Origin: Citricoccus muralis
Lineage (GTDB): Bacteria > Actinomycetota > Actinomycetes > Actinomycetales > Micrococcaceae
Assembly: GCF_029637705.1 (NCBI RefSeq)
Contig: NZ_CP121252.1
Span: forward strand, 2,976,001 to 3,040,000
DNA: 64,000 nucleotides
Direction of reading: 5' to 3'
The position numbers were made by a program, and so were the translations under genes. A model generated the notes under the pieces. It ran no database searches and was not told the origin of the DNA. It saw nothing but the letters and a program-made list of their open reading frames with translations. This document shows positions 1 through 64,000 of the stretch, one piece after another. Position 1 is the stretch's first letter; every line of letters begins with the position of its first letter.

Positions 1-715
1 GCACAAGACGTGCTTCGATCTCCACCAGGTCCCCCGACCGGACCTCCCGCAGAAAGCGCACCCCGCCAGCGAACACCGCGACGACGGGGGCACCCACCCA
101 CCGGGCGGCGCAGACATCGGCCGCAGCGTCGATCCAGCGAAGCACAGTGCCGCCGGGGACCTTGCCGCCGCGCGGGACCTCCTTAGTGGAGGCCACGAAC
201 CGGAGAGTGACAATCTCAGCTGAGGTGTCTTCCGGTTCTGGGAATACGGCGGTATCAAGAGCGTCCTCCCCCGCGCGGTGCTCGACGCCGCGGCGCTCCG
301 CGAGAGCACGACGGGCCAGCCCGCCTTCGGTCGTGGGCTCCCATGGGGGCACCGGGACAGGGTCACCAGCATCGTTCACGGCGGTGTAGATGAGCACGCA
401 CTGGGTGGCGACGGTGGGCTGGCCGTCCTCATCGAGCTGCTCGGGCAGCAGCAGCCGCGTCTGCACGTGCACGGTCTTCTTGCCGGTGCGAATCAGTCGA
501 GCCTGCACCACCACGGTGGACTCCACCGGCACGGAATGTTGGAAGCGCATATTGCCGACGTAGGCAGCGACCACGTTGGTGCGGGTCCAGGTGGCAGCCA
601 TGGCGTATCCGGCCTTGTCGAGCCAGCTCATCACGGTACCGGCGTCGACGCTGCCGTCGGGAAAATCGTAGGCTTCGGCCCGGAAGTTCAGGGCAATCGA
701 CGTTCGCGCGGGCAT
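1..715 (-). CDS. Acyl-CoA thioesterase, double hotdog (3' end beyond window)
   Basis: Reading the minus strand from the ATG at 715 gives an open frame of 238 codons that leaves the window at base 1, so the C-terminus is missing. Two hotdog-type repeats are visible: one around residues 20-90 (DAGTVMSWLDKAGYA, then NMRFQHSVPVEST) and one from about residue 180 (GGTVLRWIDAAADV, then GGVRFLREVRSGD). This layout is typical of the acyl-CoA hydrolase (YciA/BFIT) family, which cleaves acyl-CoA to free acid and CoA in the cytoplasm. Chain-length preference cannot be read. It is divergent from the HEAT protein gene at 759. Confidence 0.75.
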   Translation of the reverse strand, partial: MPARTSIALNFRAEAYDFPDGSVDAGTVMSWLDKAGYAMAATWTRTNVVAAYVGNMRFQHSVPVESTVVVQARLIRTGKKTVHVQTRLLLPEQLDEDGQPTVATQCVLIYTAVNDAGDPVPVPPWEPTTEGGLARRALAERRGVEHRAGEDALDTAVFPEPEDTSAEIVTLRFVASTKEVPRGGKVPGGTVLRWIDAAADVCAARWVGAPVVAVFAGGVRFLREVRSGDLVEIEARLV

Positions 716-758
716 ACTTAAGAAAATATCATTCCCCACCCTCCAGGAGGTTGCGACG

Positions 759-1373
759 GTGTTGCCTGAGGAATCCCCGACGCCCGAGTCTGCCCACATC
801 ACCCCGACGTCTGCCACCCCGGCATCCGGGCCACGGCCCGATCCAGTGGCCGAGCGGGTGGAAGCCGCGGCGTTGCGACTGGGGGTGAATCCGTTGGTCG
901 ATTGGGCCACGCGCCTGCTCACTGGGGCCGCGCAGCCGGACGACGACGGCGACCCGAGCATCGAGCTCCTCGGCGGAATGCCCGCCCTGGAACCCTGGAT
1001 GGCGCGGGTCTGGGCGGCTCAGGTGCTGCTGCACCGCTGGCATCACGCCGCAGCGCCTGCCGTAGTCACCGGGCTATCGGATGAGGCGTGGCAGGTACGC
1101 TCCGTGTGTCTGAAAGTCGCCGCGCTCCGCGATATCACCGACGCCGAGTTGACCGTCGTCTCCCGGCTCGATGACCCGGAGCCCTCGGTGCGAGTGGAGG
1201 CGGCAACGACCCTGGGCGAGCTCGGGTCTGTGGACACCTCCGGCACCATGATCGGGTTGAACAACGCCGTGATGTCCACAGATTCTGTGATGGCCGATGC
1301 CGCCGAACGCGCTTTGGAACGATTGGCGGAGCGCTTCGATCGACCCGACGTCCGCCCCGCGTCCCAGTACTGA
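759..1373 (+). CDS. HEAT-repeat domain protein
   Basis: The product is 204 aa. The GTG start at 759 is preceded by a strong ribosome binding site, aggagg at 745-750. The N-terminal 35 residues are Pro/Ser/Thr-rich and probably disordered. From about residue 100 the sequence has HEAT-like helical pairs (LSDEAWQVRSVCLKVAALRD, then RLDDPEPSVRVEAATTLGEL), which normally mediate protein contacts. There is no signal peptide or membrane segment. It converges on the ArsA-like gene with only 13 bases between the stops. The partner and function are unknown. Confidence 0.7.
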   Translation: MLPEESPTPESAHITPTSATPASGPRPDPVAERVEAAALRLGVNPLVDWATRLLTGAAQPDDDGDPSIELLGGMPALEPWMARVWAAQVLLHRWHHAAAPAVVTGLSDEAWQVRSVCLKVAALRDITDAELTVVSRLDDPEPSVRVEAATTLGELGSVDTSGTMIGLNNAVMSTDSVMADAAERALERLAERFDRPDVRPASQY

Positions 1374-1386
1374 GCCAGTCTGACGA

Positions 1387-2382
1387 TCAGACGGCGGTGA
1401 AGGTATCGGCCACGCGGGCCATGCCGGTCGCTGACTGCACGTCCTCGACCACCAGTCCGGTCTGAAACAGCGGCATCTCCGGTAGCCGTTCCCGCGCCCA
1501 GGTCAGGTGCTCGTCCTCGGAGCGGGCACGCGCCGCCAAAAAATCGCCTTGGTCGGCGGGTGAGCGCCGATTCACCACGGCCCCGACGATCGGCACTCCC
1601 GTGTGGCGCAGCTGCTCATGCAGTGCGATGGTCTCCAGCAGCGGCATCCGTTCGGCCAAGGCCACCATCACGAACCCGGTTTGCTCGGTGTCGTGCAGCA
1701 GCTCGCTATAACGCAGGAACAGCTCACGACGCCGCTCCAGCACCCGCCGGATGGTGCCGTCGCGCGAAGCACCCGGGTCCTGATCACCCTCGGAGCCGGG
1801 CAGCGCGTTGAGTGCGGCCGCATAGCGTTCGGAGCGCCGTCGACGAGACAGCATCCCCTCCACCCACGTGGACATCAGCTGCGGCAACTCGAGCAGCCGA
1901 GTGGTATGTCCCGTCGGCGCGGTGTCGAAGATGACGACGTCGAACGGCTCCGTCTGCTCCGATACCCGCCGGGTGGTGGCGATCTGCGCCATCCGCTCCA
2001 TCAGCGCCGCTTCATGCGCCCCGGGGGAGGCGTCGGCGGCAGCGAAGTAGCGGTTCACCTCGCCGTGCAGGTGCTCCGGCATCAGCGGGGTCACTGTGCG
2101 GGCGACCGCCTCGAAGTGGTGGCGCGCGGTGGCCACGGGGTCGATCTCCACCCCGGTCACGCTGCCCCCGCTACCGGATTCGTGCAGCAGAAGCGGGGCC
2201 TGCCCGATATCTCGGTCCCAGAGGTGGCCGAGGTTGTGTGCCGGGTCGGTGGAGACCACCAGCACCCGAGCACCGTTCTCCGCGGCCGACCACCCGGCGG
2301 CAGACGCCAGGGTTGTCTTGCCCACGCCGCCTTTGCCGCCGAAGAACACCACACGACGCGCGCCGATCAACTCCTGGTGCAC
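1387..2382 (-). CDS. ArsA-like anion-transporting ATPase (single domain)
   Basis: The product is 331 aa. The deviant Walker A motif GGKGGVGKTT lies near residues 15-24 and the switch motif DTAPTGHTTRLLELP near residue 155, both hallmarks of the ArsA/Get3 SIMIBI ATPases. It is a single half-length domain, unlike the duplicated E. coli ArsA. It is the last gene of a minus-strand run cstA, cory-CC-star, arsA-like, with 34 bases between it and the small gene. The true ars genes of this window are 53 kb away, so an arsenite role is unlikely. A role with CstA or membrane-protein handling is inference. Confidence 0.8.
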   Translation of the reverse strand: MHQELIGARRVVFFGGKGGVGKTTLASAAGWSAAENGARVLVVSTDPAHNLGHLWDRDIGQAPLLLHESGSGGSVTGVEIDPVATARHHFEAVARTVTPLMPEHLHGEVNRYFAAADASPGAHEAALMERMAQIATTRRVSEQTEPFDVVIFDTAPTGHTTRLLELPQLMSTWVEGMLSRRRRSERYAAALNALPGSEGDQDPGASRDGTIRRVLERRRELFLRYSELLHDTEQTGFVMVALAERMPLLETIALHEQLRHTGVPIVGAVVNRRSPADQGDFLAARARSEDEHLTWARERLPEMPLFQTGLVVEDVQSATGMARVADTFTAV

Positions 2383-2416
2383 CAGGGCCTCTCTTTCTGT
2401 CGGACCAGCAGCAGGC

Positions 2417-2662
2417 TCAGCAGCACGACACCGAATCCAGCGGCGAGCGTTCCATGCCCATACGCCGGTGCCAGTCGTGGAACTGCTCCCACATGGCCGG
2501 CATCAGCTCGGCGGTGTAATAGGTGGCCGGGTTGGGCACGCCGAGCGCCTCGGAGAACACCATCATCATGAACAGGTCCTCCTCGTCTCGGCGTGCCCGG
2601 GCGAAGGTGCGGCGGTACGGGCCCGCGTAATACTGCCGCAGCAGCTCACCGAATCGCGTCAT
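2417..2662 (-). CDS. Cory-CC-star small protein
   Basis: The product is 81 aa, starting MTRFGELLRQYYAGPYRR and ending SVSCC followed directly by the stop. The terminal Cys-Cys is the signature of the actinobacterial cory-CC-star family. A much longer frame runs upstream through cstA, but it is only a shadow, so the ATG at 2662, 17 bases after the cstA stop, is preferred. It lies between cstA and the ArsA-like gene. The unrelated-looking CstA partner YbdD of enterobacteria also ends in Cys-Cys, which suggests an analogous accessory role in peptide/pyruvate uptake. The function is not proven. Confidence 0.75.
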   Translation of the reverse strand: MTRFGELLRQYYAGPYRRTFARARRDEEDLFMMMVFSEALGVPNPATYYTAELMPAMWEQFHDWHRRMGMERSPLDSVSCC

Positions 2663-2679
2663 CGCCGGATCAAGATCCC

Positions 2680-4383
2680 TTACTTCTCGGCCGGTTCCAG
2701 CTCGTCGTCCTCGGGCAGGAACTCCGCCACCGGGGGCTCCTGGCGCGCCCGGACCATGGCCCGGAACGCCTCGATGATCACCCACAGGGCGCAGATGAGG
2801 ATGACGATGTCCATCACCAGCAGCAGCCAGTTGCCCTGCTGGTAGAAGGTTCCCAGCTGGACGATCAAGGCGTAGACGCTGACCACCAGCACGAACAGCA
2901 GCGGGATGAACACCGGCCAGATCGGACGGCGTAGCTGCAGCAGAATCACCGTCAAGATCGACAGCGTGAGCGCGGCCAGCAGCTGGTTCGTGGTGCCGAA
3001 CAGCGGCCAGATCACCATGCCGCCCGAACCGTCCGCACCGGCGCCGAAAGCGAGGCCCATGGTGACCACCAGGGCGATGATCGTGGCCAGCCACGGCTTC
3101 AGCTTCACCCCGATCATTTCGCCGATCTCGCCAACCACGAAGCGTTGCAGACGTACGCCGGTGTCCATGGTGGTGGCCGCGAACAGCACCGCCATGGTGG
3201 CCAGGATCGTGGCCGACAGTGACGGCGGGATGCCGAGTCCGGCGTTCATGATGGTGCCGCCACCCTGAACGAAGGCAACCACGCCGCCCTCATTGAATGC
3301 GGAGTACACCTCTTCCCAGGCGGCCAACGTCTGGTAACCGGCGGTGACGGCGATGATGGTGCCGAGGGCAAGCAGCCCCTCACCCACCGCGCCGAAGTAG
3401 CCGACGAATCGCGCGTCGGTCTCCTTGTCGAGCTGTTTGGAACTGGTACCGGAAGAGACAATCCCGTGGAACCCGGATATCGCGCCACAGGCGATCGTGA
3501 CGAACAACAACGGGAAGATCCCCGGCGTGCCGTCAGGCACGTTCTCATTCAACGCCGGAGCCACCACGGTCGGCTGTGAAATCAGGATAGAGAGGTAGAG
3601 GATGCCCAGGCCGATGAAGAGCTGCAGGCCGTTGATGTAGTCGCGCGGCTGCAGCAGCATCCACACCGGCAGCGTCGAGGCGATGCCCGCGTAGATGAAC
3701 AGCACCACGATCCAGAAGGCGTTGGCGCTGAGCCCCAGAATCGTCTCCGGCAGCTCGATCGGATACCGGTCGCCGAGCAAGATCAGCGCGTAGAGTGCCA
3801 CCACACCGACGATGGACACCCAGGCCAAGTTCCACTTGAACCGGTAGATCGCCTGACCAACCAGTAGCGCCACCACGATCGCACCCCAGGTGGGTATCAC
3901 CGCGGTGGGCGTGGAGACGAGCAGATTCGAGATCACGACGGCGAACGCGGCATTCACCATCAACAGCAACAGGAAGATGACCACCAGGAACAGGTTCCGA
4001 CCGTGCTTGCCGATGTAGCGACCGGACAGGGTGCCAATGGACTGGCCCTTGTTGCGCGCCGAAGCCCAGAGCGCTCCAAGATCATGCATGCCAGCAAAGA
4101 AGATGGTGCCGAGGGTCACCCAGAGGAAGGCGGGAAGCCAGCCCCAGATCACCGCGACCGCAGGGCCCACGATCGGTGCAGCACCGGCCACCGAGGTGAA
4201 GTGGTGACCCCACAGCACCAGTTTGTTGGTGGGAACGTAGTCAACACCGTCGTTGTAGCGGTGCGAGGGTGTTTCGAAATCCGGATCGAGCCGATAGATC
4301 TTCTTGGCCAGGAACCGGGAGTACAGCAGGTAGCCGGTCACGATCATGACGACCCCGACCACAGCCATGATGAGTGAGCTCAT
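2680..4383 (-). CDS. cstA: Carbon starvation protein A transporter
   Basis: The product is 567 aa. The start chosen is the ATG at 4383 (MSSLIMAVVGVVMIVTGYL), which has AGAGG upstream; the frame is open 13 codons further but without support. It has many hydrophobic segments and CstA-family signatures, including GHHFTSVAGAAPIVGPAVAV near residue 60 and DTGVRLQRFVVGEIG in the C-terminal half. CstA proteins import peptides and, in several bacteria, pyruvate. It heads the operon with the cory-CC-star and ArsA-like genes. A CRP/GlxR-type site lies 71 bases upstream of the start, matching the family's carbon-starvation control. Confidence 0.92.
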   Translation of the reverse strand: MSSLIMAVVGVVMIVTGYLLYSRFLAKKIYRLDPDFETPSHRYNDGVDYVPTNKLVLWGHHFTSVAGAAPIVGPAVAVIWGWLPAFLWVTLGTIFFAGMHDLGALWASARNKGQSIGTLSGRYIGKHGRNLFLVVIFLLLLMVNAAFAVVISNLLVSTPTAVIPTWGAIVVALLVGQAIYRFKWNLAWVSIVGVVALYALILLGDRYPIELPETILGLSANAFWIVVLFIYAGIASTLPVWMLLQPRDYINGLQLFIGLGILYLSILISQPTVVAPALNENVPDGTPGIFPLLFVTIACGAISGFHGIVSSGTSSKQLDKETDARFVGYFGAVGEGLLALGTIIAVTAGYQTLAAWEEVYSAFNEGGVVAFVQGGGTIMNAGLGIPPSLSATILATMAVLFAATTMDTGVRLQRFVVGEIGEMIGVKLKPWLATIIALVVTMGLAFGAGADGSGGMVIWPLFGTTNQLLAALTLSILTVILLQLRRPIWPVFIPLLFVLVVSVYALIVQLGTFYQQGNWLLLVMDIVILICALWVIIEAFRAMVRARQEPPVAEFLPEDDELEPAEK

Positions 4384-4420
4384 GGTGTCCTCTTCATCTC
4401 GTCGTTGAGTTCCGTGGCGC

Positions 4421-4474
4421 AAAAATGTGAGTGTCGCATTCCACTGACCACAGTGTAACGTGCGTCACATTTTT
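4421..4474. promoter_or_regulatory. CRP/GlxR-like box inside a spaced inverted repeat, cstA promoter
   Basis: TGTAA-N6-TCACA at 4454-4469 fits the CRP/GlxR consensus (TGTGA-N6-TCACA) with one change. It also forms one end of a perfect 10-bp inverted repeat, AAAAATGTGA at 4421-4430 and TCACATTTTT at 4465-4474. It lies between divergent cstA and the antitoxin gene. Confidence 0.5.
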
Positions 4475-4534
4475 AACCAGGGATCTTTGCGCCCCTGCCT
4501 GTTTTTCGTTCCTTGCGTTTGCTTACATGGAGCC

Positions 4535-4954
4535 ATGGCAGCACCAACAGTTTCGCCCCGTGACAATGCCCGCCAGGCAGCGGATCTAGTCAAGTCCGCA
4601 CATTCCCTGGTGATCGACGGGCACGACATTCAACTCAGTGACGAACTCCGCCATGGGCTACGGGAACTGTTGCGGCATATCGCCGCCGGTGACGAAGTAG
4701 AAGTCGTTGCTCGAAGAGAGTATTTGAGTACTCAACAGGCTGCAGAGATCCTGCAGATCAGTCGGCCGACACTGGTCAAAATGCTCGACGACGGACTTAT
4801 TCGTTTCGAGCGGCCAGGCACACATCGACGCATCCCTCAAAGCGCGCTTGAGGAATACCTGGCCAAGGAAGTTGATGCGAGAAAGGAAGCACTGAGAGAT
4901 CTCGCCGATACCTTCGATCCGAATGTGCCCGACCAGATAGTTTCCACCCGTTGA
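4535..4954 (+). CDS. Antitoxin with excisionase/MerR-type HTH
   Basis: The product is 139 aa from the ATG at 4535 (MAAPTVSPRDNARQAADLVK). An upstream in-frame ATG at 4460 would add 25 unusual residues and sits in the promoter region. Residues 65-112 form an excisionase-family helix-turn-helix (STQQAAEILQISRPTLVKML, then the wing RFERPGTHRRIP). Proteins of this size and layout are the usual antitoxins of PIN-domain toxins. The stop overlaps the TTG start of the toxin remnant (TTGA at 4951-4954). Base composition is more AT-rich than in the neighbours, which suggests acquisition. Confidence 0.75.
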   Translation: MAAPTVSPRDNARQAADLVKSAHSLVIDGHDIQLSDELRHGLRELLRHIAAGDEVEVVARREYLSTQQAAEILQISRPTLVKMLDDGLIRFERPGTHRRIPQSALEEYLAKEVDARKEALRDLADTFDPNVPDQIVSTR

Positions 4955-5805
4955 GCTCACGAATCGCACTGTTGGACGCCCACGTATTGGTGCCCCAGCG
5001 ATTGAGCAGTTTACTGCTCACACTGGCGGAGAACGGCCTTTTTCAACCCCGCTGGTCCGAACAGATTCTGAACGAAGTCGAACGCACCCTAGTCAATAAG
5101 CTTAGTGTTGAACCAGCGAGAGCCTCACGGCGGCTTGCAGCCATGCAACATGCTTTCCCGCGAGCGACGGTTACTGGACATGAGAGCGCCAAGGCGACCC
5201 TCGGTGTGACATCAAGGACCAGCATGTTTATGCGGCGGCGCAGTGTGCCCGCGCGAAAATACTGGTGACGTTCAACCTCCGCGACTTCCCTACAGTTGCC
5301 GATCAAGTAGGTGACGTTCCAATCCAGCACCCCGATCATTCTCTGCTCCAACTCTGGTCAGAGGAGCCACGCGACGTGGAGTCTGCCATTACGCGCGAAT
5401 CGGAGCGAATGACCCGTCCACCATTGGAGGTGCGTGACGTCCTCGCAGGAATCGCACCCATTGCACCATTGACAGCAAATACCATTCACAATCATGGGGG
5501 ACAGCGCTCAGCAGATTTTCCCGCCTTCGTGGCTGCGGACCCTCATCAGTCTCCGTACGCAAAAGCTTTAAACAAACCTGACTTCAGCAAACCAGATCAC
5601 GTGCTCTACATGTGGTGGACCGCTCTGAGAGATCGAAAAACAAGAACAGGCGCGCAAAAAGTACTGGATGCACTCGTCTGCAGCATTCGACTACGCAGAG
5701 ATCGATGAGCTGCTCAGTAGTTTTTCCCTGGCCGCCAATGTTTACTATGCCGCGCACGCTCCCGATGAAGTTGCAGTGAATAACGTCGTCGTAGATCCAT
5801 ACTGA
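4951..5805 (+). pseudogene. PIN-domain toxin with two frameshifts
   Basis: The frame starting at TTG 4951 gives a PIN ribonuclease N-terminus (LLDAHVLVPQRL; RWSEQILNEVERTL). Near 5200 the homology jumps to the -1 frame, which continues DIKDQHVYAAAQ (the PIN acidic motif) and VTFNLRDFP. This second frame reads to about 5634. There a +1 change is needed to continue with EKQEQARKKYWMHSSAFDY to the stop at 5803-5805. The two shifts compensate, so a full-length protein of about 280 residues once existed. No classical slippery heptamer is visible at either point, which argues for decay or sequencing error rather than programmed frameshifting. Confidence 0.7.
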
Positions 5806-5810
5806 CGCAA

Positions 5811-5848
5811 TATGGGCGAGCATAGGAGTTTTCCTATACCCGCCCATA
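5811..5848. terminator. Bidirectional hairpin terminator
   Basis: A nested hairpin lies just past the toxin remnant and before the convergent aldo/keto reductase end. The outer stem TATGGGCG/CGCCCATA is at 5811-5818 and 5841-5848. The inner stem ATAGGA/TCCTAT is at 5822-5827 and 5832-5837 with a GTTT loop. Confidence 0.6.
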
Positions 5849-5890
5849 AGTGCTTATTTCTCTGCGTCCAAGTCCAGACGAGGACGAGAC

Positions 5891-6730
5891 TCAGAGCATG
5901 GTGAAGTTGGCGGTGGCCGGGTCGGCGCCAACCCGTTCGTCGGTGTCCAGCCCGGAAATCTGGGCGATCTCGTCATCGCTCAGCGTCACGTTCACGGCGT
6001 TGAGGTTTTCCTCCATGCGCTCACGGTGCGTGGACTTCGGGATCACGATGGTGCCCTGCGCCAGATGCCAGGCCAACACGACCTGCGCCGGGGTGGCGTC
6101 GTGCGCGGCGGCGATATTGGTGACGACGTCGTTCGTCAGATCCTTGCCCTGACCGATCGGCGAGTAGGCCTCCACGGCGATGCCCGCGGCGCGGGTGGCT
6201 GCCTGGGTTGAGGTCTGCTGGAAGGTGGGGTGCACCTCGATTTGGTTCACCGCCGGCACCACATCGGAGGCGCCTAGCAGGCGCTCCAGGTGCTCCGGCA
6301 GGAAGTTCGAGACGCCGATGGAGGTCGCCAGGCCGTCTTGGCGTGCGGTGACGAGCTGCTCCCAGGCCTGCAGATACAGATCCTGCGCCGGGGCTGGCCA
6401 GTGGATGAGGTACAGGTCGACGTGGTCCAAACCGAGGGCCTGCAGCGAATTCTCGAAGGCCTCGCGGGCGATATTCTGCTCGCCGTTGCGCAGCTTGGTG
6501 GTGATGTACAGCTCGTCGCGAGCGATGCCGGAGGCGGCAATGGCGCGGCCGACGCCTTCTTCATTGCGATAGGCGGCGGCGGTGTCGAGGTGGCGGTAGC
6601 CGGCCTCCAGCGCCTGCTCGACCGCTTTCTGCGTTTCTGCCGGCGGCACCTGGAAGACGCCGAAACCGAGCTGCGGGATGGAGTGGCCGTCGTTGAGTTC
6701 GACGGTGGGAACGGTGGGGATGGTCGTCAT
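5891..6730 (-). CDS. Aldo/keto reductase
   Basis: The product is 279 aa from the ATG at 6730, with GGAGG eight bases upstream; the longer upstream frame is a shadow. The AKR tetrad is visible: Asp and Tyr in LDTAAAYRNEEG, Lys in ITTKLRNG, His in LIHWPAP. The C-terminal region IVIPKSTHRERMEENL binds NADP(H). It resembles AKR5-type 2,5-diketo-D-gluconate reductase-like proteins of actinobacteria. The physiological substrate is unknown. It is monocistronic and divergent from rlmC. Confidence 0.88.
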   Translation of the reverse strand: MTTIPTVPTVELNDGHSIPQLGFGVFQVPPAETQKAVEQALEAGYRHLDTAAAYRNEEGVGRAIAASGIARDELYITTKLRNGEQNIAREAFENSLQALGLDHVDLYLIHWPAPAQDLYLQAWEQLVTARQDGLATSIGVSNFLPEHLERLLGASDVVPAVNQIEVHPTFQQTSTQAATRAAGIAVEAYSPIGQGKDLTNDVVTNIAAAHDATPAQVVLAWHLAQGTIVIPKSTHRERMEENLNAVNVTLSDDEIAQISGLDTDERVGADPATANFTML

Positions 6731-6897
6731 GAGAGGTGCCTCCGAAGCGGTCGGGTCGACGTCGTTGCGCGAGTGGCAACACGGTGGTGCTGGTCCAGAA
6801 ATGACAGTACTCCGCACCCGCACCGTCTGCGAACCCCCGCGTCCGTTGTGTTCGCCGTGGGCCGATCCGGGGTGCGGCGCGGACCTAGAATGAAGAC

Positions 6898-8121
6898 ATG
6901 CGCTGCCACCATTTCGCCTCGGGTGCGTGTCGATCCTGCCCGCACATCGGCGTGGGCTACCGGCACCAGGTGGCGGCCAAACAGCATGCGGTGCGCGAGC
7001 TGCTGGACCCGCGCATCCGCGCCGTCGACGTCGACCCCGATCAATTGTGGGCGGATCCGGCGCTCTCCCCCGAGGCACGGTTCCGAAACAAGGCGAAAAT
7101 GGTGGTCACCGGCACCGCGGAGCAGCCGAAGCTGGGCATTCTGGATCAGCACCAGCACCCCAAGCACCATGATGGCTCCGGCGTCGACCTCACCGACTGC
7201 CCGCTCTACGAACCCGGGTTGGAAGCGGCGTTTGGTCCTATCGCGGAGGCCATCTCCGAGGCTGGACTGGTTCCGTACAACGTGGGGAAGCGCACCGGGG
7301 AGCTCAAGCACGTGATCGTGACGATCTCGCCCCAGCAACAGCTGATGATCCGGTTCGTGCTGCGCTCCACCGACCAGCTCCCTGCCCTGCGCACGGTGGT
7401 GCCGGCCCTGCGGGACCGGTTGGCTCAGCTACAGACCCCCGCCGCCGTCGTCACCGCCAACCTGTTGCCCGTGCACCAGGCGCTGCTGGAGGGCGAAGAG
7501 GAGATCCCCCTGGCCGGGGACGAGACGCTGCGGATGCTGCTCAATGGGGTGCCGCTGAACCTGCGCCCGCAGGGGTTCTTCCAGACCAACACGGTGATTG
7601 CCGCGGAGCTCTACGCCCAGGCCACCGCCTGGGTGGATGCGCTGCCGCCGCAGGACCAGCCACGCTCGGTGTGGGATCTGTATTGCGGGGTGGGTGGATT
7701 CGGCTTCTCCCTCGCCCAGGCACAGAGCGGGCCCGCGAAGGGTCAGCGGCGTCGTGTGTGGGGCGTGGAGGTGTCGACCGAGGCGATCCGAGCCGCCCAG
7801 CGGACATCAGCCGATCTCGACTGCGCGGACACGGTGCGCTTCGTGGCCGGGGATGCGACCGCGCTGGCGCAGGATCATCCCGACGATGTGCCGGATCTCG
7901 TGGTGGTGAATCCGCCGCGGCGCGGCATCGGGGCAGACTTAGCGCGCTGGCTGAACAGTACCGAGGAGATCCGCCATGTGCTGTACTCCTCGTGCAACGC
8001 GAAGACCTTGGCGGCCGACCTGGAACAGCTTCCAGATTTCGCGCCTGTGCACGCCCGGCTGCTGGACATGTTCCCGCAAACCGACCACTACGAGGTGCTG
8101 ATGCTGCTCAGCCGCTGCTGA
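6898..8121 (+). CDS. rlmC: 23S rRNA (uracil-C5)-methyltransferase, RlmC type
   Basis: The product is 407 aa. The N-terminal MRCHHFASGACRSCPHIG has the closely spaced cysteines of the RlmC iron-sulfur site, and a fourth candidate is in DLTDCPLY. There is no TRAM domain, as in RlmC. Methyltransferase motifs follow in order: QGFFQTN, DLYCGVGGFGFSLA (SAM), DLVVVNPPRRGIG, and YSSCNAKTLA with catalytic Cys366. The family transfers methyl from SAM to U747 (and in some species U1939) of 23S rRNA; specificity in this organism is not readable. The GNAT gene follows 37 bases later. Confidence 0.88.
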   Translation: MRCHHFASGACRSCPHIGVGYRHQVAAKQHAVRELLDPRIRAVDVDPDQLWADPALSPEARFRNKAKMVVTGTAEQPKLGILDQHQHPKHHDGSGVDLTDCPLYEPGLEAAFGPIAEAISEAGLVPYNVGKRTGELKHVIVTISPQQQLMIRFVLRSTDQLPALRTVVPALRDRLAQLQTPAAVVTANLLPVHQALLEGEEEIPLAGDETLRMLLNGVPLNLRPQGFFQTNTVIAAELYAQATAWVDALPPQDQPRSVWDLYCGVGGFGFSLAQAQSGPAKGQRRRVWGVEVSTEAIRAAQRTSADLDCADTVRFVAGDATALAQDHPDDVPDLVVVNPPRRGIGADLARWLNSTEEIRHVLYSSCNAKTLAADLEQLPDFAPVHARLLDMFPQTDHYEVLMLLSRC

Positions 8122-8158
8122 ATCGCGATCCGGATACCCCACCGAAACGAGGAACCCC

Positions 8159-8677
8159 ATGCCACGATGGAGCACCCGAGCCGAGCGCCCGGGCACTGTG
8201 CAGGACCAGGAAGCGGTGCGCGCCATCAACGTTGCTGCCTTCCCGACCTCGACTGAAGCGGAGTTGGTGGATGCGCTGCGTACCGATCCGGGCACGTGGA
8301 TCGAGGGCCTATCGATGCTAAGCCTCGTGGATGACGGCACGCCCGTCGGCCATGCCCTGCTCACCCGATGCATGGTCGGCGGGCAGCCTGCCCTCGCCTT
8401 GGCGCCCTGCGCCGTCGACCCTGCATACCAGCGACAGGGCGCCGGGGCCGCGGCGATCCGCGCAGTCTTAGACGCTGCCCGCGACCGGGGCGAGAACCTG
8501 GTGGTGGTGCTCGGTCACCCCGACTACTACCCGCGCTTCGATTTCACCCGGGCATCACGCTTGGGTGTGACCGCCCCGTTCGAGGTTCCCGATGAGGCGT
8601 TCATGGCGCTGGCCATGCACCCAACGCAGCCCACGCCGCGTGGCGAGATCCGGTACCCGGAGGCCTTCGGCGTCTGA
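8159..8677 (+). CDS. GNAT-family N-acetyltransferase
   Basis: The product is 172 aa. It has a GNAT fold with the acetyl-CoA-binding loop motif in PAYQRQGAGAAAI near residues 88-100, followed by VVVLGHPDYYPRFDFTRASR, typical of the YhbS-like subfamily of predicted acetyltransferases. The acceptor is unknown. It lies just downstream of rlmC in the same direction, probably co-transcribed. The start is the ATG at 8159 after a gagga-type ribosome binding site. Confidence 0.82.
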   Translation: MPRWSTRAERPGTVQDQEAVRAINVAAFPTSTEAELVDALRTDPGTWIEGLSMLSLVDDGTPVGHALLTRCMVGGQPALALAPCAVDPAYQRQGAGAAAIRAVLDAARDRGENLVVVLGHPDYYPRFDFTRASRLGVTAPFEVPDEAFMALAMHPTQPTPRGEIRYPEAFGV

Positions 8678-8746
8678 ACCTGAGAACGGCGGCGCATCAA
8701 CAGATTCATCGGGAATTAACGCCAGATACGGTGGGCGCGCTTCAGC

Positions 8747-8799
8747 GCGGGGCGATTCAACGCATACGATGGCACCATGCATGCGTTGAATCGCCCCGC
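8747..8799. repeat. Perfect 19-bp inverted repeat over the GH65 fusion start
   Basis: The left arm GCGGGGCGATTCAACGCAT at 8747-8765 and its exact reverse complement at 8781-8799 are separated by 15 bases. The loop contains the ATG at 8777. As DNA it could be an operator; as RNA it would form a very stable hairpin hiding the start codon and leaving little room for an exposed ribosome binding site. Confidence 0.85.
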
Positions 8800-11700
8800 C
8801 CTGCAGGACACCGACACGCGCCGTCACTACGTGCGCAGCTACCGTGCCGTCATCTTCGACATGGACGGGGTCGTCACCGACACGGCCCAGATCCACGCGC
8901 TAGCGTGGAAGGAGCTGTTCGACGACGCCCTGCCGAAAGTCGGTGCCCTGCCCGCGAACGTGGAGGCGACGACGGCGAACCCGGACCGGCTCCGCCAGTT
9001 CGACCTGGAGCTGGACTACCTGCACTACGTAGACGGCAAGCCCCGAGAAGACGGGGTGCGCTCCTTCTTCGCCTCCCGTGGGCTCGAGGTCCCGGAAGCG
9101 GACGAGGCGGAGGCATCGGGCGCAGACCCCCAGCTCACCGTGGACGCCCTCGCCGAGCGCAAACAAGCCTTTTTCGAGACCGTGCTGGAGCGCGACGGCG
9201 TCGCAGTGTTCCCGGAGACACTCGCCCTGCTCGACGAGCTGCGCGCCCAGGAGATCCCCACCGCGCTGGTCACCTCCTCCCGCAACTCGTCCGCAGTGCT
9301 CACCGCGGGCGGGGTGCAGGACTACTTCGACGTCATCGTGGACGGCAACACCGCCCTCGAGCACGGGATCCCGGGTAAGCCGGCCCCGCAGATGTTCCTC
9401 ACCGCCGCCGCGCAGCTGGAGGTGGAGCCCCAGGACGCCATCGTGCTGGAGGACGCCGTGTCCGGGGTGCAGGCCTCGCATGCGGGTGACTTCGGTTTGG
9501 TCGTGGGCGTGGATCGGGCGAACGACCGGCAACGACTTCTCGACGCCGGGGCTGACGTCGTCGTCGCCGATATCTCGGTACTGCACCTGCACCGGCGGGT
9601 GACGAAGCCGTTCGATGCGAACTGGGTGTTGCGCTACGACGACTTCGACCCCACCCAGGAGGGCACACGCGAGGCGCTGTGCACGCTGGCCAACGGCTAC
9701 TGGGGCACTCGCGGTTCGATTCCGGGCACCGTGGCGGGCGACGTGCACTACCCGGGCACGTATCTGGCCGGGGTGTTCAACCGACTCACTTCCTCGGTGC
9801 AGGGCCGCGAGGTGGAGACCGAGCACATGGTCAACACCGCCGACTGGACCGTGATGACCGTGACGCCCACCGACGGCGCCCCGCTGCTGCCGACCTCGGC
9901 CGAGCTGCTGGAGTACCGCCAGGACCTGGACCTGCGACGCGGGCTGCTGACGCGCACGGCCCGGTACCGTGACCTGCATGACCGCGTTACCCGGGTGACC
10001 ACCCGGCAGTTCCAGTCGATGGCAGGGCACCACCTGGCCGCCCTGGAGCTGACGGTGGAGGCCGAGAACTGGTCGGGAGATGTCACGGTGCGGTCGGTGA
10101 TCGACGGGCGGGTGGCCAACCAGAACGTTGCTGACGATCGGCAGCTGGCCGCCGTGCACCTGGCCACGGTGGGCTCCCGCGAACTCGACGGACACACCGT
10201 GCTGCTGGAGACCGAGACCAACCAGTCCGAGGTGCGCATCGCCACCGCCACCCGCACCCGGGTATTCTCGCCTGAACCCGGCCAGCCAGAGCCGATCCGC
10301 CGGCCCGTGGAGGACTCCGATTCGGTGGTTGGTCACGACATCTCCGTGCACCTGGAGCAGGGCAGTCCGGTGCGCATCGAAAAGGTCGTCGCCGTCGCCA
10401 CCTCGCGCGATCACGCCGCCTCCACGGTGTGGCACAACGCCGCCAAGCGGGTCGCCCGAGCCGGTTCGTTCCGCACCCTGTTGACCTTCCACGATGAGGC
10501 CTGGGGCATCAACTGGCAGCGCTTCGCCGTCGAGCTCGACCAGCCCGCCGACGGCACGCCGAACCCGCAGCTCTCCCGGGCGCAGCTGGCCCTGAACCTG
10601 CACACCTTCCACGTGCTGCAGACCTCGTTCGGCTCCCGCCGTGAGCTCGACGCTGGGCTCGGCGCCCGCGGCCTGCACGGGGAGGGCTACCGCGGGCACA
10701 TCTTCTGGGACGAAATGTACATGTACCCGATGCTCACCCTGCGTCGGCCCTCGCTCACCCGCGGCTTGCTGATGTACCGGTTCCGCCGCCTCGGCGAAGC
10801 CCGCGAAATGGCGCGCCAGGAGGGTTATGCCGGGGCCATGTTCCCGTGGCAGTCCGGGTCCGATGGACGCGAGGAAACCCCCACCGAGCTGTGGAATCCG
10901 CGCTCCCAGATGTGGATGCCCGACAACTCGCACAACCAGCGCCACGTCTCCCTGGCGGTGGCCTACTCGGTGCTGCGCTACTTCGAGGCCTCGCACGATG
11001 AGGCGTTCATGTCGGACTACGGCGCCGAAATGCTGGTGGAAATCTGCCGGTTCTTCGCCTCGATGGCGTTCTTCAACGAAGAATCCGGGCGCTGGGAGAT
11101 CCACGGGGTGATGGGTCCGGACGAGTACCACGACGGCTACCCGGAGACCCCCGGCTCCGGACTGCGCAATAATGCCTACACCAACGTGCTGACGTCCTGG
11201 ATGCTCACCCAGACAGCTGAGCTACTGCGCTGGATGGACGGCCGTGGCGACCCGCTCTCCGAATGGCTCGACGTCTTCTCCGATGAGCTCGACCAGTGGG
11301 ATCGCATTGCCTCCGGGCTGAAGATCGCCTTCATCGACCACCCCACGGATCACGGCGTCGATCATATTATGAGCCAGTTCGAGGGATACGAAGACCTCCT
11401 CGAGTTCGATTGGGACGCCTACCGGGAACGCTACGGCAACATCGGACGGCTGGACCTGATCCTGCAGGCCGAGGGCGATGCGACCAACCGGTACAAGCTG
11501 TCGAAGCAGGCAGACACCCTGATGCTCACCTACCTGTTCTCCGCGCAGGAGCTCACGGAGATTCTCGAGAACATGGGATACTCCTTCGACGCCGAGGACT
11601 TCAACGCCACCGTCGAGTACTACCTGGCGCGCACCTCTCACGGCTCCACCCTCTCCCGGCTGGTGCATGGCTGGGTGTCCTCCTGGGGCGACCCGGAGAA

Positions 11701-12121
11701 GTCCTGGGAGCTGTTCACTGAAGCGTTGGAATCGGACCTCTCCGACATTCAGGGCGGCACCACCCGTGAGGGCATTCACCTCGGCCTGATGGCAGGCACC
11801 GTGGATATGGTGATCCGCTGCTACGCCGGGGTTGAAACCCGCGACGAGGTGCTGCGCATCAACCCGGTGCTGCCGGAGGCGCTTCCCGGAGTGAGCTTCG
11901 CTCTGCGTTTCCACCGTCAACCCGTGGAAGTGCACATCACCCACGACGAGGTGCGTGTGCACCTGCGCGAAGGCTCCTCGGCACCGATCAAGCTGATGGT
12001 GGAAGGTCGGGAGAAACTGATGAGTCCGGGCGAGGACTGGACGGTGCCGCTGCTGCACGCGGCCAACCAGAAGAAGCGCAAGACCGGCAATTCCATCACC
12101 GCCGGCGAGGTAACACCATGA
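8777..12121 (+). CDS. Beta-phosphoglucomutase / GH65 disaccharide phosphorylase fusion
   Basis: The product is 1114 aa. Residues about 20-260 form a HAD-type beta-phosphoglucomutase (FDMDGVVTD with nucleophile Asp28 and Asp30; TSSRNS; GKPAPQMF). Residues about 275-1070 are a glycoside hydrolase family 65 phosphorylase with the catalytic acid Glu783 in GPDEYHDG and the phosphate-binding RTSHGSTLS. GH65 enzymes split maltose, trehalose or kojibiose with phosphate into glucose and beta-glucose-1-phosphate, and the fused mutase would turn the latter into glucose-6-phosphate. The disaccharide cannot be told from sequence alone. The ATG at 8777 lies inside a perfect inverted repeat; a GTG at 8831, close before the HAD domain, is an alternative start. 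It overlaps the next gene by ATGA. Confidence 0.9.
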   Translation: MHALNRPALQDTDTRRHYVRSYRAVIFDMDGVVTDTAQIHALAWKELFDDALPKVGALPANVEATTANPDRLRQFDLELDYLHYVDGKPREDGVRSFFASRGLEVPEADEAEASGADPQLTVDALAERKQAFFETVLERDGVAVFPETLALLDELRAQEIPTALVTSSRNSSAVLTAGGVQDYFDVIVDGNTALEHGIPGKPAPQMFLTAAAQLEVEPQDAIVLEDAVSGVQASHAGDFGLVVGVDRANDRQRLLDAGADVVVADISVLHLHRRVTKPFDANWVLRYDDFDPTQEGTREALCTLANGYWGTRGSIPGTVAGDVHYPGTYLAGVFNRLTSSVQGREVETEHMVNTADWTVMTVTPTDGAPLLPTSAELLEYRQDLDLRRGLLTRTARYRDLHDRVTRVTTRQFQSMAGHHLAALELTVEAENWSGDVTVRSVIDGRVANQNVADDRQLAAVHLATVGSRELDGHTVLLETETNQSEVRIATATRTRVFSPEPGQPEPIRRPVEDSDSVVGHDISVHLEQGSPVRIEKVVAVATSRDHAASTVWHNAAKRVARAGSFRTLLTFHDEAWGINWQRFAVELDQPADGTPNPQLSRAQLALNLHTFHVLQTSFGSRRELDAGLGARGLHGEGYRGHIFWDEMYMYPMLTLRRPSLTRGLLMYRFRRLGEAREMARQEGYAGAMFPWQSGSDGREETPTELWNPRSQMWMPDNSHNQRHVSLAVAYSVLRYFEASHDEAFMSDYGAEMLVEICRFFASMAFFNEESGRWEIHGVMGPDEYHDGYPETPGSGLRNNAYTNVLTSWMLTQTAELLRWMDGRGDPLSEWLDVFSDELDQWDRIASGLKIAFIDHPTDHGVDHIMSQFEGYEDLLEFDWDAYRERYGNIGRLDLILQAEGDATNRYKLSKQADTLMLTYLFSAQELTEILENMGYSFDAEDFNATVEYYLARTSHGSTLSRLVHGWVSSWGDPEKSWELFTEALESDLSDIQGGTTREGIHLGLMAGTVDMVIRCYAGVETRDEVLRINPVLPEALPGVSFALRFHRQPVEVHITHDEVRVHLREGSSAPIKLMVEGREKLMSPGEDWTVPLLHAANQKKRKTGNSITAGEVTP

Positions 12122-13260
12122 TGACCCGGCTGCTCTCCTCACCGGTGTGGGCCGCACCCATGGCGGGCGGACCCTCCTCCGTGGAGCTGGCCGCCACCAT
12201 CACCGCCGAGGGCGCCACCGCGTTCCTGGCCGGCGGGATGCGCCCGGTGGGCCAGCTCATTGAGGACTACCGTGCCGCCAGCGCCGGTGCCGGCTCCGCG
12301 CTCGCCGCGGCCGGCAGCACCCAGGAGCCGGGCGTCATCGGAGTGAACCTGTTCGTCCCTGAGCCTGCCAACACCGCCATCCCGACCGAGCGGAAGGCAC
12401 CGGATTCTGAAGCGCGCCGCGCCCGCGCCGAAGCGCTGTCCGCCTACCGCGAGACCCTGCTTGAGGAAGCGCACGCGGCCGAGGTCGAGCTGCCCGAGGT
12501 CTCCGACCTGAACCCGGACGACACCGACGACTGGGACGAGAAGCTCGACGCTGCCGTGGCGGAGAGCTGGCCGCTGATCACCTTCACTTTCGGCCTGCCC
12601 GCACCCCAGGTGTTCGACCGGCTCCGCGCGGCCGGGACGCTGACCGGCGTCACCGTCACCACCCCCGCGGAAGCTCAGGCCGCGGTGCGCCACGGCGCCG
12701 ACCTGCTCACGGTGCAGGGCCCCAACGCCGGCGGGCACCGCTCCCTGCACGACCCCCAGGCTGACCCGGGGCAGACCCCGCTGCTGGACCTGCTCGCCGA
12801 GATCCGCTTCGTCGTCGGGCCGGATATTCCGCTCATCGCCGCCGGGGGCATCATGAACAGCGGCCAGGTGGCCGAGGCGCTCAAGCTGGGCGCAGCGGCC
12901 GTGCAGTGCGGCACCGCATTCCTGCGCACCCCAGAGGCCGGCACAACGCCCACGCATCGACTGGCGCTGGAGCAGGCCGCAGCCCGGATGAATCTCACCC
13001 GCACCTCCCTGACCCGGGCGTACTCCGGGCGCTGGGCCCGCGGCATCGAGAACCGGTTCCAGCGCGACCATAAGGATGCGCCCGCCGCCTACCCGGAGAT
13101 CAACCAGCTCACCGCTCCCCTGCGCGCTGCCGCCCAACGCCGCGACGACGTCGAGTCCACCAGCCTCTGGGCCGGAGTTGGGGTGGCGAAGGCCGAAGCG
13201 AAGCCCGCCGCAGAGGTCCTGCGTGACCTGACGGAAACACTTATATTTGGGAATAAATAA
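12118..13260 (+). CDS. Nitronate monooxygenase
   Basis: The product is 380 aa. It is a class-I nitronate monooxygenase (formerly 2-nitropropane dioxygenase) TIM barrel: N-terminal APMAGGPSSVELAATIT, the GPNAGGHRSLHD loop with the catalytic-type His, and the FMN phosphate site AAGGIMNSGQVAEAL followed by GAAAVQCGTAFLRT. It oxidises alkyl nitronates such as propionate-3-nitronate using FMN and oxygen. Its start overlaps the stop of the GH65 fusion by four bases, so the two are co-translated; the metabolic link is not obvious. Its 3' end carries a palindrome related to the one in front of satD. Confidence 0.88.
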   Translation: MMTRLLSSPVWAAPMAGGPSSVELAATITAEGATAFLAGGMRPVGQLIEDYRAASAGAGSALAAAGSTQEPGVIGVNLFVPEPANTAIPTERKAPDSEARRARAEALSAYRETLLEEAHAAEVELPEVSDLNPDDTDDWDEKLDAAVAESWPLITFTFGLPAPQVFDRLRAAGTLTGVTVTTPAEAQAAVRHGADLLTVQGPNAGGHRSLHDPQADPGQTPLLDLLAEIRFVVGPDIPLIAAGGIMNSGQVAEALKLGAAAVQCGTAFLRTPEAGTTPTHRLALEQAAARMNLTRTSLTRAYSGRWARGIENRFQRDHKDAPAAYPEINQLTAPLRAAAQRRDDVESTSLWAGVGVAKAEAKPAAEVLRDLTETLIFGNK

Positions 13261-13262
13261 GG
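13239..13262. promoter_or_regulatory. Imperfect copy of the satD palindrome
   Basis: ACTTATAT-N8-AAATAAGG overlaps the stop codon of the nitronate monooxygenase gene. It shares the left half (ACACTTATAT), a GGG-containing spacer of the same 8-base length and 6 of 8 right-arm positions with the perfect palindrome at 14789-14812. Confidence 0.45.
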
Positions 13263-13365
13263 GTTATTGCCGGGAATGGCGCGCCGCCTCCGCTTGAACA
13301 GCTAGACCCCCTGATCCACGGGTAGTGGGGAGGTCTGCGCTATTCAAGTTGGCACCAATGGCCGA

Positions 13366-14097
13366 TCACATCAAGAGCCAGGCGAGGAGCGCGGCACCGC
13401 CGGCCAGGCCCCAGCTGGCCAGGGAACCGACCAGGAATTCTTCGGCCTTGGCACCCGATGCGATTCCGCCAGCATCGGGCTGGTCGCGCTGTTCTTCGGC
13501 GCGCTTGGCTTCGGCCGAAATTTCGGGGAACCGCACGATCCCTTTGGCCGCCATCAGGGCCGCGACCACATGGTAGGCGCCCACCAGCGCCAGCACGGTG
13601 ATGAAGATCCGCTCCAGGGGGCCGATCACGCGCCCGCCCTTCAAGGTGCTGCCCGGCACCGAACCGCCCGCCGGTCCGGCCACGCTGCGTCCCGACAGTT
13701 CGAGGATGGCCCGGGTGATCCGGTTGCCGGTCTGGGTCAGGAACAGCACCACAGCTAGCCAGAACAGCGCCGTCGGCGGCCGAACGCCCAGCACCTCGAG
13801 GTCCAGCCAGGCACAGCCGGCCACCACCGCGATGAGGGCGACCGCCCACCAGGACTGCAACTCCACGTCAGGGCCGGTCTCCATGCGGACCGCCAACGCC
13901 CACCACCCGGCAGCGACCACAGCACCGGCCAGTCCGGCCCACCACACGGGGGCGAACCAGAGCAGCCCCACCACCGTGAGGATCAGCCACCAGGCTGCCT
14001 GCAGGAACACTCCGGCCCGGCGGCGCGGCAACCGCGGCTCGACCAGGCGCAGCAGATCGGTCACCGCCACCGCCAGCAGGGTCACAACGCTCAGCAT
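13366..14097 (-). CDS. Membrane protein paired with SatD
   Basis: The product is 243 aa. About seven hydrophobic segments are visible: the N-terminal MLSVVTLLAVAV, three within residues 30-110, one near 120-140, one near 180-200 and one at the extreme C-terminus. A charged loop near residues 205-225 (EAKRAEEQRDQ) is probably cytoplasmic. It overlaps satD by seven bases and is surely co-translated with it. I recognise no enzymatic motif. The recurring arrangement of a SatD protein with a membrane protein suggests the latter is the effector or is controlled by SatD. Confidence 0.7.
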   Translation of the reverse strand: MLSVVTLLAVAVTDLLRLVEPRLPRRRAGVFLQAAWWLILTVVGLLWFAPVWWAGLAGAVVAAGWWALAVRMETGPDVELQSWWAVALIAVVAGCAWLDLEVLGVRPPTALFWLAVVLFLTQTGNRITRAILELSGRSVAGPAGGSVPGSTLKGGRVIGPLERIFITVLALVGAYHVVAALMAAKGIVRFPEISAEAKRAEEQRDQPDAGGIASGAKAEEFLVGSLASWGLAGGAALLAWLLM

Positions 14098-14774
14098 GGG
14101 AAGTCCTCTCGATCGGCGTCCAGCAGGGCCATGGCCCCGGAACGGTGCAACGACTGCGAGACCGCTGCCTGGGAGATGCCCTCAGCGCGCGCAGCCTCCA
14201 GCTGGGTGTGGCCCTGCAGTATCGCGGCCAGCAGGCGGCGCTCACGCACTTTCATCCGGGCCACCACGTGATCGCGCAGCACCAGGGTCTGGGACACGCT
14301 CGCGGTGAGATGGGCATCGTCGGCACGGAACCCCGTGCGCACCTCGTCGCGCTTGTCTTGGCGCGCCTCTGCATCTTCCAGCGCGGCGCGGGCATACAGC
14401 CAGGCGGAGCCATCCTGAATGGGTGGTCCCGGTGCGACGTCGTCGGCACTTTCGTCGTCGTCCATCTCGAGCCTGATGGTGTTGATCTCGCCGACGCCGA
14501 TCCCGAAACGCAAACTCACCGTCTCCGGCAGCAGCGACTGCACACGCAGGGTCAGCCGCAAGGCGCTGGCCCAGTCCGCGACGATCACCTGGAACTCATC
14601 CCCCACCGTGGCCCAGGCGGAGCGGAGCACCGGCACCGATTCCTCGGCGCGGGCAAAGGCCGCCATGATGTCGCGCTGGGCAGACGCTCTATCGGCGAGC
14701 GCGCGGGAGGCGACGATGTCGGCGATGATGCCGACCACCGGTGATCCGTAGGGAGGGGTGGACACTGAACTCAT
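14091..14774 (-). CDS. satD: SatD-family protein
   Basis: The product is 227 aa. The N-terminus VVGIIADIVASRALADRASAQ and GDEFQVIVADWASALRL match the SatD family, named after a Streptococcus mutans acid-tolerance locus. The C-terminal 60 residues look like a helix-turn-helix (RRLLAAILQGHTQLEAAR, then EGISQAAVSQSLHRSG), so it may bind DNA and regulate its own operon. A perfect palindrome sits 15 bases upstream of the start. It overlaps the membrane-protein gene. The biochemical role is unknown. Confidence 0.75.
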   Translation of the reverse strand: MSSVSTPPYGSPVVGIIADIVASRALADRASAQRDIMAAFARAEESVPVLRSAWATVGDEFQVIVADWASALRLTLRVQSLLPETVSLRFGIGVGEINTIRLEMDDDESADDVAPGPPIQDGSAWLYARAALEDAEARQDKRDEVRTGFRADDAHLTASVSQTLVLRDHVVARMKVRERRLLAAILQGHTQLEAARAEGISQAAVSQSLHRSGAMALLDADREDFPC

Positions 14775-14788
14775 CTCACCACAATAAC

Positions 14789-14812
14789 ACTTATATAGGG
14801 GTGAATATAAGT
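14789..14812. promoter_or_regulatory. Palindromic operator candidate upstream of satD
   Basis: This is a perfect inverted repeat, ACTTATAT (14789-14796), spacer AGGGGTGA, ATATAAGT (14805-14812), 15 bases before the satD start. It is strikingly AT-rich against the GC-rich background and resembles the site at 13239-13262. Confidence 0.6.
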
Positions 14813-14819
14813 ATTTTGA

Positions 14820-15227
14820 TCAGGCTTCGGGGGTGGTGAGCGGCCGGAAGGACTCGATGTGTTGCAGCCGCACCACCACGACCGCTTCCGGGGCGCTCTT
14901 GCCGCGTTCCGCCCGACGGCGCGCGGCCTCCTCGAACACCGGGCCGTCGTCGTGCACCACAGGCGCACCGAGGAACCGGTAACCATTGCGCTGCTCGCGG
15001 TCCACCACGGCCACCTCGACGAGGGACCCGGCGCGAATATTCGCCAGTGTCTGCCCGGCCTGGGTGTCGTGGAACCACAGCTCGGTCTCGCTCCACGCGT
15101 TCAGGGACCCCTTGGGTGCGACGTGCGGGGTCCGCTCGTCGGTGACGGTGGTAACGAAGGCGAGCTGGGCGTCCAGCATTTGCTTCATGTGGCCGGTAAG
15201 CACAGGGTCGGTGATGCTGGTGTTCAT
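14820..15227 (-). CDS. Pyridoxamine 5'-phosphate oxidase-family flavoprotein
   Basis: The product is 135 aa. It is a small FMN-binding split-barrel protein: LAFVTTVTDERTPHVAPKGS near residue 23, ELWFHDTQAGQTLANIRA near residue 50, then VEVAVVDREQRNGYRFLGAP. Proteins of this class bind FMN or F420 and act as small-molecule oxidoreductases; most are uncharacterised. It begins one base after the stop of the upstream aldo/keto reductase gene, so the two form an operon. Confidence 0.82.
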   Translation of the reverse strand: MNTSITDPVLTGHMKQMLDAQLAFVTTVTDERTPHVAPKGSLNAWSETELWFHDTQAGQTLANIRAGSLVEVAVVDREQRNGYRFLGAPVVHDDGPVFEEAARRRAERGKSAPEAVVVVRLQHIESFRPLTTPEA

Positions 15228-15228
15228 C

Positions 15229-16098
15229 TCAGTACTCCTCGTGGACGTCGGGATCTTGGCCCCAAATACGGCCTTGCTCCAGCGCGTCGATCCTCAGCAT
15301 GTCATCGCCGGTGAGGTCGAAGTCCAGGCTGAGATTGTCGTGCTGACGTTGGGGGTTCGACGACGCCGGCAGCGGGATCACCCCGTGCTGGAGATGCCAG
15401 CGCAGCACCACCTGGCCGGGGGTGACGCCGTGGGCGTCGGCGATCTCGGTCAGCACCGACTCTTCGCGCAGTGTGGAGGCGCGGCCGAGCGGGCTCCAGG
15501 CCTGGGTGACGATGCCCAGCTGGTCGTGCACGGCGCGCAGCTGGGCCTGCGGGAAGTAGGGATGCATTTCGATCTGGTTGACCGCGGGCATCACCCCGGT
15601 TTCCTCGTGCAGGCGGCGCAGGTGCTCGGCGGTGAAGTTGGAGACGCCGATAGAGCGGATCAGCCCCTCCTCGCGCATCTCGATCAGAGCGCGCCAGGTG
15701 TCGACGTAGAGGTCGAGGCGCGGCAGCGGCCAGTGGATCAGTGCCAGGTCGACGTAGTCGAATCCGAGGGACTCGAGGGAGACCCGCAGCGATTCCTTCG
15801 CACCCCGGTAACCGTGAAACCGGCCCGGGACCTTGGTGGTGATCAGCAGGTCCTCACGGTCGACCTCGGAGGCGCGCACGGCCTGGCCGACTTCGGCCTC
15901 GTTGCCGTAACTCAGGGCGGTGTCCAGCAGGCGGTACCCGCGGGAGATCGCACTGCGCAGGGAGCGCACCATGATGCCGCGCTCGGACTTATTGTCACCG
16001 CGAACGAGGGTGCCGAAGCCGATACCCGGCAGAGTGGTGCCGTCGTTGAGGGTGTGCGTCGGGATAGACGGGGCGGTCTGGTGTGCTTGGTCGCTCAT
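15229..16098 (-). CDS. Aldo/keto reductase
   Basis: The product is 289 aa from the ATG at 16098 (MSDQAHQTAPSIPTHTL). The AKR tetrad is present: LLDTALSYGNEAEVG (Asp, Tyr), ITTKVPGRF (Lys) and LALIHWPLPR (His). The cofactor region IPLPASSNPQRQHDN follows. It resembles the window's other AKR (5891-6730) in family but is clearly a distinct paralogue. It is first gene of a two-gene operon with the FMN split-barrel protein and is divergent from the sensor kinase. Confidence 0.88.
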   Translation of the reverse strand: MSDQAHQTAPSIPTHTLNDGTTLPGIGFGTLVRGDNKSERGIMVRSLRSAISRGYRLLDTALSYGNEAEVGQAVRASEVDREDLLITTKVPGRFHGYRGAKESLRVSLESLGFDYVDLALIHWPLPRLDLYVDTWRALIEMREEGLIRSIGVSNFTAEHLRRLHEETGVMPAVNQIEMHPYFPQAQLRAVHDQLGIVTQAWSPLGRASTLREESVLTEIADAHGVTPGQVVLRWHLQHGVIPLPASSNPQRQHDNLSLDFDLTGDDMLRIDALEQGRIWGQDPDVHEEY

Positions 16099-16173
16099 AC
16101 TGACGAGCCTATCGCCCCAGAACCCTCCTGCGGGAGGACGCCCGCGCGCACGCGTCCCGCTTAGAGTGGAGGG

Positions 16174-17409
16174 GTGAACCCGTTGCGCGCCATGGATCAG
16201 TTCTCGGCCCGCCACCCTGTCCTGGTGGACGGCTGTGTGGCCGGGCTGCTCTGGTTGGTTCTGGGCCCCGTCTTCACCCTGGGCTACGCGGGGTCCGCAC
16301 TCGATGCAGCTTGGATGCTCGTGCTGTCGCTGGCTCAAGCGTTGCCCTGGGCCGTGCGTCGCGTGCGACCGGTGACCTCGGCGTCGATCACCGTGGGCGC
16401 GTTCCTGCTCCAGCTATTTACCGGGCCGCCGCTGATCGGCACCATCTTCTTCGCGCCCCTGACCGTGCACAATCTGGCGGTGCGTGCCCCGCGCTGGGCC
16501 TCCCGACTCGGACTGATCGTCGCGCTGGGCGGCGCGGTGGCCTACGGATTCCGCTTCGGCTACGTACCCTTCAGCACCACCGGTTTCGACGGAGTGCCTA
16601 CGGTAATGTCGCCGGGCGGGCTGCTTGCCTTCATCATCGTCACCCTGCTGTGCGGGGCGGTGGTGACCGCTGCCTGGGCGTTCGGTGACCTGGCCCGCAC
16701 CCGCCGTCTGGCCCTGCAACAGACCGCCGACCGCGCCCGGCAACTCGAAATCGAGGCGGCCCAGGAGCGCGAGCTCGCCGCCGCCGACGAGCGCAACCAC
16801 ATCGCCCGCGAGATGCACGACATCGTGGCCCATTCGCTGCAGGTGATCATCTCCCAGGCCGACGGCGGGCGCTACGCGGGTGCCGCCAACCCGCAGGTCG
16901 CCGTCGACACCCTGGAAACCATCGGCACCGCCTCGCGTGACGCGCTGGCCGAGATGCGCCGGCTGCTCGGGGTGCTGCGCGGCCCGGAGCAGGCCGAGCA
17001 CCGGCCCCAGCCCACGCTGGCGGACCTGCCCGGGCTCATCGAGACGGTGCGGCTGACCGGCATCTCCATCGACGTCGCCTCCGAGGGGGAGGCACGCGGG
17101 GCGCTGGCTGCTGGTGGCGAGCTGGTGGCGTACCGCGTGGTGCAGGAGGCGCTGACGAACGCAGCCCGGCACGCCGGACCCCGCACCCAGGTGCAGGTGG
17201 AGATCACCTGGACCGCACAGGGCATTCACCTGCGCATCGACGACGACGGGCGGGGTGCCGCCGCCCAGCGCGGAGACACCACCGGCGCCGGACAGGGGCT
17301 GCTCGGCATGCGCGAGCGAGTCGGCCTGTACGGGGGCGTGGTGTCCGCCGGGCCGCGCCCCGGTGGCGGGTTCCGCGTGGACGCGACCATCCCCTACCAA
17401 GAGACCTGA
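16174..17409 (+). CDS. Two-component sensor histidine kinase (NarL/HisKA_3 type)
   Basis: The product is 411 aa from a GTG start. About five N-terminal transmembrane helices (residues 15-170) lack a large extracellular domain, typical of intramembrane-sensing kinases. The dimerisation/phosphoacceptor helix is NHIAREMHDIVAHSLQVI with His215, followed by the HATPase segments VVQEALTNAARHAG and IDDDGRG, then GLLGMRERV. It phosphorylates the response regulator encoded 32 bases downstream. The signal is unknown. Confidence 0.9.
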   Translation: MNPLRAMDQFSARHPVLVDGCVAGLLWLVLGPVFTLGYAGSALDAAWMLVLSLAQALPWAVRRVRPVTSASITVGAFLLQLFTGPPLIGTIFFAPLTVHNLAVRAPRWASRLGLIVALGGAVAYGFRFGYVPFSTTGFDGVPTVMSPGGLLAFIIVTLLCGAVVTAAWAFGDLARTRRLALQQTADRARQLEIEAAQERELAAADERNHIAREMHDIVAHSLQVIISQADGGRYAGAANPQVAVDTLETIGTASRDALAEMRRLLGVLRGPEQAEHRPQPTLADLPGLIETVRLTGISIDVASEGEARGALAAGGELVAYRVVQEALTNAARHAGPRTQVQVEITWTAQGIHLRIDDDGRGAAAQRGDTTGAGQGLLGMRERVGLYGGVVSAGPRPGGGFRVDATIPYQET

Positions 17410-17441
17410 CCGGACCTGACCGTGAGAACTGAGGACCGCAC

Positions 17442-18152
17442 ATGACCGCATCCCCGAGCATCCGCATCGCCCTGGTGGACGACCAGCACCTGATTCGCTC
17501 CGGCATGGCGATGCTGATCAGCTCCCAGCCCGATCTCGAGGTGGTGGCCCAGTCCGACAACGGGCAGGCCGCGCTCGACTCTCCCGAGGTGCGTGGGGCA
17601 GACATCGTGCTGATGGACATCCGCATGCCCGTGCTGGACGGCATCGCCGCCACTCGGGCACTGCTCGGCGGCAATGGTTCGGCCAGCGCCGAGGACGGGC
17701 ACACCCCGCGCGTCGTCGTGCTCACCACGTTCGATCTCGACGAGTACGCCCTCGATGCCATTGACGCCGGGGCCTCCGGGTTCCTGCTCAAAGATGCCCC
17801 GCCGGAAGAGCTGCTCGCCGGGATCCGGGCCGTGCACCGCGGCGACGCCGTCATCGCCCCCTCCACCACCCGGCGGTTGCTGGACCATCTAGCGCCGAGC
17901 CTGCAGCCGGCCACCCCCACCACCCCGGAGGATGACGCCCGGTTGGCCGCCGTCGGTAGCCTCACTCCGCGCGAAAACGAGGTGCTGGTGCTGATGAGCG
18001 CCGGATTGTCCAACCAGGAGATCGCCGCGCAACTGTTCGTCTCCGAAACCACGGTGAAGACCCATGTCGGCCGGGTGCTGCATAAGCTCGGCGCCCGCGA
18101 CCGGGTGCAAGCCGTCGTCACTGCCTACCGCACCGGCGTGGCCGCTCCGTGA
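17442..18152 (+). CDS. LuxR/NarL-family response regulator
   Basis: The product is 236 aa. The receiver domain has DDQHLIRSGM at its start, phosphoacceptor Asp59 in LMDIRMPVLDG, and LTTFDLDEYALDAI with the conserved Thr and KDAPPEELLAGI with Lys. The C-terminal LuxR helix-turn-helix is LTPRENEVLVLMSAGLSNQE through SETTVKTHVGRVLHKLGARD. It is the cognate partner of the upstream kinase. Targets are unknown, but the two genes directly downstream are the obvious first candidates. Confidence 0.93.
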   Translation: MTASPSIRIALVDDQHLIRSGMAMLISSQPDLEVVAQSDNGQAALDSPEVRGADIVLMDIRMPVLDGIAATRALLGGNGSASAEDGHTPRVVVLTTFDLDEYALDAIDAGASGFLLKDAPPEELLAGIRAVHRGDAVIAPSTTRRLLDHLAPSLQPATPTTPEDDARLAAVGSLTPRENEVLVLMSAGLSNQEIAAQLFVSETTVKTHVGRVLHKLGARDRVQAVVTAYRTGVAAP

Positions 18153-18164
18153 GACGATGAACGC

Positions 18165-18362
18165 ATGACCCACCCCACCCGTCGTCCTTCCCCGGCCACG
18201 CTGGGGCTCGTGATCCTGCTCGTCGTCGGCGGGCTCGTCCTTGCCACCGCGCTCGGCCTGAATTTCCTCACGCACGAGCTCAACCTGGTGCTGCTGGTGA
18301 TCGGCATCGTGCTCATCGCGGCGGCGATCGTCGGGCTGATGCTCAAGGAAATGCGGCCGTGA
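18165..18362 (+). CDS. Small two-helix membrane protein
   Basis: The product is 65 aa with two hydrophobic helices (residues 12-30 and 40-58) and a basic N-terminus. The ATG lies 12 bases after the response regulator stop, and its TGA overlaps the GTG of the next gene (GTGA). I recognise no named family with certainty. The position suggests it belongs to the signalling operon, possibly as a small membrane partner of the kinase. Confidence 0.6.
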   Translation: MTHPTRRPSPATLGLVILLVVGGLVLATALGLNFLTHELNLVLLVIGIVLIAAAIVGLMLKEMRP

Positions 18363-19549
18363 CGAACCGCCCTCTGGCCCGGGCTCGGCTGGTCGCCCAG
18401 GGCATCGTTGCGGGTGCCGGGATCGGATCCGGCACGACTCCCGGTTCGACGTCGCGCAATCCCACTCCGCACGAGGTCGCCCGCGCCTTCGCCGCCCTGC
18501 AGGGCCAGGACCTGCCCGGGGTGCTCTCCTCGATCGCCCTGCGCGCTGGCACCTCCGCCCAGACCGTCGTCGACGCGTTCAACCGGGGCGAGATCGTGCG
18601 AGCCTACCCCATGCGCGGCACCGTGTTCGCCCTGGCCGCCGAGGACGCGCTCTGGATCTCCCAGCTCTGCAACGCCGCCCCGGTGCGCGCCGCCATCAAC
18701 CGCCGCGGCCAGCTCGGCCTCGAGAACCACCACGTGGCCACCGCCGCCGAGGTGCTGGAACGCACCATCACCGAGGCGCCGACCCCGGGGGTGCCCCGCT
18801 CCCAGGTCCTCGCCGCCTGGAACGCCGCGGGCATCGCCACCGACGGCGGGCGCGGCTACCACCTGCTGGTGCACTTCATCTCCACGGGCCACGCCATCTA
18901 CGGCACCCTGTCCACCGACGGCCACCGCGACCACGACGTCATGCTCGGCGCCCAGTGGCTTCCCGCCGGTTCCGACTTGGCCTCCCGGTTCAACGACGAC
19001 GAGGTCGCCGCCACCGCCGAGCTGTTGCACCGTTACGTGCTCACCCGCGGACCGCTCACCCTGCGCGACGCCGCCTGGTGGACCAAGCTGCCCCTGCGCC
19101 TGCTCCGCCCGGCCGCCGAGCAGATGTTGGCCGAGCACGACGATGTGGAGATCGGCACCTGGACCAATGCCGGGCCCACCTCCGCTGCTTCTGCCCACCG
19201 CGACGACGAGCCCCAGTACTGGCGGGCTGGCCTACCCGAGGAGGTCGCCACCGTCGGACGCCGCGTGGACGCACCCCTGTTGCTGCCCGCCTTCGACGAG
19301 GTGATCCTGGGCTACCCCGACCGAATGTACATCGTCCCGGAAGCCCACCACGAGGCCCTGGTGCCCGGTAACAACGGGGTGTTCCGCTCCGCCGCCGTGG
19401 CCGGAGCCCAGGTGATCGGCTTCTGGAAGCGTGGTCCTTCCGCCGCCTCCGGGGTGCGCCGCTTCGTCCACGAACCGTTCGGCACCGTCTCGGCCTCCCG
19501 CGCCGCCCAGCTCGAATCCCGCTACGCCGCCTTCCCGTTCCCACGCTGA
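18359..19549 (+). CDS. Winged-helix DNA-binding protein, AlkZ/YcaQ (HTH_42) family
   Basis: The product is 396 aa from a GTG overlapping the previous stop. It belongs to the HTH_42 winged-helix family that includes the DNA glycosylases AlkZ and YcaQ. The segment AFAALQGQDLPGVLSSIALR near residues 43-62 carries a Gln-x-Gln at the place where AlkZ has its catalytic QxQ. C-terminal GRRVDAPLLLPAFDEVILGY is also typical. Members remove alkylated or crosslinked bases, but many actinobacterial paralogues are uncharacterised. Its coupling to a two-component system is unusual for a repair gene. Confidence 0.75.
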   Translation: MTNRPLARARLVAQGIVAGAGIGSGTTPGSTSRNPTPHEVARAFAALQGQDLPGVLSSIALRAGTSAQTVVDAFNRGEIVRAYPMRGTVFALAAEDALWISQLCNAAPVRAAINRRGQLGLENHHVATAAEVLERTITEAPTPGVPRSQVLAAWNAAGIATDGGRGYHLLVHFISTGHAIYGTLSTDGHRDHDVMLGAQWLPAGSDLASRFNDDEVAATAELLHRYVLTRGPLTLRDAAWWTKLPLRLLRPAAEQMLAEHDDVEIGTWTNAGPTSAASAHRDDEPQYWRAGLPEEVATVGRRVDAPLLLPAFDEVILGYPDRMYIVPEAHHEALVPGNNGVFRSAAVAGAQVIGFWKRGPSAASGVRRFVHEPFGTVSASRAAQLESRYAAFPFPR

Positions 19550-19565
19550 CCCACCCGGACGCGGC

Positions 19566-19772
19566 TCACTCCTGTGCGAAGGCGGAGCGGATGCGTTCGA
19601 TCGCGGCGTCGAGGGAGGCTTCGGTGGCAGCCACGGCCCTCTCGACGTCGCGGTTCAGTGCGGCCTCCATGCGCCGTATTTCGTGGCCCACCGACTCCAG
19701 TTCCTGGTTGCGGATGTGGCTCACGCCCACGCGGGTGGCCTCCACCTCAAGAATCCGGCGCACGGCATACAC
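19566..19772 (-). CDS. Small charged helical protein downstream of lctP
   Basis: The product is about 65-68 aa. It is the C-terminal end of a much longer frame that is otherwise a shadow of lctP. GTG codons at 19772 and 19763 are the likeliest starts; a CTG at 19798 overlapping the lctP stop is also possible. The sequence is strongly helical and charged (RNQELESVGHEIRRMEAAL; VAATEASLDAAIERIRSAF), like a short coiled coil. No family is recognised. Its position immediately behind lctP suggests co-expression. Confidence 0.45.
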   Translation of the reverse strand: MYAVRRILEVEATRVGVSHIRNQELESVGHEIRRMEAALNRDVERAVAATEASLDAAIERIRSAFAQE

Positions 19773-19795
19773 ATTGAGCAGCTCGAGGGCGGTGC

Positions 19796-21250
19796 TCAGA
19801 ACGCCAGCACCATCACCAATCCGTAGATCACCATCGAGACCAGTACCAGCGGGATGAGCCGCGAGAGCAGTCGTCCGCGGGATACCTCGGGGCCGGGGGT
19901 GTCCGGGCGCTGGTACGGGGAGGCCAGCCGATACGCCAGCTCCAGGCGAGCCGGGCTCGCAATAATGGCCCAGTTCGCCGCCGAGTTCTGCATCGCCATC
20001 GACCACAGCGGGCTTACCCCCAGCTCGGCGCCCGCCGCCACCTGGGTTGCGCCCATCATGGCGTTCGCACCGGTGCCAGAGGCGGTGATGTACCCGGAGA
20101 GCCCGGCCACGAACGGCATCAGGAACAGGTAGATGTGCCCCAGCACGGCCAGGGATTCCGCCAGCACCGCAGCCAGTCCGCCGCCGGCCACGATCACGCC
20201 GAGCAAAACGTACAGCGCGGTGGGGATGGACACCTGCCACCACATCAGCCCGGCCTCGCGCGGCAGCCGCCGCAGGTCTCGGCGCTCGATCGGCAGGAAC
20301 GTGAGCGAAGACAGCGCGGCGAGGGTCGACCACAGGGCCGGAGAGGAGATGATCTCGCCGAACACGCCCAGCTCGAGGTTGCGGTAGAGCATCTGCCCGG
20401 CGATCGTGCCCAACAGCAGCGCCACGTATGGAATGAGGGATCGACCCGGCCCCGGGGTGAGCCGCCCGCGGCGGATGATCACCAACCAGATCACGGCCAC
20501 CAGCAGGGTCGCCGTTGCGCCTGCCACCGCGGCACCGAGCAGGAAGTTCGCCGTCAACACCAGCGCCCACAGCAGAATCCCGGAGCCGAGCCCGGTGGCG
20601 CACCATCCCAGGAATTCCTTCCAGGTGGCTTTCGTTGAGGTAGCGTCGTGGGCGGCGTGGCCCGCGATCACCGCCGCGGCAACTCCGGAAGCCACGAAGG
20701 CAATCACGTTGAACACGCCCGACGCCAGGCCCAGGTCGTTCATAGATACCCCGGCGATACTGGCACCGAGCAGCGTGCCCGGCCCCATGGATCCCCAGGG
20801 CCCGATCATCAGACCCACCAGGGTGAGCAGGGCCGCCCGGTAGGGCGAGAACCCGAACGACAACAGCAGGGGCAACCCGATGAGCACGGAGACACCGAAC
20901 CCCGTGACTGTCTCGAGGAACGGCACGACCCCGTGCGCCATCAACAGCGCCGAAGCCACGGTTGGCCCACCCGCAGCCAACCATCCGGCCAGCTTGCGCT
21001 GCGCGCCGGTTCGGTCCATCACCCTGGAGAGCAGCACACCGCCGCCAATGATGGCCAGCACTTTCACCAGTGTCCAGAAGGAGCCGTTCCAGGCCTCCAC
21101 CAGGTCGCCGCGCGGGGCGTGGAAATAGAAGACGGCGATCAGCGCGGCACTGATGGTGCCCAGCAGTGGCGGGATGGCCGCCGAGATGCGCGGCAGCGGC
21201 AACAGGCCCAGCGTGATCAGAATAGGCAGCACCGCCATAAACACTGACAC
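19796..21250 (-). CDS. lctP: L-lactate permease family transporter
   Basis: The product is 484 aa. It is a polytopic protein with family signatures: VVPFLETVTGFGVSVLIGLP near residue 108, GPWGSMGPGTLLGAS near residue 150 and SGYITASGTGANAMMGATQ near residue 395. LctP proteins are lactate/glycolate-proton symporters. No lactate dehydrogenase genes flank it here, so the exact substrate is inferred from family only. The ATG at 21250 starts directly with the first hydrophobic helix. Confidence 0.87.
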   Translation of the reverse strand: MSVFMAVLPILITLGLLPLPRISAAIPPLLGTISAALIAVFYFHAPRGDLVEAWNGSFWTLVKVLAIIGGGVLLSRVMDRTGAQRKLAGWLAAGGPTVASALLMAHGVVPFLETVTGFGVSVLIGLPLLLSFGFSPYRAALLTLVGLMIGPWGSMGPGTLLGASIAGVSMNDLGLASGVFNVIAFVASGVAAAVIAGHAAHDATSTKATWKEFLGWCATGLGSGILLWALVLTANFLLGAAVAGATATLLVAVIWLVIIRRGRLTPGPGRSLIPYVALLLGTIAGQMLYRNLELGVFGEIISSPALWSTLAALSSLTFLPIERRDLRRLPREAGLMWWQVSIPTALYVLLGVIVAGGGLAAVLAESLAVLGHIYLFLMPFVAGLSGYITASGTGANAMMGATQVAAGAELGVSPLWSMAMQNSAANWAIIASPARLELAYRLASPYQRPDTPGPEVSRGRLLSRLIPLVLVSMVIYGLVMVLAF

Positions 21251-21411
21251 GCTGCTGCTCCTTTAAACTCCGCGATAAGAATCCGATGGATCTTCCAGGG
21301 GGACGACGTAACCGTCGTCCGATCAGCATAGTCCCGCGGTCAAGCGTACTCCGTCAGGTGTCGCTTCTCCGAGATCGGCCGAAGCGCTGACGTCCCGATC
21401 GCCAGAGGCCT

Positions 21412-21515
21412 GGCAACCATAAGAAACCCGCTGCGGGCATCCTCGCGTTCTTCGATCACCCCGGCACCAGCAACGGCCCCACCGAAGCAATCAACGGACG
21501 CCTCGAACACCTCCA
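21412..21515 (+). pseudogene. ISL3-family transposase C-terminal fragment
   Basis: Plus-strand reading gives ILAFFDHPGTSNGPTEAING followed by RLEHL, the highly conserved C-terminal signature of ISL3 DDE transposases. The usual continuation (LRG-ALGFRNL) is absent: the similarity stops abruptly at about 21515. There is no N-terminal part upstream and no terminal repeat is recognisable, so this is a short insertion-sequence relic. Confidence 0.75.
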
Positions 21516-21524
21516 CGTACCAAC

Positions 21525-21720
21525 GCACAAGGGGAAGCCGCCCAGGCCTTCAAGAAGCTGCGGCCCCAAGACCTTGAAGTCGCACGCTTGGTAGCCCTCG
21601 GGATGACCAATGCCAAGATCGCGCGCCGCATCCACATGAGTGAAGGCACGGTGAAATTCTGCCTCGCCCGAGCCATGTCGCAGACGGGGGTTGTCGAATC
21701 GAGTGCAGATCGCTGTTGCC
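21525..21720 (+). pseudogene. LuxR-type HTH fragment of a lost response regulator
   Basis: The plus strand encodes LRPQDLEVARLVALGMTNAK, then IARRIHMSEGTVKFCLARAM and SQTGV. This is a full LuxR helix-turn-helix without any receiver domain and with no proper C-terminus. It directly follows the ISL3 fragment, and no start codon with a ribosome binding site is evident. It is probably the tail of a response regulator that once controlled the downstream ABC exporter. Confidence 0.65.
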
Positions 21721-21904
21721 GCCGCCGAGGCCGGCGTCGTCTTCTCCGCGGACTTCGCTGGCATGTAGGCAGCACAGCACCGTCAGCTGTACCGAGGGTC
21801 ATCCTCTGGGAGGACCCTGAGAGTGGTTCGTCCACCTGAAGGAACCCTGGAAACCCACCTTCAGGACGATGTGCGCAGTGGTGCCGACGCGACACGATGG
21901 AACC

Positions 21905-22660
21905 ATGAATCCAACGACTGCCCCCGCACCCACCGCATCCGCCGTCTCTGCGCGGAACCTCATCAAGACCTACGGCACCGGCGACACCGAAGTCCATGCG
22001 CTGAAGAACGTCTCCATCGACTTCGCCGTCGGCGCGTTCACCGCCATCATGGGACCATCTGGATCCGGCAAGTCCACCCTGATGCACACCCTCGCCGGGC
22101 TCGACACGGTCGATTCCGGCGAGATCGTCGTCGGCAACCAGACCATCACCGGAATGAGCGACAACCAGCTCACCAAGCTGCGCCGGCAGCGCATCGGCTT
22201 CATCTTCCAATCCTTCAACCTCGTACCCACCCTGACCGCCCACCAGAACATCGTGCTGCCTCTCGAGCTGGCCGGCACCCGCCCGGACGAGGCCTGGCTG
22301 AAGGAGATCGTCGGGATCCTCGGACTGGGCGACCGCCTCAGCCACAAACCCCACCAGCTTTCCGGCGGCCAGCAGCAGCGTGTGGCGGTGGCCCGTGCCC
22401 TGCTCACCCGCCCGGATGTGGTCTTCGCCGATGAGCCCACCGGCGCCCTCGACTCCGCCACCGGCGCTGAAGTGCTCTCCCTGTTGCGCCGCTCGGCCCG
22501 CGAAATGGGTCAAACCATCATCATGGTCACCCACGACCCCAACGCCGCCTCCTACGCCGACCGGGTGGTGCTGCTCGACGACGGCGCGCTGCACGGCGAG
22601 CTGCTCGACCCCACCCCCCAGACCGTGCTGAACGCCCTGTCCCAGCTGGGAGTGGCCTGA
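21905..22660 (+). CDS. ABC transporter ATP-binding protein (MacB/LolD type)
   Basis: The product is 251 aa from the ATG at 21905 ([18 protein letters not shown]). It has Walker [10 protein letters not shown], the Q-loop in [20 protein letters not shown] signature [15 protein letters not shown], Walker [14 protein letters not shown] and H-loop IMVTHDPNA. The wording of the Walker B/D-loop is typical of the MacB/LolD/FtsE-like exporters. It pairs with the FtsX-like permease starting one base after its stop. A usual two-component regulator is missing; only an HTH relic remains upstream. Confidence 0.93.
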
Positions 22661-22661
22661 C

Positions 22662-25358
22662 ATGTTGAAACTAGCCCTCTCCCAACTCCGCGCTACGCCG
22701 CGCCGCTATGTGTCGGTGCTGCTCGCCATCCTCATCGGGGTGACCTTCCTGGCCTCGGCCATGCTGGTCGGCTCCTCCTCGAACGCCACCCTGCGCGAAT
22801 CGCTCGGCTCCACCTATTCCCGAGCCGACCTGGTGGTCGTCCCATCCCAGAACGATTTCGACGTCAGTAACGCACTCGGCCGTCTCGCCGGCCCGCCCGC
22901 CACCAGCGAGACGGTGACCGACGAGAACGGTGATCCCGCCAGCGATCTCGGCGCACTTCAGGATGTCGACGGCGTCGCCGAGGCCCACCCCTCCGTGGCT
23001 GCCGGCGCCGGGCTGACCCTGCCGCAGAACATCGTGGACTCCGGCCAGGAAGGCACCTACACCTCGACCTCCGACTTCGCGATGGTCACCCCGGTGCCGC
23101 AGAATTCCGCCATGATCCCTGAGTCCCTGGCCGAGGGTGAGTACCCCGCCGTCGATTCGAATGACGAGATCACGGTCGACGCCGCCACCGCCGAACGCCT
23201 GAAACTCAGCGTCGGCGACCAGACCACCCTGCAGTTGCCAGCCTTCGCCGAAGACACCGGCGAGGAGTCCTCCCAGGGGCTGGCGGTGACCATTGTGGGC
23301 ATCACCGAGCGATCCTCCAACCCTTTCTCGATCGGCGCCGCCCAGCTGTACTCGGGCACCGACCTGTTCTCTTCGCTCAATCTGCAGCCGTTCCCCGGTG
23401 AGGAAGCGCCCACGGAGTACAGCACCACCGCGGACTACGTGCTGATCGACGTCGCCGACGGGGCCAGCCCGGCCACCGTGGCCGCCGCGGTGCAGGACCG
23501 ACTCGACCGGGCCGGCGTGAACGCCACCGTAGACACCCCGGATGCCGCCGCCCAGGCACAAGTCGGCGACCTGGCCGGCTCCAACGTGTTCGTCTACATT
23601 CTGGCCGGCTTCGCCATCATCGCCCTGATCGTCACCATGCTGGTCATCTCCAACACCTTCTCCGTGCTGGTTGCCCAGCGCACCCGCCAGCTGGCCCTGC
23701 AGCGCGTGCTCGGTGCCACCCGCGCCCAAGTGCGCGGCGCGGTGCTCACCGAAGCCCTGCTCGTGGGGCTCGTCGGGTCCGTGCTCGGTGTGGCCCTGGC
23801 TTCCGGCCTGGTGGCCGGGCTGGTCGCCATCGGTCGCAGCTTCGAGGGCATGGCCGCGATTACCTTCGCCATGGACCCAGTGTCCCTGAGCATCGTGATC
23901 CTCATCGGCATCGTGATGACCGTGATCGCCTCACTCGTCCCCGCAGCCCGCGCCACCCGGGTGTCCCCGCTGGCCGCCATGCGCCCCGTGGACGACGCCA
24001 CCGTCGGCTCCCGCGCCGGCATCTTCCGCCTGGTGGTGGGCGGGCTGCTCACCCTGGCCGGCGTTGGACTGCTGGTGCTGGGTGCGGCCCAGGGCGAGTT
24101 GCTCATCGCCGTTGGCGGTGGCGCCCTGTCCTTCATCGGTCTGCTGATGCTGGCGGTGCTCTTCGTTCCGGGTGCGGTGTACTCGGTGGGCGGACTGGTC
24201 CGCGCCACGGGTGTACCGGGCCGCATGGCCCAGCTGAACTCGGTGCGCAACCGCTCCCGGACCACCGCCACAGCCACTGCGCTGCTGGTCGGCACCACGC
24301 TGGTCGCGATGATGCTCACCGGCGGCAAGATCGCCCAGGATCAGGCAGACTCCGTGCTGGGCGCGAACTACCCGGTGGACCTCTACGCCCAGCTCAACCC
24401 GGAGAATGTTTCCGGTTTCGACGACGCCGAGCAGATTGCGGAGCAGGTCGCGGCAGTGGAGCATGTCGAAGGCGCCCTGGCCCTGCCCCAGGTCGCCACC
24501 CTGGAGGACGGTATCTCGGTGTTCGCCATCGATCCCAACGACGCCGACACCTTCGCCGCCTCACTGCCCGCCGCCGACCGTGAGGCGCTGCGTGAGACCG
24601 GCACCCTGGTCGCTCCGAGCTGGGTTGCTGAGAACCTCGGCGACACCGTCACGGTCCCCGGTGCGTCGGGGGCCGAAACCGAGGTAACCACCCACGGCAC
24701 CGAAGCCTCCTCCCTGGACGCGCTAGTCTCCCTGGAGACGGCCGAGCAACTGGGGCTGAATCCCCAGGACGGTATCGAGGCCGGGATTTCACTGCTGTGG
24801 ATCAACGTGAGCGATGACCTGAATATGGACTCGCTCAACGAGCTGATCGCTGACATCGGCCAGGCCGCGGACATCACTCCGGAGAGCATCTCCGGTCCGG
24901 TGGCCGAGCGCATCCTCTACACCCAGATCATCGACATGATGCTGCTGATCGTCACAGCGCTGCTGGCGGTCTCGGTGCTCATCGCGCTGATCGGCGTGGC
25001 CAACACGCTGTCACTGTCCACGATCGAGCGGACCCGCGAGAACTCGCTGATGCGGGCGCTGGGGCTGACCAAGCAGGGACTGCGCGGCATGCTCGCTATG
25101 GAGGCCGTGCTGGTCTCCGGAGTGGCCGCGCTGATCGGCTCCGTGCTCGGTGTGGTCTACGGCTGGTTCGGCGCGCAGACCGTGTTCGGCGAGCTTCGCG
25201 TGGACTCCGGGCTCACCCAACTGGTCCCGGTCTCCGTGCCGTGGCTGAACCTGCTGGCCATCCTCGCCGTCGCCGTGCTCGCCGGCCTGCTGGCCTCGGT
25301 GGCTCCGGCCCGGCGTGCGGTGAAACTACAACCGGTCGAAGGACTCGCCGTCGAGTAG
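22662..25358 (+). CDS. FtsX-like ABC permease (duplicated MacB-type)
   Basis: The product is 898 aa. It has an N-terminal transmembrane helix (residues 14-35), a large extracytoplasmic MacB-type periplasmic core (about 40-300), three helices with the FtsX signature (LALQRVLGATRAQVRGAVLT near residue 345), a second helix pair, a second extracytoplasmic domain (about 560-750), and a final three-helix FtsX unit (SLMRALGLTKQGLRGMLAME near residue 795). This duplicated layout is the usual actinobacterial antimicrobial-peptide or lipid exporter permease. Export substrate is unknown. A hairpin follows at 25394. Confidence 0.9.
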   Translation: MLKLALSQLRATPRRYVSVLLAILIGVTFLASAMLVGSSSNATLRESLGSTYSRADLVVVPSQNDFDVSNALGRLAGPPATSETVTDENGDPASDLGALQDVDGVAEAHPSVAAGAGLTLPQNIVDSGQEGTYTSTSDFAMVTPVPQNSAMIPESLAEGEYPAVDSNDEITVDAATAERLKLSVGDQTTLQLPAFAEDTGEESSQGLAVTIVGITERSSNPFSIGAAQLYSGTDLFSSLNLQPFPGEEAPTEYSTTADYVLIDVADGASPATVAAAVQDRLDRAGVNATVDTPDAAAQAQVGDLAGSNVFVYILAGFAIIALIVTMLVISNTFSVLVAQRTRQLALQRVLGATRAQVRGAVLTEALLVGLVGSVLGVALASGLVAGLVAIGRSFEGMAAITFAMDPVSLSIVILIGIVMTVIASLVPAARATRVSPLAAMRPVDDATVGSRAGIFRLVVGGLLTLAGVGLLVLGAAQGELLIAVGGGALSFIGLLMLAVLFVPGAVYSVGGLVRATGVPGRMAQLNSVRNRSRTTATATALLVGTTLVAMMLTGGKIAQDQADSVLGANYPVDLYAQLNPENVSGFDDAEQIAEQVAAVEHVEGALALPQVATLEDGISVFAIDPNDADTFAASLPAADREALRETGTLVAPSWVAENLGDTVTVPGASGAETEVTTHGTEASSLDALVSLETAEQLGLNPQDGIEAGISLLWINVSDDLNMDSLNELIADIGQAADITPESISGPVAERILYTQIIDMMLLIVTALLAVSVLIALIGVANTLSLSTIERTRENSLMRALGLTKQGLRGMLAMEAVLVSGVAALIGSVLGVVYGWFGAQTVFGELRVDSGLTQLVPVSVPWLNLLAILAVAVLAGLLASVAPARRAVKLQPVEGLAVE

Positions 25359-25393
25359 GCGGGCAGCCAAACTACTGAAGAGAAAGACGACGA

Positions 25394-25427
25394 CGGGGTC
25401 GCCGCGCATCCCAGCTCGGCGACCCCG
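25394..25427 (+). terminator. Hairpin terminator after the ABC permease gene
   Basis: A perfect 11-bp stem CGGGGTCGCCG/CGGCGACCCCG with a 12-base loop lies 35 bases after the stop. The following sequence has only a weak T-run. Confidence 0.6.
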
Positions 25428-25512
25428 CCGTTGTCCTCCCGCCCTGTAGTAGGCTCGATGAGGACGATCCACCTCGTCGTGAACCCTTGATTCATGCGAC
25501 CGAAGGACGACC

Positions 25513-25983
25513 ATGACCGGCATTATTCTCACAGGCGTTGACCGTAGCGAAACCGCCCTCCGAGCTGCTGAGAAGGCAGCCTCCCTGGCCCAGGCTCTGC
25601 ACACGGAGTTGCACGTGATCTCCGCATTCAGCGTGGACCTGACGCGCACCGTGCGCGCCAACATGAACGAGCGCAACCCCTCCGCCATCGTCACCGCCGT
25701 CAAGCGCGCCACCGAAGTGCGTGAGCAAGAGGCCCAGGAGACTGCCGACGCTGTCGTCGCCCAACTCGCCAAGAAATTCGGCGATGTCGCCTTCGTTGCT
25801 CGCGCCGCGGAGGGTAGCCCCAGTTCGGTGTTGGTGCGCGAAGCCCAGGAGCACTCGGCCGAGGTGATCGTGGTGGGCAACAAGCGCGTGCAGGGTGCCT
25901 CCCGCATTTTGGGCAGCATCGCCCGCTCGGTGGCCGCCGATGCCCCGTGCGACGTCTACATCGCTCACACCCACGAGCGCTAA
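25513..25983 (+). CDS. Universal stress protein (UspA family)
   Basis: The product is 156 aa, a single Usp domain: ILTGVDRSETALRAAEKAAS at the N-terminus and, near the C-terminus, the nucleotide-binding pattern G-x2-G-x9-G-S within VVGNKRVQGASRILGSIARS. This motif marks the ATP-binding class. It is cytoplasmic and thought to act in stress survival. It is monocistronic, flanked by hairpins at 25394 and 25999. Confidence 0.92.
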   Translation: MTGIILTGVDRSETALRAAEKAASLAQALHTELHVISAFSVDLTRTVRANMNERNPSAIVTAVKRATEVREQEAQETADAVVAQLAKKFGDVAFVARAAEGSPSSVLVREAQEHSAEVIVVGNKRVQGASRILGSIARSVAADAPCDVYIAHTHER

Positions 25984-25998
25984 TTCCAACACTGTGAT

Positions 25999-26031
25999 GG
26001 CACCCGGACTGAGCTGCTCAGGCCGGGTGCC
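25999..26031. terminator. Hairpin terminator after the usp gene
   Basis: A perfect 9-bp stem GGCACCCGG/CCGGGTGCC with a 15-base loop lies between the usp gene and the convergent NRAMP gene. Confidence 0.6.
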
Positions 26032-26058
26032 TCCGTTTGCGTGACGGGCGCAGACCGC

Positions 26059-27315
26059 TCAGACCAGGGTCGCCAGCTGGTAGATCGCCAGCCCGGTGAC
26101 CACCACCATGACGATCCCGCCCAGCACGTTGGCCACCACCCCGTTGCGGTGCGAGCCCAGCGACTTGGCTTTATTCATGGTGTAGAGCAGGAACCCGGTG
26201 ACGATCGGTAGCAACAGACCATTGGCCGCCTGCGCCACGATGATCACCTGAATGGGGTTCACCCCGGTGACGGCGATGACCACACCGATCAGTACCACGG
26301 CGACGGCAATGGCGCGGAACCGCTTGGACTTCATGTCGGTACTCCAACCCAGGATGCCCGAAATCGCGTAGGCGGCGCCCAGGGGACCCGCGAGCGCACT
26401 CGTCAGCCCCGCCGAGAACAGCCCGATCCCGAACACCCAGTCCGCGGCCGGGCCCAGGAGCGGCTCCAACTGCACCGCCATGTCGGCGGCGGATTCTGCC
26501 GAGACGCCATGGACAAACAGCGTGCCCGCGGAGGTGGCCAGCACGGCCAGGGTGATTAGCCCGCCGATCGAGATCGACACCGTGTTGTCGACTTTCGCCC
26601 TGCGTAGCGACTTCTCCCGGTCCGGGTCCGCGCCCCACTTTTCTTGCACCAGCGAGGCGTGGAGGAACACGTTGTAGGGCACCACTGTGGTGCCGATCAG
26701 CGCAATCGTGGTCAGCAGTGCACCCGCGGGAATCGTCGGCACAAAAATGCCGCGGAACATGGCGCCGAAGTCCGGTTGCACCACCACGACGGTCAGGATG
26801 AAGGCGACGGCCATCGCGATCACCAGCACCGTCATCACCCGCTCCACGATCTTGTATGAGCCGGAGAGCAGCAGGAACAGCAGGATCGCGCCCACGATCA
26901 GTGCAATCGCCGGGAATGGCAGCGGCAGCACGCTTTCGATCGCCAGCGACGTTCCGGTGGTGTCACCGCCGGCGTAGCTGGATCCGCCCACACCGATCGC
27001 CGCCACGATGAGGATGATCATCAGGGACTTAGCGACCGGGTGGTCGAACGTCTCGCGCATGATCTCGCCGAGGCCTTTGCCCGTCATCACGCCCAGCCGG
27101 GCGGACATCTCCTGCAGGATGATGGTGGCGATAATGGAGAACACCACCGCCCAGGTCAGGGCGAAACCGTAGTCGGCGCCGGTCACGGTGGCGGTAGTGA
27201 TGGTCCCGGGACCAATAAACGAAGCGCTGATCAACAACCCGGGGCCGAGCCAGCTGCGGGAGGCTCCCTTGTTCAGGTTCTCGGGGCGAGGTGCGGGTGG
27301 AGTGTGATCGGACAT
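26059..27315 (-). CDS. NRAMP-family transporter with divergent metal site
   Basis: The product is 418 aa with about eleven transmembrane helices. The NRAMP fold is clear: QEMSARLGVMTGKGLGE near residue 68 and VEKxx-like loops. The substrate-site motifs differ, however. The helix-1 motif DPGN is replaced by GPGT at residues 35-38, and the helix-6 motif MPH by VPY at residues 212-214. In canonical NRAMPs the helix-1 Asp and Asn and the helix-6 Met coordinate Mn or Fe. The substrate is therefore open (another divalent ion, or a different solute). It is monocistronic and divergent from the VOC gene. Confidence 0.82.
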   Translation of the reverse strand: MSDHTPPAPRPENLNKGASRSWLGPGLLISASFIGPGTITTATVTGADYGFALTWAVVFSIIATIILQEMSARLGVMTGKGLGEIMRETFDHPVAKSLMIILIVAAIGVGGSSYAGGDTTGTSLAIESVLPLPFPAIALIVGAILLFLLLSGSYKIVERVMTVLVIAMAVAFILTVVVVQPDFGAMFRGIFVPTIPAGALLTTIALIGTTVVPYNVFLHASLVQEKWGADPDREKSLRRAKVDNTVSISIGGLITLAVLATSAGTLFVHGVSAESAADMAVQLEPLLGPAADWVFGIGLFSAGLTSALAGPLGAAYAISGILGWSTDMKSKRFRAIAVAVVLIGVVIAVTGVNPIQVIIVAQAANGLLLPIVTGFLLYTMNKAKSLGSHRNGVVANVLGGIVMVVVTGLAIYQLATLV

Positions 27316-27475
27316 GGATTCCTCCTTTGTCCGTCACGACGCTAAACCGCTCTCTGATGCAGGTCAACGGATCATCGACACCACGTGCGCTGTGCCGCCC
27401 TGCCACCCTTGACGTGACCCACGCCACCGACGGACAGTAAAAGCCCCATCCCGGATCGACTTTCAGGAGCTCGTC

Positions 27476-27907
27476 ATGCCCGCAGCACTGCACCCGTATC
27501 TCAACTTCAACGGCAACGCCCGCGAGGCGTTCGATTTCTACGGCGAAGCCCTCGGCGGCACTCCCACTTACGCCACCTTCGGCGAGTTCGGCGCCCTGCC
27601 CGAGGGACACCCGGGCATGGATCTGATCATGCACGGCTCCCTCGAGGTCTCCGATCTCATTCGGCTCTACGTGTCCGACTACATCGAGGGAATGACCCCG
27701 GACGGTTTCGTGGTGGGCAACAATGTGACCCTCTCCTTGATGGGCGACGACGAGGAGACGCTGCGCTCCGCCTTCGAGAAGCTCTCCGCGGGCGGAACCG
27801 TCCAGATGCCCCTGGAAAAGCAGATGTGGGGCGACACCTACGGCGCGTTCACCGACCGGTTCGGTGTGAACTGGCAGGTCAACATCAGCTCGCCTGCTGG
27901 CGAGTAA
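27476..27907 (+). CDS. VOC-family (PhnB-like) protein
   Basis: The product is 143 aa. It has the PhnB/DUF1338-like vicinal-oxygen-chelate pattern: PYLNFNGNAREAFDFYGEAL at the start, VTLSLMGDDEETLRSAFEKL in the middle and MWGDTYGAFTDRFGVNWQVN at the end. Such proteins resemble 3-demethylubiquinone methyltransferase and glyoxalase folds, but most have no assigned reaction. Its last 23 bases overlap the convergent thioesterase gene. Confidence 0.85.
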   Translation: MPAALHPYLNFNGNAREAFDFYGEALGGTPTYATFGEFGALPEGHPGMDLIMHGSLEVSDLIRLYVSDYIEGMTPDGFVVGNNVTLSLMGDDEETLRSAFEKLSAGGTVQMPLEKQMWGDTYGAFTDRFGVNWQVNISSPAGE

Positions 27908-28310
27908 GCACCTGCCTGGCGTCGGCATCCAGCTCGGCCGGGCGGCCGGTCTCGGCGTCGAGGTTCACCATCACACATTCGGCATACACGCAGAGCTGTC
28001 CCTGTTGAGACAACTCGTGGCAGATGGTGTACGACGTACGGCCAATGCGCCCCACCCAGACGGTTGCCCGAACCGGGCGCCCATAGTGCAGGGCGCGAGC
28101 GAATTCCACCTCAAGATTGCGCACCACGCGGCCGCCGACTCCAGCACTGCCCGTGCCCGACCACGCCGTGTCGGCTCGCACCCGGGCCTCCTCGGCCAGG
28201 GTGAGCACGCGGGCGTTGTTGACGTGGCCGTTGAGATCCTGATCTGACCAGCGCACCTCCAGGTCACAGGTGAAAGCATTCGCGGGCGCGGTGCTCGCAG
28301 TCATTGGCAT
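27885..28310 (-). CDS. Acyl-CoA thioesterase (4HBT hotdog)
   Basis: The product is 141 aa from the ATG at 28310; an ATG two codons in is equally possible. It is a single hotdog domain with the 4-hydroxybenzoyl-CoA thioesterase signature RWSDQDLNGHVNNARVLTLA at residues 18-37, where the Asp near the motif centre is the usual catalytic residue. It hydrolyses acyl-CoA thioesters; the substrate is unknown. The neighbouring CoA-transferase gene upstream (28370) reads in the same direction, so the two may share a transcript and CoA-ester metabolism. Confidence 0.82.
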   Translation of the reverse strand: MPMTASTAPANAFTCDLEVRWSDQDLNGHVNNARVLTLAEEARVRADTAWSGTGSAGVGGRVVRNLEVEFARALHYGRPVRATVWVGRIGRTSYTICHELSQQGQLCVYAECVMVNLDAETGRPAELDADARQVLTRQQAS

Positions 28311-28369
28311 GAGTGAGGTCCCCTTTTCAGTCTCGGGCGGCGCGGATGAAAACCCTGGTGCCAGTGATA

Positions 28370-29578
28370 TCACGCCCGGCGGTCAGCACGCGGCGGGGTG
28401 CGCAGAATCCATGCTTCAACTTCGGCGGCGTCAGCTCCCAATGCGGGTGGAGCCTTGTCGTAGCGGGGCGGGGTGCGGCTCATCCCGATCGGGTTGCGCA
28501 CGGTGGGAACAGTGTCAACTCCGGCGCCCGCGTCGACCACGGGCTCCAGGCCGAGATCCTCAGCGAACCGGACGCCTTCTTGGACCGTCAGGATGGGTGA
28601 ACACGGAACCCCCGCCCGCTGAAGGCGCTCGAACCATTCCTCTGCGGTGGCGGCATCCAGTGCAGTCTCCAGGGCGGCCCGCAGGTCAGCACGCTGGGCG
28701 TTACGCTGTTCCATCGTGGTGAAGCGTGGATCATCGGCGAGATCACTGCGCCGCAAACACTCGACAAGACGGCGGAATTGAGCGTCGTTGCCGCAGCAGA
28801 TGACGATATCGCGGTCGCGGGTTCGGAAGGGACCGTACGGGAACAGGCTGGGGTGCTCATTGCCCATACGCACCGGGGAGTTGCCCGCGGCCACCGCTCC
28901 TTCGGACTGGTTGACCAGGCTCGACAGCGCCGAAGACAACAGATTCAGGCTTACGTGCTGGCCCTTCGCGGTGCCGCCCCGATCGATCAGTGACGCAAGG
29001 ATCCCCACGGCAGCATGAAGTCCGGCCACGACGTCAAAAATCGCGACTCCGGCGCGCTGCGGAGGCCCATCCGCGCTACCGGTGACATGCATCATTCCGG
29101 AAACGGCTTGGGCCAGCAGGTCATAGCCGGGCATGGATGCCCCGCCGTGGGTGCCGAATCCGGTAATGGACGCGTGGATGAGGTGAGGCCAGCGTTCGGC
29201 CACTGACTCTGCGTCGAGGCCAAACTGCTGGAGACCACCTGGTTTGAAATTCTCCACGAACACGTCAGCACGATCGATGATCTGATGAGCCATGTTCAGG
29301 TCGTCCTGATTTTTCAAGTCAAGCACGATGGACTGCTTATTTCGGTTCACCGACAGATAGTAGGTACTCACGCCATCACGCTGCGGAGGAATCCATCCCC
29401 GGGTGTCATCACCACCCGGGGACTCGACCTTGATCACCGTGGCGCCGAGATCTGCGAGCAACATGGTGCAGTACGGACCGGCGAGAACGCGGCTGAAGTC
29501 GGCGACAACCACGCCGGACAGGGGTCCGGCGGACGCCATCTCACTATTGCCTGAAGTATCAGGACGAGGAATCTGCAT
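28370..29578 (-). CDS. Class III (CaiB/BaiF) CoA-transferase, probable glutarate CoA-transferase
   Basis: The product is 402 aa. N-terminal VVVADFSRVLAGPYCTMLLA and DLGATVIKVESPGGDDTRGW are classic family-III features; the likely catalytic Asp is in PGYDLLAQAVSGMM near residue 150. The family moves CoA between carboxylic acids. Together with the divergent LysR gene and the glutaryl-CoA dehydrogenase-like gene it recalls the gcdH/gcdG/gcdR arrangement of pseudomonads, so glutarate activation is the best guess. The ATG at 29539 is an alternative start. Confidence 0.8.
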   Translation of the reverse strand: MQIPRPDTSGNSEMASAGPLSGVVVADFSRVLAGPYCTMLLADLGATVIKVESPGGDDTRGWIPPQRDGVSTYYLSVNRNKQSIVLDLKNQDDLNMAHQIIDRADVFVENFKPGGLQQFGLDAESVAERWPHLIHASITGFGTHGGASMPGYDLLAQAVSGMMHVTGSADGPPQRAGVAIFDVVAGLHAAVGILASLIDRGGTAKGQHVSLNLLSSALSSLVNQSEGAVAAGNSPVRMGNEHPSLFPYGPFRTRDRDIVICCGNDAQFRRLVECLRRSDLADDPRFTTMEQRNAQRADLRAALETALDAATAEEWFERLQRAGVPCSPILTVQEGVRFAEDLGLEPVVDAGAGVDTVPTVRNPIGMSRTPPRYDKAPPALGADAAEVEAWILRTPPRADRRA

Positions 29579-29711
29579 TGAATGTCATCCCATCAAAGTT
29601 TGTGTCGGATGTCACTGCGATGCAATCATGGTGATTATTGCTTGTCCAATACCAAAATCGGGCTTCTTATATGACTCGGGAGCATCAATCTGGCGGGAAC
29701 TCGGAGGCACT

Positions 29712-30611
29712 ATGGAAGTTCATCAGGCGGAAGCCTTCCTCACGCTCGCCGAGGAACTTCACTTCGGACGGGCCGCCGAGCGCCTGCGTATTGCCCAGCC
29801 GCCGTTGAGCCGTTTGATCAAGCAATTGGAGAAGGAGCTCGGCGCTTCACTCTTCGAACGGACCACCCGCTCCGTCACCCTGACGGCAGCAGGGGAGGCT
29901 CTAGTGAAACCCGCACAGACACTGATTCGAGCCGCAGAAAACGCGCGTCGTGTCGTGCAAAATACGGTGACGGGTGAGATGGGTCAGGTCGATATCGGTT
30001 TCGCAGGCGCTTCAACGCAGAGGATCGTCGGCGCGCTGGCTCGGGAAGTGCGCAAGAACCACCACGGCGTCAGTCTTGATTTTCATTCCGCGCAGTTCTC
30101 GCACACCGGTCTTCAACGTGTGCTCGATGGATCATTGGATCTCGCTATCGGCCGCTGGGATTTCGTCCCCGCCGAGGTTGATTCACATGTACTGACGGTG
30201 GAGGAAGCCCTCGTCGTTGTCCCCTCTGGTCACCGGTTAGCCAATGAGCACGAGGTCCGCATGAAAGACCTAACGAACGACCCTTGGGTGACCCTGCCTT
30301 CCGGGCTCGGCGCCGCGCTACAGAATCGACTCAATTCTTTAGCCATGGCCGCCGGCTTCTCGCCCAGAGTCGTGCAGACTGCGCCGGACTCGTGGACTCT
30401 GTTGGTCCTGGTGGCCGCTGGCATGGGAAACGCGCTCACCTTGGATTCTGTGCGCGACAATGCCACTACCGACGGCGTCTCCTTTGTGAAAGTCGCTGGC
30501 GGGCACACCTCATTGGAGCTGCGCCTGATCTGGCGGAAGACCAACAAGAACCCGGCGCATCCCCGGATCTTGCAGGCCGCTCACCGGCTCTACCCCGCCA
30601 CGGCCAACTGA
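29712..30611 (+). CDS. LysR-family regulator of the CoA-ester cluster
   Basis: The product is 299 aa from the ATG at 29712, which has GGAGG upstream; the frame is open further but unsupported. The N-terminal winged helix-turn-helix is EAFLTLAEELHFGRAAERLR through IAQPPLSRLIKQLEKELG, followed by the effector domain. It is divergent from the CoA-transferase gene (133 bases between starts) and precedes the acyl-CoA dehydrogenase gene, so it probably controls both. The effector may be glutarate, by analogy with GcdR (inference). Confidence 0.85.
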   Translation: MEVHQAEAFLTLAEELHFGRAAERLRIAQPPLSRLIKQLEKELGASLFERTTRSVTLTAAGEALVKPAQTLIRAAENARRVVQNTVTGEMGQVDIGFAGASTQRIVGALAREVRKNHHGVSLDFHSAQFSHTGLQRVLDGSLDLAIGRWDFVPAEVDSHVLTVEEALVVVPSGHRLANEHEVRMKDLTNDPWVTLPSGLGAALQNRLNSLAMAAGFSPRVVQTAPDSWTLLVLVAAGMGNALTLDSVRDNATTDGVSFVKVAGGHTSLELRLIWRKTNKNPAHPRILQAAHRLYPATAN

Positions 30612-30767
30612 TTTCAACAGGCTCTGCCCCTATTGATGACAGACGCGAAACAATTGTTGTCGTTCTCCATATAGGAGTCACGGCTGCACCGAGATCCGTT
30701 GAATCCACCCCGCATCGGTGCTTGAGTGGCACTAGTCACCCACTGTCGCACTCACCTGAGGAGCATC

Positions 30768-31991
30768 ATGCCGAAGCACGTCACCGATCTCATGAACATC
30801 GAGGGTCAGCTCTCCACCTCCGAGCTGGAGGTCCGCGACGCGGTGGCCGATTTCGTGGACCGCCGGGTCCGTCCGAACATCGGCACCTGGTTCGATGAGG
30901 CGGTACTGCCCACCGAGTTGCTGCCCGAGATGGCCGAGCTCGGGCTCTTCGGCATGCACCTTCAGGGGTACGGCTGCGCCGGAAAATCTGCCACCGAGTA
31001 CGGCATCGCCATGCAGGAGATGGAAGCCGGTGATTCGGGACTGCGCACCGTCGTATCGGTACAGGGCTCGCTGGCCATGTCCGCTATCTACAAAAATGGC
31101 TCCGAGGAGCAAAAGCAGACCTGGCTGCCGCGGATGGCCGCCGGCGAGGTGATCGGCTGCTTCGGCCTCACCGAGCCCACCGCAGGCTCGGATCCTTCCA
31201 CCATGGCGACACGCGCGGTGTGGCGCGACGGCGCCTGGGTGCTCTCCGGCGCCAAGCGCTGGATCGGCCTGGCGTCCATCGCTCAGGTGGCGATCATCTG
31301 GGCCCAGGTCTCTCACGACGACGCGCGCGCCGCGGGCGCGTTGGATGAGTCCACTGTCAAGGAGGGTGTGACCGAAACGGTGCGCGGGTTCATCGTGCCC
31401 ACGGATTCCACCGGATTCACCGCTACCCCGATCACCCAGAAGCTGTCGATGCGCGCCTCCCTGCAGTGCGACATCGAACTCACCGACGTCGAGCTCGGCC
31501 CGGAGTCTCTCCTCACCGAGAACCCCGGGCTGCGCGGCCCGTTCGGCTGCCTCAACGAGGCCCGCTACGGCATCGCCTGGGGCGCGATGGGTGCGGCCCG
31601 CGACTCCGTTGAAGCCGCGATCGACTATGCGGGACAGCGCCTGCAGTTCGACAAGCCGCTGTCGGGATACCAGCTGACCCAGAAGAAGCTGGCCGATATG
31701 ACCGTGGAACTGAACAAGGGTCAATTGTTGGCACTGCAGCTGGGTCGCGCCAAGGACGCCGGCACCCTGGAGAACCACATGATCTCGGTGGCGAAGCTCG
31801 CGAACTGTCGGGCGGCAATCGAGATCTGCCGCGAGGCGCGCACGATCTTCGGCGGCAATGGCATCACCACCGACTATTCACCGCTACGGCACGCGAACAA
31901 CCTGGAATCGGTGCGCACCTACGAGGGCACCGACGAGGTGCACACCCTGATCTTGGGTCACCAGCTCACGGGCGTGCCTGCGTTCCGCTGA
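30768..31991 (+). CDS. gcdH: Glutaryl-CoA dehydrogenase-like acyl-CoA dehydrogenase
   Basis: The product is 407 aa from the ATG at 30768. It has acyl-CoA dehydrogenase N, middle (CFGLTEPTAGSDPSTMATRA) and C domains. Several stretches resemble glutaryl-CoA dehydrogenase specifically: EARYGIAWGAMGAARDS, YQLTQKKLADMTVELN, FGGNGITTDY and the end TYEGTDEVHTLILGHQLTG, with the catalytic Glu in YEGT. The Arg in GDSGLRTVVSVQGS matches the residue that holds the substrate's second carboxylate. The enzyme oxidises and decarboxylates glutaryl-CoA to crotonyl-CoA using FAD. Confidence 0.85.
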   Translation: MPKHVTDLMNIEGQLSTSELEVRDAVADFVDRRVRPNIGTWFDEAVLPTELLPEMAELGLFGMHLQGYGCAGKSATEYGIAMQEMEAGDSGLRTVVSVQGSLAMSAIYKNGSEEQKQTWLPRMAAGEVIGCFGLTEPTAGSDPSTMATRAVWRDGAWVLSGAKRWIGLASIAQVAIIWAQVSHDDARAAGALDESTVKEGVTETVRGFIVPTDSTGFTATPITQKLSMRASLQCDIELTDVELGPESLLTENPGLRGPFGCLNEARYGIAWGAMGAARDSVEAAIDYAGQRLQFDKPLSGYQLTQKKLADMTVELNKGQLLALQLGRAKDAGTLENHMISVAKLANCRAAIEICREARTIFGGNGITTDYSPLRHANNLESVRTYEGTDEVHTLILGHQLTGVPAFR

Positions 31992-32004
31992 ACCGCGAGC
32001 AACG

Positions 32005-32820
32005 TCAGGACTCAGCGGCGTCGACGGCAGTGTCGGCGGTGTCCAGCCATTCACGCAAGGTGACGCTATCGATGATGCCTTGCTGCGGGATGAGTCCACC
32101 GGAGGCGATGGTCGGCCCCAGGTAGGGGATCTCGATCAGCTTCTGGTTCTCCGCGCCCGGCAGCCGATCCGCGGCTTGCATGGCTTCTGCCACGCGCAGG
32201 GCGGTGAGCTCCTGGGGGCCGTGCACGGTCACCGTGCGCGGCGGGTGGCCCGGCCAGCGCTCGGCGTCTTCGAGCCGGTCCACCAGAATCCGGGCCACAC
32301 TCGAGACCGACACCGGTGCCATTTTCATCACCGGCAGCGCCACCACCGGGCCGGCCGCCGCCATGGACACCATCACCGGGACCAGTTCGAACCACTGGGT
32401 AGAACGGATCACGGTGAGTGCGGTGCGCCCACGGCTGTGCCCACGATATGCGCGCTCCTGGGCCGCTTTCGCCGCGTAGTACGGGTAGCCACGCCCCACT
32501 GCAGGTCGGTCGGCCTCAGCAATCGAGACCACCACCACGTGCGGCACCTGGGCGGCCTGCACGGCAGCCATGACTTCCACGGCCGCCGTCGTGAAGAACT
32601 CGCGGGCTCGGGCCGCGTTCAGGGTCGTCATGTTCAGCGTGTCGATCACTACGTCACAGTCGGTGAACGCATCAATGAGCCGGTCGCGATCATCCGTGAC
32701 ATCGACCCCCATGCCCCGGTGGATCGGCACCGCCTCGTGAGCGCGGTACTCCAGCTCGCGGACGATCAATGAACCGAGGGTTCCGGTCGCTCCCAGGACG
32801 GCGATGCGCATGACCCCCAT
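32005..32820 (-). CDS. NAD(P)H-binding SDR/NmrA-like protein
   Basis: The product is 271 aa. An atypical SDR Rossmann start IAVLGATGTLGSLIVREL at residues 6-23 is followed by VDVTDDRDRLIDAFTDCDVV and a Tyr-x-x-x-Lys-like YYAAKAAQERAY near residue 115. Proteins of this type are predicted NAD(P)-dependent epimerase/reductase or redox sensors. The substrate is unknown. It ends 14 bases past the acyl-CoA dehydrogenase gene (convergent) and is divergent from aztD. An ATG at 32811 is an alternative start. Confidence 0.75.
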   Translation of the reverse strand: MGVMRIAVLGATGTLGSLIVRELEYRAHEAVPIHRGMGVDVTDDRDRLIDAFTDCDVVIDTLNMTTLNAARAREFFTTAAVEVMAAVQAAQVPHVVVVSIAEADRPAVGRGYPYYAAKAAQERAYRGHSRGRTALTVIRSTQWFELVPVMVSMAAAGPVVALPVMKMAPVSVSSVARILVDRLEDAERWPGHPPRTVTVHGPQELTALRVAEAMQAADRLPGAENQKLIEIPYLGPTIASGGLIPQQGIIDSVTLREWLDTADTAVDAAES

Positions 32821-32857
32821 GCTACGCCCGGGACGTCATCTTCGCGAGAGTTATTGC

Positions 32858-32898
32858 AACTGATTCTCAGTTAAAGATAGATTGCGAGAATGAATCTC
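32858..32898. promoter_or_regulatory. Two Zur/Fur-like boxes before aztD
   Basis: AACTGA-TTC-TCAGTT at 32858-32872 is a perfect inverted repeat, and GAGAATGAATCTC at 32886-32898 overlaps the aztD start. Both resemble the actinobacterial Zur motif (TGAAAATGATTTTCA type), which fits a zinc-starvation gene. Confidence 0.45.
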
Positions 32899-34302
32899 AA
32901 CAAGACTCACTCATCCCGTCCATCTCACCCATCTCACCCGTCTCGACTGGCGTGGTCCGCCGCGGCATTGTCCTCCCTCTTATTCCTCTCGGCCTGCTCC
33001 CCCGGCAGCCCAGCGGCCGAAGACGACACCACCGCCTCCGCTGACACCGCAGGCGACGCCGAAGTCATTCGCGCCGAACCGCGCGAGGTCGCTTCCATTG
33101 CCCCGCGCGTGGTGATCAGCCACGAAGAGGGACTGGTCACCCTCGATGGGGAATCCGGAGAAACCCTAGACACCGTGGAGGAGCCAGGGTTCTTCCGGCT
33201 GAACAATGCCGGCGATGGCCAGCACGTGATAGTCACCGCGGGCAACGAGTTCCGCGTCTACAACGCCGGCGTTCAGGCACAGCCGCACGGGGACCACTTC
33301 CACTACTACGAGTCCAACCCGGGGCTCACCGGCGCGACATTTGACGCCGACTACGCGGGGCACGTGGTGCTGCACAATGGCCGCACCACCCTGTTCGCCG
33401 ACGGCACCGGCGAGATCACCACCTTCACCTCGGCCGATTTGGCCTACGGCGAGCCGAGTGTGGATCAGACCGGGGCCGACAACCCGCACCATGGCGTGGC
33501 CATCGAGCTGACCGACGGCACCATGCTCACCACGCAGGGCACGGAAGAGTCGCGTTCCACGGTGCAGCACATGGAGGTGGCCGAGGACGGCTCCACCGAG
33601 GTGCTTGCCGAGACCACCGACTGCCCCGGCGTGCATGGCGAGGCGGCAGCGGCCGCTGAGGAGTCAGCAGAACCGAGCGACGTCGTCGTGTTCGGCTGCG
33701 AGAACGGTCCGGTGGTCTTCCGTGACGGGGACTTCCACAAGGTCGACGTCGAGCCCGAGTACCAGCGCTCCGGAAACCTGGCCGGCTCCGAAGAGTCGTC
33801 CATCGTGCTGGGCGATTGGAAGGTCGACCCAGATGCCGAGCAGGAGCGGCCCACCGAGGTGGCACTGATCAACAGCCTCGAGGATTCGGTGGAGACCGTG
33901 GATCTTGGTTCCTCCTATTGGTTCCGCTCGCTGGCACGAGGCGATGACGGCGAGGCCATGGTGCTGACGTACAACGGCCAGCTCAACGTGATCGACGAGG
34001 AAACCGGCGAGGTCACCGAGCGGATCGACGCGATCGAGGCATGGGAAGAGAAGGAGGACTGGCAGCAGCCCGGACCGATTCTCAAGGCTGCCGACGGCAA
34101 GGCGTACGTGACCGACGCCGAGAACCAGCAGCTGGTCATCATCGACCTGGACTCCGCCGAGGTGGAGCAGCGCATCGACCTGGACGTGACCCCGGTGGAG
34201 ATGGCCGTGGTGACGGGCAGCGCCGAGGCCCCGAAGCACAAGGCGTCAGGTAGCGGGGACCATGATCACGGTGACGAAGAAGAGCACGACCACGACCACT
34301 GA
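32890..34302 (+). CDS. aztD: Zinc metallochaperone AztD-like lipoprotein
   Basis: The product is 470 aa. A lipoprotein signal peptide ends in LFLSAC (Cys at about residue 36). The mature part resembles AztD: the N-terminal PRVVISHEEGLVTLDGESGE, the zinc-type His cluster HGDHFHYYESN near residue 137, repeated beta-propeller-like blades, and a His/Asp/Glu-rich tail DHDHGDEEEHDHDH that should bind metal. AztD hands zinc to the binding protein AztC of an AztABC importer. No aztABC genes are in the window, so this copy is an orphan. It ends 14 bases before the convergent NUDIX gene. Confidence 0.83.
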   Translation: MNLNKTHSSRPSHPSHPSRLAWSAAALSSLLFLSACSPGSPAAEDDTTASADTAGDAEVIRAEPREVASIAPRVVISHEEGLVTLDGESGETLDTVEEPGFFRLNNAGDGQHVIVTAGNEFRVYNAGVQAQPHGDHFHYYESNPGLTGATFDADYAGHVVLHNGRTTLFADGTGEITTFTSADLAYGEPSVDQTGADNPHHGVAIELTDGTMLTTQGTEESRSTVQHMEVAEDGSTEVLAETTDCPGVHGEAAAAAEESAEPSDVVVFGCENGPVVFRDGDFHKVDVEPEYQRSGNLAGSEESSIVLGDWKVDPDAEQERPTEVALINSLEDSVETVDLGSSYWFRSLARGDDGEAMVLTYNGQLNVIDEETGEVTERIDAIEAWEEKEDWQQPGPILKAADGKAYVTDAENQQLVIIDLDSAEVEQRIDLDVTPVEMAVVTGSAEAPKHKASGSGDHDHGDEEEHDHDH

Positions 34303-34316
34303 CAGGTCGCGTGAGC

Positions 34317-34733
34317 TCATTCAGACGCGCTGAGTACCTCGCGAGACAGCGGGGCGAGAGTGATCCCGGGAGCGGTTTTCGTTCCCGGGATCACCCATGT
34401 CTGTTCCTCGATTTCAGCGCGCACCCGCAACTCCTGTCCGGCCCAAGCGGGGGCGGGAAGTACGAACATCTCGGCGTGCAGGTCCCAGCCGGGCTCGTTC
34501 GCTGCGCTGGTCAGACGACTCCCCTGGTACTGCAGGTGCTCCGGGGCCACACGGATGCCGGTTTCCTCGAGCAGCTCGCGGACCGCCGTCTCGCACGGGC
34601 TCTCGCCGGGTTCGGGCTTGCCACCGGGGAACATGAAGGAGTCGGTGCCGCGTTTGCGCACCAGGGCCACCGCGCCGTCGTTACGACGCACCACGACAGC
34701 GGAGACGGTGATCGTTCCGGGGACTGCGCTCAT
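34317..34733 (-). CDS. NUDIX hydrolase
   Basis: The product is 138 aa from the ATG at 34733; a GTG three codons upstream (34742) is also possible. The NUDIX box is complete: GGKPEPGESPCETAVRELLE followed by ETGI at about residues 35-58, with the metal-binding REx2EE. The fold hydrolyses nucleoside diphosphates linked to another group X. The preferred substrate cannot be read. It follows the LysE gene on the same strand with a 19-base gap and may share its transcript. Confidence 0.88.
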   Translation of the reverse strand: MSAVPGTITVSAVVVRRNDGAVALVRKRGTDSFMFPGGKPEPGESPCETAVRELLEETGIRVAPEHLQYQGSRLTSAANEPGWDLHAEMFVLPAPAWAGQELRVRAEIEEQTWVIPGTKTAPGITLAPLSREVLSASE

Positions 34734-34752
34734 GGCAGTCACTGTACCGGGA

Positions 34753-35478
34753 TCAATGCAGGATCAGCGTGGTGACGATGGCGAGCATGATGCAGCCCAC
34801 CGAGAAATCGATGATCCGCCAAGTACGCGGGGTATCGAGCACCGGCGAGAGCGCGCGCCCGCCCACGGTCAGCACGCCGAGCCACAGCGACGAGGCTAGC
34901 ACCGCGCCGACGGCGAACATCCAGCGCTGGTCACCGAAGGAGTTGGCCACGGTCCCCAGCAGCACCACGGTGTCGAGAATGGCGTGCGGATTCAGCAGCG
35001 AGACCGACAGCGCAGCCAGCACAACGTTGCGCAGCGAGGTTTTCCGCGGGGTACTGCGGCCCACCACCACGGTCATCTGCTGGGTGGTCGGCTGGGTGAG
35101 CACCGCAGTGCCGCCGCCGTCGCGAGGCGCTGCTTCGGAGCCGGTATTCGTCGACGGCGCCGGCGCCGGGGTGTCGTCCGCTGAGAGCCCGGCGGCCCTC
35201 GGACGCCAGGCGGAGCGGAATGACATGGCGGCGAAGCCGATCAGGTAGGCCACCCCGGCCCACTTCAGCACCATGAGCAGCCACGGCGCTTGCTCCGAAA
35301 TCACGCCCACCCCGGCGGTGCCGGCGAAGATGAGGATCACGTCCGAGACCAGACAGATCGTCACAATCAGCGCCACCCGGTCTCGCCGGATGGACTGACG
35401 CAGCACATACGCCGACTGCGCCCCGATGGCGACGACGAGGGCGAGAGCAGTGAAGAATCCGGTCACGAGGAAGGTCAT
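34753..35478 (-). CDS. lysE: LysE/ArgO-family amino acid exporter
   Basis: The product is 241 aa. It has six hydrophobic segments; the N-terminal FFTALALVVAIGAQSAYVLR has the family's GxQ motif and NPHAILDTVVLLGTVA near residue 160 is typical of LysE/ArgO. A hydrophilic central loop (residues 95-135) is long and Thr/Ala-rich. Family members export L-lysine or L-arginine when internal levels rise. It is divergent from a LysR/ArgP-type gene with 69 bases between starts, the classical lysE-lysG layout of corynebacteria. Confidence 0.9.
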   Translation of the reverse strand: MTFLVTGFFTALALVVAIGAQSAYVLRQSIRRDRVALIVTICLVSDVILIFAGTAGVGVISEQAPWLLMVLKWAGVAYLIGFAAMSFRSAWRPRAAGLSADDTPAPAPSTNTGSEAAPRDGGGTAVLTQPTTQQMTVVVGRSTPRKTSLRNVVLAALSVSLLNPHAILDTVVLLGTVANSFGDQRWMFAVGAVLASSLWLGVLTVGGRALSPVLDTPRTWRIIDFSVGCIMLAIVTTLILH

Positions 35479-35547
35479 GGCTCCACGCTACGAACGGATG
35501 CGCATCCGCACCAGCGCAAGATTCTTCAGGGTATTAAGCTTTACTTC

Positions 35548-36441
35548 ATGAACACGGATCACCTGCGTGCGCTGGCTGCCGCTGTGGATGAGGGCACCTT
35601 CGACGCCGCCTCCGCCCTGCTCGGCATCTCCGGCTCCGCCTTCTCCCAGCGCATCAAGGCGCTCGAGCGCGACGCCGGGCAGGTGCTGCTGGCTCGCACC
35701 ATCCCGGTCACCGCCACCCCGGCCGGGGAAAAGATGCTGCGCCTAGCCCGTCAGGTCATCGCCTTGGAAGACGACACCCGACGCGCCCTGGGCCGGGGCA
35801 CCGGTGGGCGAACCGTGCTGCCGGTGGCGGTCAACGCGGATTCACTAGCTACTTGGTTCGTCGAGGTGCTACGCCAGGCCGCCACCTGGGACGACGCCGT
35901 GCTGCAGCTACACATGGAGGATCAGGAGCACACCCACGACCTGCTGCGATCCGGGGCTGTGGTTGCCGCGATCACCGAACATCCGACTCCGGTAAGCGGC
36001 TGCACCGTCACCCGCCTGGGTACCATGGACTACTACCCAGCGGCGGCCACCGCCCTGCTGAATCAGTTTCGCGACGGCGACGGCAGCCCCGACTTCGGAC
36101 ACCTCCCAGTGATCGACTTCGGAACCCGCGACGGCTTACAACGATCCCGGTTATCCGAGCACGCCCGCACGATCGGAGTACCGCGGCTCGACCCGCCGCG
36201 CCACCTGGTGCCATCCTCCGAGGCGTATCTGCGCGCCGTCGAGGCCGGCCTGGGCTGGGGCATGCTGCTCACCGATCAGATCCCACCCAGCGTTACCGAA
36301 GGCACCCACCCTGATCTGGAGCTGATCACCGCGCTGAACCCCTCCCGAGTCACCCTGCACTGGCAACGCTGGACCTCCGGCACCCCCGCCTTGGACCGCC
36401 TCACCGAGGCAGTCCACCTGGCCGCCCGCCACATGCGCTGA
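35548..36441 (+). CDS. LysR-family regulator, LysG/ArgP type
   Basis: The product is 297 aa from the ATG at 35548 (MNTDHLRALAAAVDEGTFDA). The helix-turn-helix ALLGISGSAFSQRIKALERD and the following QVLLARTIPVTATPAGEKML are typical of the ArgP/LysG branch that senses basic amino acids. With the divergent exporter gene it forms a feedback module: regulator plus lysine or arginine switches on export. Exact effectors are inferred from the family. Confidence 0.88.
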   Translation: MNTDHLRALAAAVDEGTFDAASALLGISGSAFSQRIKALERDAGQVLLARTIPVTATPAGEKMLRLARQVIALEDDTRRALGRGTGGRTVLPVAVNADSLATWFVEVLRQAATWDDAVLQLHMEDQEHTHDLLRSGAVVAAITEHPTPVSGCTVTRLGTMDYYPAAATALLNQFRDGDGSPDFGHLPVIDFGTRDGLQRSRLSEHARTIGVPRLDPPRHLVPSSEAYLRAVEAGLGWGMLLTDQIPPSVTEGTHPDLELITALNPSRVTLHWQRWTSGTPALDRLTEAVHLAARHMR

Positions 36442-36519
36442 GCGCGCCTGCTGGCCACCCACGGACACTCGCCGTCGCACTTTTTTCAAATTTTGATCAC
36501 CTGTAAAAGGAGGAGTACG

Positions 36520-36561
36520 GTGGAGATGGCGTTGCCCGTTCGGGCACACCTCGAATCCTGA
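36520..36561 (+). other. Possible 13-codon leader ORF with two hairpins
   Basis: GTG at 36520 follows GGAGGAG and reads MEMALPVRAHLES then stop, ending 43 bases before the alcohol dehydrogenase start. The leader also has two small hairpins, TGCCCG-TT-CGGGCA overlapping this ORF and CGCCC-acgcaa-GGGCG behind it. It could be a regulatory leader or chance. Confidence 0.25.
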
Positions 36562-36604
36562 TCGCCCACGCAAGGGCGGTCACCGCAACGGAAAGAGGAA
36601 TACT

Positions 36605-37705
36605 ATGCAGATCACCGCCGCCATCACCCGGGGCACCGGAGAACCCTTCGAGATCACCACCCTGGAGCTGGATGACCCCCGCGCCGGGGAAGTGCAGGTC
36701 AAACTCACCGCCACCGGCATCTGCCACACCGACGCCATCGTGCGCGACCAGGTCTACCCCACTCCCCTGCCCGCCGTACTCGGCCACGAGGGCGCCGGCG
36801 TCGTCGAGAAGGTCGGCGAGGGCGTCACCACCGTAGCCCCCGGGGACAAAGTAGTGCTGGGGTTCAACTCCTGCGGCTCCTGCCAGCAGTGCCTCGGCGG
36901 CATGCCCGCCTACTGCCAGCACTTCTACGACTACAACTTCTCCGGCACCCGCCCCGATGGCACCACCGCCCTCTCCGATGGCGAAACCGCCGTTTCGTCC
37001 CACTTCTTCGGTCAGTCTTCCTTCGCCAGCCACGCCAACGTCTCCGCTCGCTCCGTGGTGAAGGTCGACGACGACGCCCCGCTCGAGCTGCTTGGCCCTC
37101 TGGGCTGCGGGCTGATGACCGGCGCGGGTTCCATCATCAACTCGCTGTCCGTGGGGGCCGGTGAGTCCGTGGCGATCTTCGGCACCGGTGCCGTGGGCTC
37201 CGCCGCCATCATGGCGGCTGCCGCCGTGGGTGCCACCACCATCATTGCCATCGACCTGGTGGATTCCCGCCTGGAGCGCGCCCGCGAGTACGGCGCCACC
37301 CACACCATCAACTCCGGTTCCGAAGATCTCACCGCGCGCCTGGCCGAGATCACCGCCGAGCAGGGCGTCAACGTTGCCCTGGACACCACCGGGATCACCG
37401 CGGTGACCCGCCAAGCGGCCGATGCGGTGGGCATTAAGGGTCGCGTCGGACTGGTCGGCGCACCGGCACTGGGCGATGAGGCCACCTTCGAGGTGGGTGC
37501 CTCACTGCTGAAGGGGTGGTCGTTCCGCACCATCATCGAGGGTGACGCCGTGCCGCAGGACTTCATTCCGCGGCTGGTGCACCTGTGGCGCAACGGACAA
37601 TTCCCGATCGAGAAGCTGATCAAGACCTACCCGCTGGATCAGATCAACCAGGCTTTCGAAGATTCGAAGTCGGGTGAGACGATCAAGCCGATCGTCACCT
37701 TCTGA
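36605..37705 (+). CDS. Zinc-dependent NAD(P) alcohol dehydrogenase
   Basis: The product is 366 aa, a medium-chain dehydrogenase/reductase. The catalytic zinc ligands are in GICHTDAIV (Cys) and GHEGAGVVEKVGEGV (His, Glu). The four structural-zinc cysteines are in CGSCQQCLGGMPAYC. The Rossmann fold starts IFGTGAVGSAAIMAAA near residue 190. It most resembles aryl/benzyl-alcohol dehydrogenases of class III type (inference). AAAGAGGA precedes the ATG. The stop abuts the convergent DUF368 stop (TGATCA). Confidence 0.87.
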   Translation: MQITAAITRGTGEPFEITTLELDDPRAGEVQVKLTATGICHTDAIVRDQVYPTPLPAVLGHEGAGVVEKVGEGVTTVAPGDKVVLGFNSCGSCQQCLGGMPAYCQHFYDYNFSGTRPDGTTALSDGETAVSSHFFGQSSFASHANVSARSVVKVDDDAPLELLGPLGCGLMTGAGSIINSLSVGAGESVAIFGTGAVGSAAIMAAAAVGATTIIAIDLVDSRLERAREYGATHTINSGSEDLTARLAEITAEQGVNVALDTTGITAVTRQAADAVGIKGRVGLVGAPALGDEATFEVGASLLKGWSFRTIIEGDAVPQDFIPRLVHLWRNGQFPIEKLIKTYPLDQINQAFEDSKSGETIKPIVTF

Positions 37706-38734
37706 TCAGGAACTCAGGCCGCGCTGGGTGCGGCGCAGCTGGGCCAACTGTTCGGCCCGCTGCCGTCGCACCATGCGCGCGTCAATGATCACCAGGGCGA
37801 TCACGACAGCGAAGCCGAGCAGTGCGAGCCCGGCCACGCTCCACGCCTCGCCGGAGGTGTCGGGCAGGAACAGGTTCCGCGCCTCATCCTGCCAGGGCCA
37901 GAGGGTGCGCAGCCCGCCGATCATCACCCCGGTCAGTACCGCCAGGGTGAGCGTGTGATAGTGCTCCAGCAGCCATTTCAGCACCTTGACCACCACGATC
38001 ATCCCTAGCACCGCGCCCACGAAGAAGATGCCCAAATAACCGAAGTCACGCTCATCCACGGCGCGCAGCGTGGGCTCGTACAGCCCGAAGGTCAGCAGCA
38101 GGAACGATCCCGAGAGCCCGGGAAGCACCAGCGCGGATATGGCGACGGCGGCGGCCGGAATCAGCACCAGCGGGCTGGGATCGACGTCGGTGGGCGGCAG
38201 CGAAACCAGGAAGAAAATTCCGACCGCGGCAACCACCCCGAGGGCAAGATGCCAGGGGCGCAACCGGATGTGGGTGGAGTCTTTCCCCAGAATTTCGTGC
38301 TGCACCCGGCGGAACGTCAGGTCCTCGAGCATCATGCGGGCGGGTACGGCCACTGAGGCCAGCACCATGCCGAAGAACAGCCCGCGCATGGTCACCGGGT
38401 GGTTTTCCATCGCGTCGGCCATCGGCCCGGCCACGGTGAACACCGCCAGCAGCATTCCGATCGCTACGGGTAGCACCACGCGCCAATGCACACGGGCCAG
38501 CTCAGCGGTGAACCCGGCTTTGCGGTCGGGACCGGTCACCAGCTTCCTGAACGCCGAAATCACGGCCGAGGCGGAGTCGATGATCTGGTGGTAAATCCCC
38601 ACCACCAGGGCCACCGTGCCACCGGAGACGCCGGGCACGGTCTCGACGGCGCCGATGAGCGCACCGCGCACCAGATTGCCGACCACGGAAGTGCGGCGGT
38701 GGGGCGGCGTGGTGTTCTCAGGGGTCTCAGTCAT
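37706..38734 (-). CDS. DUF368 membrane protein
   Basis: The product is 342 aa from the ATG at 38734 (MTETPENTTPPHRRTSVVGN). The family's diagnostic start is RGALIGAVETVPGVSGGTVA followed by LVVGIYHQIID, and a second repeat-like ALVLPGLSGSFLLLTFGLYE lies near residue 205. There are about nine hydrophobic segments. Recent work on DUF368 proteins (with DedA relatives) places them among undecaprenyl-phosphate translocases; whether this holds here is inference. Confidence 0.87.
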   Translation of the reverse strand: MTETPENTTPPHRRTSVVGNLVRGALIGAVETVPGVSGGTVALVVGIYHQIIDSASAVISAFRKLVTGPDRKAGFTAELARVHWRVVLPVAIGMLLAVFTVAGPMADAMENHPVTMRGLFFGMVLASVAVPARMMLEDLTFRRVQHEILGKDSTHIRLRPWHLALGVVAAVGIFFLVSLPPTDVDPSPLVLIPAAAVAISALVLPGLSGSFLLLTFGLYEPTLRAVDERDFGYLGIFFVGAVLGMIVVVKVLKWLLEHYHTLTLAVLTGVMIGGLRTLWPWQDEARNLFLPDTSGEAWSVAGLALLGFAVVIALVIIDARMVRRQRAEQLAQLRRTQRGLSS

Positions 38735-38853
38735 CGTGCGGGGCTCCTCGGCGGCTGGGGTGGGCACGGTGCCCCAGTCTATCGATCTCGTGCCGGAACT
38801 CCGGGCTGGTGTGATGCGTGACGCTACGCGCAGCGGCATGACAGGCTAGGGGC

Positions 38854-39732
38854 ATGACTATCAGGGTGTTGCTGTGGGGATTCGGAGCGATCGGGCGCCA
38901 GCTGGCGGATCAGTTGCGTCCGGAGCGTGAGTCCGGTGCGATGCACCTCACCGCGGTGGTACGCGACGTCGAAGCGCATCGTGAGCGGGGTGATCACGGG
39001 GTGGACCTCCGCCCGGGCGTCACCAACGTGGACTGGCAGGCGGCCCTGGACGACGTCGATCTGGTGGTGGAGTGCGCCGGGGTGTCCCCCGCCCGGCAGC
39101 GCGGCCCCGACGTGATCGGCTCCGGGCGCGTCCTCGTGCTCGCTTCGGTGGGGGCACTAGCCGATCCTGACACCGCCCGGGCGTTGCTGTCGGGCCCGGG
39201 GCGGCTGTGGGTCACCCACGGGGCGATCGGCGGATTCGACGTGCTCGCCTCGGCCGCGGAGGCCGGCGGGCTCGATACCGTGCGGATCCGCACTCGGAAG
39301 CTGGCATCGTCGCTGATCCGCCCGTGGATGGATACGGAGCAAACCCAGCAGCTGCGTCGCCTCGCCCCGGGCGAGGATCCGGTGACCGTGTTTTCGGGTC
39401 ATCCTGCCGAGGCCATCGAACTGTTTCCGGGCAATGTCAATGTGGCGGTCGCCCTGGCCTGGGCCACCCGCGGCGGGTTTCCCGGTGACGACGTCGAGCA
39501 GTTGGCGGCGTCGTTGCAGCGGGTCGAGGTTGAATTGTTGGCCGATCCCGACGCCGAGTTGAGCACGCACGAAATGAGCGCCTCCGGGCCGGCGGGTCGG
39601 TTGATGTTCAGCTTCGAGTCCGCGCCGAGCCCGGAGAATCCGAAGACCTCCGGGCTCACGGCCCTCTCGGTGGCGCACACTCTGCGCATCGCCCTGGATC
39701 AGCGCAGGTCGGTGACGGAGACGAACTCGTAA
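38854..39732 (+). CDS. Aspartate dehydrogenase-like protein
   Basis: The product is 292 aa. The Rossmann start VLLWGFGAIGRQLADQL at residues 5-21 and the later LWVTHGAIGGFDVLASAAEA and GNVNVAVALAWATRGG match L-aspartate dehydrogenases (NadX-like), which convert aspartate to iminoaspartate/oxaloacetate with NAD(P). No NAD-biosynthesis genes are adjacent, so a catabolic or different amino-acid role is possible. Its last 34 bases overlap the convergent DUF2334 gene. Confidence 0.72.
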   Translation: MTIRVLLWGFGAIGRQLADQLRPERESGAMHLTAVVRDVEAHRERGDHGVDLRPGVTNVDWQAALDDVDLVVECAGVSPARQRGPDVIGSGRVLVLASVGALADPDTARALLSGPGRLWVTHGAIGGFDVLASAAEAGGLDTVRIRTRKLASSLIRPWMDTEQTQQLRRLAPGEDPVTVFSGHPAEAIELFPGNVNVAVALAWATRGGFPGDDVEQLAASLQRVEVELLADPDAELSTHEMSASGPAGRLMFSFESAPSPENPKTSGLTALSVAHTLRIALDQRRSVTETNS

Positions 39733-41474
39733 TCCAGCTCTTGGAGCCCTTCGACCATCTGGCGCAGGTAGTCGTGGTCGAGGAACGGGTGGAAGTAGAA
39801 GCTGGCGGTGGATTCGCGCACCACCAGGTTGTTTTCCGCGCGTTTCAAGAGTGACGATGGCGGCCGTGGGGCGTGGTTGTTTTGCTCGACTTCGGTGACG
39901 TTCTCGATGTTCTCCGGGTAGACGGTGGATCCGTAGATATCGTTTACCGAGTACGGGAACACCTGGCTGACGCTGTTTTCCGGGGTGATCTCGCCGTGGG
40001 AGATGGAGCCGCCGTAGTACTCGACCTGGTCGTAGCGGGCGTCGTATTCTTCGGCCATGGCCAGGTAGGAATTGATGGACCCGGAGTAGTGCGGGGTTTC
40101 GAAGACGGTGGGCTCGCCGAGCCCGGCCTCGATCATGATTTCCTTGCCGCGCTCCATGCGGGCCTTGTGGTCGTCAATGGAGTCGGCGGCAACCGGTCCG
40201 AGCTTACGAATCCAGGAGTCCTGCTTGCATTCTTCCCATTCGTAGGGCGGTTCCTCGGTAGCCGAGCAACGGTGGGCGTAGAACTCGTAGTCCTCACCGG
40301 AACGCACCGAGTAGGGGTTACGGTCCGAGGAATATTGGTGCGTGGTGCCGTGCTGGATCAGGGTTCCGCCTCGCTCCTGCATGTACTTCAGCGCCTCCAC
40401 TACCTCGGGGGAATCCAGCAGCGACAGTCCGTAATAGTCATCGCCGTCCGGGGTGACGTCCACCATCACCGGCACCACAGCCACTTGGAAGGGCACATCA
40501 ACAGAGGAGAGGTAGTCCGCAATGTCGCGCAGGTGCTGGGGGTTGGCTTCCGGGCCCACGTCTTCGAATCGCACCGCGGCCTGGCGGACGGGCTCAATGT
40601 CCGAGTCGAGTAGCTCGTAGTAGAGGTCGGAGTAGATGGTGTAGAGCCCGTTGGTGTTGAGGTAGTGGAACGGGATCTCGGTGACCACGGTGAGGTTATC
40701 CGAGCGGAACACCCAGGGGGCGCTGGTCTCGTCGAGGCCCTCGGCGCACACCACTGGCTCGTTTTCCTGGTGGCAGTATCCGGTGGCCAGCACGTCGACG
40801 TCGTCGGAGAGCTCACGGGGCACGTTGACGGATCCACCGGTTTCCACCGCACGGGTCACGGTGTGCTCACCGTACTCGAGCTCGTCAACCACGGTGCCGT
40901 CGACGGCGACGCGGTTCATCGGGTCCCAGCCGTACTGATCCACGAAGGAGACACCCGCTTCGGCATCACGGTCGGCGAGCTGGGACACGTTGTAGCCCAG
41001 CCACATCACCGGTACCTCTCCGGCCCGCACGTCGTCGAGCAGGGCGGTCGGCACCTCGGTGGAGTAACTCGCGCCGACGTAAATCAGGGCGTCGTAGGCG
41101 TTGATGTCGCCGGCCTTGTACTCGTCCAGCTGCCGGATCTCGGTCATGCCGAAGTGGGTGGCCAGGTTAGCCGCCAGGATGGCGTAAATATCGGCCTTGA
41201 CGTCTTCGGGGGCGTTTTCGTCATAGACCACCAGGGTTTCGGTGCCGCCTTCGTTGCCGTAGCGGGTGTCCAGGATGGGGCTGGTGTCTTCAGCGGCCAC
41301 GCCGGCGGGCACACCGTGGATGAATTCCTCGGTGAGCGCGGAGTTTTCGAAGGGAACCAGGGAATCGTCGGTCACCCAAAAGATGGCGCCGACGGCGATG
41401 ATCGGCACGAGCAGGGCGGCCGAAATCCATCCGAATTTTGTCTTGCGGGAAAGTCGATATGACGGACTGTCCAT
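39699..41474 (-). CDS. DUF2334 polysaccharide deacetylase-like membrane protein
   Basis: The product is 591 aa with one N-terminal transmembrane helix (residues 14-35, FGWISAALLVPIIAVGAIFW), so most is extracytoplasmic. Residues about 300-560 are a DUF2334 (NodB-related) domain: AAVRFEDVGPEANPQHLRDI near residue 295, LIQHGTTHQY with metal-type His and VFETPHYSGS. Members are predicted carbohydrate deacetylases. It is last in an operon with a processive GT2 and a jelly-roll protein, suggesting it modifies the secreted glycan. Confidence 0.78.
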   Translation of the reverse strand: MDSPSYRLSRKTKFGWISAALLVPIIAVGAIFWVTDDSLVPFENSALTEEFIHGVPAGVAAEDTSPILDTRYGNEGGTETLVVYDENAPEDVKADIYAILAANLATHFGMTEIRQLDEYKAGDINAYDALIYVGASYSTEVPTALLDDVRAGEVPVMWLGYNVSQLADRDAEAGVSFVDQYGWDPMNRVAVDGTVVDELEYGEHTVTRAVETGGSVNVPRELSDDVDVLATGYCHQENEPVVCAEGLDETSAPWVFRSDNLTVVTEIPFHYLNTNGLYTIYSDLYYELLDSDIEPVRQAAVRFEDVGPEANPQHLRDIADYLSSVDVPFQVAVVPVMVDVTPDGDDYYGLSLLDSPEVVEALKYMQERGGTLIQHGTTHQYSSDRNPYSVRSGEDYEFYAHRCSATEEPPYEWEECKQDSWIRKLGPVAADSIDDHKARMERGKEIMIEAGLGEPTVFETPHYSGSINSYLAMAEEYDARYDQVEYYGGSISHGEITPENSVSQVFPYSVNDIYGSTVYPENIENVTEVEQNNHAPRPPSSLLKRAENNLVVRESTASFYFHPFLDHDYLRQMVEGLQELDYEFVSVTDLR

Positions 41475-41523
41475 GATGTTCTATCTGTCCTTGTGTACTG
41501 GAGCGTTCGTGGTGGGCTGCGGC

Positions 41524-42243
41524 CTAGCCGGTGGTGCGAGCGCAGTCGGGGAGCTCGAAATCGGAGAAGCGCACGCGCGCGTCTTCCGTGTAGAGGCCGA
41601 TGCTGCCGAGAAGGTAGGGCTGGTCTTCGTCGGTGTAGGTGACGAGTTCTTCCCCGTCGACGTACACGGTGGCCGTGGCGCCGTCCTGTTCCACGGTGAC
41701 GCGATAGTCCTGGCCGATGGGGAAGGTACGGTCCGAGCCGGAGGCGAGGAAGCGCTGGTTCCCGGGGTAGTCGGCGTCCTGCTTAGACAGCTCCCAGCCA
41801 TTGGGCTTGAGCACGATCGCATAGAAGTGGGTGTCGTCCGTGAAGTTCCACAGCACCCAGCCGACTTCCCACACGTTGGGCTCGCCCTGTCGGACGGCGG
41901 CCTCGGTATGCACCGTGAGGGAGAATTCGGGGCTGTCGCACTGACCGACGGTGTGCACCAGCCCGCCGTGGGTGACGTCCCAGGATTCTGCGGATTTCGG
42001 TTCGAGGGTGACCGACGATTCATCCCCGGTCACAGTGCCGTGCCCGTTATAGCGGACCTGCCAGGTGCCGTAGGTTTCCCCCTCGTGCCATTCGTTTTCA
42101 GCGCGCGTCATCATGACGATGACCAACGTGACGACCAGGATCAGGGCAGCTACCGCCGCCCAGATCGCGGTTCGCCGTCGGGTGCGTGCAACCATGCGGT
42201 AGGCCCCTCGCTTCTCGGTCGTCATCATGGTCATCGTCCTCAC
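41524..42243 (-). CDS. Membrane-anchored concanavalin-like jelly-roll protein
   Basis: The product is 239 aa. One transmembrane helix (residues 25-46) is followed by an extracytoplasmic beta-rich domain: NVWEVGWVLWNFTDDTHFYA, YRVTVEQDGATATVYVDGEE and LLGSIGLYTEDARVRFSDFE, a pattern seen in LamG/DUF1080-like carbohydrate-binding folds. The start overlaps the GT2 stop by four bases. It probably binds the polysaccharide made by the operon. No catalytic residues are evident. An ATG at codon 7 (near 42225) may be the true start. Confidence 0.65.
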   Translation of the reverse strand: MRTMTMMTTEKRGAYRMVARTRRRTAIWAAVAALILVVTLVIVMMTRAENEWHEGETYGTWQVRYNGHGTVTGDESSVTLEPKSAESWDVTHGGLVHTVGQCDSPEFSLTVHTEAAVRQGEPNVWEVGWVLWNFTDDTHFYAIVLKPNGWELSKQDADYPGNQRFLASGSDRTFPIGQDYRVTVEQDGATATVYVDGEELVTYTDEDQPYLLGSIGLYTEDARVRFSDFELPDCARTTG

Positions 42244-43583
42244 GCCTTGGCGTGGTGGTTCACCGGGTCTTCTGCGGCATCTTCGACGGCGTGCTCTTCG
42301 ATGCGCTCGGTTTTGGACCAGCCCATCTCACCGCGCAGGGTCTTCCAGGTGGCGCGCCATCCGGCGAGGAACCACAGTGTTGAGTACAAGGTGAACACGT
42401 GCATTAACAAGAACGTTTTGATCAGCCCGCTGCCGTCGTGGCGGTTCTGTTGCCAATAGACGAGCCCGTACAGGAGCGGCACACCGAAGGCAATGAGGTA
42501 CGCGGTGATCCACCATGGCGAAAACTGCAGGGTCATGGTGGCAGCGGCGACCACGAGGTAGCCCGACCACATCGCGAAGGCGATCGACATCAGCGAACCA
42601 AGCAACAGCAGGATCGGCGAGCTGAGGTGGTAGGTCAGGTCCACGCGCCGTCGGCCCGAGAGATTACGCATGACCCACGGGATCATGGTCCAGCTCTGCA
42701 GGTGCCCCTGGAACCAGCGGGTGCGCTGTTTCACCCAGCGATTGATATCTTCCAGCCCCTGCTGATGCACGGCAACGGAGGATTCAAACTCCGTGTTCCA
42801 CCCGTTGACCATCAACTGCACGCCCAGATCAAGATCTTCGGCGAGGCTGCGCGACCATGGTTTTTCGCCCAGCATGTTCAGCGCCGCCAGGCGGACGAAC
42901 TGGCCATTGCCGCCCAGGCCCACGCTGTTGAAGTGACGCCGACCTCGCTGGAACACCTTCGTGTAGAGCACGAACTCAATATCCTGCATGCGTGCCAGCA
43001 GGTTGGACGAGCGGTTGTTGATGCGCACGCCGATCTGCACGGCACCCAAATCAGGGTCGATGAACAGCGGCAGCACCTTGTCCATGGACTCGGGGTCGAG
43101 TCGACCGTCGGCATCAATAACGCAGACGATCACACTCTGCGGGTCCACACCGGGGGCCACCAGACCGCGGCGGATCAACGGCAGGGCCGCGTTCAGCGCC
43201 TCCCCTTTGCCCTGACGGGCATTCGGGGCCACGCGACGCAGGAGTTTCACGCGCTCATCCGGGTGCGCCTCCACGATCGCCGCCGTGTTGTCGTCAGAGC
43301 CATCATCGATCACCAGGAAGGTCATCCGGTCGCTCTCAAAGGAGCTGAGGCGATCGAGGCTGTTGCCGATCACCCGTTCCTCGTTCAGGCAGGGGATGAC
43401 GAAAACGACGTGCGCCTGCTCGGCAAAGGCCGCAGCCGCTTCAGTATTCTCATCCGCCGGGCGACCTTTGCGCTCAAAGCGCGACAGAATCAAGAGCGTG
43501 ACACCGTAGGCGACGGCACTGACGATCAGCAGCAACGCGATAATCAGGACCACATCGACCCGGTGGCCGAAAAGCATGATCAC
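42240..43583 (-). CDS. Processive family-2 glycosyltransferase
   Basis: The product is 447 aa. An N-terminal transmembrane helix (8-33) precedes a GT-A domain with VVFVIPCLNEERVIG near residue 60, IDDGSDDNTAAIV, the UDP-sugar/metal Asp motif CVIDADGRL near residue 150, the acceptor/base EDLDLGVQLM and the processive-enzyme QRTRW motif near residue 288. Several C-terminal helices would form the export channel. It resembles cellulose, hyaluronan and poly-GlcNAc synthases. The polymer is unknown; the downstream deacetylase suggests an N-acetylated sugar (inference). Confidence 0.87.
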   Translation of the reverse strand: MIMLFGHRVDVVLIIALLLIVSAVAYGVTLLILSRFERKGRPADENTEAAAAFAEQAHVVFVIPCLNEERVIGNSLDRLSSFESDRMTFLVIDDGSDDNTAAIVEAHPDERVKLLRRVAPNARQGKGEALNAALPLIRRGLVAPGVDPQSVIVCVIDADGRLDPESMDKVLPLFIDPDLGAVQIGVRINNRSSNLLARMQDIEFVLYTKVFQRGRRHFNSVGLGGNGQFVRLAALNMLGEKPWSRSLAEDLDLGVQLMVNGWNTEFESSVAVHQQGLEDINRWVKQRTRWFQGHLQSWTMIPWVMRNLSGRRRVDLTYHLSSPILLLLGSLMSIAFAMWSGYLVVAAATMTLQFSPWWITAYLIAFGVPLLYGLVYWQQNRHDGSGLIKTFLLMHVFTLYSTLWFLAGWRATWKTLRGEMGWSKTERIEEHAVEDAAEDPVNHHAKA

Positions 43584-43951
43584 AGCGATGCGCCCCCTTG
43601 AGCGCTGGACGGCTGGAACGTACGGCTAGGTGAGCCGTAGCTGTGCTTGGCGGCCGAGGTGCGCGCAAACGCCGGTGCGGCAGATCGACCCTCGAGAACC
43701 GGCGCCGACACGGTCACCGGGCCCTTCGATGGAGAAGCAGGGCTATCGCCGTCGCGACCGGTGGTAACTGTCTTCGGGGACAGCCGGTCACGCAGAGCGA
43801 ACAGCAGCAGTGCGCCGCCGAAGAAAACGACATAGGCCGCGAACAGACCTGCCGAGAGCGTCATCAAGAATCGCCCGACGGTCATCATGATGTCGAAGCT
43901 CGTCGATGAAATTTCGCACGCCTGATCCAGGCATTCTGAAACGGGAGTCAC
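43580..43951 (-). CDS. Small membrane protein heading the polysaccharide operon
   Basis: The product is 123 aa from GTG 43951, with AGAGGAA upstream. One long hydrophobic stretch (residues 22-52, TLSAGLFAAYVVFFGGALLL) is followed by a Ser/Pro/Ala-rich, probably disordered tail. The N-terminus has two Cys. Its stop overlaps the GT2 start by four bases. I recognise no family. It may be an assembly partner of the synthase, as small membrane proteins are in other synthase operons. Confidence 0.55.
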   Translation of the reverse strand: MTPVSECLDQACEISSTSFDIMMTVGRFLMTLSAGLFAAYVVFFGGALLLFALRDRLSPKTVTTGRDGDSPASPSKGPVTVSAPVLEGRSAAPAFARTSAAKHSYGSPSRTFQPSSAQGGASL

Positions 43952-44421
43952 AGTGATCTATTCCTCTGGAGTATGGAGATGAGGGCGCGGCGAACCACGG
44001 TCTACCGATGCCGGAGCGAGTGTTATGCCATTGAACTGAGTCACCAGGTGATTCTTCAATTAAAAATAACATGAAGACGCCAATAACGGTGGGTCTTCGG
44101 AGAAGTGTTACGCGCACCGAATTCGCATCAGGAACATACTGGCAAGTAGCATTAAAGTACTGACGGGCATCCTAGGCAGGCGCGCACGACCGTCAGAGCA
44201 GATCACCCAGCGGCGCTCGCACACCCACTCATGCCGAATTGACACCATGCCACACGGCACGGAGTCGTTGAGTTGCTCGCGGCAGCCATCGCCCCCTTCA
44301 TTGGTGTCTTACCGCCCCTGCCGTCATGACGGGCGAGGCATGTTTTGTCCAGACACCACTACAGACGAGGCCGCGAACAAATCCTCACGAAAAAACTTCA
44401 TCAGATCTTCAGTGAATCGCG
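43952..44421. other. 470-base gene-free stretch upstream of the polysaccharide operon
   Basis: I find no convincing gene here. The part next to 43951 should hold the operon's promoter and leader. It contains an inverted repeat TCACC-A-GGTGA at 44041-44051 with outer ATTGAA/TTCAAT sequences and is locally AT-rich (about 44030-44070). The remainder up to 44421 shows nothing recognisable; the plus-strand frame 44247-44567 has no family resemblance. Confidence 0.4.
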
Positions 44422-44688
44422 TCACAAGCCTGAGGATCGTTGCAATACTGCGGGAGCCGAGATGCTCCACCGCTGAAAAAGCTCGTGCAATAGATCGTCA
44501 ATATCGGGGTAAACACGCTGTGATCCGGTCGCCGACCGCAAAACCCAGGTATCTCCCTGTACGCTGAGCGCCCACCCTCGGGGCAGCTGGGCGCGCAACG
44601 CAACCAGCACGGTGTTTTTCACACCGTGCTGGTTGATCAGGGCGGTGGTCGCCGAGACCGGTCGACCACCTCCGCAAGCGCCACACAT
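44422..44688 (-). CDS. Small coupled protein, MCGACGG N-terminus
   Basis: The product is 88 aa. The ATG overlaps the SDR stop codon (TAATG), so it is translationally coupled; the upstream extension of the frame is a shadow. It begins MCGACGGGRPVSATTALINQ and continues KNTVLVALRAQLPRGWALSV. The N-terminal Cys-x2-Cys could be half of a metal site. There is no membrane segment. I recognise no family. It closes the six-gene operon 49621-44422. Confidence 0.55.
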   Translation of the reverse strand: MCGACGGGRPVSATTALINQHGVKNTVLVALRAQLPRGWALSVQGDTWVLRSATGSQRVYPDIDDLLHELFQRWSISAPAVLQRSSGL

Positions 44689-45440
44689 TAGGGCATCACG
44701 TCGCCGCTGTTCGGCCCGAGGGTTTGCCCCGTGTAGAGGTCGCCACCAGGCGATGAGGCGAGTAACAACGCGGTCGGCGCCACTTCGGCCGCGGTACCGA
44801 AGCGTCCGATCGGCAGCTCGGCTTGTTTCGTCTGCTTCCATTCCGGGCTCAGCCCGTCGACCAACGGAGTCTCGATCGGACCAGGGGCGATGGTGTTGAC
44901 CAGGATCTGATGCGGCGCCAGCTCCAAGGCCATGGCCTTGGTCATGCCGATCACCCCAGCCTTGGCCGCCACATAGTGGGTCAGCCCCACCCCGCCCTTG
45001 ATGCCCAGCTGCGAGGCGATGTTGATGATGCGCCCGCCGCCGCGCTCGATCAGATGCGGCAAGGCCCAGCGCGACGCCAGGAAGACACCGCGCAGATCCA
45101 CCGCAACCGTGCGGTCGAATGTCTCCACGCTCATCTCCGCCAGCGGGGTCTCATCCAGAATTCCCGCCGCGGCGACCACGATGTCGATGCCGCCCAGCAG
45201 CTCCGCTGCCCGGTCGATGCCGGCGCGCACGGAATCGGAGTCCATGACGTCCACGGCGACCGCGTGGGCGGCGCCCCGCTCGGACAGCCGCTCCGCCGTG
45301 GCCGCAGCGCGCTCCTCGTTGAGATCGAGCACGGCGACGGCCGCGCCTTCGGCGATGAACAGGTCGGCGATGGCCTCACCAATACCGCTGGCCGCCCCGG
45401 TGATCACCGCCGTTTTGCTTGTCAGGCTCTGTTCTGCCAT
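44688..45440 (-). CDS. SDR-family oxidoreductase
   Basis: The product is 250 aa, a classical short-chain dehydrogenase. The cofactor loop is VITGAASGIGEAIADLF, the structural motif VVAAAGIL, catalytic Ser in INIASQLGIKGG and Tyr-x-x-x-Lys in THYVAAKAGVIGM. An Asp at the end of beta-2 (VAVLDLNEERA) favours NAD(H). It is fifth gene in the imide/amide operon. It may oxidise or reduce a hydroxy/keto intermediate; the substrate is unknown. Confidence 0.87.
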   Translation of the reverse strand: MAEQSLTSKTAVITGAASGIGEAIADLFIAEGAAVAVLDLNEERAAATAERLSERGAAHAVAVDVMDSDSVRAGIDRAAELLGGIDIVVAAAGILDETPLAEMSVETFDRTVAVDLRGVFLASRWALPHLIERGGGRIINIASQLGIKGGVGLTHYVAAKAGVIGMTKAMALELAPHQILVNTIAPGPIETPLVDGLSPEWKQTKQAELPIGRFGTAAEVAPTALLLASSPGGDLYTGQTLGPNSGDVMP

Positions 45441-45494
45441 CAGTTCTTCACTCCTTGGGTCTGGTTCTGTGGGGTCACCGGTCGCCGCGGGAGC

Positions 45495-46274
45495 TCAGCT
45501 CGGCCAGCGGATGGTGAGTCCGCCGTCGACGATCAGTTGCTGGCCGGTGACATATGTGGAGTCATCGCTGGTCAAGAAGCGGATGGTGCGAGCGCATTCG
45601 TCCACGGTGCCCACGCGGCCCCAGGGGATGATGTCACCGGCGGCGTCGAGCCCGTCCTTGCCCAGCGAGTTCTTCTCGTCCAGGGACTGCGGGCTTTCGA
45701 TGAGTCCGGGGATGACCGCGTTGACACGGATGCCGCGCGGCGCCAACTCCACCGCCAGGGACCGGCACAGACCGAGCACCCCGGATTTCGCCGCGGCGTA
45801 GTGGGCGTGTTCTTCCCAGCCGTAGACGCCGCCGGCGATCGAGGAGGTAGCCACCATGGCCCCGCCGTCGTGCATCTCGGCCGCAGCGGCGCGGAAGACA
45901 CGGAACACCCCGTTCAGATCGACGTCGAGCATGTCGTTCCAAGCGGCGTCGGTCATCTCGTGCAGGGCGTTGCGACGCAGGATTCCCGCGGCCGCGACCG
46001 CAATGTCCAGGCGACCGAATTCCCGCACGGCTGTCGCCGCCATCTCGGCACAGTCCGCTTCGGAGCGGACGTCCGCCGGCACGGCCACGCAGCGACCTCC
46101 GGCCTGTTCCACGGCGTCGATCGTGGCTTGGACGTCGTGTTCGTCACCGGGGAAGTAGTTGACCACGCTGTGGGCGCCGGCGCGGGCGTAGGCGATGGCG
46201 AGTGCCTGGCCGATCCCGCTGGCGCCACCCGAGATCAGGGCAACCTTGCCGCCCAGTCCGTCGTCGCGTGTCAT
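45495..46274 (-). CDS. SDR-family oxidoreductase
   Basis: The product is 259 aa from the ATG at 46274, overlapping the MFS gene stop by four bases; the longer frame is a shadow. The cofactor loop is ALISGGASGIGQALAIAYAR. VAAAGILRRNALHEM has the structural Asn site altered to AAAG. The catalytic pattern is ATSSIAGG with Tyr and Lys in HAHYAAAKSGVLG. It is a distinct paralogue of the SDR at 44688-45440, and two consecutive SDRs suggest two redox steps or two stereoisomers. Confidence 0.87.
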   Translation of the reverse strand: MTRDDGLGGKVALISGGASGIGQALAIAYARAGAHSVVNYFPGDEHDVQATIDAVEQAGGRCVAVPADVRSEADCAEMAATAVREFGRLDIAVAAAGILRRNALHEMTDAAWNDMLDVDLNGVFRVFRAAAAEMHDGGAMVATSSIAGGVYGWEEHAHYAAAKSGVLGLCRSLAVELAPRGIRVNAVIPGLIESPQSLDEKNSLGKDGLDAAGDIIPWGRVGTVDECARTIRFLTSDDSTYVTGQQLIVDGGLTIRWPS

Positions 46275-47668
46275 CGGGTGTGCTCCTTCGTTGAGTGTTC
46301 GGGGGTGGGAGGGGTGTCGACCACGGTCAGGGCAGCCGCAGATTCGTCGGTAGCGGTTTGGTCGATGCGTCGCGTGCCCATCATGCACAGGGCCGCCAGC
46401 AGCAGTCCGATGGTGCCGGAGCACAGGGCGGCCCAGGTCATCTCGAGTCCGAGGAAGAGCAACAGGCTGAGCAGCCCGGATCCGACGATGCCACCCAGCG
46501 GGGCCATCACGTGGGCCACATTGGTGCCCATGCCACGCACATGGGCCGGGAACGATTCGCCCATGTAGTAGAGCAGCGCGGCGAAGGGTCCGGTGAGGAA
46601 GAACAGGGTCAGGCCGTAAAGGGCCATCACGAACCAGGTCGAGCCAGGCACCAGCAGCATGATCAGCGACGACGCCGCTCCGGCAAGCCAGCCCAGCACC
46701 ACGGTTTTCTGGCGCCCGATCGCATCACCGAGCCAGCCGTGGAAGAGGTAGCCGACGAAGCCGACGGCGTTGGCGCCCACCAGGATGACGAGTGCGTTTT
46801 CGAAGCTGACACCCTTGGCCTCAACGAGCACCGTAGTGCCGAGCACCGAGAAGACCTGGATGCCGATCCAGCTGAAGAGCCATGCCGCCGCCAACAGCGT
46901 GGTGTGCCGCCACAGATCACGGGTGAAGACGTCCTTCACGCCGGTGCGTGCGTGTGATTCTGCCTCCAGACCGTGCTGGTCCAGCAGTCGCTGGGCACCG
47001 TCGTCGTCGCCCACCTCCTTGCGGCGTCGCGCCTCCTTCATGGCGGCGAACACCGGGGATTCAGGCAAGCGAGTGGCCCAGAGTGCTACGCACAACGCCA
47101 GCAGCCCGGCCACGGCGAAGCTCCAACGCCAACCGATCACGGGCAGCAGCAGGGCCGACATGCCGGCAGCCACCAGGGCACCGATCGGGTAGCCGGCTTG
47201 GACCACGGAGTAGAAGAGGCCCTTGTTCTTCACCTTGCGGTAGATCTCGGAGAGGTAGACCGCGTTGACGACTTCCTCGGACAGCGAGAGCCCGGTGATC
47301 GAGCGGATGATGATCATGGTGACCGCACCGGTGGCCATACCGGTGAATCCGGAGGCCAGGGCCCCACCGAGCATCAGGATCACCAGGGCATTGCGGCGTC
47401 CCAGCCGGTCGATGATGGAGCCTACGACCAACGAGACGATAAAGACACCTACGTGGGCCAGCGTATTGATGCTGGTGGACTGGGCGGTGGACCAGCCGAA
47501 GTCCTCGGCGATGACGGGCAGCAGGGTGCCGAATAGCGTGAAGTCGTACACGGAGACGACCCAGGCGACGAAACAGACCAGGGAGACTTTCCGAATCAGT
47601 TTCGGCGTCATCTCCACATCCCACGGGGCAGGTGCCGTGGACACAGGTGTGGTGCTGGAGGTGGTCAT
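46271..47668 (-). CDS. MFS transporter
   Basis: The product is 465 aa with twelve predicted helices. The MFS loop 2-3 signature is VVGSIIDRLGRRNALVIL near residue 80, and the equivalent in the second half is HGWLGDAIGRQKTVVLG near residue 315. A long cytoplasmic loop lies between helices 6 and 7 (residues 200-250), as in metabolite:proton symporters (AAHS/SP-like). It probably imports the operon's organic-acid or amide substrate. Confidence 0.87.
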   Translation of the reverse strand: MTTSSTTPVSTAPAPWDVEMTPKLIRKVSLVCFVAWVVSVYDFTLFGTLLPVIAEDFGWSTAQSTSINTLAHVGVFIVSLVVGSIIDRLGRRNALVILMLGGALASGFTGMATGAVTMIIIRSITGLSLSEEVVNAVYLSEIYRKVKNKGLFYSVVQAGYPIGALVAAGMSALLLPVIGWRWSFAVAGLLALCVALWATRLPESPVFAAMKEARRRKEVGDDDGAQRLLDQHGLEAESHARTGVKDVFTRDLWRHTTLLAAAWLFSWIGIQVFSVLGTTVLVEAKGVSFENALVILVGANAVGFVGYLFHGWLGDAIGRQKTVVLGWLAGAASSLIMLLVPGSTWFVMALYGLTLFFLTGPFAALLYYMGESFPAHVRGMGTNVAHVMAPLGGIVGSGLLSLLLFLGLEMTWAALCSGTIGLLLAALCMMGTRRIDQTATDESAAALTVVDTPPTPEHSTKEHTR

Positions 47669-47716
47669 GGTGGCTCTTTTCGGTGAGCTTTCGGGGGAGT
47701 CAGGCTTCTCGAGTGA

Positions 47717-48601
47717 CTACTGGGCGCGAGGGAAACGCTGTGCGAAATCGGCGGCAACGTCCTTCATGAAGGCGAATTCGACGCCGTCGTGGGAGGCGAT
47801 GTGGTCGAAGAGGCGCTCCAGCATCAGCAGGTTCTGCGGGCGGCCCGACACATCGGGGTGAATGGTGATGGGGAAGACGGCGTAATCCATCTCGCGGTAG
47901 ACCCAGTCGAACTGGTCGCGCCACAGGTCCTCGATGTCGCGCGGTGAGACGAAACCGTGCGAGTTGGCCGAGGACTTGATGAACATCATCGGGGGAAGGT
48001 CGTCGAGGTACCAGGAGGCCGGGATCTCGATCAGGTCTGTTTCCTGGCCACGGACCAGCGGCTTCATCCACTCGTGGGCGGAGGCGGCGTCGTAGTTGAT
48101 CTTGGTCCACTCGTCGCCGACGCGCACGTAGTACGGGGTGTGGTCGTCGTGCATCAGCGAGTGGTCGTAGAGGAAGCCGCGCTCGGCGAGCAGTTCGTTG
48201 GTGACGGTGGAGAACTCCCACCAGGGGGCCACGTAACCCACGGGCTTGGTACCGGTACGGGTGGTGATGAGATCGGTGCAGTAATCGAGGATCTCCTCTT
48301 CCTGCGTGCGCGTCATGGCCAGCGGGTTCTCGTGCGAGTAGCCGTGCACGCCGATCTCGTGGCCCGCGGCAACCACCTGGTCGAACTGTTCCGGGAAGGT
48401 TTCGATGGAGTGGCCGGGCCAGAACCAGGTCACCGGCATCTCGCGGCGCTGACCTAGCTGTAGCAAACGGGGGACGCCGACTTCACCAGCGAACAGGCCC
48501 CGGGAAATATCGCCGGGAGAGTCCTCGCCGCCGTAAGAACCGAGCCATCCGCCGACAGCGTCGACGTCAATGCCCACGGAAACATAGATCTTCTTCGTCA
48601 T
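47717..48601 (-). CDS. NodB-fold hydrolase, cyclic-imide-hydrolase/PuuE-like
   Basis: The product is 294 aa without a signal peptide, so it is cytoplasmic, unlike cell-wall deacetylases. NodB-fold metal/catalytic elements: [18 protein letters not shown] at the start (Asp), [12 protein letters not shown] and [13 protein letters not shown] (His residues), YVAPWWEFS. Length and wording match the polysaccharide-deacetylase relatives that include cytoplasmic cyclic imide hydrolase (imidase) and allantoinase PuuE. An imidase would open succinimide- or maleimide-like rings to half-amides. Co-location with an asparaginase-type amidohydrolase supports this (inference). Confidence 0.75.
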
Positions 48602-48610
48602 GGTGACTCC

Positions 48611-49621
48611 TTACTCAGATGGGTGTTGCGGGGTGCATGATGGTTTGAGGTCAGTGGCATCGGCCGCAAAAGCCGCGGCCACATCTGGTTCGCGGACGCC
48701 GTGGGACAGCAACAGCGCCATGAGCATGCGGGCTTGGAAGGGGTGCAGTGCACCGGTGGGGATCGCTCCGGCGGCCACCAGATCCACTCCCCCGCCGTTG
48801 CCATAGATTGGAACCACGGGGCCGTAGGGCACACGGGTGGAGAGAGCGACGACGACGCCGGCAGCGCGGGCACGCTGCACCGCCTCGACGTAGCCTGCGC
48901 CCGCATTGCCCGAGCCCGTGCCGGCCAGCACGATGCCCTGGGTACTGCGCTCCACCAGCAGATCGAGCAGCTCCGGGTCGGAACCGGGATAGATCGGAAC
49001 GATGTCGACCCGGGTGGTGTCGAATTCTGCACTCGGGCGCCCTAGGGTTGCTCGACGCACGGGGTCGGCGACTGGCGAGAGCCGGCCGGAGTGCACGCGT
49101 CCCAGCAGCGCACCGCCTGCAAAGGGAGCGCTGGCCAGGGTGTGCATTTTCGCGGTCTGTGTGGCTGCGCGTATCTCGCCGTCGAAGCAGATCACGGCAC
49201 CCCAGTTCTGGGTACGTGGATCGGCCGCTGTGTGCACGGCATCGGCCAAATTCCGTGGACCGTCGGTATCGGTGGCATCGGCGGAGCGCTGGGCGCCGGT
49301 GAACACAACCGGCACGCGCTCGGCGAGCACCAGGTCAACCAGAAATGCGGTCTCCTCCATGGTGTCGGTGCCGTGGGTGACGACGATGCCGTCGTGCTCA
49401 GGCCGAGCGGCTTCGTCGAGTACCGACTCGGCGATCAGCCGGATGTCACGCAAGGTCAGCCGATAGCTGCCGGTGGTCATCACATCGCGGGAGCGCACGG
49501 TCACCTCGGGATCCACACCGTCGAGCAGGTTCTCGACCGGCTCGGACGCCACGGCGCCGTGCCCGTCGACTGCACGGGAGGCGATGGTTCCGCCCGTTCC
49601 CAGAATTTTGACCGTGGTCAC
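48611..49621 (-). CDS. Asparaginase-family amidohydrolase
   Basis: The product is 336 aa from GTG 49621. Both asparaginase signatures are intact: LGTGGTIASRA with the nucleophile Thr12 and THGTDTMEETAFLVD near residue 88. There is no signal peptide. The classical reaction is asparagine to aspartate plus ammonia. Within this operon, next to an imidase-like enzyme, the substrate might instead be a half-amide such as succinamate. It is first gene of the operon and divergent from a LacI regulator. Confidence 0.85.
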   Translation of the reverse strand: MTTVKILGTGGTIASRAVDGHGAVASEPVENLLDGVDPEVTVRSRDVMTTGSYRLTLRDIRLIAESVLDEAARPEHDGIVVTHGTDTMEETAFLVDLVLAERVPVVFTGAQRSADATDTDGPRNLADAVHTAADPRTQNWGAVICFDGEIRAATQTAKMHTLASAPFAGGALLGRVHSGRLSPVADPVRRATLGRPSAEFDTTRVDIVPIYPGSDPELLDLLVERSTQGIVLAGTGSGNAGAGYVEAVQRARAAGVVVALSTRVPYGPVVPIYGNGGGVDLVAAGAIPTGALHPFQARMLMALLLSHGVREPDVAAAFAADATDLKPSCTPQHPSE

Positions 49622-49684
49622 GTTGTGTCGCCCTGCTTTCTGTGGCTGTTGAACCTATGGGCACACGCTTACCCAATCGAATGC

Positions 49685-49698
49685 CGCAAACGTTTGCG
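49685..49698. promoter_or_regulatory. LacI-type operator candidate
   Basis: CGCAAACGTTTGCG is a perfect 14-bp palindrome with the central CG typical of LacI/GalR operators. It lies 64 bases upstream of the asparaginase-type gene and about 90 upstream of the lacI start. Confidence 0.65.
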
Positions 49699-49788
49699 TA
49701 GCGTGTGCAATGATGACATTAGCTCACGAGTATGTGAGGCGCAACACAAAAGTTTTCGAACGTGTTTCGAGCGTGTAAAGGTTTCAGT

Positions 49789-50790
49789 GTGAACAGTCGG
49801 TCCTCCGTCACCCTCAAAGCTCTCGCCGAAGAGCTGGGCCTCAACGCCTCCACCGTGTCTCGGGTACTCAACAACCCGGATGCCACTGATGGGCGCTGGG
49901 CCTCACCGGAGACCGCTCAACGCATTTTGGATTTGGCCCGCGAGCGCGGATACTCGAAAAATCCGTACGCCGCCTCGCTGCGCACCGCGAAGTCGCGGAT
50001 GATCGGCGTCGTGGTCCCGCGCCTACAGGACTTCGTGCTGGCGACCATCTATGAGGGCATCGACGAGGCTGCCACCGAGCAGGACTACTTCACCGTGGTG
50101 GCCAACTCCCTGGACCACCAGGAGGCGCATCGGGCCAAGGTGGAGAAACTCTTGGACCGGCGTGTGGACGGGCTCATTCTCGGCGACGCGCTCTTCGAGG
50201 ACCCTTACCTGGATGAGCTGAAGGACCGCGGCATCCCGTTCGTGTTGGTCAACCGACGCTCCACCGGACATCTTTCGGTGACCTGCAATGACTACGAGGG
50301 CGGGCGCCTCGCCGCCCAGCACTTTCTGGCCAGCGGGCGCACCAGTTTCGGCGTGATCGCCGGCGACCTGCGCGCCTCCACTGCGCGCGACCGCCTCGCC
50401 GGATTCCGCGCGGCCCTTGAAGAAGCCGGACACACCCTGCCGGAAGATCGAGTGATTCCGGGCGGGTTCGACGCCGACGCCGGACGTGCCGCGGCCGAAG
50501 AACTCATCCAGCGCGGGCCCCTGCCGGAAGCCGTATTTTCCGCCAACGACTTCTCCGCCATTGGTGCCATCGGAATTTTTACCCAGCACGGCGTGCGCGT
50601 GCCCGAGGACCTGGCCCTCATCGGGTTCAACGACACTCCCCTGGCTTCGGCGGTACACCTGACGACGGTCCGTTCCCCCATGCATGAGATGGGCCGCACC
50701 GGGTTCCAGGCCCTGATCGATCTCCTCGCCGGCCGCGACGTCGCCGCCCAGCAGCTGGCCCCCGAAATGGTCATCCGCGCCAGCGCGTGA
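49789..50790 (+). CDS. LacI-family transcriptional regulator
   Basis: The product is 333 aa from GTG 49789 with AAAGG upstream; an in-frame GTG at 49762 would add nine residues. The helix-turn-helix is VTLKALAEELGLNASTVSRV followed by the hinge-type LNNPDATDGRWASPETAQRI. The ligand-binding domain follows (GVVVPRLQDFVLATIYEGID). It is divergent from the operon 49621-44422, with a perfect LacI-like palindrome between them, so it most likely represses that operon until a ligand binds. Confidence 0.9.
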   Translation: MNSRSSVTLKALAEELGLNASTVSRVLNNPDATDGRWASPETAQRILDLARERGYSKNPYAASLRTAKSRMIGVVVPRLQDFVLATIYEGIDEAATEQDYFTVVANSLDHQEAHRAKVEKLLDRRVDGLILGDALFEDPYLDELKDRGIPFVLVNRRSTGHLSVTCNDYEGGRLAAQHFLASGRTSFGVIAGDLRASTARDRLAGFRAALEEAGHTLPEDRVIPGGFDADAGRAAAEELIQRGPLPEAVFSANDFSAIGAIGIFTQHGVRVPEDLALIGFNDTPLASAVHLTTVRSPMHEMGRTGFQALIDLLAGRDVAAQQLAPEMVIRASA

Positions 50791-50805
50791 TGGCCACGAG
50801 TAGCC

Positions 50806-51693
50806 CTAGTGCCCCGGGGCGCCCCGCTCCGAGATAGTTCCCGTTTCCTCATCGAAGTACTGCATCGACGAGGCCGAAGAATTGATCAGCACACGAAATT
50901 TTGCGCCAGGCAATGCATGTGGATGCCGAGGATCAACATACGCTCTACGCAACTGTTTGGTGATCGCTGCAGCAGCCGAGCGTAGCAACTCCACGTCCCG
51001 AGATTTCACCGGATCAGCTGACGGGACCACCACTCCCAAGCCGGCTACCACCGCGCCGTCAGGTCCATAAATGGGCGCCGCCATGCCTCGCGCGAGCGGA
51101 TGAACAAAGCCGTTGGCGATCGCCACACCTCGACATCGCACCTCGTCCAGCACGCTTTGCAGCTCCGCCACGGTGCGAGGGGTGGCATCCGTGTAATGCC
51201 GAATCCCGGAATCGACGAGTTCTTGCAGGAATTCCGTTGACTTGTTCAAGAGCAAGACATGCCCGATGGCAGAGGCCCCCAGGCTGATCCGTCCGCCCAC
51301 GACGGTGGCGTTGACCACCGCGTCATGCCGCGAGAGTCGGTCGAGATACACCACGTCATATCCACCATCCACCCCCAGCTGCGTATGCTGCCGAATCTGG
51401 TCCTGCACCAGGCGCATCAGGGGCGCAGCGATTTCCCGCAACCCCAAGGCTCGTGGTGTCCGCGCGGCCAGCTCCCACAGGCGCAACCCCAATTGATACG
51501 AACGATCCGGCAACCGTTCAAGCAGGCCTTCGTACTCCAACTCGGCCACCAGTCGATGCGCCGTGGAGATCGGGAGCTCTGACCTCCTCGCGATGTCTGA
51601 CAACGTCAAAAAAGCAGTGCCCACCGCAAAGGCATCAAGAATGCGCAGATGCCGCCCCAAGGCAGACACCGGCCCTTCGCGTCGTTGCGGCAC
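50806..51693 (-). CDS. IclR-family regulator
   Basis: The product is 295 aa from GTG 51693 with GAGGAG five bases upstream. The N-terminal winged helix is FLTLSDIARRSELPISTAHR through LVAELEYEGLLER, and the effector domain follows with SLGASAIGHVLLLNKS and GFVHPLARGMAAPIYGPDGA. IclR regulators often control aromatic-acid degradation. It is divergent from the reductase/P450 operon and ends 15 bases from the convergent lacI stop. An 8-bp inverted repeat in the intergenic region is the likely operator. Confidence 0.9.
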   Translation of the reverse strand: MPQRREGPVSALGRHLRILDAFAVGTAFLTLSDIARRSELPISTAHRLVAELEYEGLLERLPDRSYQLGLRLWELAARTPRALGLREIAAPLMRLVQDQIRQHTQLGVDGGYDVVYLDRLSRHDAVVNATVVGGRISLGASAIGHVLLLNKSTEFLQELVDSGIRHYTDATPRTVAELQSVLDEVRCRGVAIANGFVHPLARGMAAPIYGPDGAVVAGLGVVVPSADPVKSRDVELLRSAAAAITKQLRRAYVDPRHPHALPGAKFRVLINSSASSMQYFDEETGTISERGAPGH

Positions 51694-51723
51694 ATTCTCC
51701 TCATTTCCGGTGACTGGAAACCT

Positions 51724-51747
51724 TGCATCACCATCTTACGTGATGCA
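51724..51747. promoter_or_regulatory. Operator candidate between IclR and the P450 operon
   Basis: TGCATCAC-N8-GTGATGCA is a perfect 8-bp inverted repeat, 30 bases upstream of the iclR start and 65 upstream of the reductase start. Confidence 0.5.
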
Positions 51748-51812
51748 TGTCACAGTGGGCTGGCGACGCGTCAGCGTCATTCACCACCACTTCGGCGGAT
51801 CGGAGGAGTCCA

Positions 51813-52772
51813 TTGCACGACAGCATCTATCAACACGGCGATGATCTCGTCATCACTCAGCGCACTCCGGTGTCTGACAGTGTCGTCGAGCTCACTCTGC
51901 AGCGCGGAAATGGCGGCCGACTCCCAGACTGGGCCCCTGGTGCTCATATTGATCTCATTCTGCCAAGCGGCCGCGTACGGCAGTATTCCCTGTGCGGTGA
52001 CCGCTGGCAGGCACACCAGTACCGAGTGGCCGTACAGCGAGATCCTCGCGGTTCCGGAGGCTCACAGGAGATCCACGACCAGCTCAGGGTCGGCGACCGG
52101 GTTCGCTTCGGCGGGCCCCGCAACAACTTCCGGCTGGCCCCGGCCACTGAGTATCGCTTCATTGCCGGCGGAATCGGCATCACCCCGCTGCTACCGATGA
52201 TTCAGCAGGCAGAGCATCTGAACATCCTCTGGCGTCTGCTCTACCTCGGCCGCGATCAGCGACGCATGGCCTACCGTCAACTGGCCTCTCGTTATTCGAA
52301 CCAGGTCACGGTGCACACCTCAGGCCATGGCCACCGTGCCTCCGTGAAGCAGTGGCTGGGCACACCAGACCCGCACACCCTCGTGTACGCCTGCGGGCCG
52401 GAGCACTTGCTGGACGCTCTACCGGATGAATGTGCTGTCTTGCCGCCGTCACAGTTGCGCCTCGAGCGATTCAGCAGCCCCCTGGCAGATGTGCCGGTCA
52501 GCCGGGAGTCCTTCGACATCGTGCTGTCGCGCAGCGGTCGCCGCATCACCGCAAAGAGCTCCGACTCCGTCGTGAATGTGCTCTCGGACGCGGGCATCGA
52601 CGTCATCACGTCGTGCTCCCGTGGTGTCTGCGGCACCTGCGAGGTGGGCGTCATCGAGGGGCGTGTCGATCATCGCGACGCGCTGCTCGACGACGACGAA
52701 CGATCCCGCAACGACTGCATGTTTCCGTGCGTATCCCGGTCCCTGTCTGACTCTCTTGTCCTCGATCTCTGA
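51813..52772 (+). CDS. PDR-type flavin/2Fe-2S oxidoreductase, P450 redox partner
   Basis: The product is 319 aa from the TTG at 51813, chosen because cggaggag at 51801-51808 sits just before it; a longer frame (51747) has no such site. Domain order is that of phthalate dioxygenase reductase: flavin domain with RQYSLCGDR near residue 52, NAD domain with IAGGIGITPLLPM, and C-terminal plant-type 2Fe-2S ferredoxin with CSRGVCGTC (Cys268, 273, 276) and Cys306. It would pass electrons from NADH to the P450 encoded 10 bases downstream. Confidence 0.88.
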   Translation: MHDSIYQHGDDLVITQRTPVSDSVVELTLQRGNGGRLPDWAPGAHIDLILPSGRVRQYSLCGDRWQAHQYRVAVQRDPRGSGGSQEIHDQLRVGDRVRFGGPRNNFRLAPATEYRFIAGGIGITPLLPMIQQAEHLNILWRLLYLGRDQRRMAYRQLASRYSNQVTVHTSGHGHRASVKQWLGTPDPHTLVYACGPEHLLDALPDECAVLPPSQLRLERFSSPLADVPVSRESFDIVLSRSGRRITAKSSDSVVNVLSDAGIDVITSCSRGVCGTCEVGVIEGRVDHRDALLDDDERSRNDCMFPCVSRSLSDSLVLDL

Positions 52773-52782
52773 AAGGATTCCC

Positions 52783-54087
52783 ATGACGTCGCTCGCCGCC
52801 TCTCGCTGCCCGTTCTCGGGAGCCACTGGTGCTCCATCATCATCCGCGGATGGTCCCGCTACTCATGAAGCACCTCGGATCGCATCGACGGCAGCCGTCG
52901 TGGACGTTGATCCCTTCGACGAGGCTGTCCTCGCCAACCCCCACCCGATGCACGAGCAGCTGCGTGAAGCCGGCCGTGATCTCGTGTATCTCCCCCAGTA
53001 CGACACCTACGCGGTGGCCCGCTACGAGGTGGTCCGCGAAACCCTGGAGAATTGGCAGGATTTCGCCAGCGGTGCTGGCGTGGGCCTGAGTAACTTCAAC
53101 CGGGAGGAACCCTGGCGCGCACCATCTCTGCTGCTGGAAGCAGATCCGCCGCGCCACGATGCACCGCGGGCCGCACTGGAGAAGATCCTCGGTCCTCGGC
53201 GGTTGCGCCATTATGAGTCGGGTTGGATGGACACGGCTCACCGGCTCGTGGACTCGCTGCTGGGTCAGGGAATCGGTAGCACCCGGGAGCTGGATGCTGT
53301 TACCGCCATCTCGGAGGTGTATCCGCTGCAGGTCTTCCCCGATGCGGTGGGCCTGACGCAAGGCGGGCTCGAGAATCTGCTCCCTTACGGCAACTTCGCA
53401 TTCAACGCCTTCGGTCCACGCAACCGCCTCGTCACCGACGAGATGGAGTCCATCAAGCCGGTCATGGCCTGGGTTGCCCAACAATGCCCGCGCGAGGCAT
53501 TGTCAGCGGAAGGCTTCGGTGCCGACATTTGGGCACGGACGGATCATCGCGATCTCACCGAGGAGCAGGCCCCGATGATCGTCCGGTCCCTGCTAACTGC
53601 AGGCGTCGACACTACGGTGTACGGAATCTCCGCGGTGCTGTATCACCTGGCGTCGAACCCGGAGCAGTATCAGCGCCTCCGCAACGATCCGAGTCTGGTT
53701 CGCCGGGCTTTTGAGGAGGCGCTCCGCTTAGAGTCCCCGGTCCAGACCTTCTTCCGGACCACCACCCGCGAGGTGAGTATCGGCGGCACCACGCTTCCCA
53801 CCGACCAGAAGGTCTTGATGTTTTTGGGGGCCGCCAATCGTGATCCGCGGCGCTGGGAGAATCCAGACGCTTTCGACCTAGACCGGAACCCCTCCGGTCA
53901 TGTGGCCTTCGGCAGCGGCATTCATCAGTGCGCCGGCCAGCATGTGGCGCGGCTAGAAGCCGCCTGCATTCTTATCGCCCTGCTGGAGCGAGTCGAGCAT
54001 CTCGAGTTCGCCGCCGCACCGGAGCGCAAGATCAACAACACCCTACTGGGATGGGCCTCGCTGCCCCTGCGCCTGCACACCACCTGA
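52783..54087 (+). CDS. Cytochrome P450, CYP199A-like
   Basis: The product is 434 aa from the ATG at 52783. It has the I-helix AGVDTT (Asp276, Thr277), ExxR in EEALRLESP and the heme loop FGSGIHQCAGQ with Cys383. Many stretches recall CYP199A4, the 4-methoxybenzoate O-demethylase: YPLQVFPDAVGLTQ, NLLPYGNFAFNAFGP, ESPVQTFFRTTTREV, NNTLLGWASLPL. The carboxylate-binding residues appear kept: Arg112 and Ser115 in RAPS and Arg268 in the I-helix. Likely reaction: oxidative demethylation of a para-substituted benzoate. Confidence 0.87.
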   Translation: MTSLAASRCPFSGATGAPSSSADGPATHEAPRIASTAAVVDVDPFDEAVLANPHPMHEQLREAGRDLVYLPQYDTYAVARYEVVRETLENWQDFASGAGVGLSNFNREEPWRAPSLLLEADPPRHDAPRAALEKILGPRRLRHYESGWMDTAHRLVDSLLGQGIGSTRELDAVTAISEVYPLQVFPDAVGLTQGGLENLLPYGNFAFNAFGPRNRLVTDEMESIKPVMAWVAQQCPREALSAEGFGADIWARTDHRDLTEEQAPMIVRSLLTAGVDTTVYGISAVLYHLASNPEQYQRLRNDPSLVRRAFEEALRLESPVQTFFRTTTREVSIGGTTLPTDQKVLMFLGAANRDPRRWENPDAFDLDRNPSGHVAFGSGIHQCAGQHVARLEAACILIALLERVEHLEFAAAPERKINNTLLGWASLPLRLHTT

Positions 54088-54128
54088 CCATTAACGCACG
54101 TCATCACCACCATCTGAGGGAGAACACC

Positions 54129-55124
54129 ATGTCCACGACCACCACACCCCGTCCGCGCCGCCTCTGGGGAGTCATCGGTCTCGTCTGCGCGGCCTTGGTT
54201 GCCACCGGATGCGGCTCCGCCTCGTCTGCACAGGAGCCCCCGGCCACGGAAGGCTCCGCCGCTGGTGGCGACGGCTTCGATGTGACCATCGGCTATTTTC
54301 CGCTGGTGCATACCGCAAGCATCGTGCACGCGGAGCAGGCTGGATACCTCGCCGACGGCGGGATTGATGCGGAACTCACCCAAACCGAAGGTGGTGCCGC
54401 TGCTATCCCTGCCCTGATTTCCGGCGACGTCGACATCCTCTACAGCAACTACACCTCAGTACTTCTGGCGGCCGAGCGCGGTCTGCCCGTGGTGATGATC
54501 TCTGGTAACGATATTGCCGCCGACGATCACGGCATCTTCGTCCCCGAAGATTCCCCCGTCGAGAGCCTGGAAGACCTGGAAGGGAAGAGTTTCGCCGTCA
54601 ACAATCTTCAGAACATCGGCACCGTCGCGCTCTACGCACAGCTCGAGGAACTGGGACTGACCCGCGACGCGGTGGATCTGGTCGAGATGCCGAATCCCGA
54701 CATGGCCGCTGCCGCCACGAATGGGAACGTCGATGCGATCTGGCAGGTCGAACCCTTCCAGACCCTCGCTCGTCAGGCTGGCCTGAAGCGCATTGCTGAC
54801 ATGTTCGCTGGCCCCGCCCAGGACATGCCCGTCGGCGGCTGGGTCACCACCCGCGAGTTCGCGGAGAACAATCCGGAAGTGATCGCAGCCTTTCAGGAGG
54901 CCCTGCGCCAGTCCACCGAAGACCTGACGGACAACCGCGAACTGCATCTGGAGCTGGTCCCTGAATACACGCAGATCAGCGCCGACGTCGCGGAGGAGCT
55001 GGCGCTGCCCGACTACGATGCGGAGCTGAAAGTCGACGCCCTGCAGTCCGGAGCGGATCTGATGGTGGAATACGGGATCATCTCAGAGGAGTTGGACGTG
55101 GCCAGCCTGACCGTCGCCCCGTGA
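54129..55124 (+). CDS. ABC substrate-binding lipoprotein (SsuA/NMT1-like), orphan
   Basis: The product is 331 aa from the ATG at 54129. The lipoprotein signal ends LVATGC (Cys near residue 23). The NMT1/SsuA-type fold is shown by VTIGYFPLVHTASIVHAEQA, ALISGDVDILYSNYTSVLLA and GKSFAVNNLQNIGTVALYAQ. Relatives bind sulfonates, taurine, pyrimidine precursors or aromatic acids. It is third in the reductase-P450 operon, yet no permease or ATPase gene follows: the next gene is on the other strand. It may deliver the P450 substrate to a transporter encoded elsewhere. Confidence 0.87.
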   Translation: MSTTTTPRPRRLWGVIGLVCAALVATGCGSASSAQEPPATEGSAAGGDGFDVTIGYFPLVHTASIVHAEQAGYLADGGIDAELTQTEGGAAAIPALISGDVDILYSNYTSVLLAAERGLPVVMISGNDIAADDHGIFVPEDSPVESLEDLEGKSFAVNNLQNIGTVALYAQLEELGLTRDAVDLVEMPNPDMAAAATNGNVDAIWQVEPFQTLARQAGLKRIADMFAGPAQDMPVGGWVTTREFAENNPEVIAAFQEALRQSTEDLTDNRELHLELVPEYTQISADVAEELALPDYDAELKVDALQSGADLMVEYGIISEELDVASLTVAP

Positions 55125-55185
55125 ATGGCAACCGCGCCAGCGCGTGAAACGTGAACGCTGGCAGGTGCTCCGGAAGGTTCGTTGG

Positions 55186-55590
55186 TCACGTCAGCTCAGC
55201 GATGAGCGCACGGACTCTGCTCTCGATGTCGTCGCGGATGGGGCGCACCGCCTCGATCCCACGCCCTGCGGGGTCATCCAGTTGCCAGTCGTCGTAGCGT
55301 TTGCCGGGGTAGATCGGGCAGGTATCGCCGCACCCCATGGTGATGACGACGTCGGCAGCTCGCACAGCATCGGCGGTCAGCAGCTTCGGGTGTTCGTCCG
55401 TGATGTCGATGCCCACCTCGTTCATCGCCTCGACCACGGCTGGATTGAGCCGGTCGGCGGGTTCGGAGCCGGCAGAACGAACGTCGACCCGCCCGGCCGC
55501 CAGCCGGGTGAGGTAGGCGGCGGCCATTTGGGATCGTCCGGCGTTGTGTACGCGGACGAACAACACCATCGGGGGCTGTGAGGTGGTCAT
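55186..55590 (-). CDS. arsC: Arsenate reductase ArsC with catalytic Cys replaced by Arg
   Basis: The product is 134 aa, starting within the acr3 stop overlap at 55590. It is a low-molecular-weight phosphatase-fold ArsC of the thioredoxin/mycothiol type. The P-loop that should read C-x5-R is VRVHNAGRSQM: residue 13 is Arg (CGC) where family members have the nucleophile Cys (TGC), a one-base difference. The rest, including ITMGCGDTCPIYPGKRYDDW, is intact. Without that Cys, arsenate reduction should fail, so it is either inactive, repurposed, or a sequence error. Confidence 0.85.
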   Translation of the reverse strand: MTTSQPPMVLFVRVHNAGRSQMAAAYLTRLAAGRVDVRSAGSEPADRLNPAVVEAMNEVGIDITDEHPKLLTADAVRAADVVITMGCGDTCPIYPGKRYDDWQLDDPAGRGIEAVRPIRDDIESRVRALIAELT

Positions 55591-56699
55591 GATGCCTCGG
55601 TTTCTTCTGGGTAGGGGTTGACGTGGAACCACCGGTGGGCTGTCCAGAGGGAGACGTAGATGAGGCCGACGAGGACGGGAACTTCGATCAGCGGCCCGAC
55701 AACCCCGGCCAAGGCCTGTCCGCTGGTGGCTCCGAACGTGCCGATGGCGACAGCGATGGCAAGCTCGAAGTTGTTGCCTGCTGCGGTGAACGCCAACGTG
55801 GTCGAGCGCGCATAGCCCAGGCCGAGAACCTTGCCGAGCAAAAGGCCAACGAACCACATGATGCCGAAGTAGATCAGCAGCGGAAGGGCAATGCGTGCAA
55901 CGTCGAGTGGGCTGGACAAGATGGCTTCGCCCTGGAGGGCAAACAGCAGCACGATGGTGAACAGCAGACCGTAGAGCGCCCACGGCCCGATCTTCGGAAC
56001 GAAACGCTCTTCGTACCAGTCGCGACCCTTGCGCTTCTCACCGATCCACCGGGTGGCAAACCCGGCGATGAGCGGCACTCCCAGGAAGACGAGCACATTG
56101 AGGGCAATCTGCCATACCGAGACGTCCAGTCCCTGGGTATCGAGGCCGAGCCAGCCAGGAAGCACCGTGAGGTAGAACCAGCCGAGGAATGAGAACGCGA
56201 TGACTTGGAAGATCGAGTTGATCGCGACCAGCACGGCGGCGGCTTCTCGATCGCCGCAGGCCAGGTCATTCCAGATCACCACCATCGCGATACACCGCGC
56301 GAGGCCCACGATGATGAGCCCGGTGCGGTACTCGGGCAGGTCGGCCAGGAACACCCAGGCGAGGGCGAACATGACCGCCGGTCCGACGAGCCAGTTCAAC
56401 ACGAGCGAGGACACGAGGAGGGGCTTGTCACCGGTGACGGCCGCGATCTTGTCATAACGGACTTTCGCCAGCACCGGATACATCATCACCAGCAGACCCA
56501 GTCCGATCGGCGCCGAAACACCGGCAACTTCCATTCGCGCGAGCTGGTCGGCCAGGGCTGGAATGAAGCGGCCAAGGAGAAGGCCAGCGATCATCGCCAG
56601 CCCGATCCAGAGTGGCAGCCACTGATCCAGGGTTGACAACCGTCGCCTCGTCGTAGCCGCAGGCACTGGGGTCTTCGTGGTATTCAGGGGTGTCGTCAT
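55587..56699 (-). CDS. acr3: Arsenite efflux transporter ACR3
   Basis: The product is 370 aa from the ATG at 56699 with ten predicted helices. The conserved Cys of helix 4 is in GLARCIAMVVIWNDLACGD, and the conserved Glu in FTAAGNNFELAIAVAIGTFG near residue 310; both are needed for As(III) transport in ACR3 proteins. It exports arsenite using the proton gradient. It overlaps arsC by four bases and is divergent from arsR, with an ArsR-type operator between. Confidence 0.92.
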   Translation of the reverse strand: MTTPLNTTKTPVPAATTRRRLSTLDQWLPLWIGLAMIAGLLLGRFIPALADQLARMEVAGVSAPIGLGLLVMMYPVLAKVRYDKIAAVTGDKPLLVSSLVLNWLVGPAVMFALAWVFLADLPEYRTGLIIVGLARCIAMVVIWNDLACGDREAAAVLVAINSIFQVIAFSFLGWFYLTVLPGWLGLDTQGLDVSVWQIALNVLVFLGVPLIAGFATRWIGEKRKGRDWYEERFVPKIGPWALYGLLFTIVLLFALQGEAILSSPLDVARIALPLLIYFGIMWFVGLLLGKVLGLGYARSTTLAFTAAGNNFELAIAVAIGTFGATSGQALAGVVGPLIEVPVLVGLIYVSLWTAHRWFHVNPYPEETEAS

Positions 56700-56715
56700 A
56701 TCGGAAACGCAGGGA

Positions 56716-56772
56716 TTAGTGGGCGGGTTTGGTAGCGCGGACCTGCTCGAGCAGCTCAATGCTTGCACTCAT
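56716..56772 (-). CDS. Possible 18-residue peptide leading the ars operon
   Basis: An ATG at 56772 preceded by GAAGGAGC with good spacing reads MSASIELLEQVRATKPAH and stops 16 bases before the acr3 start. It is too short for homology, but the good ribosome binding site and position between the ArsR operator and acr3 suggest a translated leader or a very small protein. Confidence 0.4.
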   Translation of the reverse strand: MSASIELLEQVRATKPAH

Positions 56773-56804
56773 CGTCGTGCTCCTTCGTCCTTGGATGGCC
56801 AACC

Positions 56805-56828
56805 ATGTATCGATATTCTTCGATACAT
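56805..56828. promoter_or_regulatory. ArsR operator candidate
   Basis: ATGTATCGA-TATTCT-TCGATACAT is a perfect 9-bp inverted repeat between acr3 and arsR, with further TCGATAC repeats just downstream, positioned to repress both directions. Confidence 0.7.
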
Positions 56829-56863
56829 CGATACTTGTCAATACGTGGCCTAGAATCAGACGC

Positions 56864-57265
56864 ATGACGACATCACTGCCCTTGATCTCCGCTGGTGCGG
56901 GTGAGTGTTGCACTCCGGTCACCGGCGGAGTACTCGCGGTCGAAGACGCCCAGCAGTTGGCTCGGATGTTCAAGGCCCTGGCCGATCCGACACGCGTCCG
57001 GCTGCTGTCCATGATCGCGGCGCAGTCCGGCGGGGAAGCCTGTGTGTGCGACCTGACCGAACCGGTCGGCCTGTCGCAGCCCACGGTTTCCCACCACATG
57101 AAACAGCTCGTCGATGCCGGCCTGGCCACCCGTGAGCAGCGCGGCAGATGGGCTTACTACGCCATCGTGCCCGAAGCGCTGTCCATGCTGAGCAACGCGC
57201 TCGCGCCGCACACCGTCCCTGTCGCGGCGGCAACGAGAATCGACGGCCGGGCTCGGGCAGAATAA
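56864..57265 (+). CDS. arsR: ArsR-family metalloregulator
   Basis: The product is 133 aa from the ATG at 56864. The winged helix is MFKALADPTRVRLLSMIAAQ through LSQPTVSHHMKQLVDAG. Candidate arsenite ligands are Cys15-Cys16 in GECCTP and Cys60/Cys62 in ACVCDL; a metal site using N-terminal cysteines with one from the recognition region is known in corynebacterial ArsR. It releases the operator at 56805-56828 when As(III) binds. Its stop is four bases before the LOG-family start, so the two are co-transcribed. Confidence 0.92.
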   Translation: MTTSLPLISAGAGECCTPVTGGVLAVEDAQQLARMFKALADPTRVRLLSMIAAQSGGEACVCDLTEPVGLSQPTVSHHMKQLVDAGLATREQRGRWAYYAIVPEALSMLSNALAPHTVPVAAATRIDGRARAE

Positions 57266-57269
57266 GAGA

Positions 57270-57899
57270 ATGACTTCACTGCGCATTGCCTTGTTCACCG
57301 GTGCCGCCGTCGGGGATGACCCGCGCTGGGTGGACGACGTCACAGTCGTCACCCGGACACTGGCCGAGGCCGGCCACGCGGTGGTCTACGGTGGCGGTCG
57401 CTCCGGACTGATGGGCGTCGTCGCCGATACGGCTCTTCAGGCCGGCGCCGAGGTGTTCGGGGTGATCCCGCAGAATCTGGTGGATGCCGAGCTGGCACAC
57501 CCGGGGCTGACGGACCTGGCCGTGGTGCCGGATATGGGCGCCCGCAAAGCGCAGATGACACTGCTCTCGGACGCAATGGTCGCACTACCCGGCGGCGCTG
57601 GCACTCTCGAGGAGTTTTTCGACGTCTGGGTGGGGCAGGTGCTCGGCAACCACCGCAAACCGGTCGCTCTGTACTCCCCCGCCGAATTCTGGGATCCGCT
57701 GATCGCTGCGCTCGACGACCTCGTGGCCAAGGGATTCATGAAGCCCGAGGCCCGGGCGGGACTCATCGTGGCGAGCGCCCCGGAGGAGCTGCTGGAAGGG
57801 CTGGCCCACTGGGCGCCGCCGGCGCCGCGCTGGGCCGACCGAACGGGCCAGCGCAGCGACAGCGTGACCGAGCCGATGCGCCAGTCGGCGTCGTCGTAG
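57270..57899 (+). CDS. LOG-family phosphoribohydrolase
   Basis: The product is 209 aa. It has the LOG (lysine decarboxylase-like) motif PGGAGTLEEFFDVWVGQ near residues 111-127 and the nucleotide-binding VVYGGGRSGLMGVVADTAL near residues 38-56. LOG enzymes cleave nucleoside 5'-monophosphates, including cytokinin ribotides, to base and ribose phosphate; in bacteria the role is often nucleotide salvage. It shares a transcript with arsR by spacing, a link without an obvious metabolic reason. Confidence 0.87.
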   Translation: MTSLRIALFTGAAVGDDPRWVDDVTVVTRTLAEAGHAVVYGGGRSGLMGVVADTALQAGAEVFGVIPQNLVDAELAHPGLTDLAVVPDMGARKAQMTLLSDAMVALPGGAGTLEEFFDVWVGQVLGNHRKPVALYSPAEFWDPLIAALDDLVAKGFMKPEARAGLIVASAPEELLEGLAHWAPPAPRWADRTGQRSDSVTEPMRQSASS

Positions 57900-58066
57900 C
57901 GTAGAATGGAAAGTACCCATCGACCTGGACCTTCCTCGTTGATGCCGGTCAGCACCACTCTTTTCAGCACCATCCCGGCGCCCTGACGGGCCGCCCACTG
58001 ATGCCGCTGCAATTTTCCGATGTGCCAGGGCCGGGACTTTTCATCCACCCGGACGGATTATTTTTC

Positions 58067-59641
58067 GTGACTTCTTCTGTACTTTCTGTTGACGCGCCCG
58101 CAGGCTTCACCGACCTCGGTGTGCCCGCTGTTCTGGCAGCGGCCCTCACCCCGCGCGGCATCACCTCCCCCACCCCGATCCAGCAGACCACTCTGCCGGA
58201 CTCGCTCGCTGGGCGCGACGTGCTCGGCCGGGGTCGCACCGGCTCGGGCAAAACCTACGCCTTCTCGCTGCCGCTGGCGGCACGGCTCATGGAAGCCGGA
58301 TCCGGCCGCACCCAGCCGGGCCGTCCGCGCTCCCTCGTGCTGGCTCCGACCCGGGAGCTGGCCCTGCAGATCGCCGAATCCCTCGACCCACTGGCCGAGG
58401 TGGCCGGGCTGAGCGTGACCACCATCTTCGGCGGCGTCGGGCAGAACCCCCAGGTCAAGGCGCTGCAGCGCGGCGTCGACGTGATGGTGGCGTGCCCCGG
58501 CCGCCTGCTGGACTTGATGGGCCAGGGCCACGCGGATCTCTCCGGCATTGAGGTGCTGGTGATCGACGAGGCCGACCACATGGCCGACATGGGCTTCCTG
58601 CCGATGGTGCGCCGCATTCTCAACCAGGTGCCGCGCCCTGCGCAGAAGATGCTGTTCTCGGCGACCCTCGATGCCGGCGTCGGGGTGCTGGTGGACCAGT
58701 ACCTCAAGGACCCGGTGACCCACGAAGCAGATTCTGCCGTGTCTCCGGTGGCGAAAATGGATCACCACGTGATGGTGGTCAACGGTGACGACCGCCTGGC
58801 CACCCTGGCCGAGCTGACCGCCACCCCGGGCCGCACCATCGTGTTCACCCGCACCAAGCACGGCGCCAAGCGCACCGCCAAGCAGCTGCGCGGTCGCGGC
58901 GTGGCCGCCCTGGAACTGCACGGCAACCTGAGCCAGAACGCCCGTACCCGCAACCTGAACGCCTTCCACGATGGCTCGGCCGGAACCCTGGTGGCGACGG
59001 ATATTGCGGCTCGAGGGATTCACGTCGACGACGTCGCCCTGGTGGTACACGCGGATCCGCCTGCCGAACACAAAGCATATTTGCACCGTTCGGGTCGCAC
59101 CGCCCGCGCCGGTCGGGCCGGGACCGTGATCACCCTGGCCGGGCAGGAACAGCGCGGAGAGGTTCGCTCGCTGATGCGCGCCGCGAAGATCAACCCGACC
59201 GTTCACGCCGACGGCATCACCGAGTCCCTGCTCGACGAGCTGGCCCCCGGACCACGCGTGTTCCTGTCGCCCTCCGAGCTGGAGACCCAGCTGGCCGTGG
59301 CGGCTCCGGCGCCCCAGCAGCCTTTCCGCTCCGGTGGTTCGGGCCATTCGAATGGCTCGCGCAACGCCGGACGCGGCGGCGCCCAGCGCAGCGGTTCGCG
59401 CGGTCGCGGTCGAGGCCGCTCCGGCGGCGAGGCCCCGGGCGACCGCACGCAAGGTGAGCGCCCTCAGGGTGGTGGCCGTGGCGGCCGGAACCGCGGTCGC
59501 GGCAACGGCTCCTCCGGTGGCTCATCCAGCAACTCAGGCACCCAGACGCGCTACAGCACCAGCACCGGTGGCTCCTCCTCCGGAACGGCAGCTCGTTCCG
59601 GCGGCCAGCGCCGTCGCACCAACCGCCGCGCCGAAGGCTGA
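58067..59641 (+). CDS. DEAD-box RNA helicase with RG-rich tail
   Basis: The product is 524 aa from GTG 58067 (MTSSVLSVDAPAGFTDLGVP); an ATG at 58001 would add 22 residues with no clear domain. Helicase motifs: Q motif ITSPTPIQQ, motif I GRGRTGSGKT, Ia PTRELA, II DEAD in VLVIDEADHMADMGF, III FSAT, IV-VI including HRSGRTARAG. The last 110 residues are rich in Gly, Arg and Ser (GRGGAQRSGSRGRGRGRSGG), an RNA-binding low-complexity tail. It probably acts in ribosome assembly or cold adaptation. The leader of about 160 bases suggests mRNA-level control. Confidence 0.9.
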   Translation: MTSSVLSVDAPAGFTDLGVPAVLAAALTPRGITSPTPIQQTTLPDSLAGRDVLGRGRTGSGKTYAFSLPLAARLMEAGSGRTQPGRPRSLVLAPTRELALQIAESLDPLAEVAGLSVTTIFGGVGQNPQVKALQRGVDVMVACPGRLLDLMGQGHADLSGIEVLVIDEADHMADMGFLPMVRRILNQVPRPAQKMLFSATLDAGVGVLVDQYLKDPVTHEADSAVSPVAKMDHHVMVVNGDDRLATLAELTATPGRTIVFTRTKHGAKRTAKQLRGRGVAALELHGNLSQNARTRNLNAFHDGSAGTLVATDIAARGIHVDDVALVVHADPPAEHKAYLHRSGRTARAGRAGTVITLAGQEQRGEVRSLMRAAKINPTVHADGITESLLDELAPGPRVFLSPSELETQLAVAAPAPQQPFRSGGSGHSNGSRNAGRGGAQRSGSRGRGRGRSGGEAPGDRTQGERPQGGGRGGRNRGRGNGSSGGSSSNSGTQTRYSTSTGGSSSGTAARSGGQRRRTNRRAEG

Positions 59642-59645
59642 GTGA

Positions 59646-62600
59646 TCAGCTCACGGTGACGGGCTGAGTGTCCGTCAGCGCAGTCACCGTAGCATCGGCC
59701 CAGTCCCGAGCGACGTCGGTGGCGAGCAGCCCACCGGCGGCATCATGGCGGCCGTACTCCCCAACCCGCTGAGCGCCGCGGTCGCGCAGCGCGGCGTCGA
59801 GAATCTCCGAACCGCGCGAATACGTGGCGTGATAAGAGCGATCACCGAGCCCGAACATCGCGTACCGCAGGCCGGACAGATCCGGGGCGTACTCGGCCAG
59901 GCCCGCGTGCAGCGGACGTGCCGAGGCCGGAAGTTCGCCGTCGCCGTAGGTCGAGCAGATCACCACGGTCGGGACGTCAGTGCGCAGATCCTCCGCACCC
60001 GTGAGCTGGGCGGCATCCACTAGGGTGACCGCGAACCGGTCGGCCAGATACTGTGCGAGCTCCTCGGCCACCAACTCCCCGTTCCCGGATTCGGTGGCGA
60101 ACAGGATGCTCAACTCTGGCAGGTCCGTGCGTTGCTTCCCGGATCCCTCCGACGACGCCGCACCGGCGCTCCGCTGGCCCTGCGGCACCGAGGTAGCCGA
60201 AGCGGCGATGAGCCGCAGGGTGCGGGCATCCGTGATCTTGGTGCGGGGCCGGTTCCCGTGTTCTCCCGTTTTTCCGGACTCGAGGCGCTCCCGGGCGTCC
60301 ACCATCAGCCACCCGTCGTAGGTGGTGGACCGAGCCAGATGCGCGCGCAGCGGGGTCAGCCCCGACGCGTCGGAGGCGTCAACAACACCCCGGGATTCCA
60401 GGTCGGCGGCGATGGTCTCGGCGAGTTCGCGGGCGTCGGTGCGCTGCGAGGGGATCGTCCCGACGGGGCCGCGGCGCAGCCACCCGGCCACGTACAGCCC
60501 CGGCTCCACCCGTCCGGTGCTCGAGGCCTCGGGATCCACGCGCACCAACGGAGCGGTGCCGACCCCGTGCTCGGCCTCGAACCCGATGGCGGTGATCACC
60601 GCGTCCACCGGCAGCCGCACCGAATCCTCCAGGCGCTCATGTTCGGCCGAGCTCAGGTGCAGCTGGGACACACGGGACTGGTCGGGGGTGCCTATCACCG
60701 CGTGCGGGGCCGTGCCGAACCACCAGATCAGCTTCAGCCCGTCCGGATCTTCACGATCTTCCGATTCCCCGGCCTCACGCAGCTCGGCCACCAGCTGGCA
60801 GCGCGGGTCACCGGCGGCCAGCCCGCGAGCCAGCTGAGCCTCGTCGACACCGCGCACCTGATGCCGTAGTCCCGGCACGTCCACAATCTCGCGCAGCATC
60901 ACCGGGTCGAATTTGGCCTGCTCCGGCTGCGAGCGCCCCACCACGTGCAGGGTGCGCAGCCCGTTCCGCAGCCGGCGGTGCGTTTCGGCGTGCACGTCGG
61001 ATGCGGCCAGCGCCTGCTCTGATGAGGCCAGCAGGCGCACCACATCCATGGCCACATTGCCGTGGCCGATCACTACCGCCGTCTCGCCCAACTCCGGCCA
61101 GGCGCCGTCGTCGTGTAGCCGCCCGTGCTCGATGGGGCACGAATTCAACAGCCGGGTGATCCGCCCCGATCCGTACACCCCGGGCAGGGTCGCGCCCGGC
61201 ACCGGCAATTCACGATCGGCGTGCAGCCCGGTGGCCACCACCACGACGTCGTGCGACTGCCGCAGCTGGGACAACGAAAGCTCCGCACCCTCGGCCTGCT
61301 GGCTGGTCAGCTCCGGGGCACCCACAGCGGGGCGACCGTGAATCGAAACATCCGCCACCGCACCGGGCCGCACCCGCGTGGAGCCCACGAATTCCACGCC
61401 GTCGCGCTCAAACAGGGTGGCGAACTGAGAGGCCACCGCTTTGGTGCCCTGATGGTCAGCCGCCACCCCGGTGCGCACCAGCCCGTAGGGCACCGGGGCG
61501 GCATCGAGCACGGTGATCCGCGCCTCCGGCAGGCGACGACGCAGCGCCTGGGCCGCATAGCAACCAGCAGGGCCGGCTCCGACCACCGCTACCGCCGGTC
61601 CCGCCGCCGTCTCAGGTGCCTCGGGTACCGTCGGCGACGCCGATGCGGGACCCCAGCGCACCGGCATCTCGTCCATGCCGCGGAACACCCAACCGCCCGG
61701 CACCGCCGGCCGCTCTGGCACCAACCGCAGCTCCGGAAGCTCCGCGAACAACCGCGGCAACGCCACCTCGGCCACTTCCGCGCGGGCCACCCAGGCGCCC
61801 AGGCACACGTGCACGCCCTTGCCGAATGCCAGGTGCGCGCCCTCCCCGGACCGCCGCTGCTCAAACCGCTCCGGATGCGGCCACTGGCTCTCGTCCCGGT
61901 TCGCCGAGAGCAGGCAGATACCCAGCTTCGCCCCGGCTGGCAGCGCCACCCCCTGCAGCACGGTGTCGCGGGTGGTCTGGCGCGAATACATTCCAATCGG
62001 CGCCACCCAGCGGATTGCCTCGTCAAACACGGCATCCCAGTTCCCGGCCCCGGCGGTGGCCAGTGCGCGCTGTTCCGGGTCGCGCAGCAGCGCCCAGGCC
62101 GCCACCCCGATCGCATCGCGCGGCTCGTTGAGTCCGCCGCCGATGGTCATCTTCAGATTTGCCCGGATCGATTCCACCGGCATTTGCTCCTGCCCCGCGG
62201 CCAGCAGCGCCGAAATCAGCGACTCGTCCGGGTGCTTCCGGTGCCAGGCGAGCATCTCGTCCAGCGCCGCATCCACCTCACTAAACGAGGCTTCCCCGCG
62301 CGCCCACACCTCGGGGTCGTCCGCATAGTTGCCGGTAGCGTCGATCAGGGTCTGGCTCCACCGTTGCAGATCAGCTTGGGTAACGTTGTGCAGCCCCGTG
62401 ATCGCGCGCAGATTCTCCGACACGTAGGATGCGGCAAAATCCCACACCAGGTCGGCCTCCGGACCCTTCGCCCTCAGCTCGGCCAGATAGCGTTCGGCGT
62501 TCCGATGGAAAATCGGCATCCACGCTTTCTTCACCGCCGAGGGTCGCAGCACGGGCTGCCAGGCCCGACGCTCCACCTGGTGAGCCGGGTCGTCCTTGCG

Positions 62601-62882
62601 CAGCATCGAGTGCCCCATCGCCCGGATCATCAACGACCCCTGCTCATCGGCAGAAAAGGTGCCCTGGTCTAACTCGGTGTCGTGCACCGCGTCGTAGCTG
62701 GTCACCAGATACCGGCCCACCGCGGGCACCCAATGCACCCCACCCTCGGCACGCAACCGCTCAAACGTCGGGAAAGGGTCGCGGTACAGCTGGGGAATAC
62801 TCACCCAGTCAGCCACCGGCGCCGGACGCGCAGAACCGACATCAACAGGCATATCAGCAGTCATTCCAGCAGACGTGGTCAT
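59646..62882 (-). CDS. Self-sufficient P450 / FprA-like reductase / flavodoxin fusion
   Basis: The product is 1078 aa from the ATG at 62882 (GGAGG six bases upstream, ATGA overlap with the HtaA gene). Residues about 20-410 are a cytochrome P450: ExxR in DEAIRWVAP, heme loop FGKGVHVCLGA with Cys360, and a non-standard I-helix GGGLNEPRDA without the usual Asp/Glu-Thr. Residues about 425-880 are an adrenodoxin-reductase/FprA-type FAD-NADP reductase: VAVVGAGPAGCYAAQAL, PYGLVRTGVAADH, VIGHGNVAMDVVRLL, WLRRGPVGTIPSQRTDA. Residues about 920-1070 are a flavodoxin: LFATESGNGELVAEELAQYL and CSTYGDGELP. All components for NADPH-driven oxygenation are in one chain. Substrate unknown. Confidence 0.9.
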   Translation of the reverse strand: MTTSAGMTADMPVDVGSARPAPVADWVSIPQLYRDPFPTFERLRAEGGVHWVPAVGRYLVTSYDAVHDTELDQGTFSADEQGSLMIRAMGHSMLRKDDPAHQVERRAWQPVLRPSAVKKAWMPIFHRNAERYLAELRAKGPEADLVWDFAASYVSENLRAITGLHNVTQADLQRWSQTLIDATGNYADDPEVWARGEASFSEVDAALDEMLAWHRKHPDESLISALLAAGQEQMPVESIRANLKMTIGGGLNEPRDAIGVAAWALLRDPEQRALATAGAGNWDAVFDEAIRWVAPIGMYSRQTTRDTVLQGVALPAGAKLGICLLSANRDESQWPHPERFEQRRSGEGAHLAFGKGVHVCLGAWVARAEVAEVALPRLFAELPELRLVPERPAVPGGWVFRGMDEMPVRWGPASASPTVPEAPETAAGPAVAVVGAGPAGCYAAQALRRRLPEARITVLDAAPVPYGLVRTGVAADHQGTKAVASQFATLFERDGVEFVGSTRVRPGAVADVSIHGRPAVGAPELTSQQAEGAELSLSQLRQSHDVVVVATGLHADRELPVPGATLPGVYGSGRITRLLNSCPIEHGRLHDDGAWPELGETAVVIGHGNVAMDVVRLLASSEQALAASDVHAETHRRLRNGLRTLHVVGRSQPEQAKFDPVMLREIVDVPGLRHQVRGVDEAQLARGLAAGDPRCQLVAELREAGESEDREDPDGLKLIWWFGTAPHAVIGTPDQSRVSQLHLSSAEHERLEDSVRLPVDAVITAIGFEAEHGVGTAPLVRVDPEASSTGRVEPGLYVAGWLRRGPVGTIPSQRTDARELAETIAADLESRGVVDASDASGLTPLRAHLARSTTYDGWLMVDARERLESGKTGEHGNRPRTKITDARTLRLIAASATSVPQGQRSAGAASSEGSGKQRTDLPELSILFATESGNGELVAEELAQYLADRFAVTLVDAAQLTGAEDLRTDVPTVVICSTYGDGELPASARPLHAGLAEYAPDLSGLRYAMFGLGDRSYHATYSRGSEILDAALRDRGAQRVGEYGRHDAAGGLLATDVARDWADATVTALTDTQPVTVS

Positions 62883-63298
62883 CCGTTTCCTCCACAAGTC
62901 ACAGTCACCGGGTCGAAGCTCATCCCCGGCGCGTAGGTGCCCAAAAACAGGTCGGCGCCGGCTTCGGTCAGCGTCGTGGTTCCGTCGGTCTCACGCACGA
63001 CGACGACGTCGAGCCGCGCCCCCGGAACCGAATCCGGAAACGGATCCTCCACCGTGAGCAGACCGTCCATCAACTGCGGGCGCGCCAGTGTGAGGGCGAG
63101 CATCCCGTGATGTCCGGTGAAGTGAACGGCCCCGGCGAAGCACCCCGGCTCCTCCGCCATCGCCGGGAAGAAAATTCGCTGGTCGGGATCGATCAGAGCG
63201 CCGTCACTCACCTCAATGCGACCATCCTCCAGGCGCTCGAGGTAGCCGCGGAACCGGGCGTGCACGCCCCACAGCAGTCCGATCTGAGTCGTCGTCAT
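62879..63298 (-). CDS. Single-domain cytoplasmic HtaA-type heme-binding protein
   Basis: The product is 139 aa, one HtaA conserved region: LLWGVHARFRGYLERLEDGR, EVSDGALI, AVHFTGHHGMLALTLARPQL. HtaA domains of corynebacteria bind heme through a conserved Tyr and His; the Tyr in FRGYLE and His in TGHHGM are candidates. Unlike secreted HtaA/HtaB/HtaC it has no signal peptide or membrane anchor. The stop overlaps the P450 fusion start (ATGA). A role in supplying or holding heme, or in sensing, for the P450 is inference. Confidence 0.78.
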   Translation of the reverse strand: MTTTQIGLLWGVHARFRGYLERLEDGRIEVSDGALIDPDQRIFFPAMAEEPGCFAGAVHFTGHHGMLALTLARPQLMDGLLTVEDPFPDSVPGARLDVVVVRETDGTTTLTEAGADLFLGTYAPGMSFDPVTVTCGGNG

Positions 63299-63374
63299 AC
63301 CGTTAACTGTGAGCCACCTCTCAACCGGAGTTCAACTGAGAATCTCTCCGATAAAAACGCACTATTCTTGCGTT

Positions 63375-64000
63375 ATGGATGCAGACTCCTCGTCACCGAC
63401 CTCCCCGAGCTCCCCGCAGATCACCCTGCGCCAGCTCGAACTCTTCTGCGCCGCCGCCCGCACGGGCTCCTTTACCGCCGCAGCCCAGGAACGCTACGTC
63501 ACCCCCAACGCCGTGGCCGGCGCCGTCACCGATCTGGAAACCGCACTCAAAGTCCGCCTCTGCGTGCGACGCCGGGCCCGCGGCCTGGAACTCACCGGAG
63601 CCGGGGAGGCCCTCCTCGCCCGCGCGCAACACCTTCTCGTCACCGCCGAGGACCTCGTTCTAAATATTGGCGACCACGACGGCGCCCCGCGCGGCCCGGT
63701 CCGCCTCGGCTGTTACACCACCCTGGCCGCCACCCTGATACCGCCACTCTGGGAACACGTCAGCGCCCACCTACCCGGAGTGCGGCTCGACATGGTGGAG
63801 GGCACCGCCACCGAGCTTGCCGAGCAAGTCACCGCCGGGCGCCTGGACATGCTGATCGCCTACGAGGTCGGCCTCTCACCCGAACTGGCCGCGCGCACCC
63901 TCTTCACCACCGAGCCGCAGGTCATCCTCCCCGCCGACCATCGCCTGGCCGCCCACCGCGCCCCGGTCCCCCTGACGGAACTCGCCGAGGATCCACTGAT
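63375..64000 (+). CDS. LysR-family regulator (3' end beyond window)
   Basis: An open frame from the ATG at 63375 runs off the window after 208 codons. The N-terminal helix-turn-helix is LRQLELFCAAARTGSFTAAA then QERYVTPNAVAGAVTDLETA, followed by VRRRARGLELTGAGEALL and the start of the effector domain (GPVRLGCYTTLAATLIPPLW). It is divergent from the HtaA/P450-fusion operon with only 76 bases between starts, so it is the likely regulator of that operon. The intergenic region has a TCTCA-N13-TGAGA repeat. Confidence 0.88.
   Translation, partial: MDADSSSPTSPSSPQITLRQLELFCAAARTGSFTAAAQERYVTPNAVAGAVTDLETALKVRLCVRRRARGLELTGAGEALLARAQHLLVTAEDLVLNIGDHDGAPRGPVRLGCYTTLAATLIPPLWEHVSAHLPGVRLDMVEGTATELAEQVTAGRLDMLIAYEVGLSPELAARTLFTTEPQVILPADHRLAAHRAPVPLTELAEDPL

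Follow-up and report, generated by a model that had tools for sequence, protein, structure and literature searches.

A cytochrome P450 of Citricoccus muralis fused to an adrenodoxin-reductase-type FAD domain and a flavodoxin, a putative self-sufficient aromatic O-demethylase

In the window analysed here, a stretch of 64,000 nucleotides from Citricoccus muralis, one open reading frame encodes a cytochrome P450, an FAD reductase and a flavodoxin as a single chain. We consider it probable that this protein is a self-sufficient P450 carrying a whole P450cin-type chain on one polypeptide, and that its heme domain O-demethylates a methoxylated phenylacetate, with homovanillate as the best guess, to feed the Hpa pathway. 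The domains, their order, the cofactor motifs, their conservation, the confinement of the fusion to a single clade and the Hpa linkage in part of the relatives were read from sequence, and from these we infer the electron path, the cofactor preference and the substrate. A preliminary description of this DNA gave no function; the relatives and neighbours of the gene suggest aromatic O-demethylation, probably of acids that derive from plants.

An ORF check of the window showed that the frame at 59646-62882 on the minus strand is uninterrupted over 1078 codons (0 internal stops), running from an ATG at 62882 to a stop at 59646-59648, with exactly the coordinates and length given in the preliminary description. 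The domain search proposed there matched p450, Pyr_redox_2 and Flavodoxin_1, each above its gathering score, and placed them along the chain in the order heme, FAD, FMN, as had been claimed. Translation more probably begins at the ATG than at a TTG five codons upstream, because the ATG shares bases with the stop codon of the preceding gene (ATGA) and a GGAGG lies six bases 5' of it. The features of the fusion and of its neighbours are as follows.

59646..62882, minus strand: P450, FAD reductase and flavodoxin in a single ORF of 1078 aa (ORF and Pfam; whole and in frame in 52 loci)
61641..62825, minus strand: heme (P450, CYP1232A-like) domain, residues 20-414 (6g71, E 4.2e-155)
62115..62141, minus strand: I-helix GGGLNEPRD, residues 248-256, lacking the acid-Thr pair (alignment and tree set)
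62010..62021, minus strand: ExxR motif EAIR, residues 288-291 (alignment)
61803..61805, minus strand: heme-thiolate Cys360 in FGKGVHVCLG (Cys invariant in 48 aligned fusions)
61596..61640, minus strand: linker 1, heme to FAD, residues 415-429 (low pLDDT; length varies in orthologues)
60210..61598, minus strand: FAD/NAD(P) domain of the adrenodoxin-reductase/FprA type, residues 429-891 (1cjc and 1lqt by sequence and fold)
60120..60209, minus strand: linker 2, FAD to FMN, residues 892-921 (low pLDDT; length varies in orthologues)
59676..60119, minus strand: flavodoxin (FMN) domain, residues 922-1069 (Flavodoxin_1, E 1.3e-24)
62879..63298, minus strand: upstream gene of 139 aa with an HtaA domain (PF04213, Pfam), its stop overlapping the P450 start
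63309..64000, plus strand: divergent LysR-type regulator (Pfam), extending beyond the window end

The closest solved structure to the heme domain is 6g71, titled CYP1232A24, with 59.9% identity over the aligned domain. P450s sharing more than 40% identity are assigned to one family and those sharing more than 55% to one subfamily, which places the heme domain in CYP1232 and CYP1232A by identity. SyoA and GcoA come next by sequence. By fold 6g71 is again nearest, followed by GcoA, an ancestral CYP125 and SyoA; many P450s with quite different functions also match this fold. The entry titles name the methoxyphenols guaiacol and syringol for GcoA and syringol for SyoA. Since the nearest solved P450s are CYP1232A24, SyoA and GcoA, the substrate is predicted to be an aromatic methoxy compound.

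Cofactor motifs (Cys360, ExxR, GxGPxG, GxGNVAxD and the FMN loops) are kept across 48 of 53 fusions, which are all those aligned; the alignment excludes L071, L096, L101, L124 and L137. The I-helix had been singled out in the preliminary description for lacking the usual acid-Thr pair. The pair is indeed absent: GGGLNEPRD is unchanged in all 48 aligned fusions and in 52 of the 53 in the tree set, the remaining one reading GGGVNEPRD. However, this trait is not distinctive, because CYP1232A24 carries the same I-helix, and GcoA, with GAMQEPGH at the aligned position, likewise has no Thr. In the model of the fusion, the loop adjoining the heme Cys (351-359) has a pLDDT below 50.

Neighbouring genes were compared at 69 fusion loci, duplicates included. 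A LysR-like ORF is present at 58 of them and an HtaA-like ORF at 43, on the fusion strand in 23 cases and on the opposite strand in 20. In some relatives the fusion is adjoined by HpaD, HpaE and a phenylacetaldehyde-dehydrogenase-like gene that scores below the cut-off of that family. Linkage to HpaD was counted in 57 fusion genomes (43 named fusion loci, 11 other named ones, G081, G109 and the window's own genome), and the distance between HpaD and the fusion is at most 15 kb in 21 of these and at most 25 kb in 24. Among the 43 loci, 40 could be placed relative to HpaD, 21 of them at no more than 15 kb and 23 at no more than 25 kb; L096 and L139, with HpaD on another contig, and L114, with HpaD about 158 kb away, were all counted as misses. 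The second set of 13 fusion genomes, judged by coordinates only and contig identity aside, holds none within 15 kb and one (G109) at 22 kb. We estimate that chance would give less than one linked locus. The 21 seen come from six named genera, Halomonas and Kushneria among them, and include L105, whose P450 lies beyond a contig end, and L144, whose frame is split; nine are from Agrococcus, hence they are not independent.

Mere presence of HpaD says nothing about the pathway. It was found in 55 of the 57 fusion genomes (43/43, 11/13 and the window's own), and in the other two, both draft MAGs, no HpaD was detected. Since 352 of 395 genomes of the window's family also carry it, co-occurrence discriminates nothing and was dropped as evidence; only linkage does.

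A self-sufficient P450 acting on another substrate is the alternative that survives best, and we regard it as a real possibility, though clearly the lesser one. The substrate might then be another methoxy-aromatic (vanillate, guaiacol, 3,4-dimethoxyphenylacetate or methoxybenzoate), or the reaction might be ring hydroxylation of a phenylacetate. Enzymes for guaiacol, syringol and methoxybenzoate are among the structural neighbours, and the window holds another P450, at a distance of 5.6 kb from the fusion, for which PbdA is the best solved match (9g9q, titled PbdA with p-methoxybenzoate). A phenol-hydroxylase-like gene (NF006144) is found at 8 of the 69 loci. Furthermore, 36 of the 57 fusion genomes lack HpaD within 15 kb of the fusion, many of them being drafts with HpaD on another contig; the window's genome is among the 36, with HpaD and HpaE about 225 kb away, and by coordinates its family, with 16 fusion genomes including this one, offers no case of HpaD within 15 kb. 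Against this alternative, the closest relative, CYP1232A24, reportedly acts on homovanillate and dimethoxyphenylacetate, by O-demethylation of methoxyphenylacetates. In addition, where a ring-cleavage gene is linked it is HpaD, a family searched for in a way that other ring-cleavage families were not.

The FAD domain is of the adrenodoxin reductase type and not of the CPR type, in agreement with the preliminary description; it matches 1cjc (E 1.7e-38) and 1lqt (E 1.2e-34) by sequence, and 1cjc also by fold (Foldseek, TM 0.82 by target length). GxGPxG and GxGNVAxD are invariant in the 48 aligned fusions. In the NADP motif GRR of adrenodoxin reductase, the second Arg is Ser in 48 of 48, so the preference for NADPH is uncertain. 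Among solved proteins, cindoxin (4oxx, E 9.9e-20) is closest in sequence to the flavodoxin domain, whose FMN loops TESG, STYGDGE and GLGDRSY are kept with small changes in the 48 aligned fusions. Fold comparison is uninformative for this domain, the listed VIA-align rows covering the heme domain alone and no flavodoxin being among the 50 Foldseek rows listed. Both linkers are predicted to be flexible, given pLDDT values below 50 at residues 414-425 (linker 1) and at 898-911 and 913-916 (linker 2), and lengths that differ among orthologues in the 48-row alignment.

In the proposed electron path, a reduced pyridine nucleotide, probably NADPH, would reduce the adrenodoxin-reductase-type FAD domain, from which electrons would move singly to FMN in the C-terminal flavodoxin. 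This last domain, tethered by its flexible linker, would swing back to a CYP1232A-type heme domain, which might be that of a partner chain, and reduction of the heme would allow activation of O2. The heme domain would then most likely take the O-methyl group off a methoxylated phenylacetate, the best-guess reaction being conversion of homovanillate to 3,4-dihydroxyphenylacetate and formaldehyde. The product would enter the homoprotocatechuate meta-cleavage (Hpa) pathway, with the LysR-type regulator in control.

It is unlikely that the fusion is a matter of convenience, with its reductase half working chiefly in trans for other oxygenases or its heme domain drawing chiefly on other partners. 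Alphaproteobacteria have FAD reductase and flavodoxin genes with no P450 in the stretch fetched, and the two sister P450s that we checked each have a [2Fe-2S] ferredoxin as neighbour, together with its reductase. In Arthrobacter terricola (L094), another P450 and an additional flavodoxin adjoin the fusion; the window also has its other P450, though this one has its own reductase, a phthalate-dioxygenase-reductase-like gene beside it. However, the fusion is whole, with intact cofactor motifs, at 52 non-redundant loci of one clade, and among the fused loci, over stretches of 3 to 20 kb, L094 is the only one showing a second P450.

Comparison with other proteomes, also proposed in the preliminary description, found the fusion in one frame at 53 non-redundant loci, and all three domains are whole in 52 of them, the window included; the exception is L096, with only half of the flavodoxin in frame and the other half out of frame. 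The 52 span six families, from Micrococcaceae to Halomonadaceae. Same-contig duplicates (e.g., L085, identical to L067), L077 and L118 (cut by a contig end) and L140 and L144 (split frames) were dropped from counts and trees. The layout recurs and is widespread, and it is not an artefact of the window's assembly, since loci from different assemblies keep the whole frame. The same orthologues dispose of the idea that three adjacent genes were read as one through a lost stop or a frameshift, the break that could have undone the earlier claim, even though in Pseudomonas the three are separate neighbouring genes that follow this order and L096, L140 and L144 show disrupted frames.

In a quick tree, a single branch separates the 54 fused heme-domain rows from the other 38 (SH-aLRT 99); L031 accounts for two of the 54 rows, two stand-alone genomes also entered this tree twice, and the tree with 6g71 excludes distant P450s. 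The fused reductase halves are likewise set apart by one branch (SH-aLRT 100), with 53 fused rows together with L105, a locus truncated at its contig end that was retained under its own label. The nearest P450s outside the fusion clade are stand-alone. A plasmid search returned 40 records with E values no higher than 1e-60, all of which fell short of 80% query coverage. We lean somewhat towards a scenario in which the fusion arose once among actinobacteria, in a lineage with closest stand-alone P450s that use a ferredoxin system, and was passed to Halomonadaceae. By the same cautious judgement it would be a one-protein aromatic O-demethylase feeding the homoprotocatechuate pathway and represent a further self-sufficient class beside CYP102 and CYP116B, made of a CYP1232A heme domain, an adrenodoxin-reductase-type FAD domain and a flavodoxin.

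Among known systems, XplA has an N-terminal flavodoxin fused to the P450, and its separate FAD reductase, XplB, is of the adrenodoxin reductase type. The window protein shares the flavodoxin-P450 fusion and the type of FAD reductase, but carries both after the heme domain, as C-terminal fusions. CYP102 (P450 BM3, class VIII) also combines heme, FAD and FMN on a single polypeptide, arranged as heme-FMN-FAD and with a CPR-type diflavin reductase, whereas in the window protein the FAD domain is not of the CPR/FNR type and precedes FMN. CYP116B (P450 RhF, class VII) is self-sufficient, as predicted for the window protein, but has an FMN and [2Fe-2S] reductase; Pfam found no Fer2 domain in the fusion, which ends in Flavodoxin_1. 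The layout is thus unlike all three, as the preliminary description had stated. GcoA and SyoA, near the top by sequence and fold, share just about 25-29% identity with the heme domain, and their solved chains are not fused. A passage of PMC11889516 recognises two main classes of self-sufficient P450s, VII and VIII, and assigns some CYP116B members to 2-hydroxyphenylacetate catabolism.

The further claim that no class with this layout has been described held in part. A literature search by title and start of the abstract, with the primary CYP1232 paper outside it, found no described P450 class with an adrenodoxin-reductase-type fusion in the order heme-FAD-FMN. However, the electron chain itself is known. 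As outlined in a part of PMC9687028, P450cin receives electrons from NADPH through an FAD reductase (cindoxin reductase) and a flavodoxin (cindoxin), and the Arthrobacter CYP1232 cluster combines a P450 with a flavodoxin and a flavodoxin reductase (citing Klenk et al., 2019). Compared by description, the P450cin chain is the same, with an FMN flavodoxin as predicted carrier to the P450, but it consists of three separate polypeptides. CYP1232A24, from Arthrobacter sp., shares with the fusion the heme loop FGKGVHVCLG and, in that account, the kinds of redox partner; it was solved as a 405-residue P450 with flavodoxin and reductase described as partners, whereas the window protein is one chain. 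A search of 198 genomes of the genus of Arthrobacter terricola did not recover the CYP1232A24 gene itself (best match 61%). Since the three-component chain is known from these two systems, as far as this source describes them, the novelty would lie in the covalent fusion and not in the chemistry. If our reading is true, the fusion would provide a single-protein demethylase for methoxylated aromatics, e.g., from lignin. The fused members with a flavodoxin chain and the two sisters beside a ferredoxin system would make redox-partner swapping directly testable in one P450 lineage. A widespread third layout on the adrenodoxin reductase fold would mean that nature has also fused the P450cin-type chain.

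The 1078 codons of the fusion read open on the minus strand (window:59646-62882), a single uninterrupted frame as claimed in the preliminary description, and a domain search assigned all three of its modules (Pfam p450, Pyr_redox_2 and Flavodoxin_1). Sequence comparison against solved structures placed the last part nearest to cindoxin and the heme part nearest to 6g71 (E 4.2e-155; entry title 'Structure of CYP1232A24 from Arthrobacter sp.'). The middle part was nearest to adrenodoxin reductase and FprA, in agreement with the proposed adrenodoxin-reductase-type FAD domain. A full-chain structure was predicted with 48 aligned fusions (mean pLDDT 83.6); its pTM of 0.64 is modest, and the relative domain placement is not to be relied on. 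Fold comparison of the predicted structure repeated the heme and FAD assignments; no flavodoxin structure was among the 50 matches listed for the full-chain model. The pLDDT falls below 50 at the chain ends, in both linkers, at 513-525 and in loop 351-359 beside the heme Cys.

Motifs for each cofactor are kept across the aligned fusions. We infer an electron path through the domains in which electrons would pass from NAD(P)H to FAD, FMN and heme, the flavodoxin domain moving on a flexible linker. All aligned fusions have GRS in place of the adrenodoxin-reductase motif GRR, so that NADPH and NADH both remain candidates; GRS also occurs in most of the separate-gene relatives in which the motif could be located.

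The search for the same layout in actinobacterial genomes returned the fusion in 16 of 395 genomes of the Micrococcaceae, one with its flavodoxin cut off by a contig end. In an order-level sample, counted by cut and frame length, 10 of 396 genomes passed the strict cut, all with frames >1000 residues. Scanning named genomes with the FAD-flavodoxin half yielded 277 relatives, and the analysis went on with the best 80. After removal of duplicates, at least 53 loci, window included, have a one-frame fusion. The fusion is whole in 52 of the 53, and locus L096 has half of the flavodoxin. Since the best 80 of 277 relatives were covered, the true number may be larger. Named genera with the fusion include Tersicoccus, Citricoccus, Enteractinococcus, Yaniella, Kocuria, Arthrobacter, Gulosibacter, Agrococcus, Microbacterium, Leucobacter, Labedella, Brevibacterium, Enemella, Serinicoccus, Halomonas and Kushneria. 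Arthrobacter terricola (L094 2678-7803) has two additional genes directly 5' of the fusion, one for a second P450 and one for a further flavodoxin.

Fused rows form one side of a branch in the tree of heme domains (54 vs 38, one fused locus counted twice; SH-aLRT 99), and the fused reductase halves likewise cluster in their own tree (support 100). Both trees nest the Halomonadaceae fusions within actinobacterial rows, a placement that suggests transfer between phyla. When 6g71 was included, a more careful tree still grouped the fused rows, with an indecisive support of 80/87. With a mean identity of 60%, 6g71 resembles the fused rows more than the stand-alone P450s (53-56%; 39-43% for two distant rows). 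Its heme loop FGKGVHVCLG recurs in 28 of 53 fused rows, and the remaining 25 depart from it at one or two positions. The group nearest to the fused rows consists of stand-alone P450s (19 rows, two genomes entered twice), 17 of which have FGGGxHxCAG at this loop. Neighbouring genes were covered for four of these P450s: L035 and L036 are followed by genes for a [2Fe-2S] ferredoxin and a Pyr_redox_2/Reductase_C protein, and in L083 and L084 a partial reductase match adjoins the P450.

Pseudomonas carries P450, FAD and flavodoxin as three separate genes in the order of the fusion domains, with P450s distant from the fused heme domains in the tree. In locus L145 and related Pseudomonas this set lies near glutamine-synthetase-like and glutamine amidotransferase genes and a PuuC-like aldehyde dehydrogenase gene (below cut-off), neighbours that suggest an amine substrate for the separate-gene system. 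A Klebsiella plasmid has the order FAD-flavodoxin-P450. Alphaproteobacterial loci (L134, L135, L142, L147, L148, L151, L154-L156, L158, L159, L161, L163) have paired FAD and flavodoxin genes, with no P450 within the sequence stretch around each pair. Near the L155 pair are an aldehyde dehydrogenase, a thiamine-pyrophosphate enzyme and short-chain dehydrogenases.

The following neighbours were annotated in the window:
62879-63298, minus strand: HtaA-domain gene, 139 residues, its stop overlapping the fusion's ATG
divergent from the fusion: LysR-type regulator gene (ORF and Pfam)
51747-54087, plus strand: reductase gene, then P450 gene, 5.6 kb from the fusion

Together with a GGAGG six bases 5' of the fusion's ATG, the ATG/stop overlap suggests translational coupling to the HtaA-domain gene, whose product perhaps handles heme or substrate. 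Counting duplicates, 43 of 69 loci have an HtaA-like ORF near the fusion; 23 of these ORFs lie on the same strand and 20 on the opposite one, and coupling is therefore not general. LysR-like ORFs occur in 58 of the 69. A 503-residue frame adjoins the fusion in Kushneria (L119 7842-9350, plus strand); it recurs in three other Halomonadaceae loci and matched neither Pfam at E 1e-6 nor NCBIfam at E 1e-15.

After CYP1232A24, SyoA and GcoA rank next as solved sequence matches of the heme domain; by fold, GcoA comes first of the other P450s, with an ancestral CYP125 among the GcoA rows and SyoA lower. Their entry titles name guaiacol and syringol for GcoA and syringol for SyoA. CYP1232A24 reportedly demethylates homovanillate to 3,4-dihydroxyphenylacetate, the HpaD substrate. 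Fusion relatives adjoin HpaE and HpaD (both above NCBIfam cut-offs). Pfam also identifies a 5-carboxymethyl-2-hydroxymuconate isomerase next to such relatives, and a dehydrogenase there comes closest to phenylacetaldehyde dehydrogenase, under that family's cut-off. HpaD is present in 55 of 57 fusion genomes, lying <=15 kb from the fusion in 21 and <=25 kb in 24. The 21 loci belong to Agrococcus (9), Microbacterium (5), Halomonas (2), Kushneria (2), Labedella, Serinicoccus and one other Micrococcales. None within 15 kb was found in the Micrococcaceae, where the nearest lie at 20-22 kb (L099, L127, G109) and HpaD is common regardless (352 of 395 genomes); in the window's own genome the distance is ~225 kb. 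The gene pair at 51747-54087 gives the window a second functional hint. Its P450 is nearest to PbdA and CYP199A4 among solved structures and, judged from sequence, is likely a second O-demethylase with a partner type unlike the fusion's. Its reductase best matches 6kbh and 6laa, which we take to be CYP116B enzymes, and then phthalate dioxygenase reductase.

Membership of class VII (CYP116B) and class VIII (CYP102) is excluded for the fusion by Pfam domains and solved-structure matches. The designation A24 implies that further CYP1232A members already bear names; such fusions may be among them. For the Arthrobacter CYP1232 cluster, PMC9687028 gives flavodoxin and flavodoxin reductase as partners. 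P450, FAD reductase and flavodoxin covalently joined in one chain were not found in the literature searched, and an earlier description in print is possible because most subscription journals lay outside its scope. The electron chain proposed for the fusion is that already known from P450cin.
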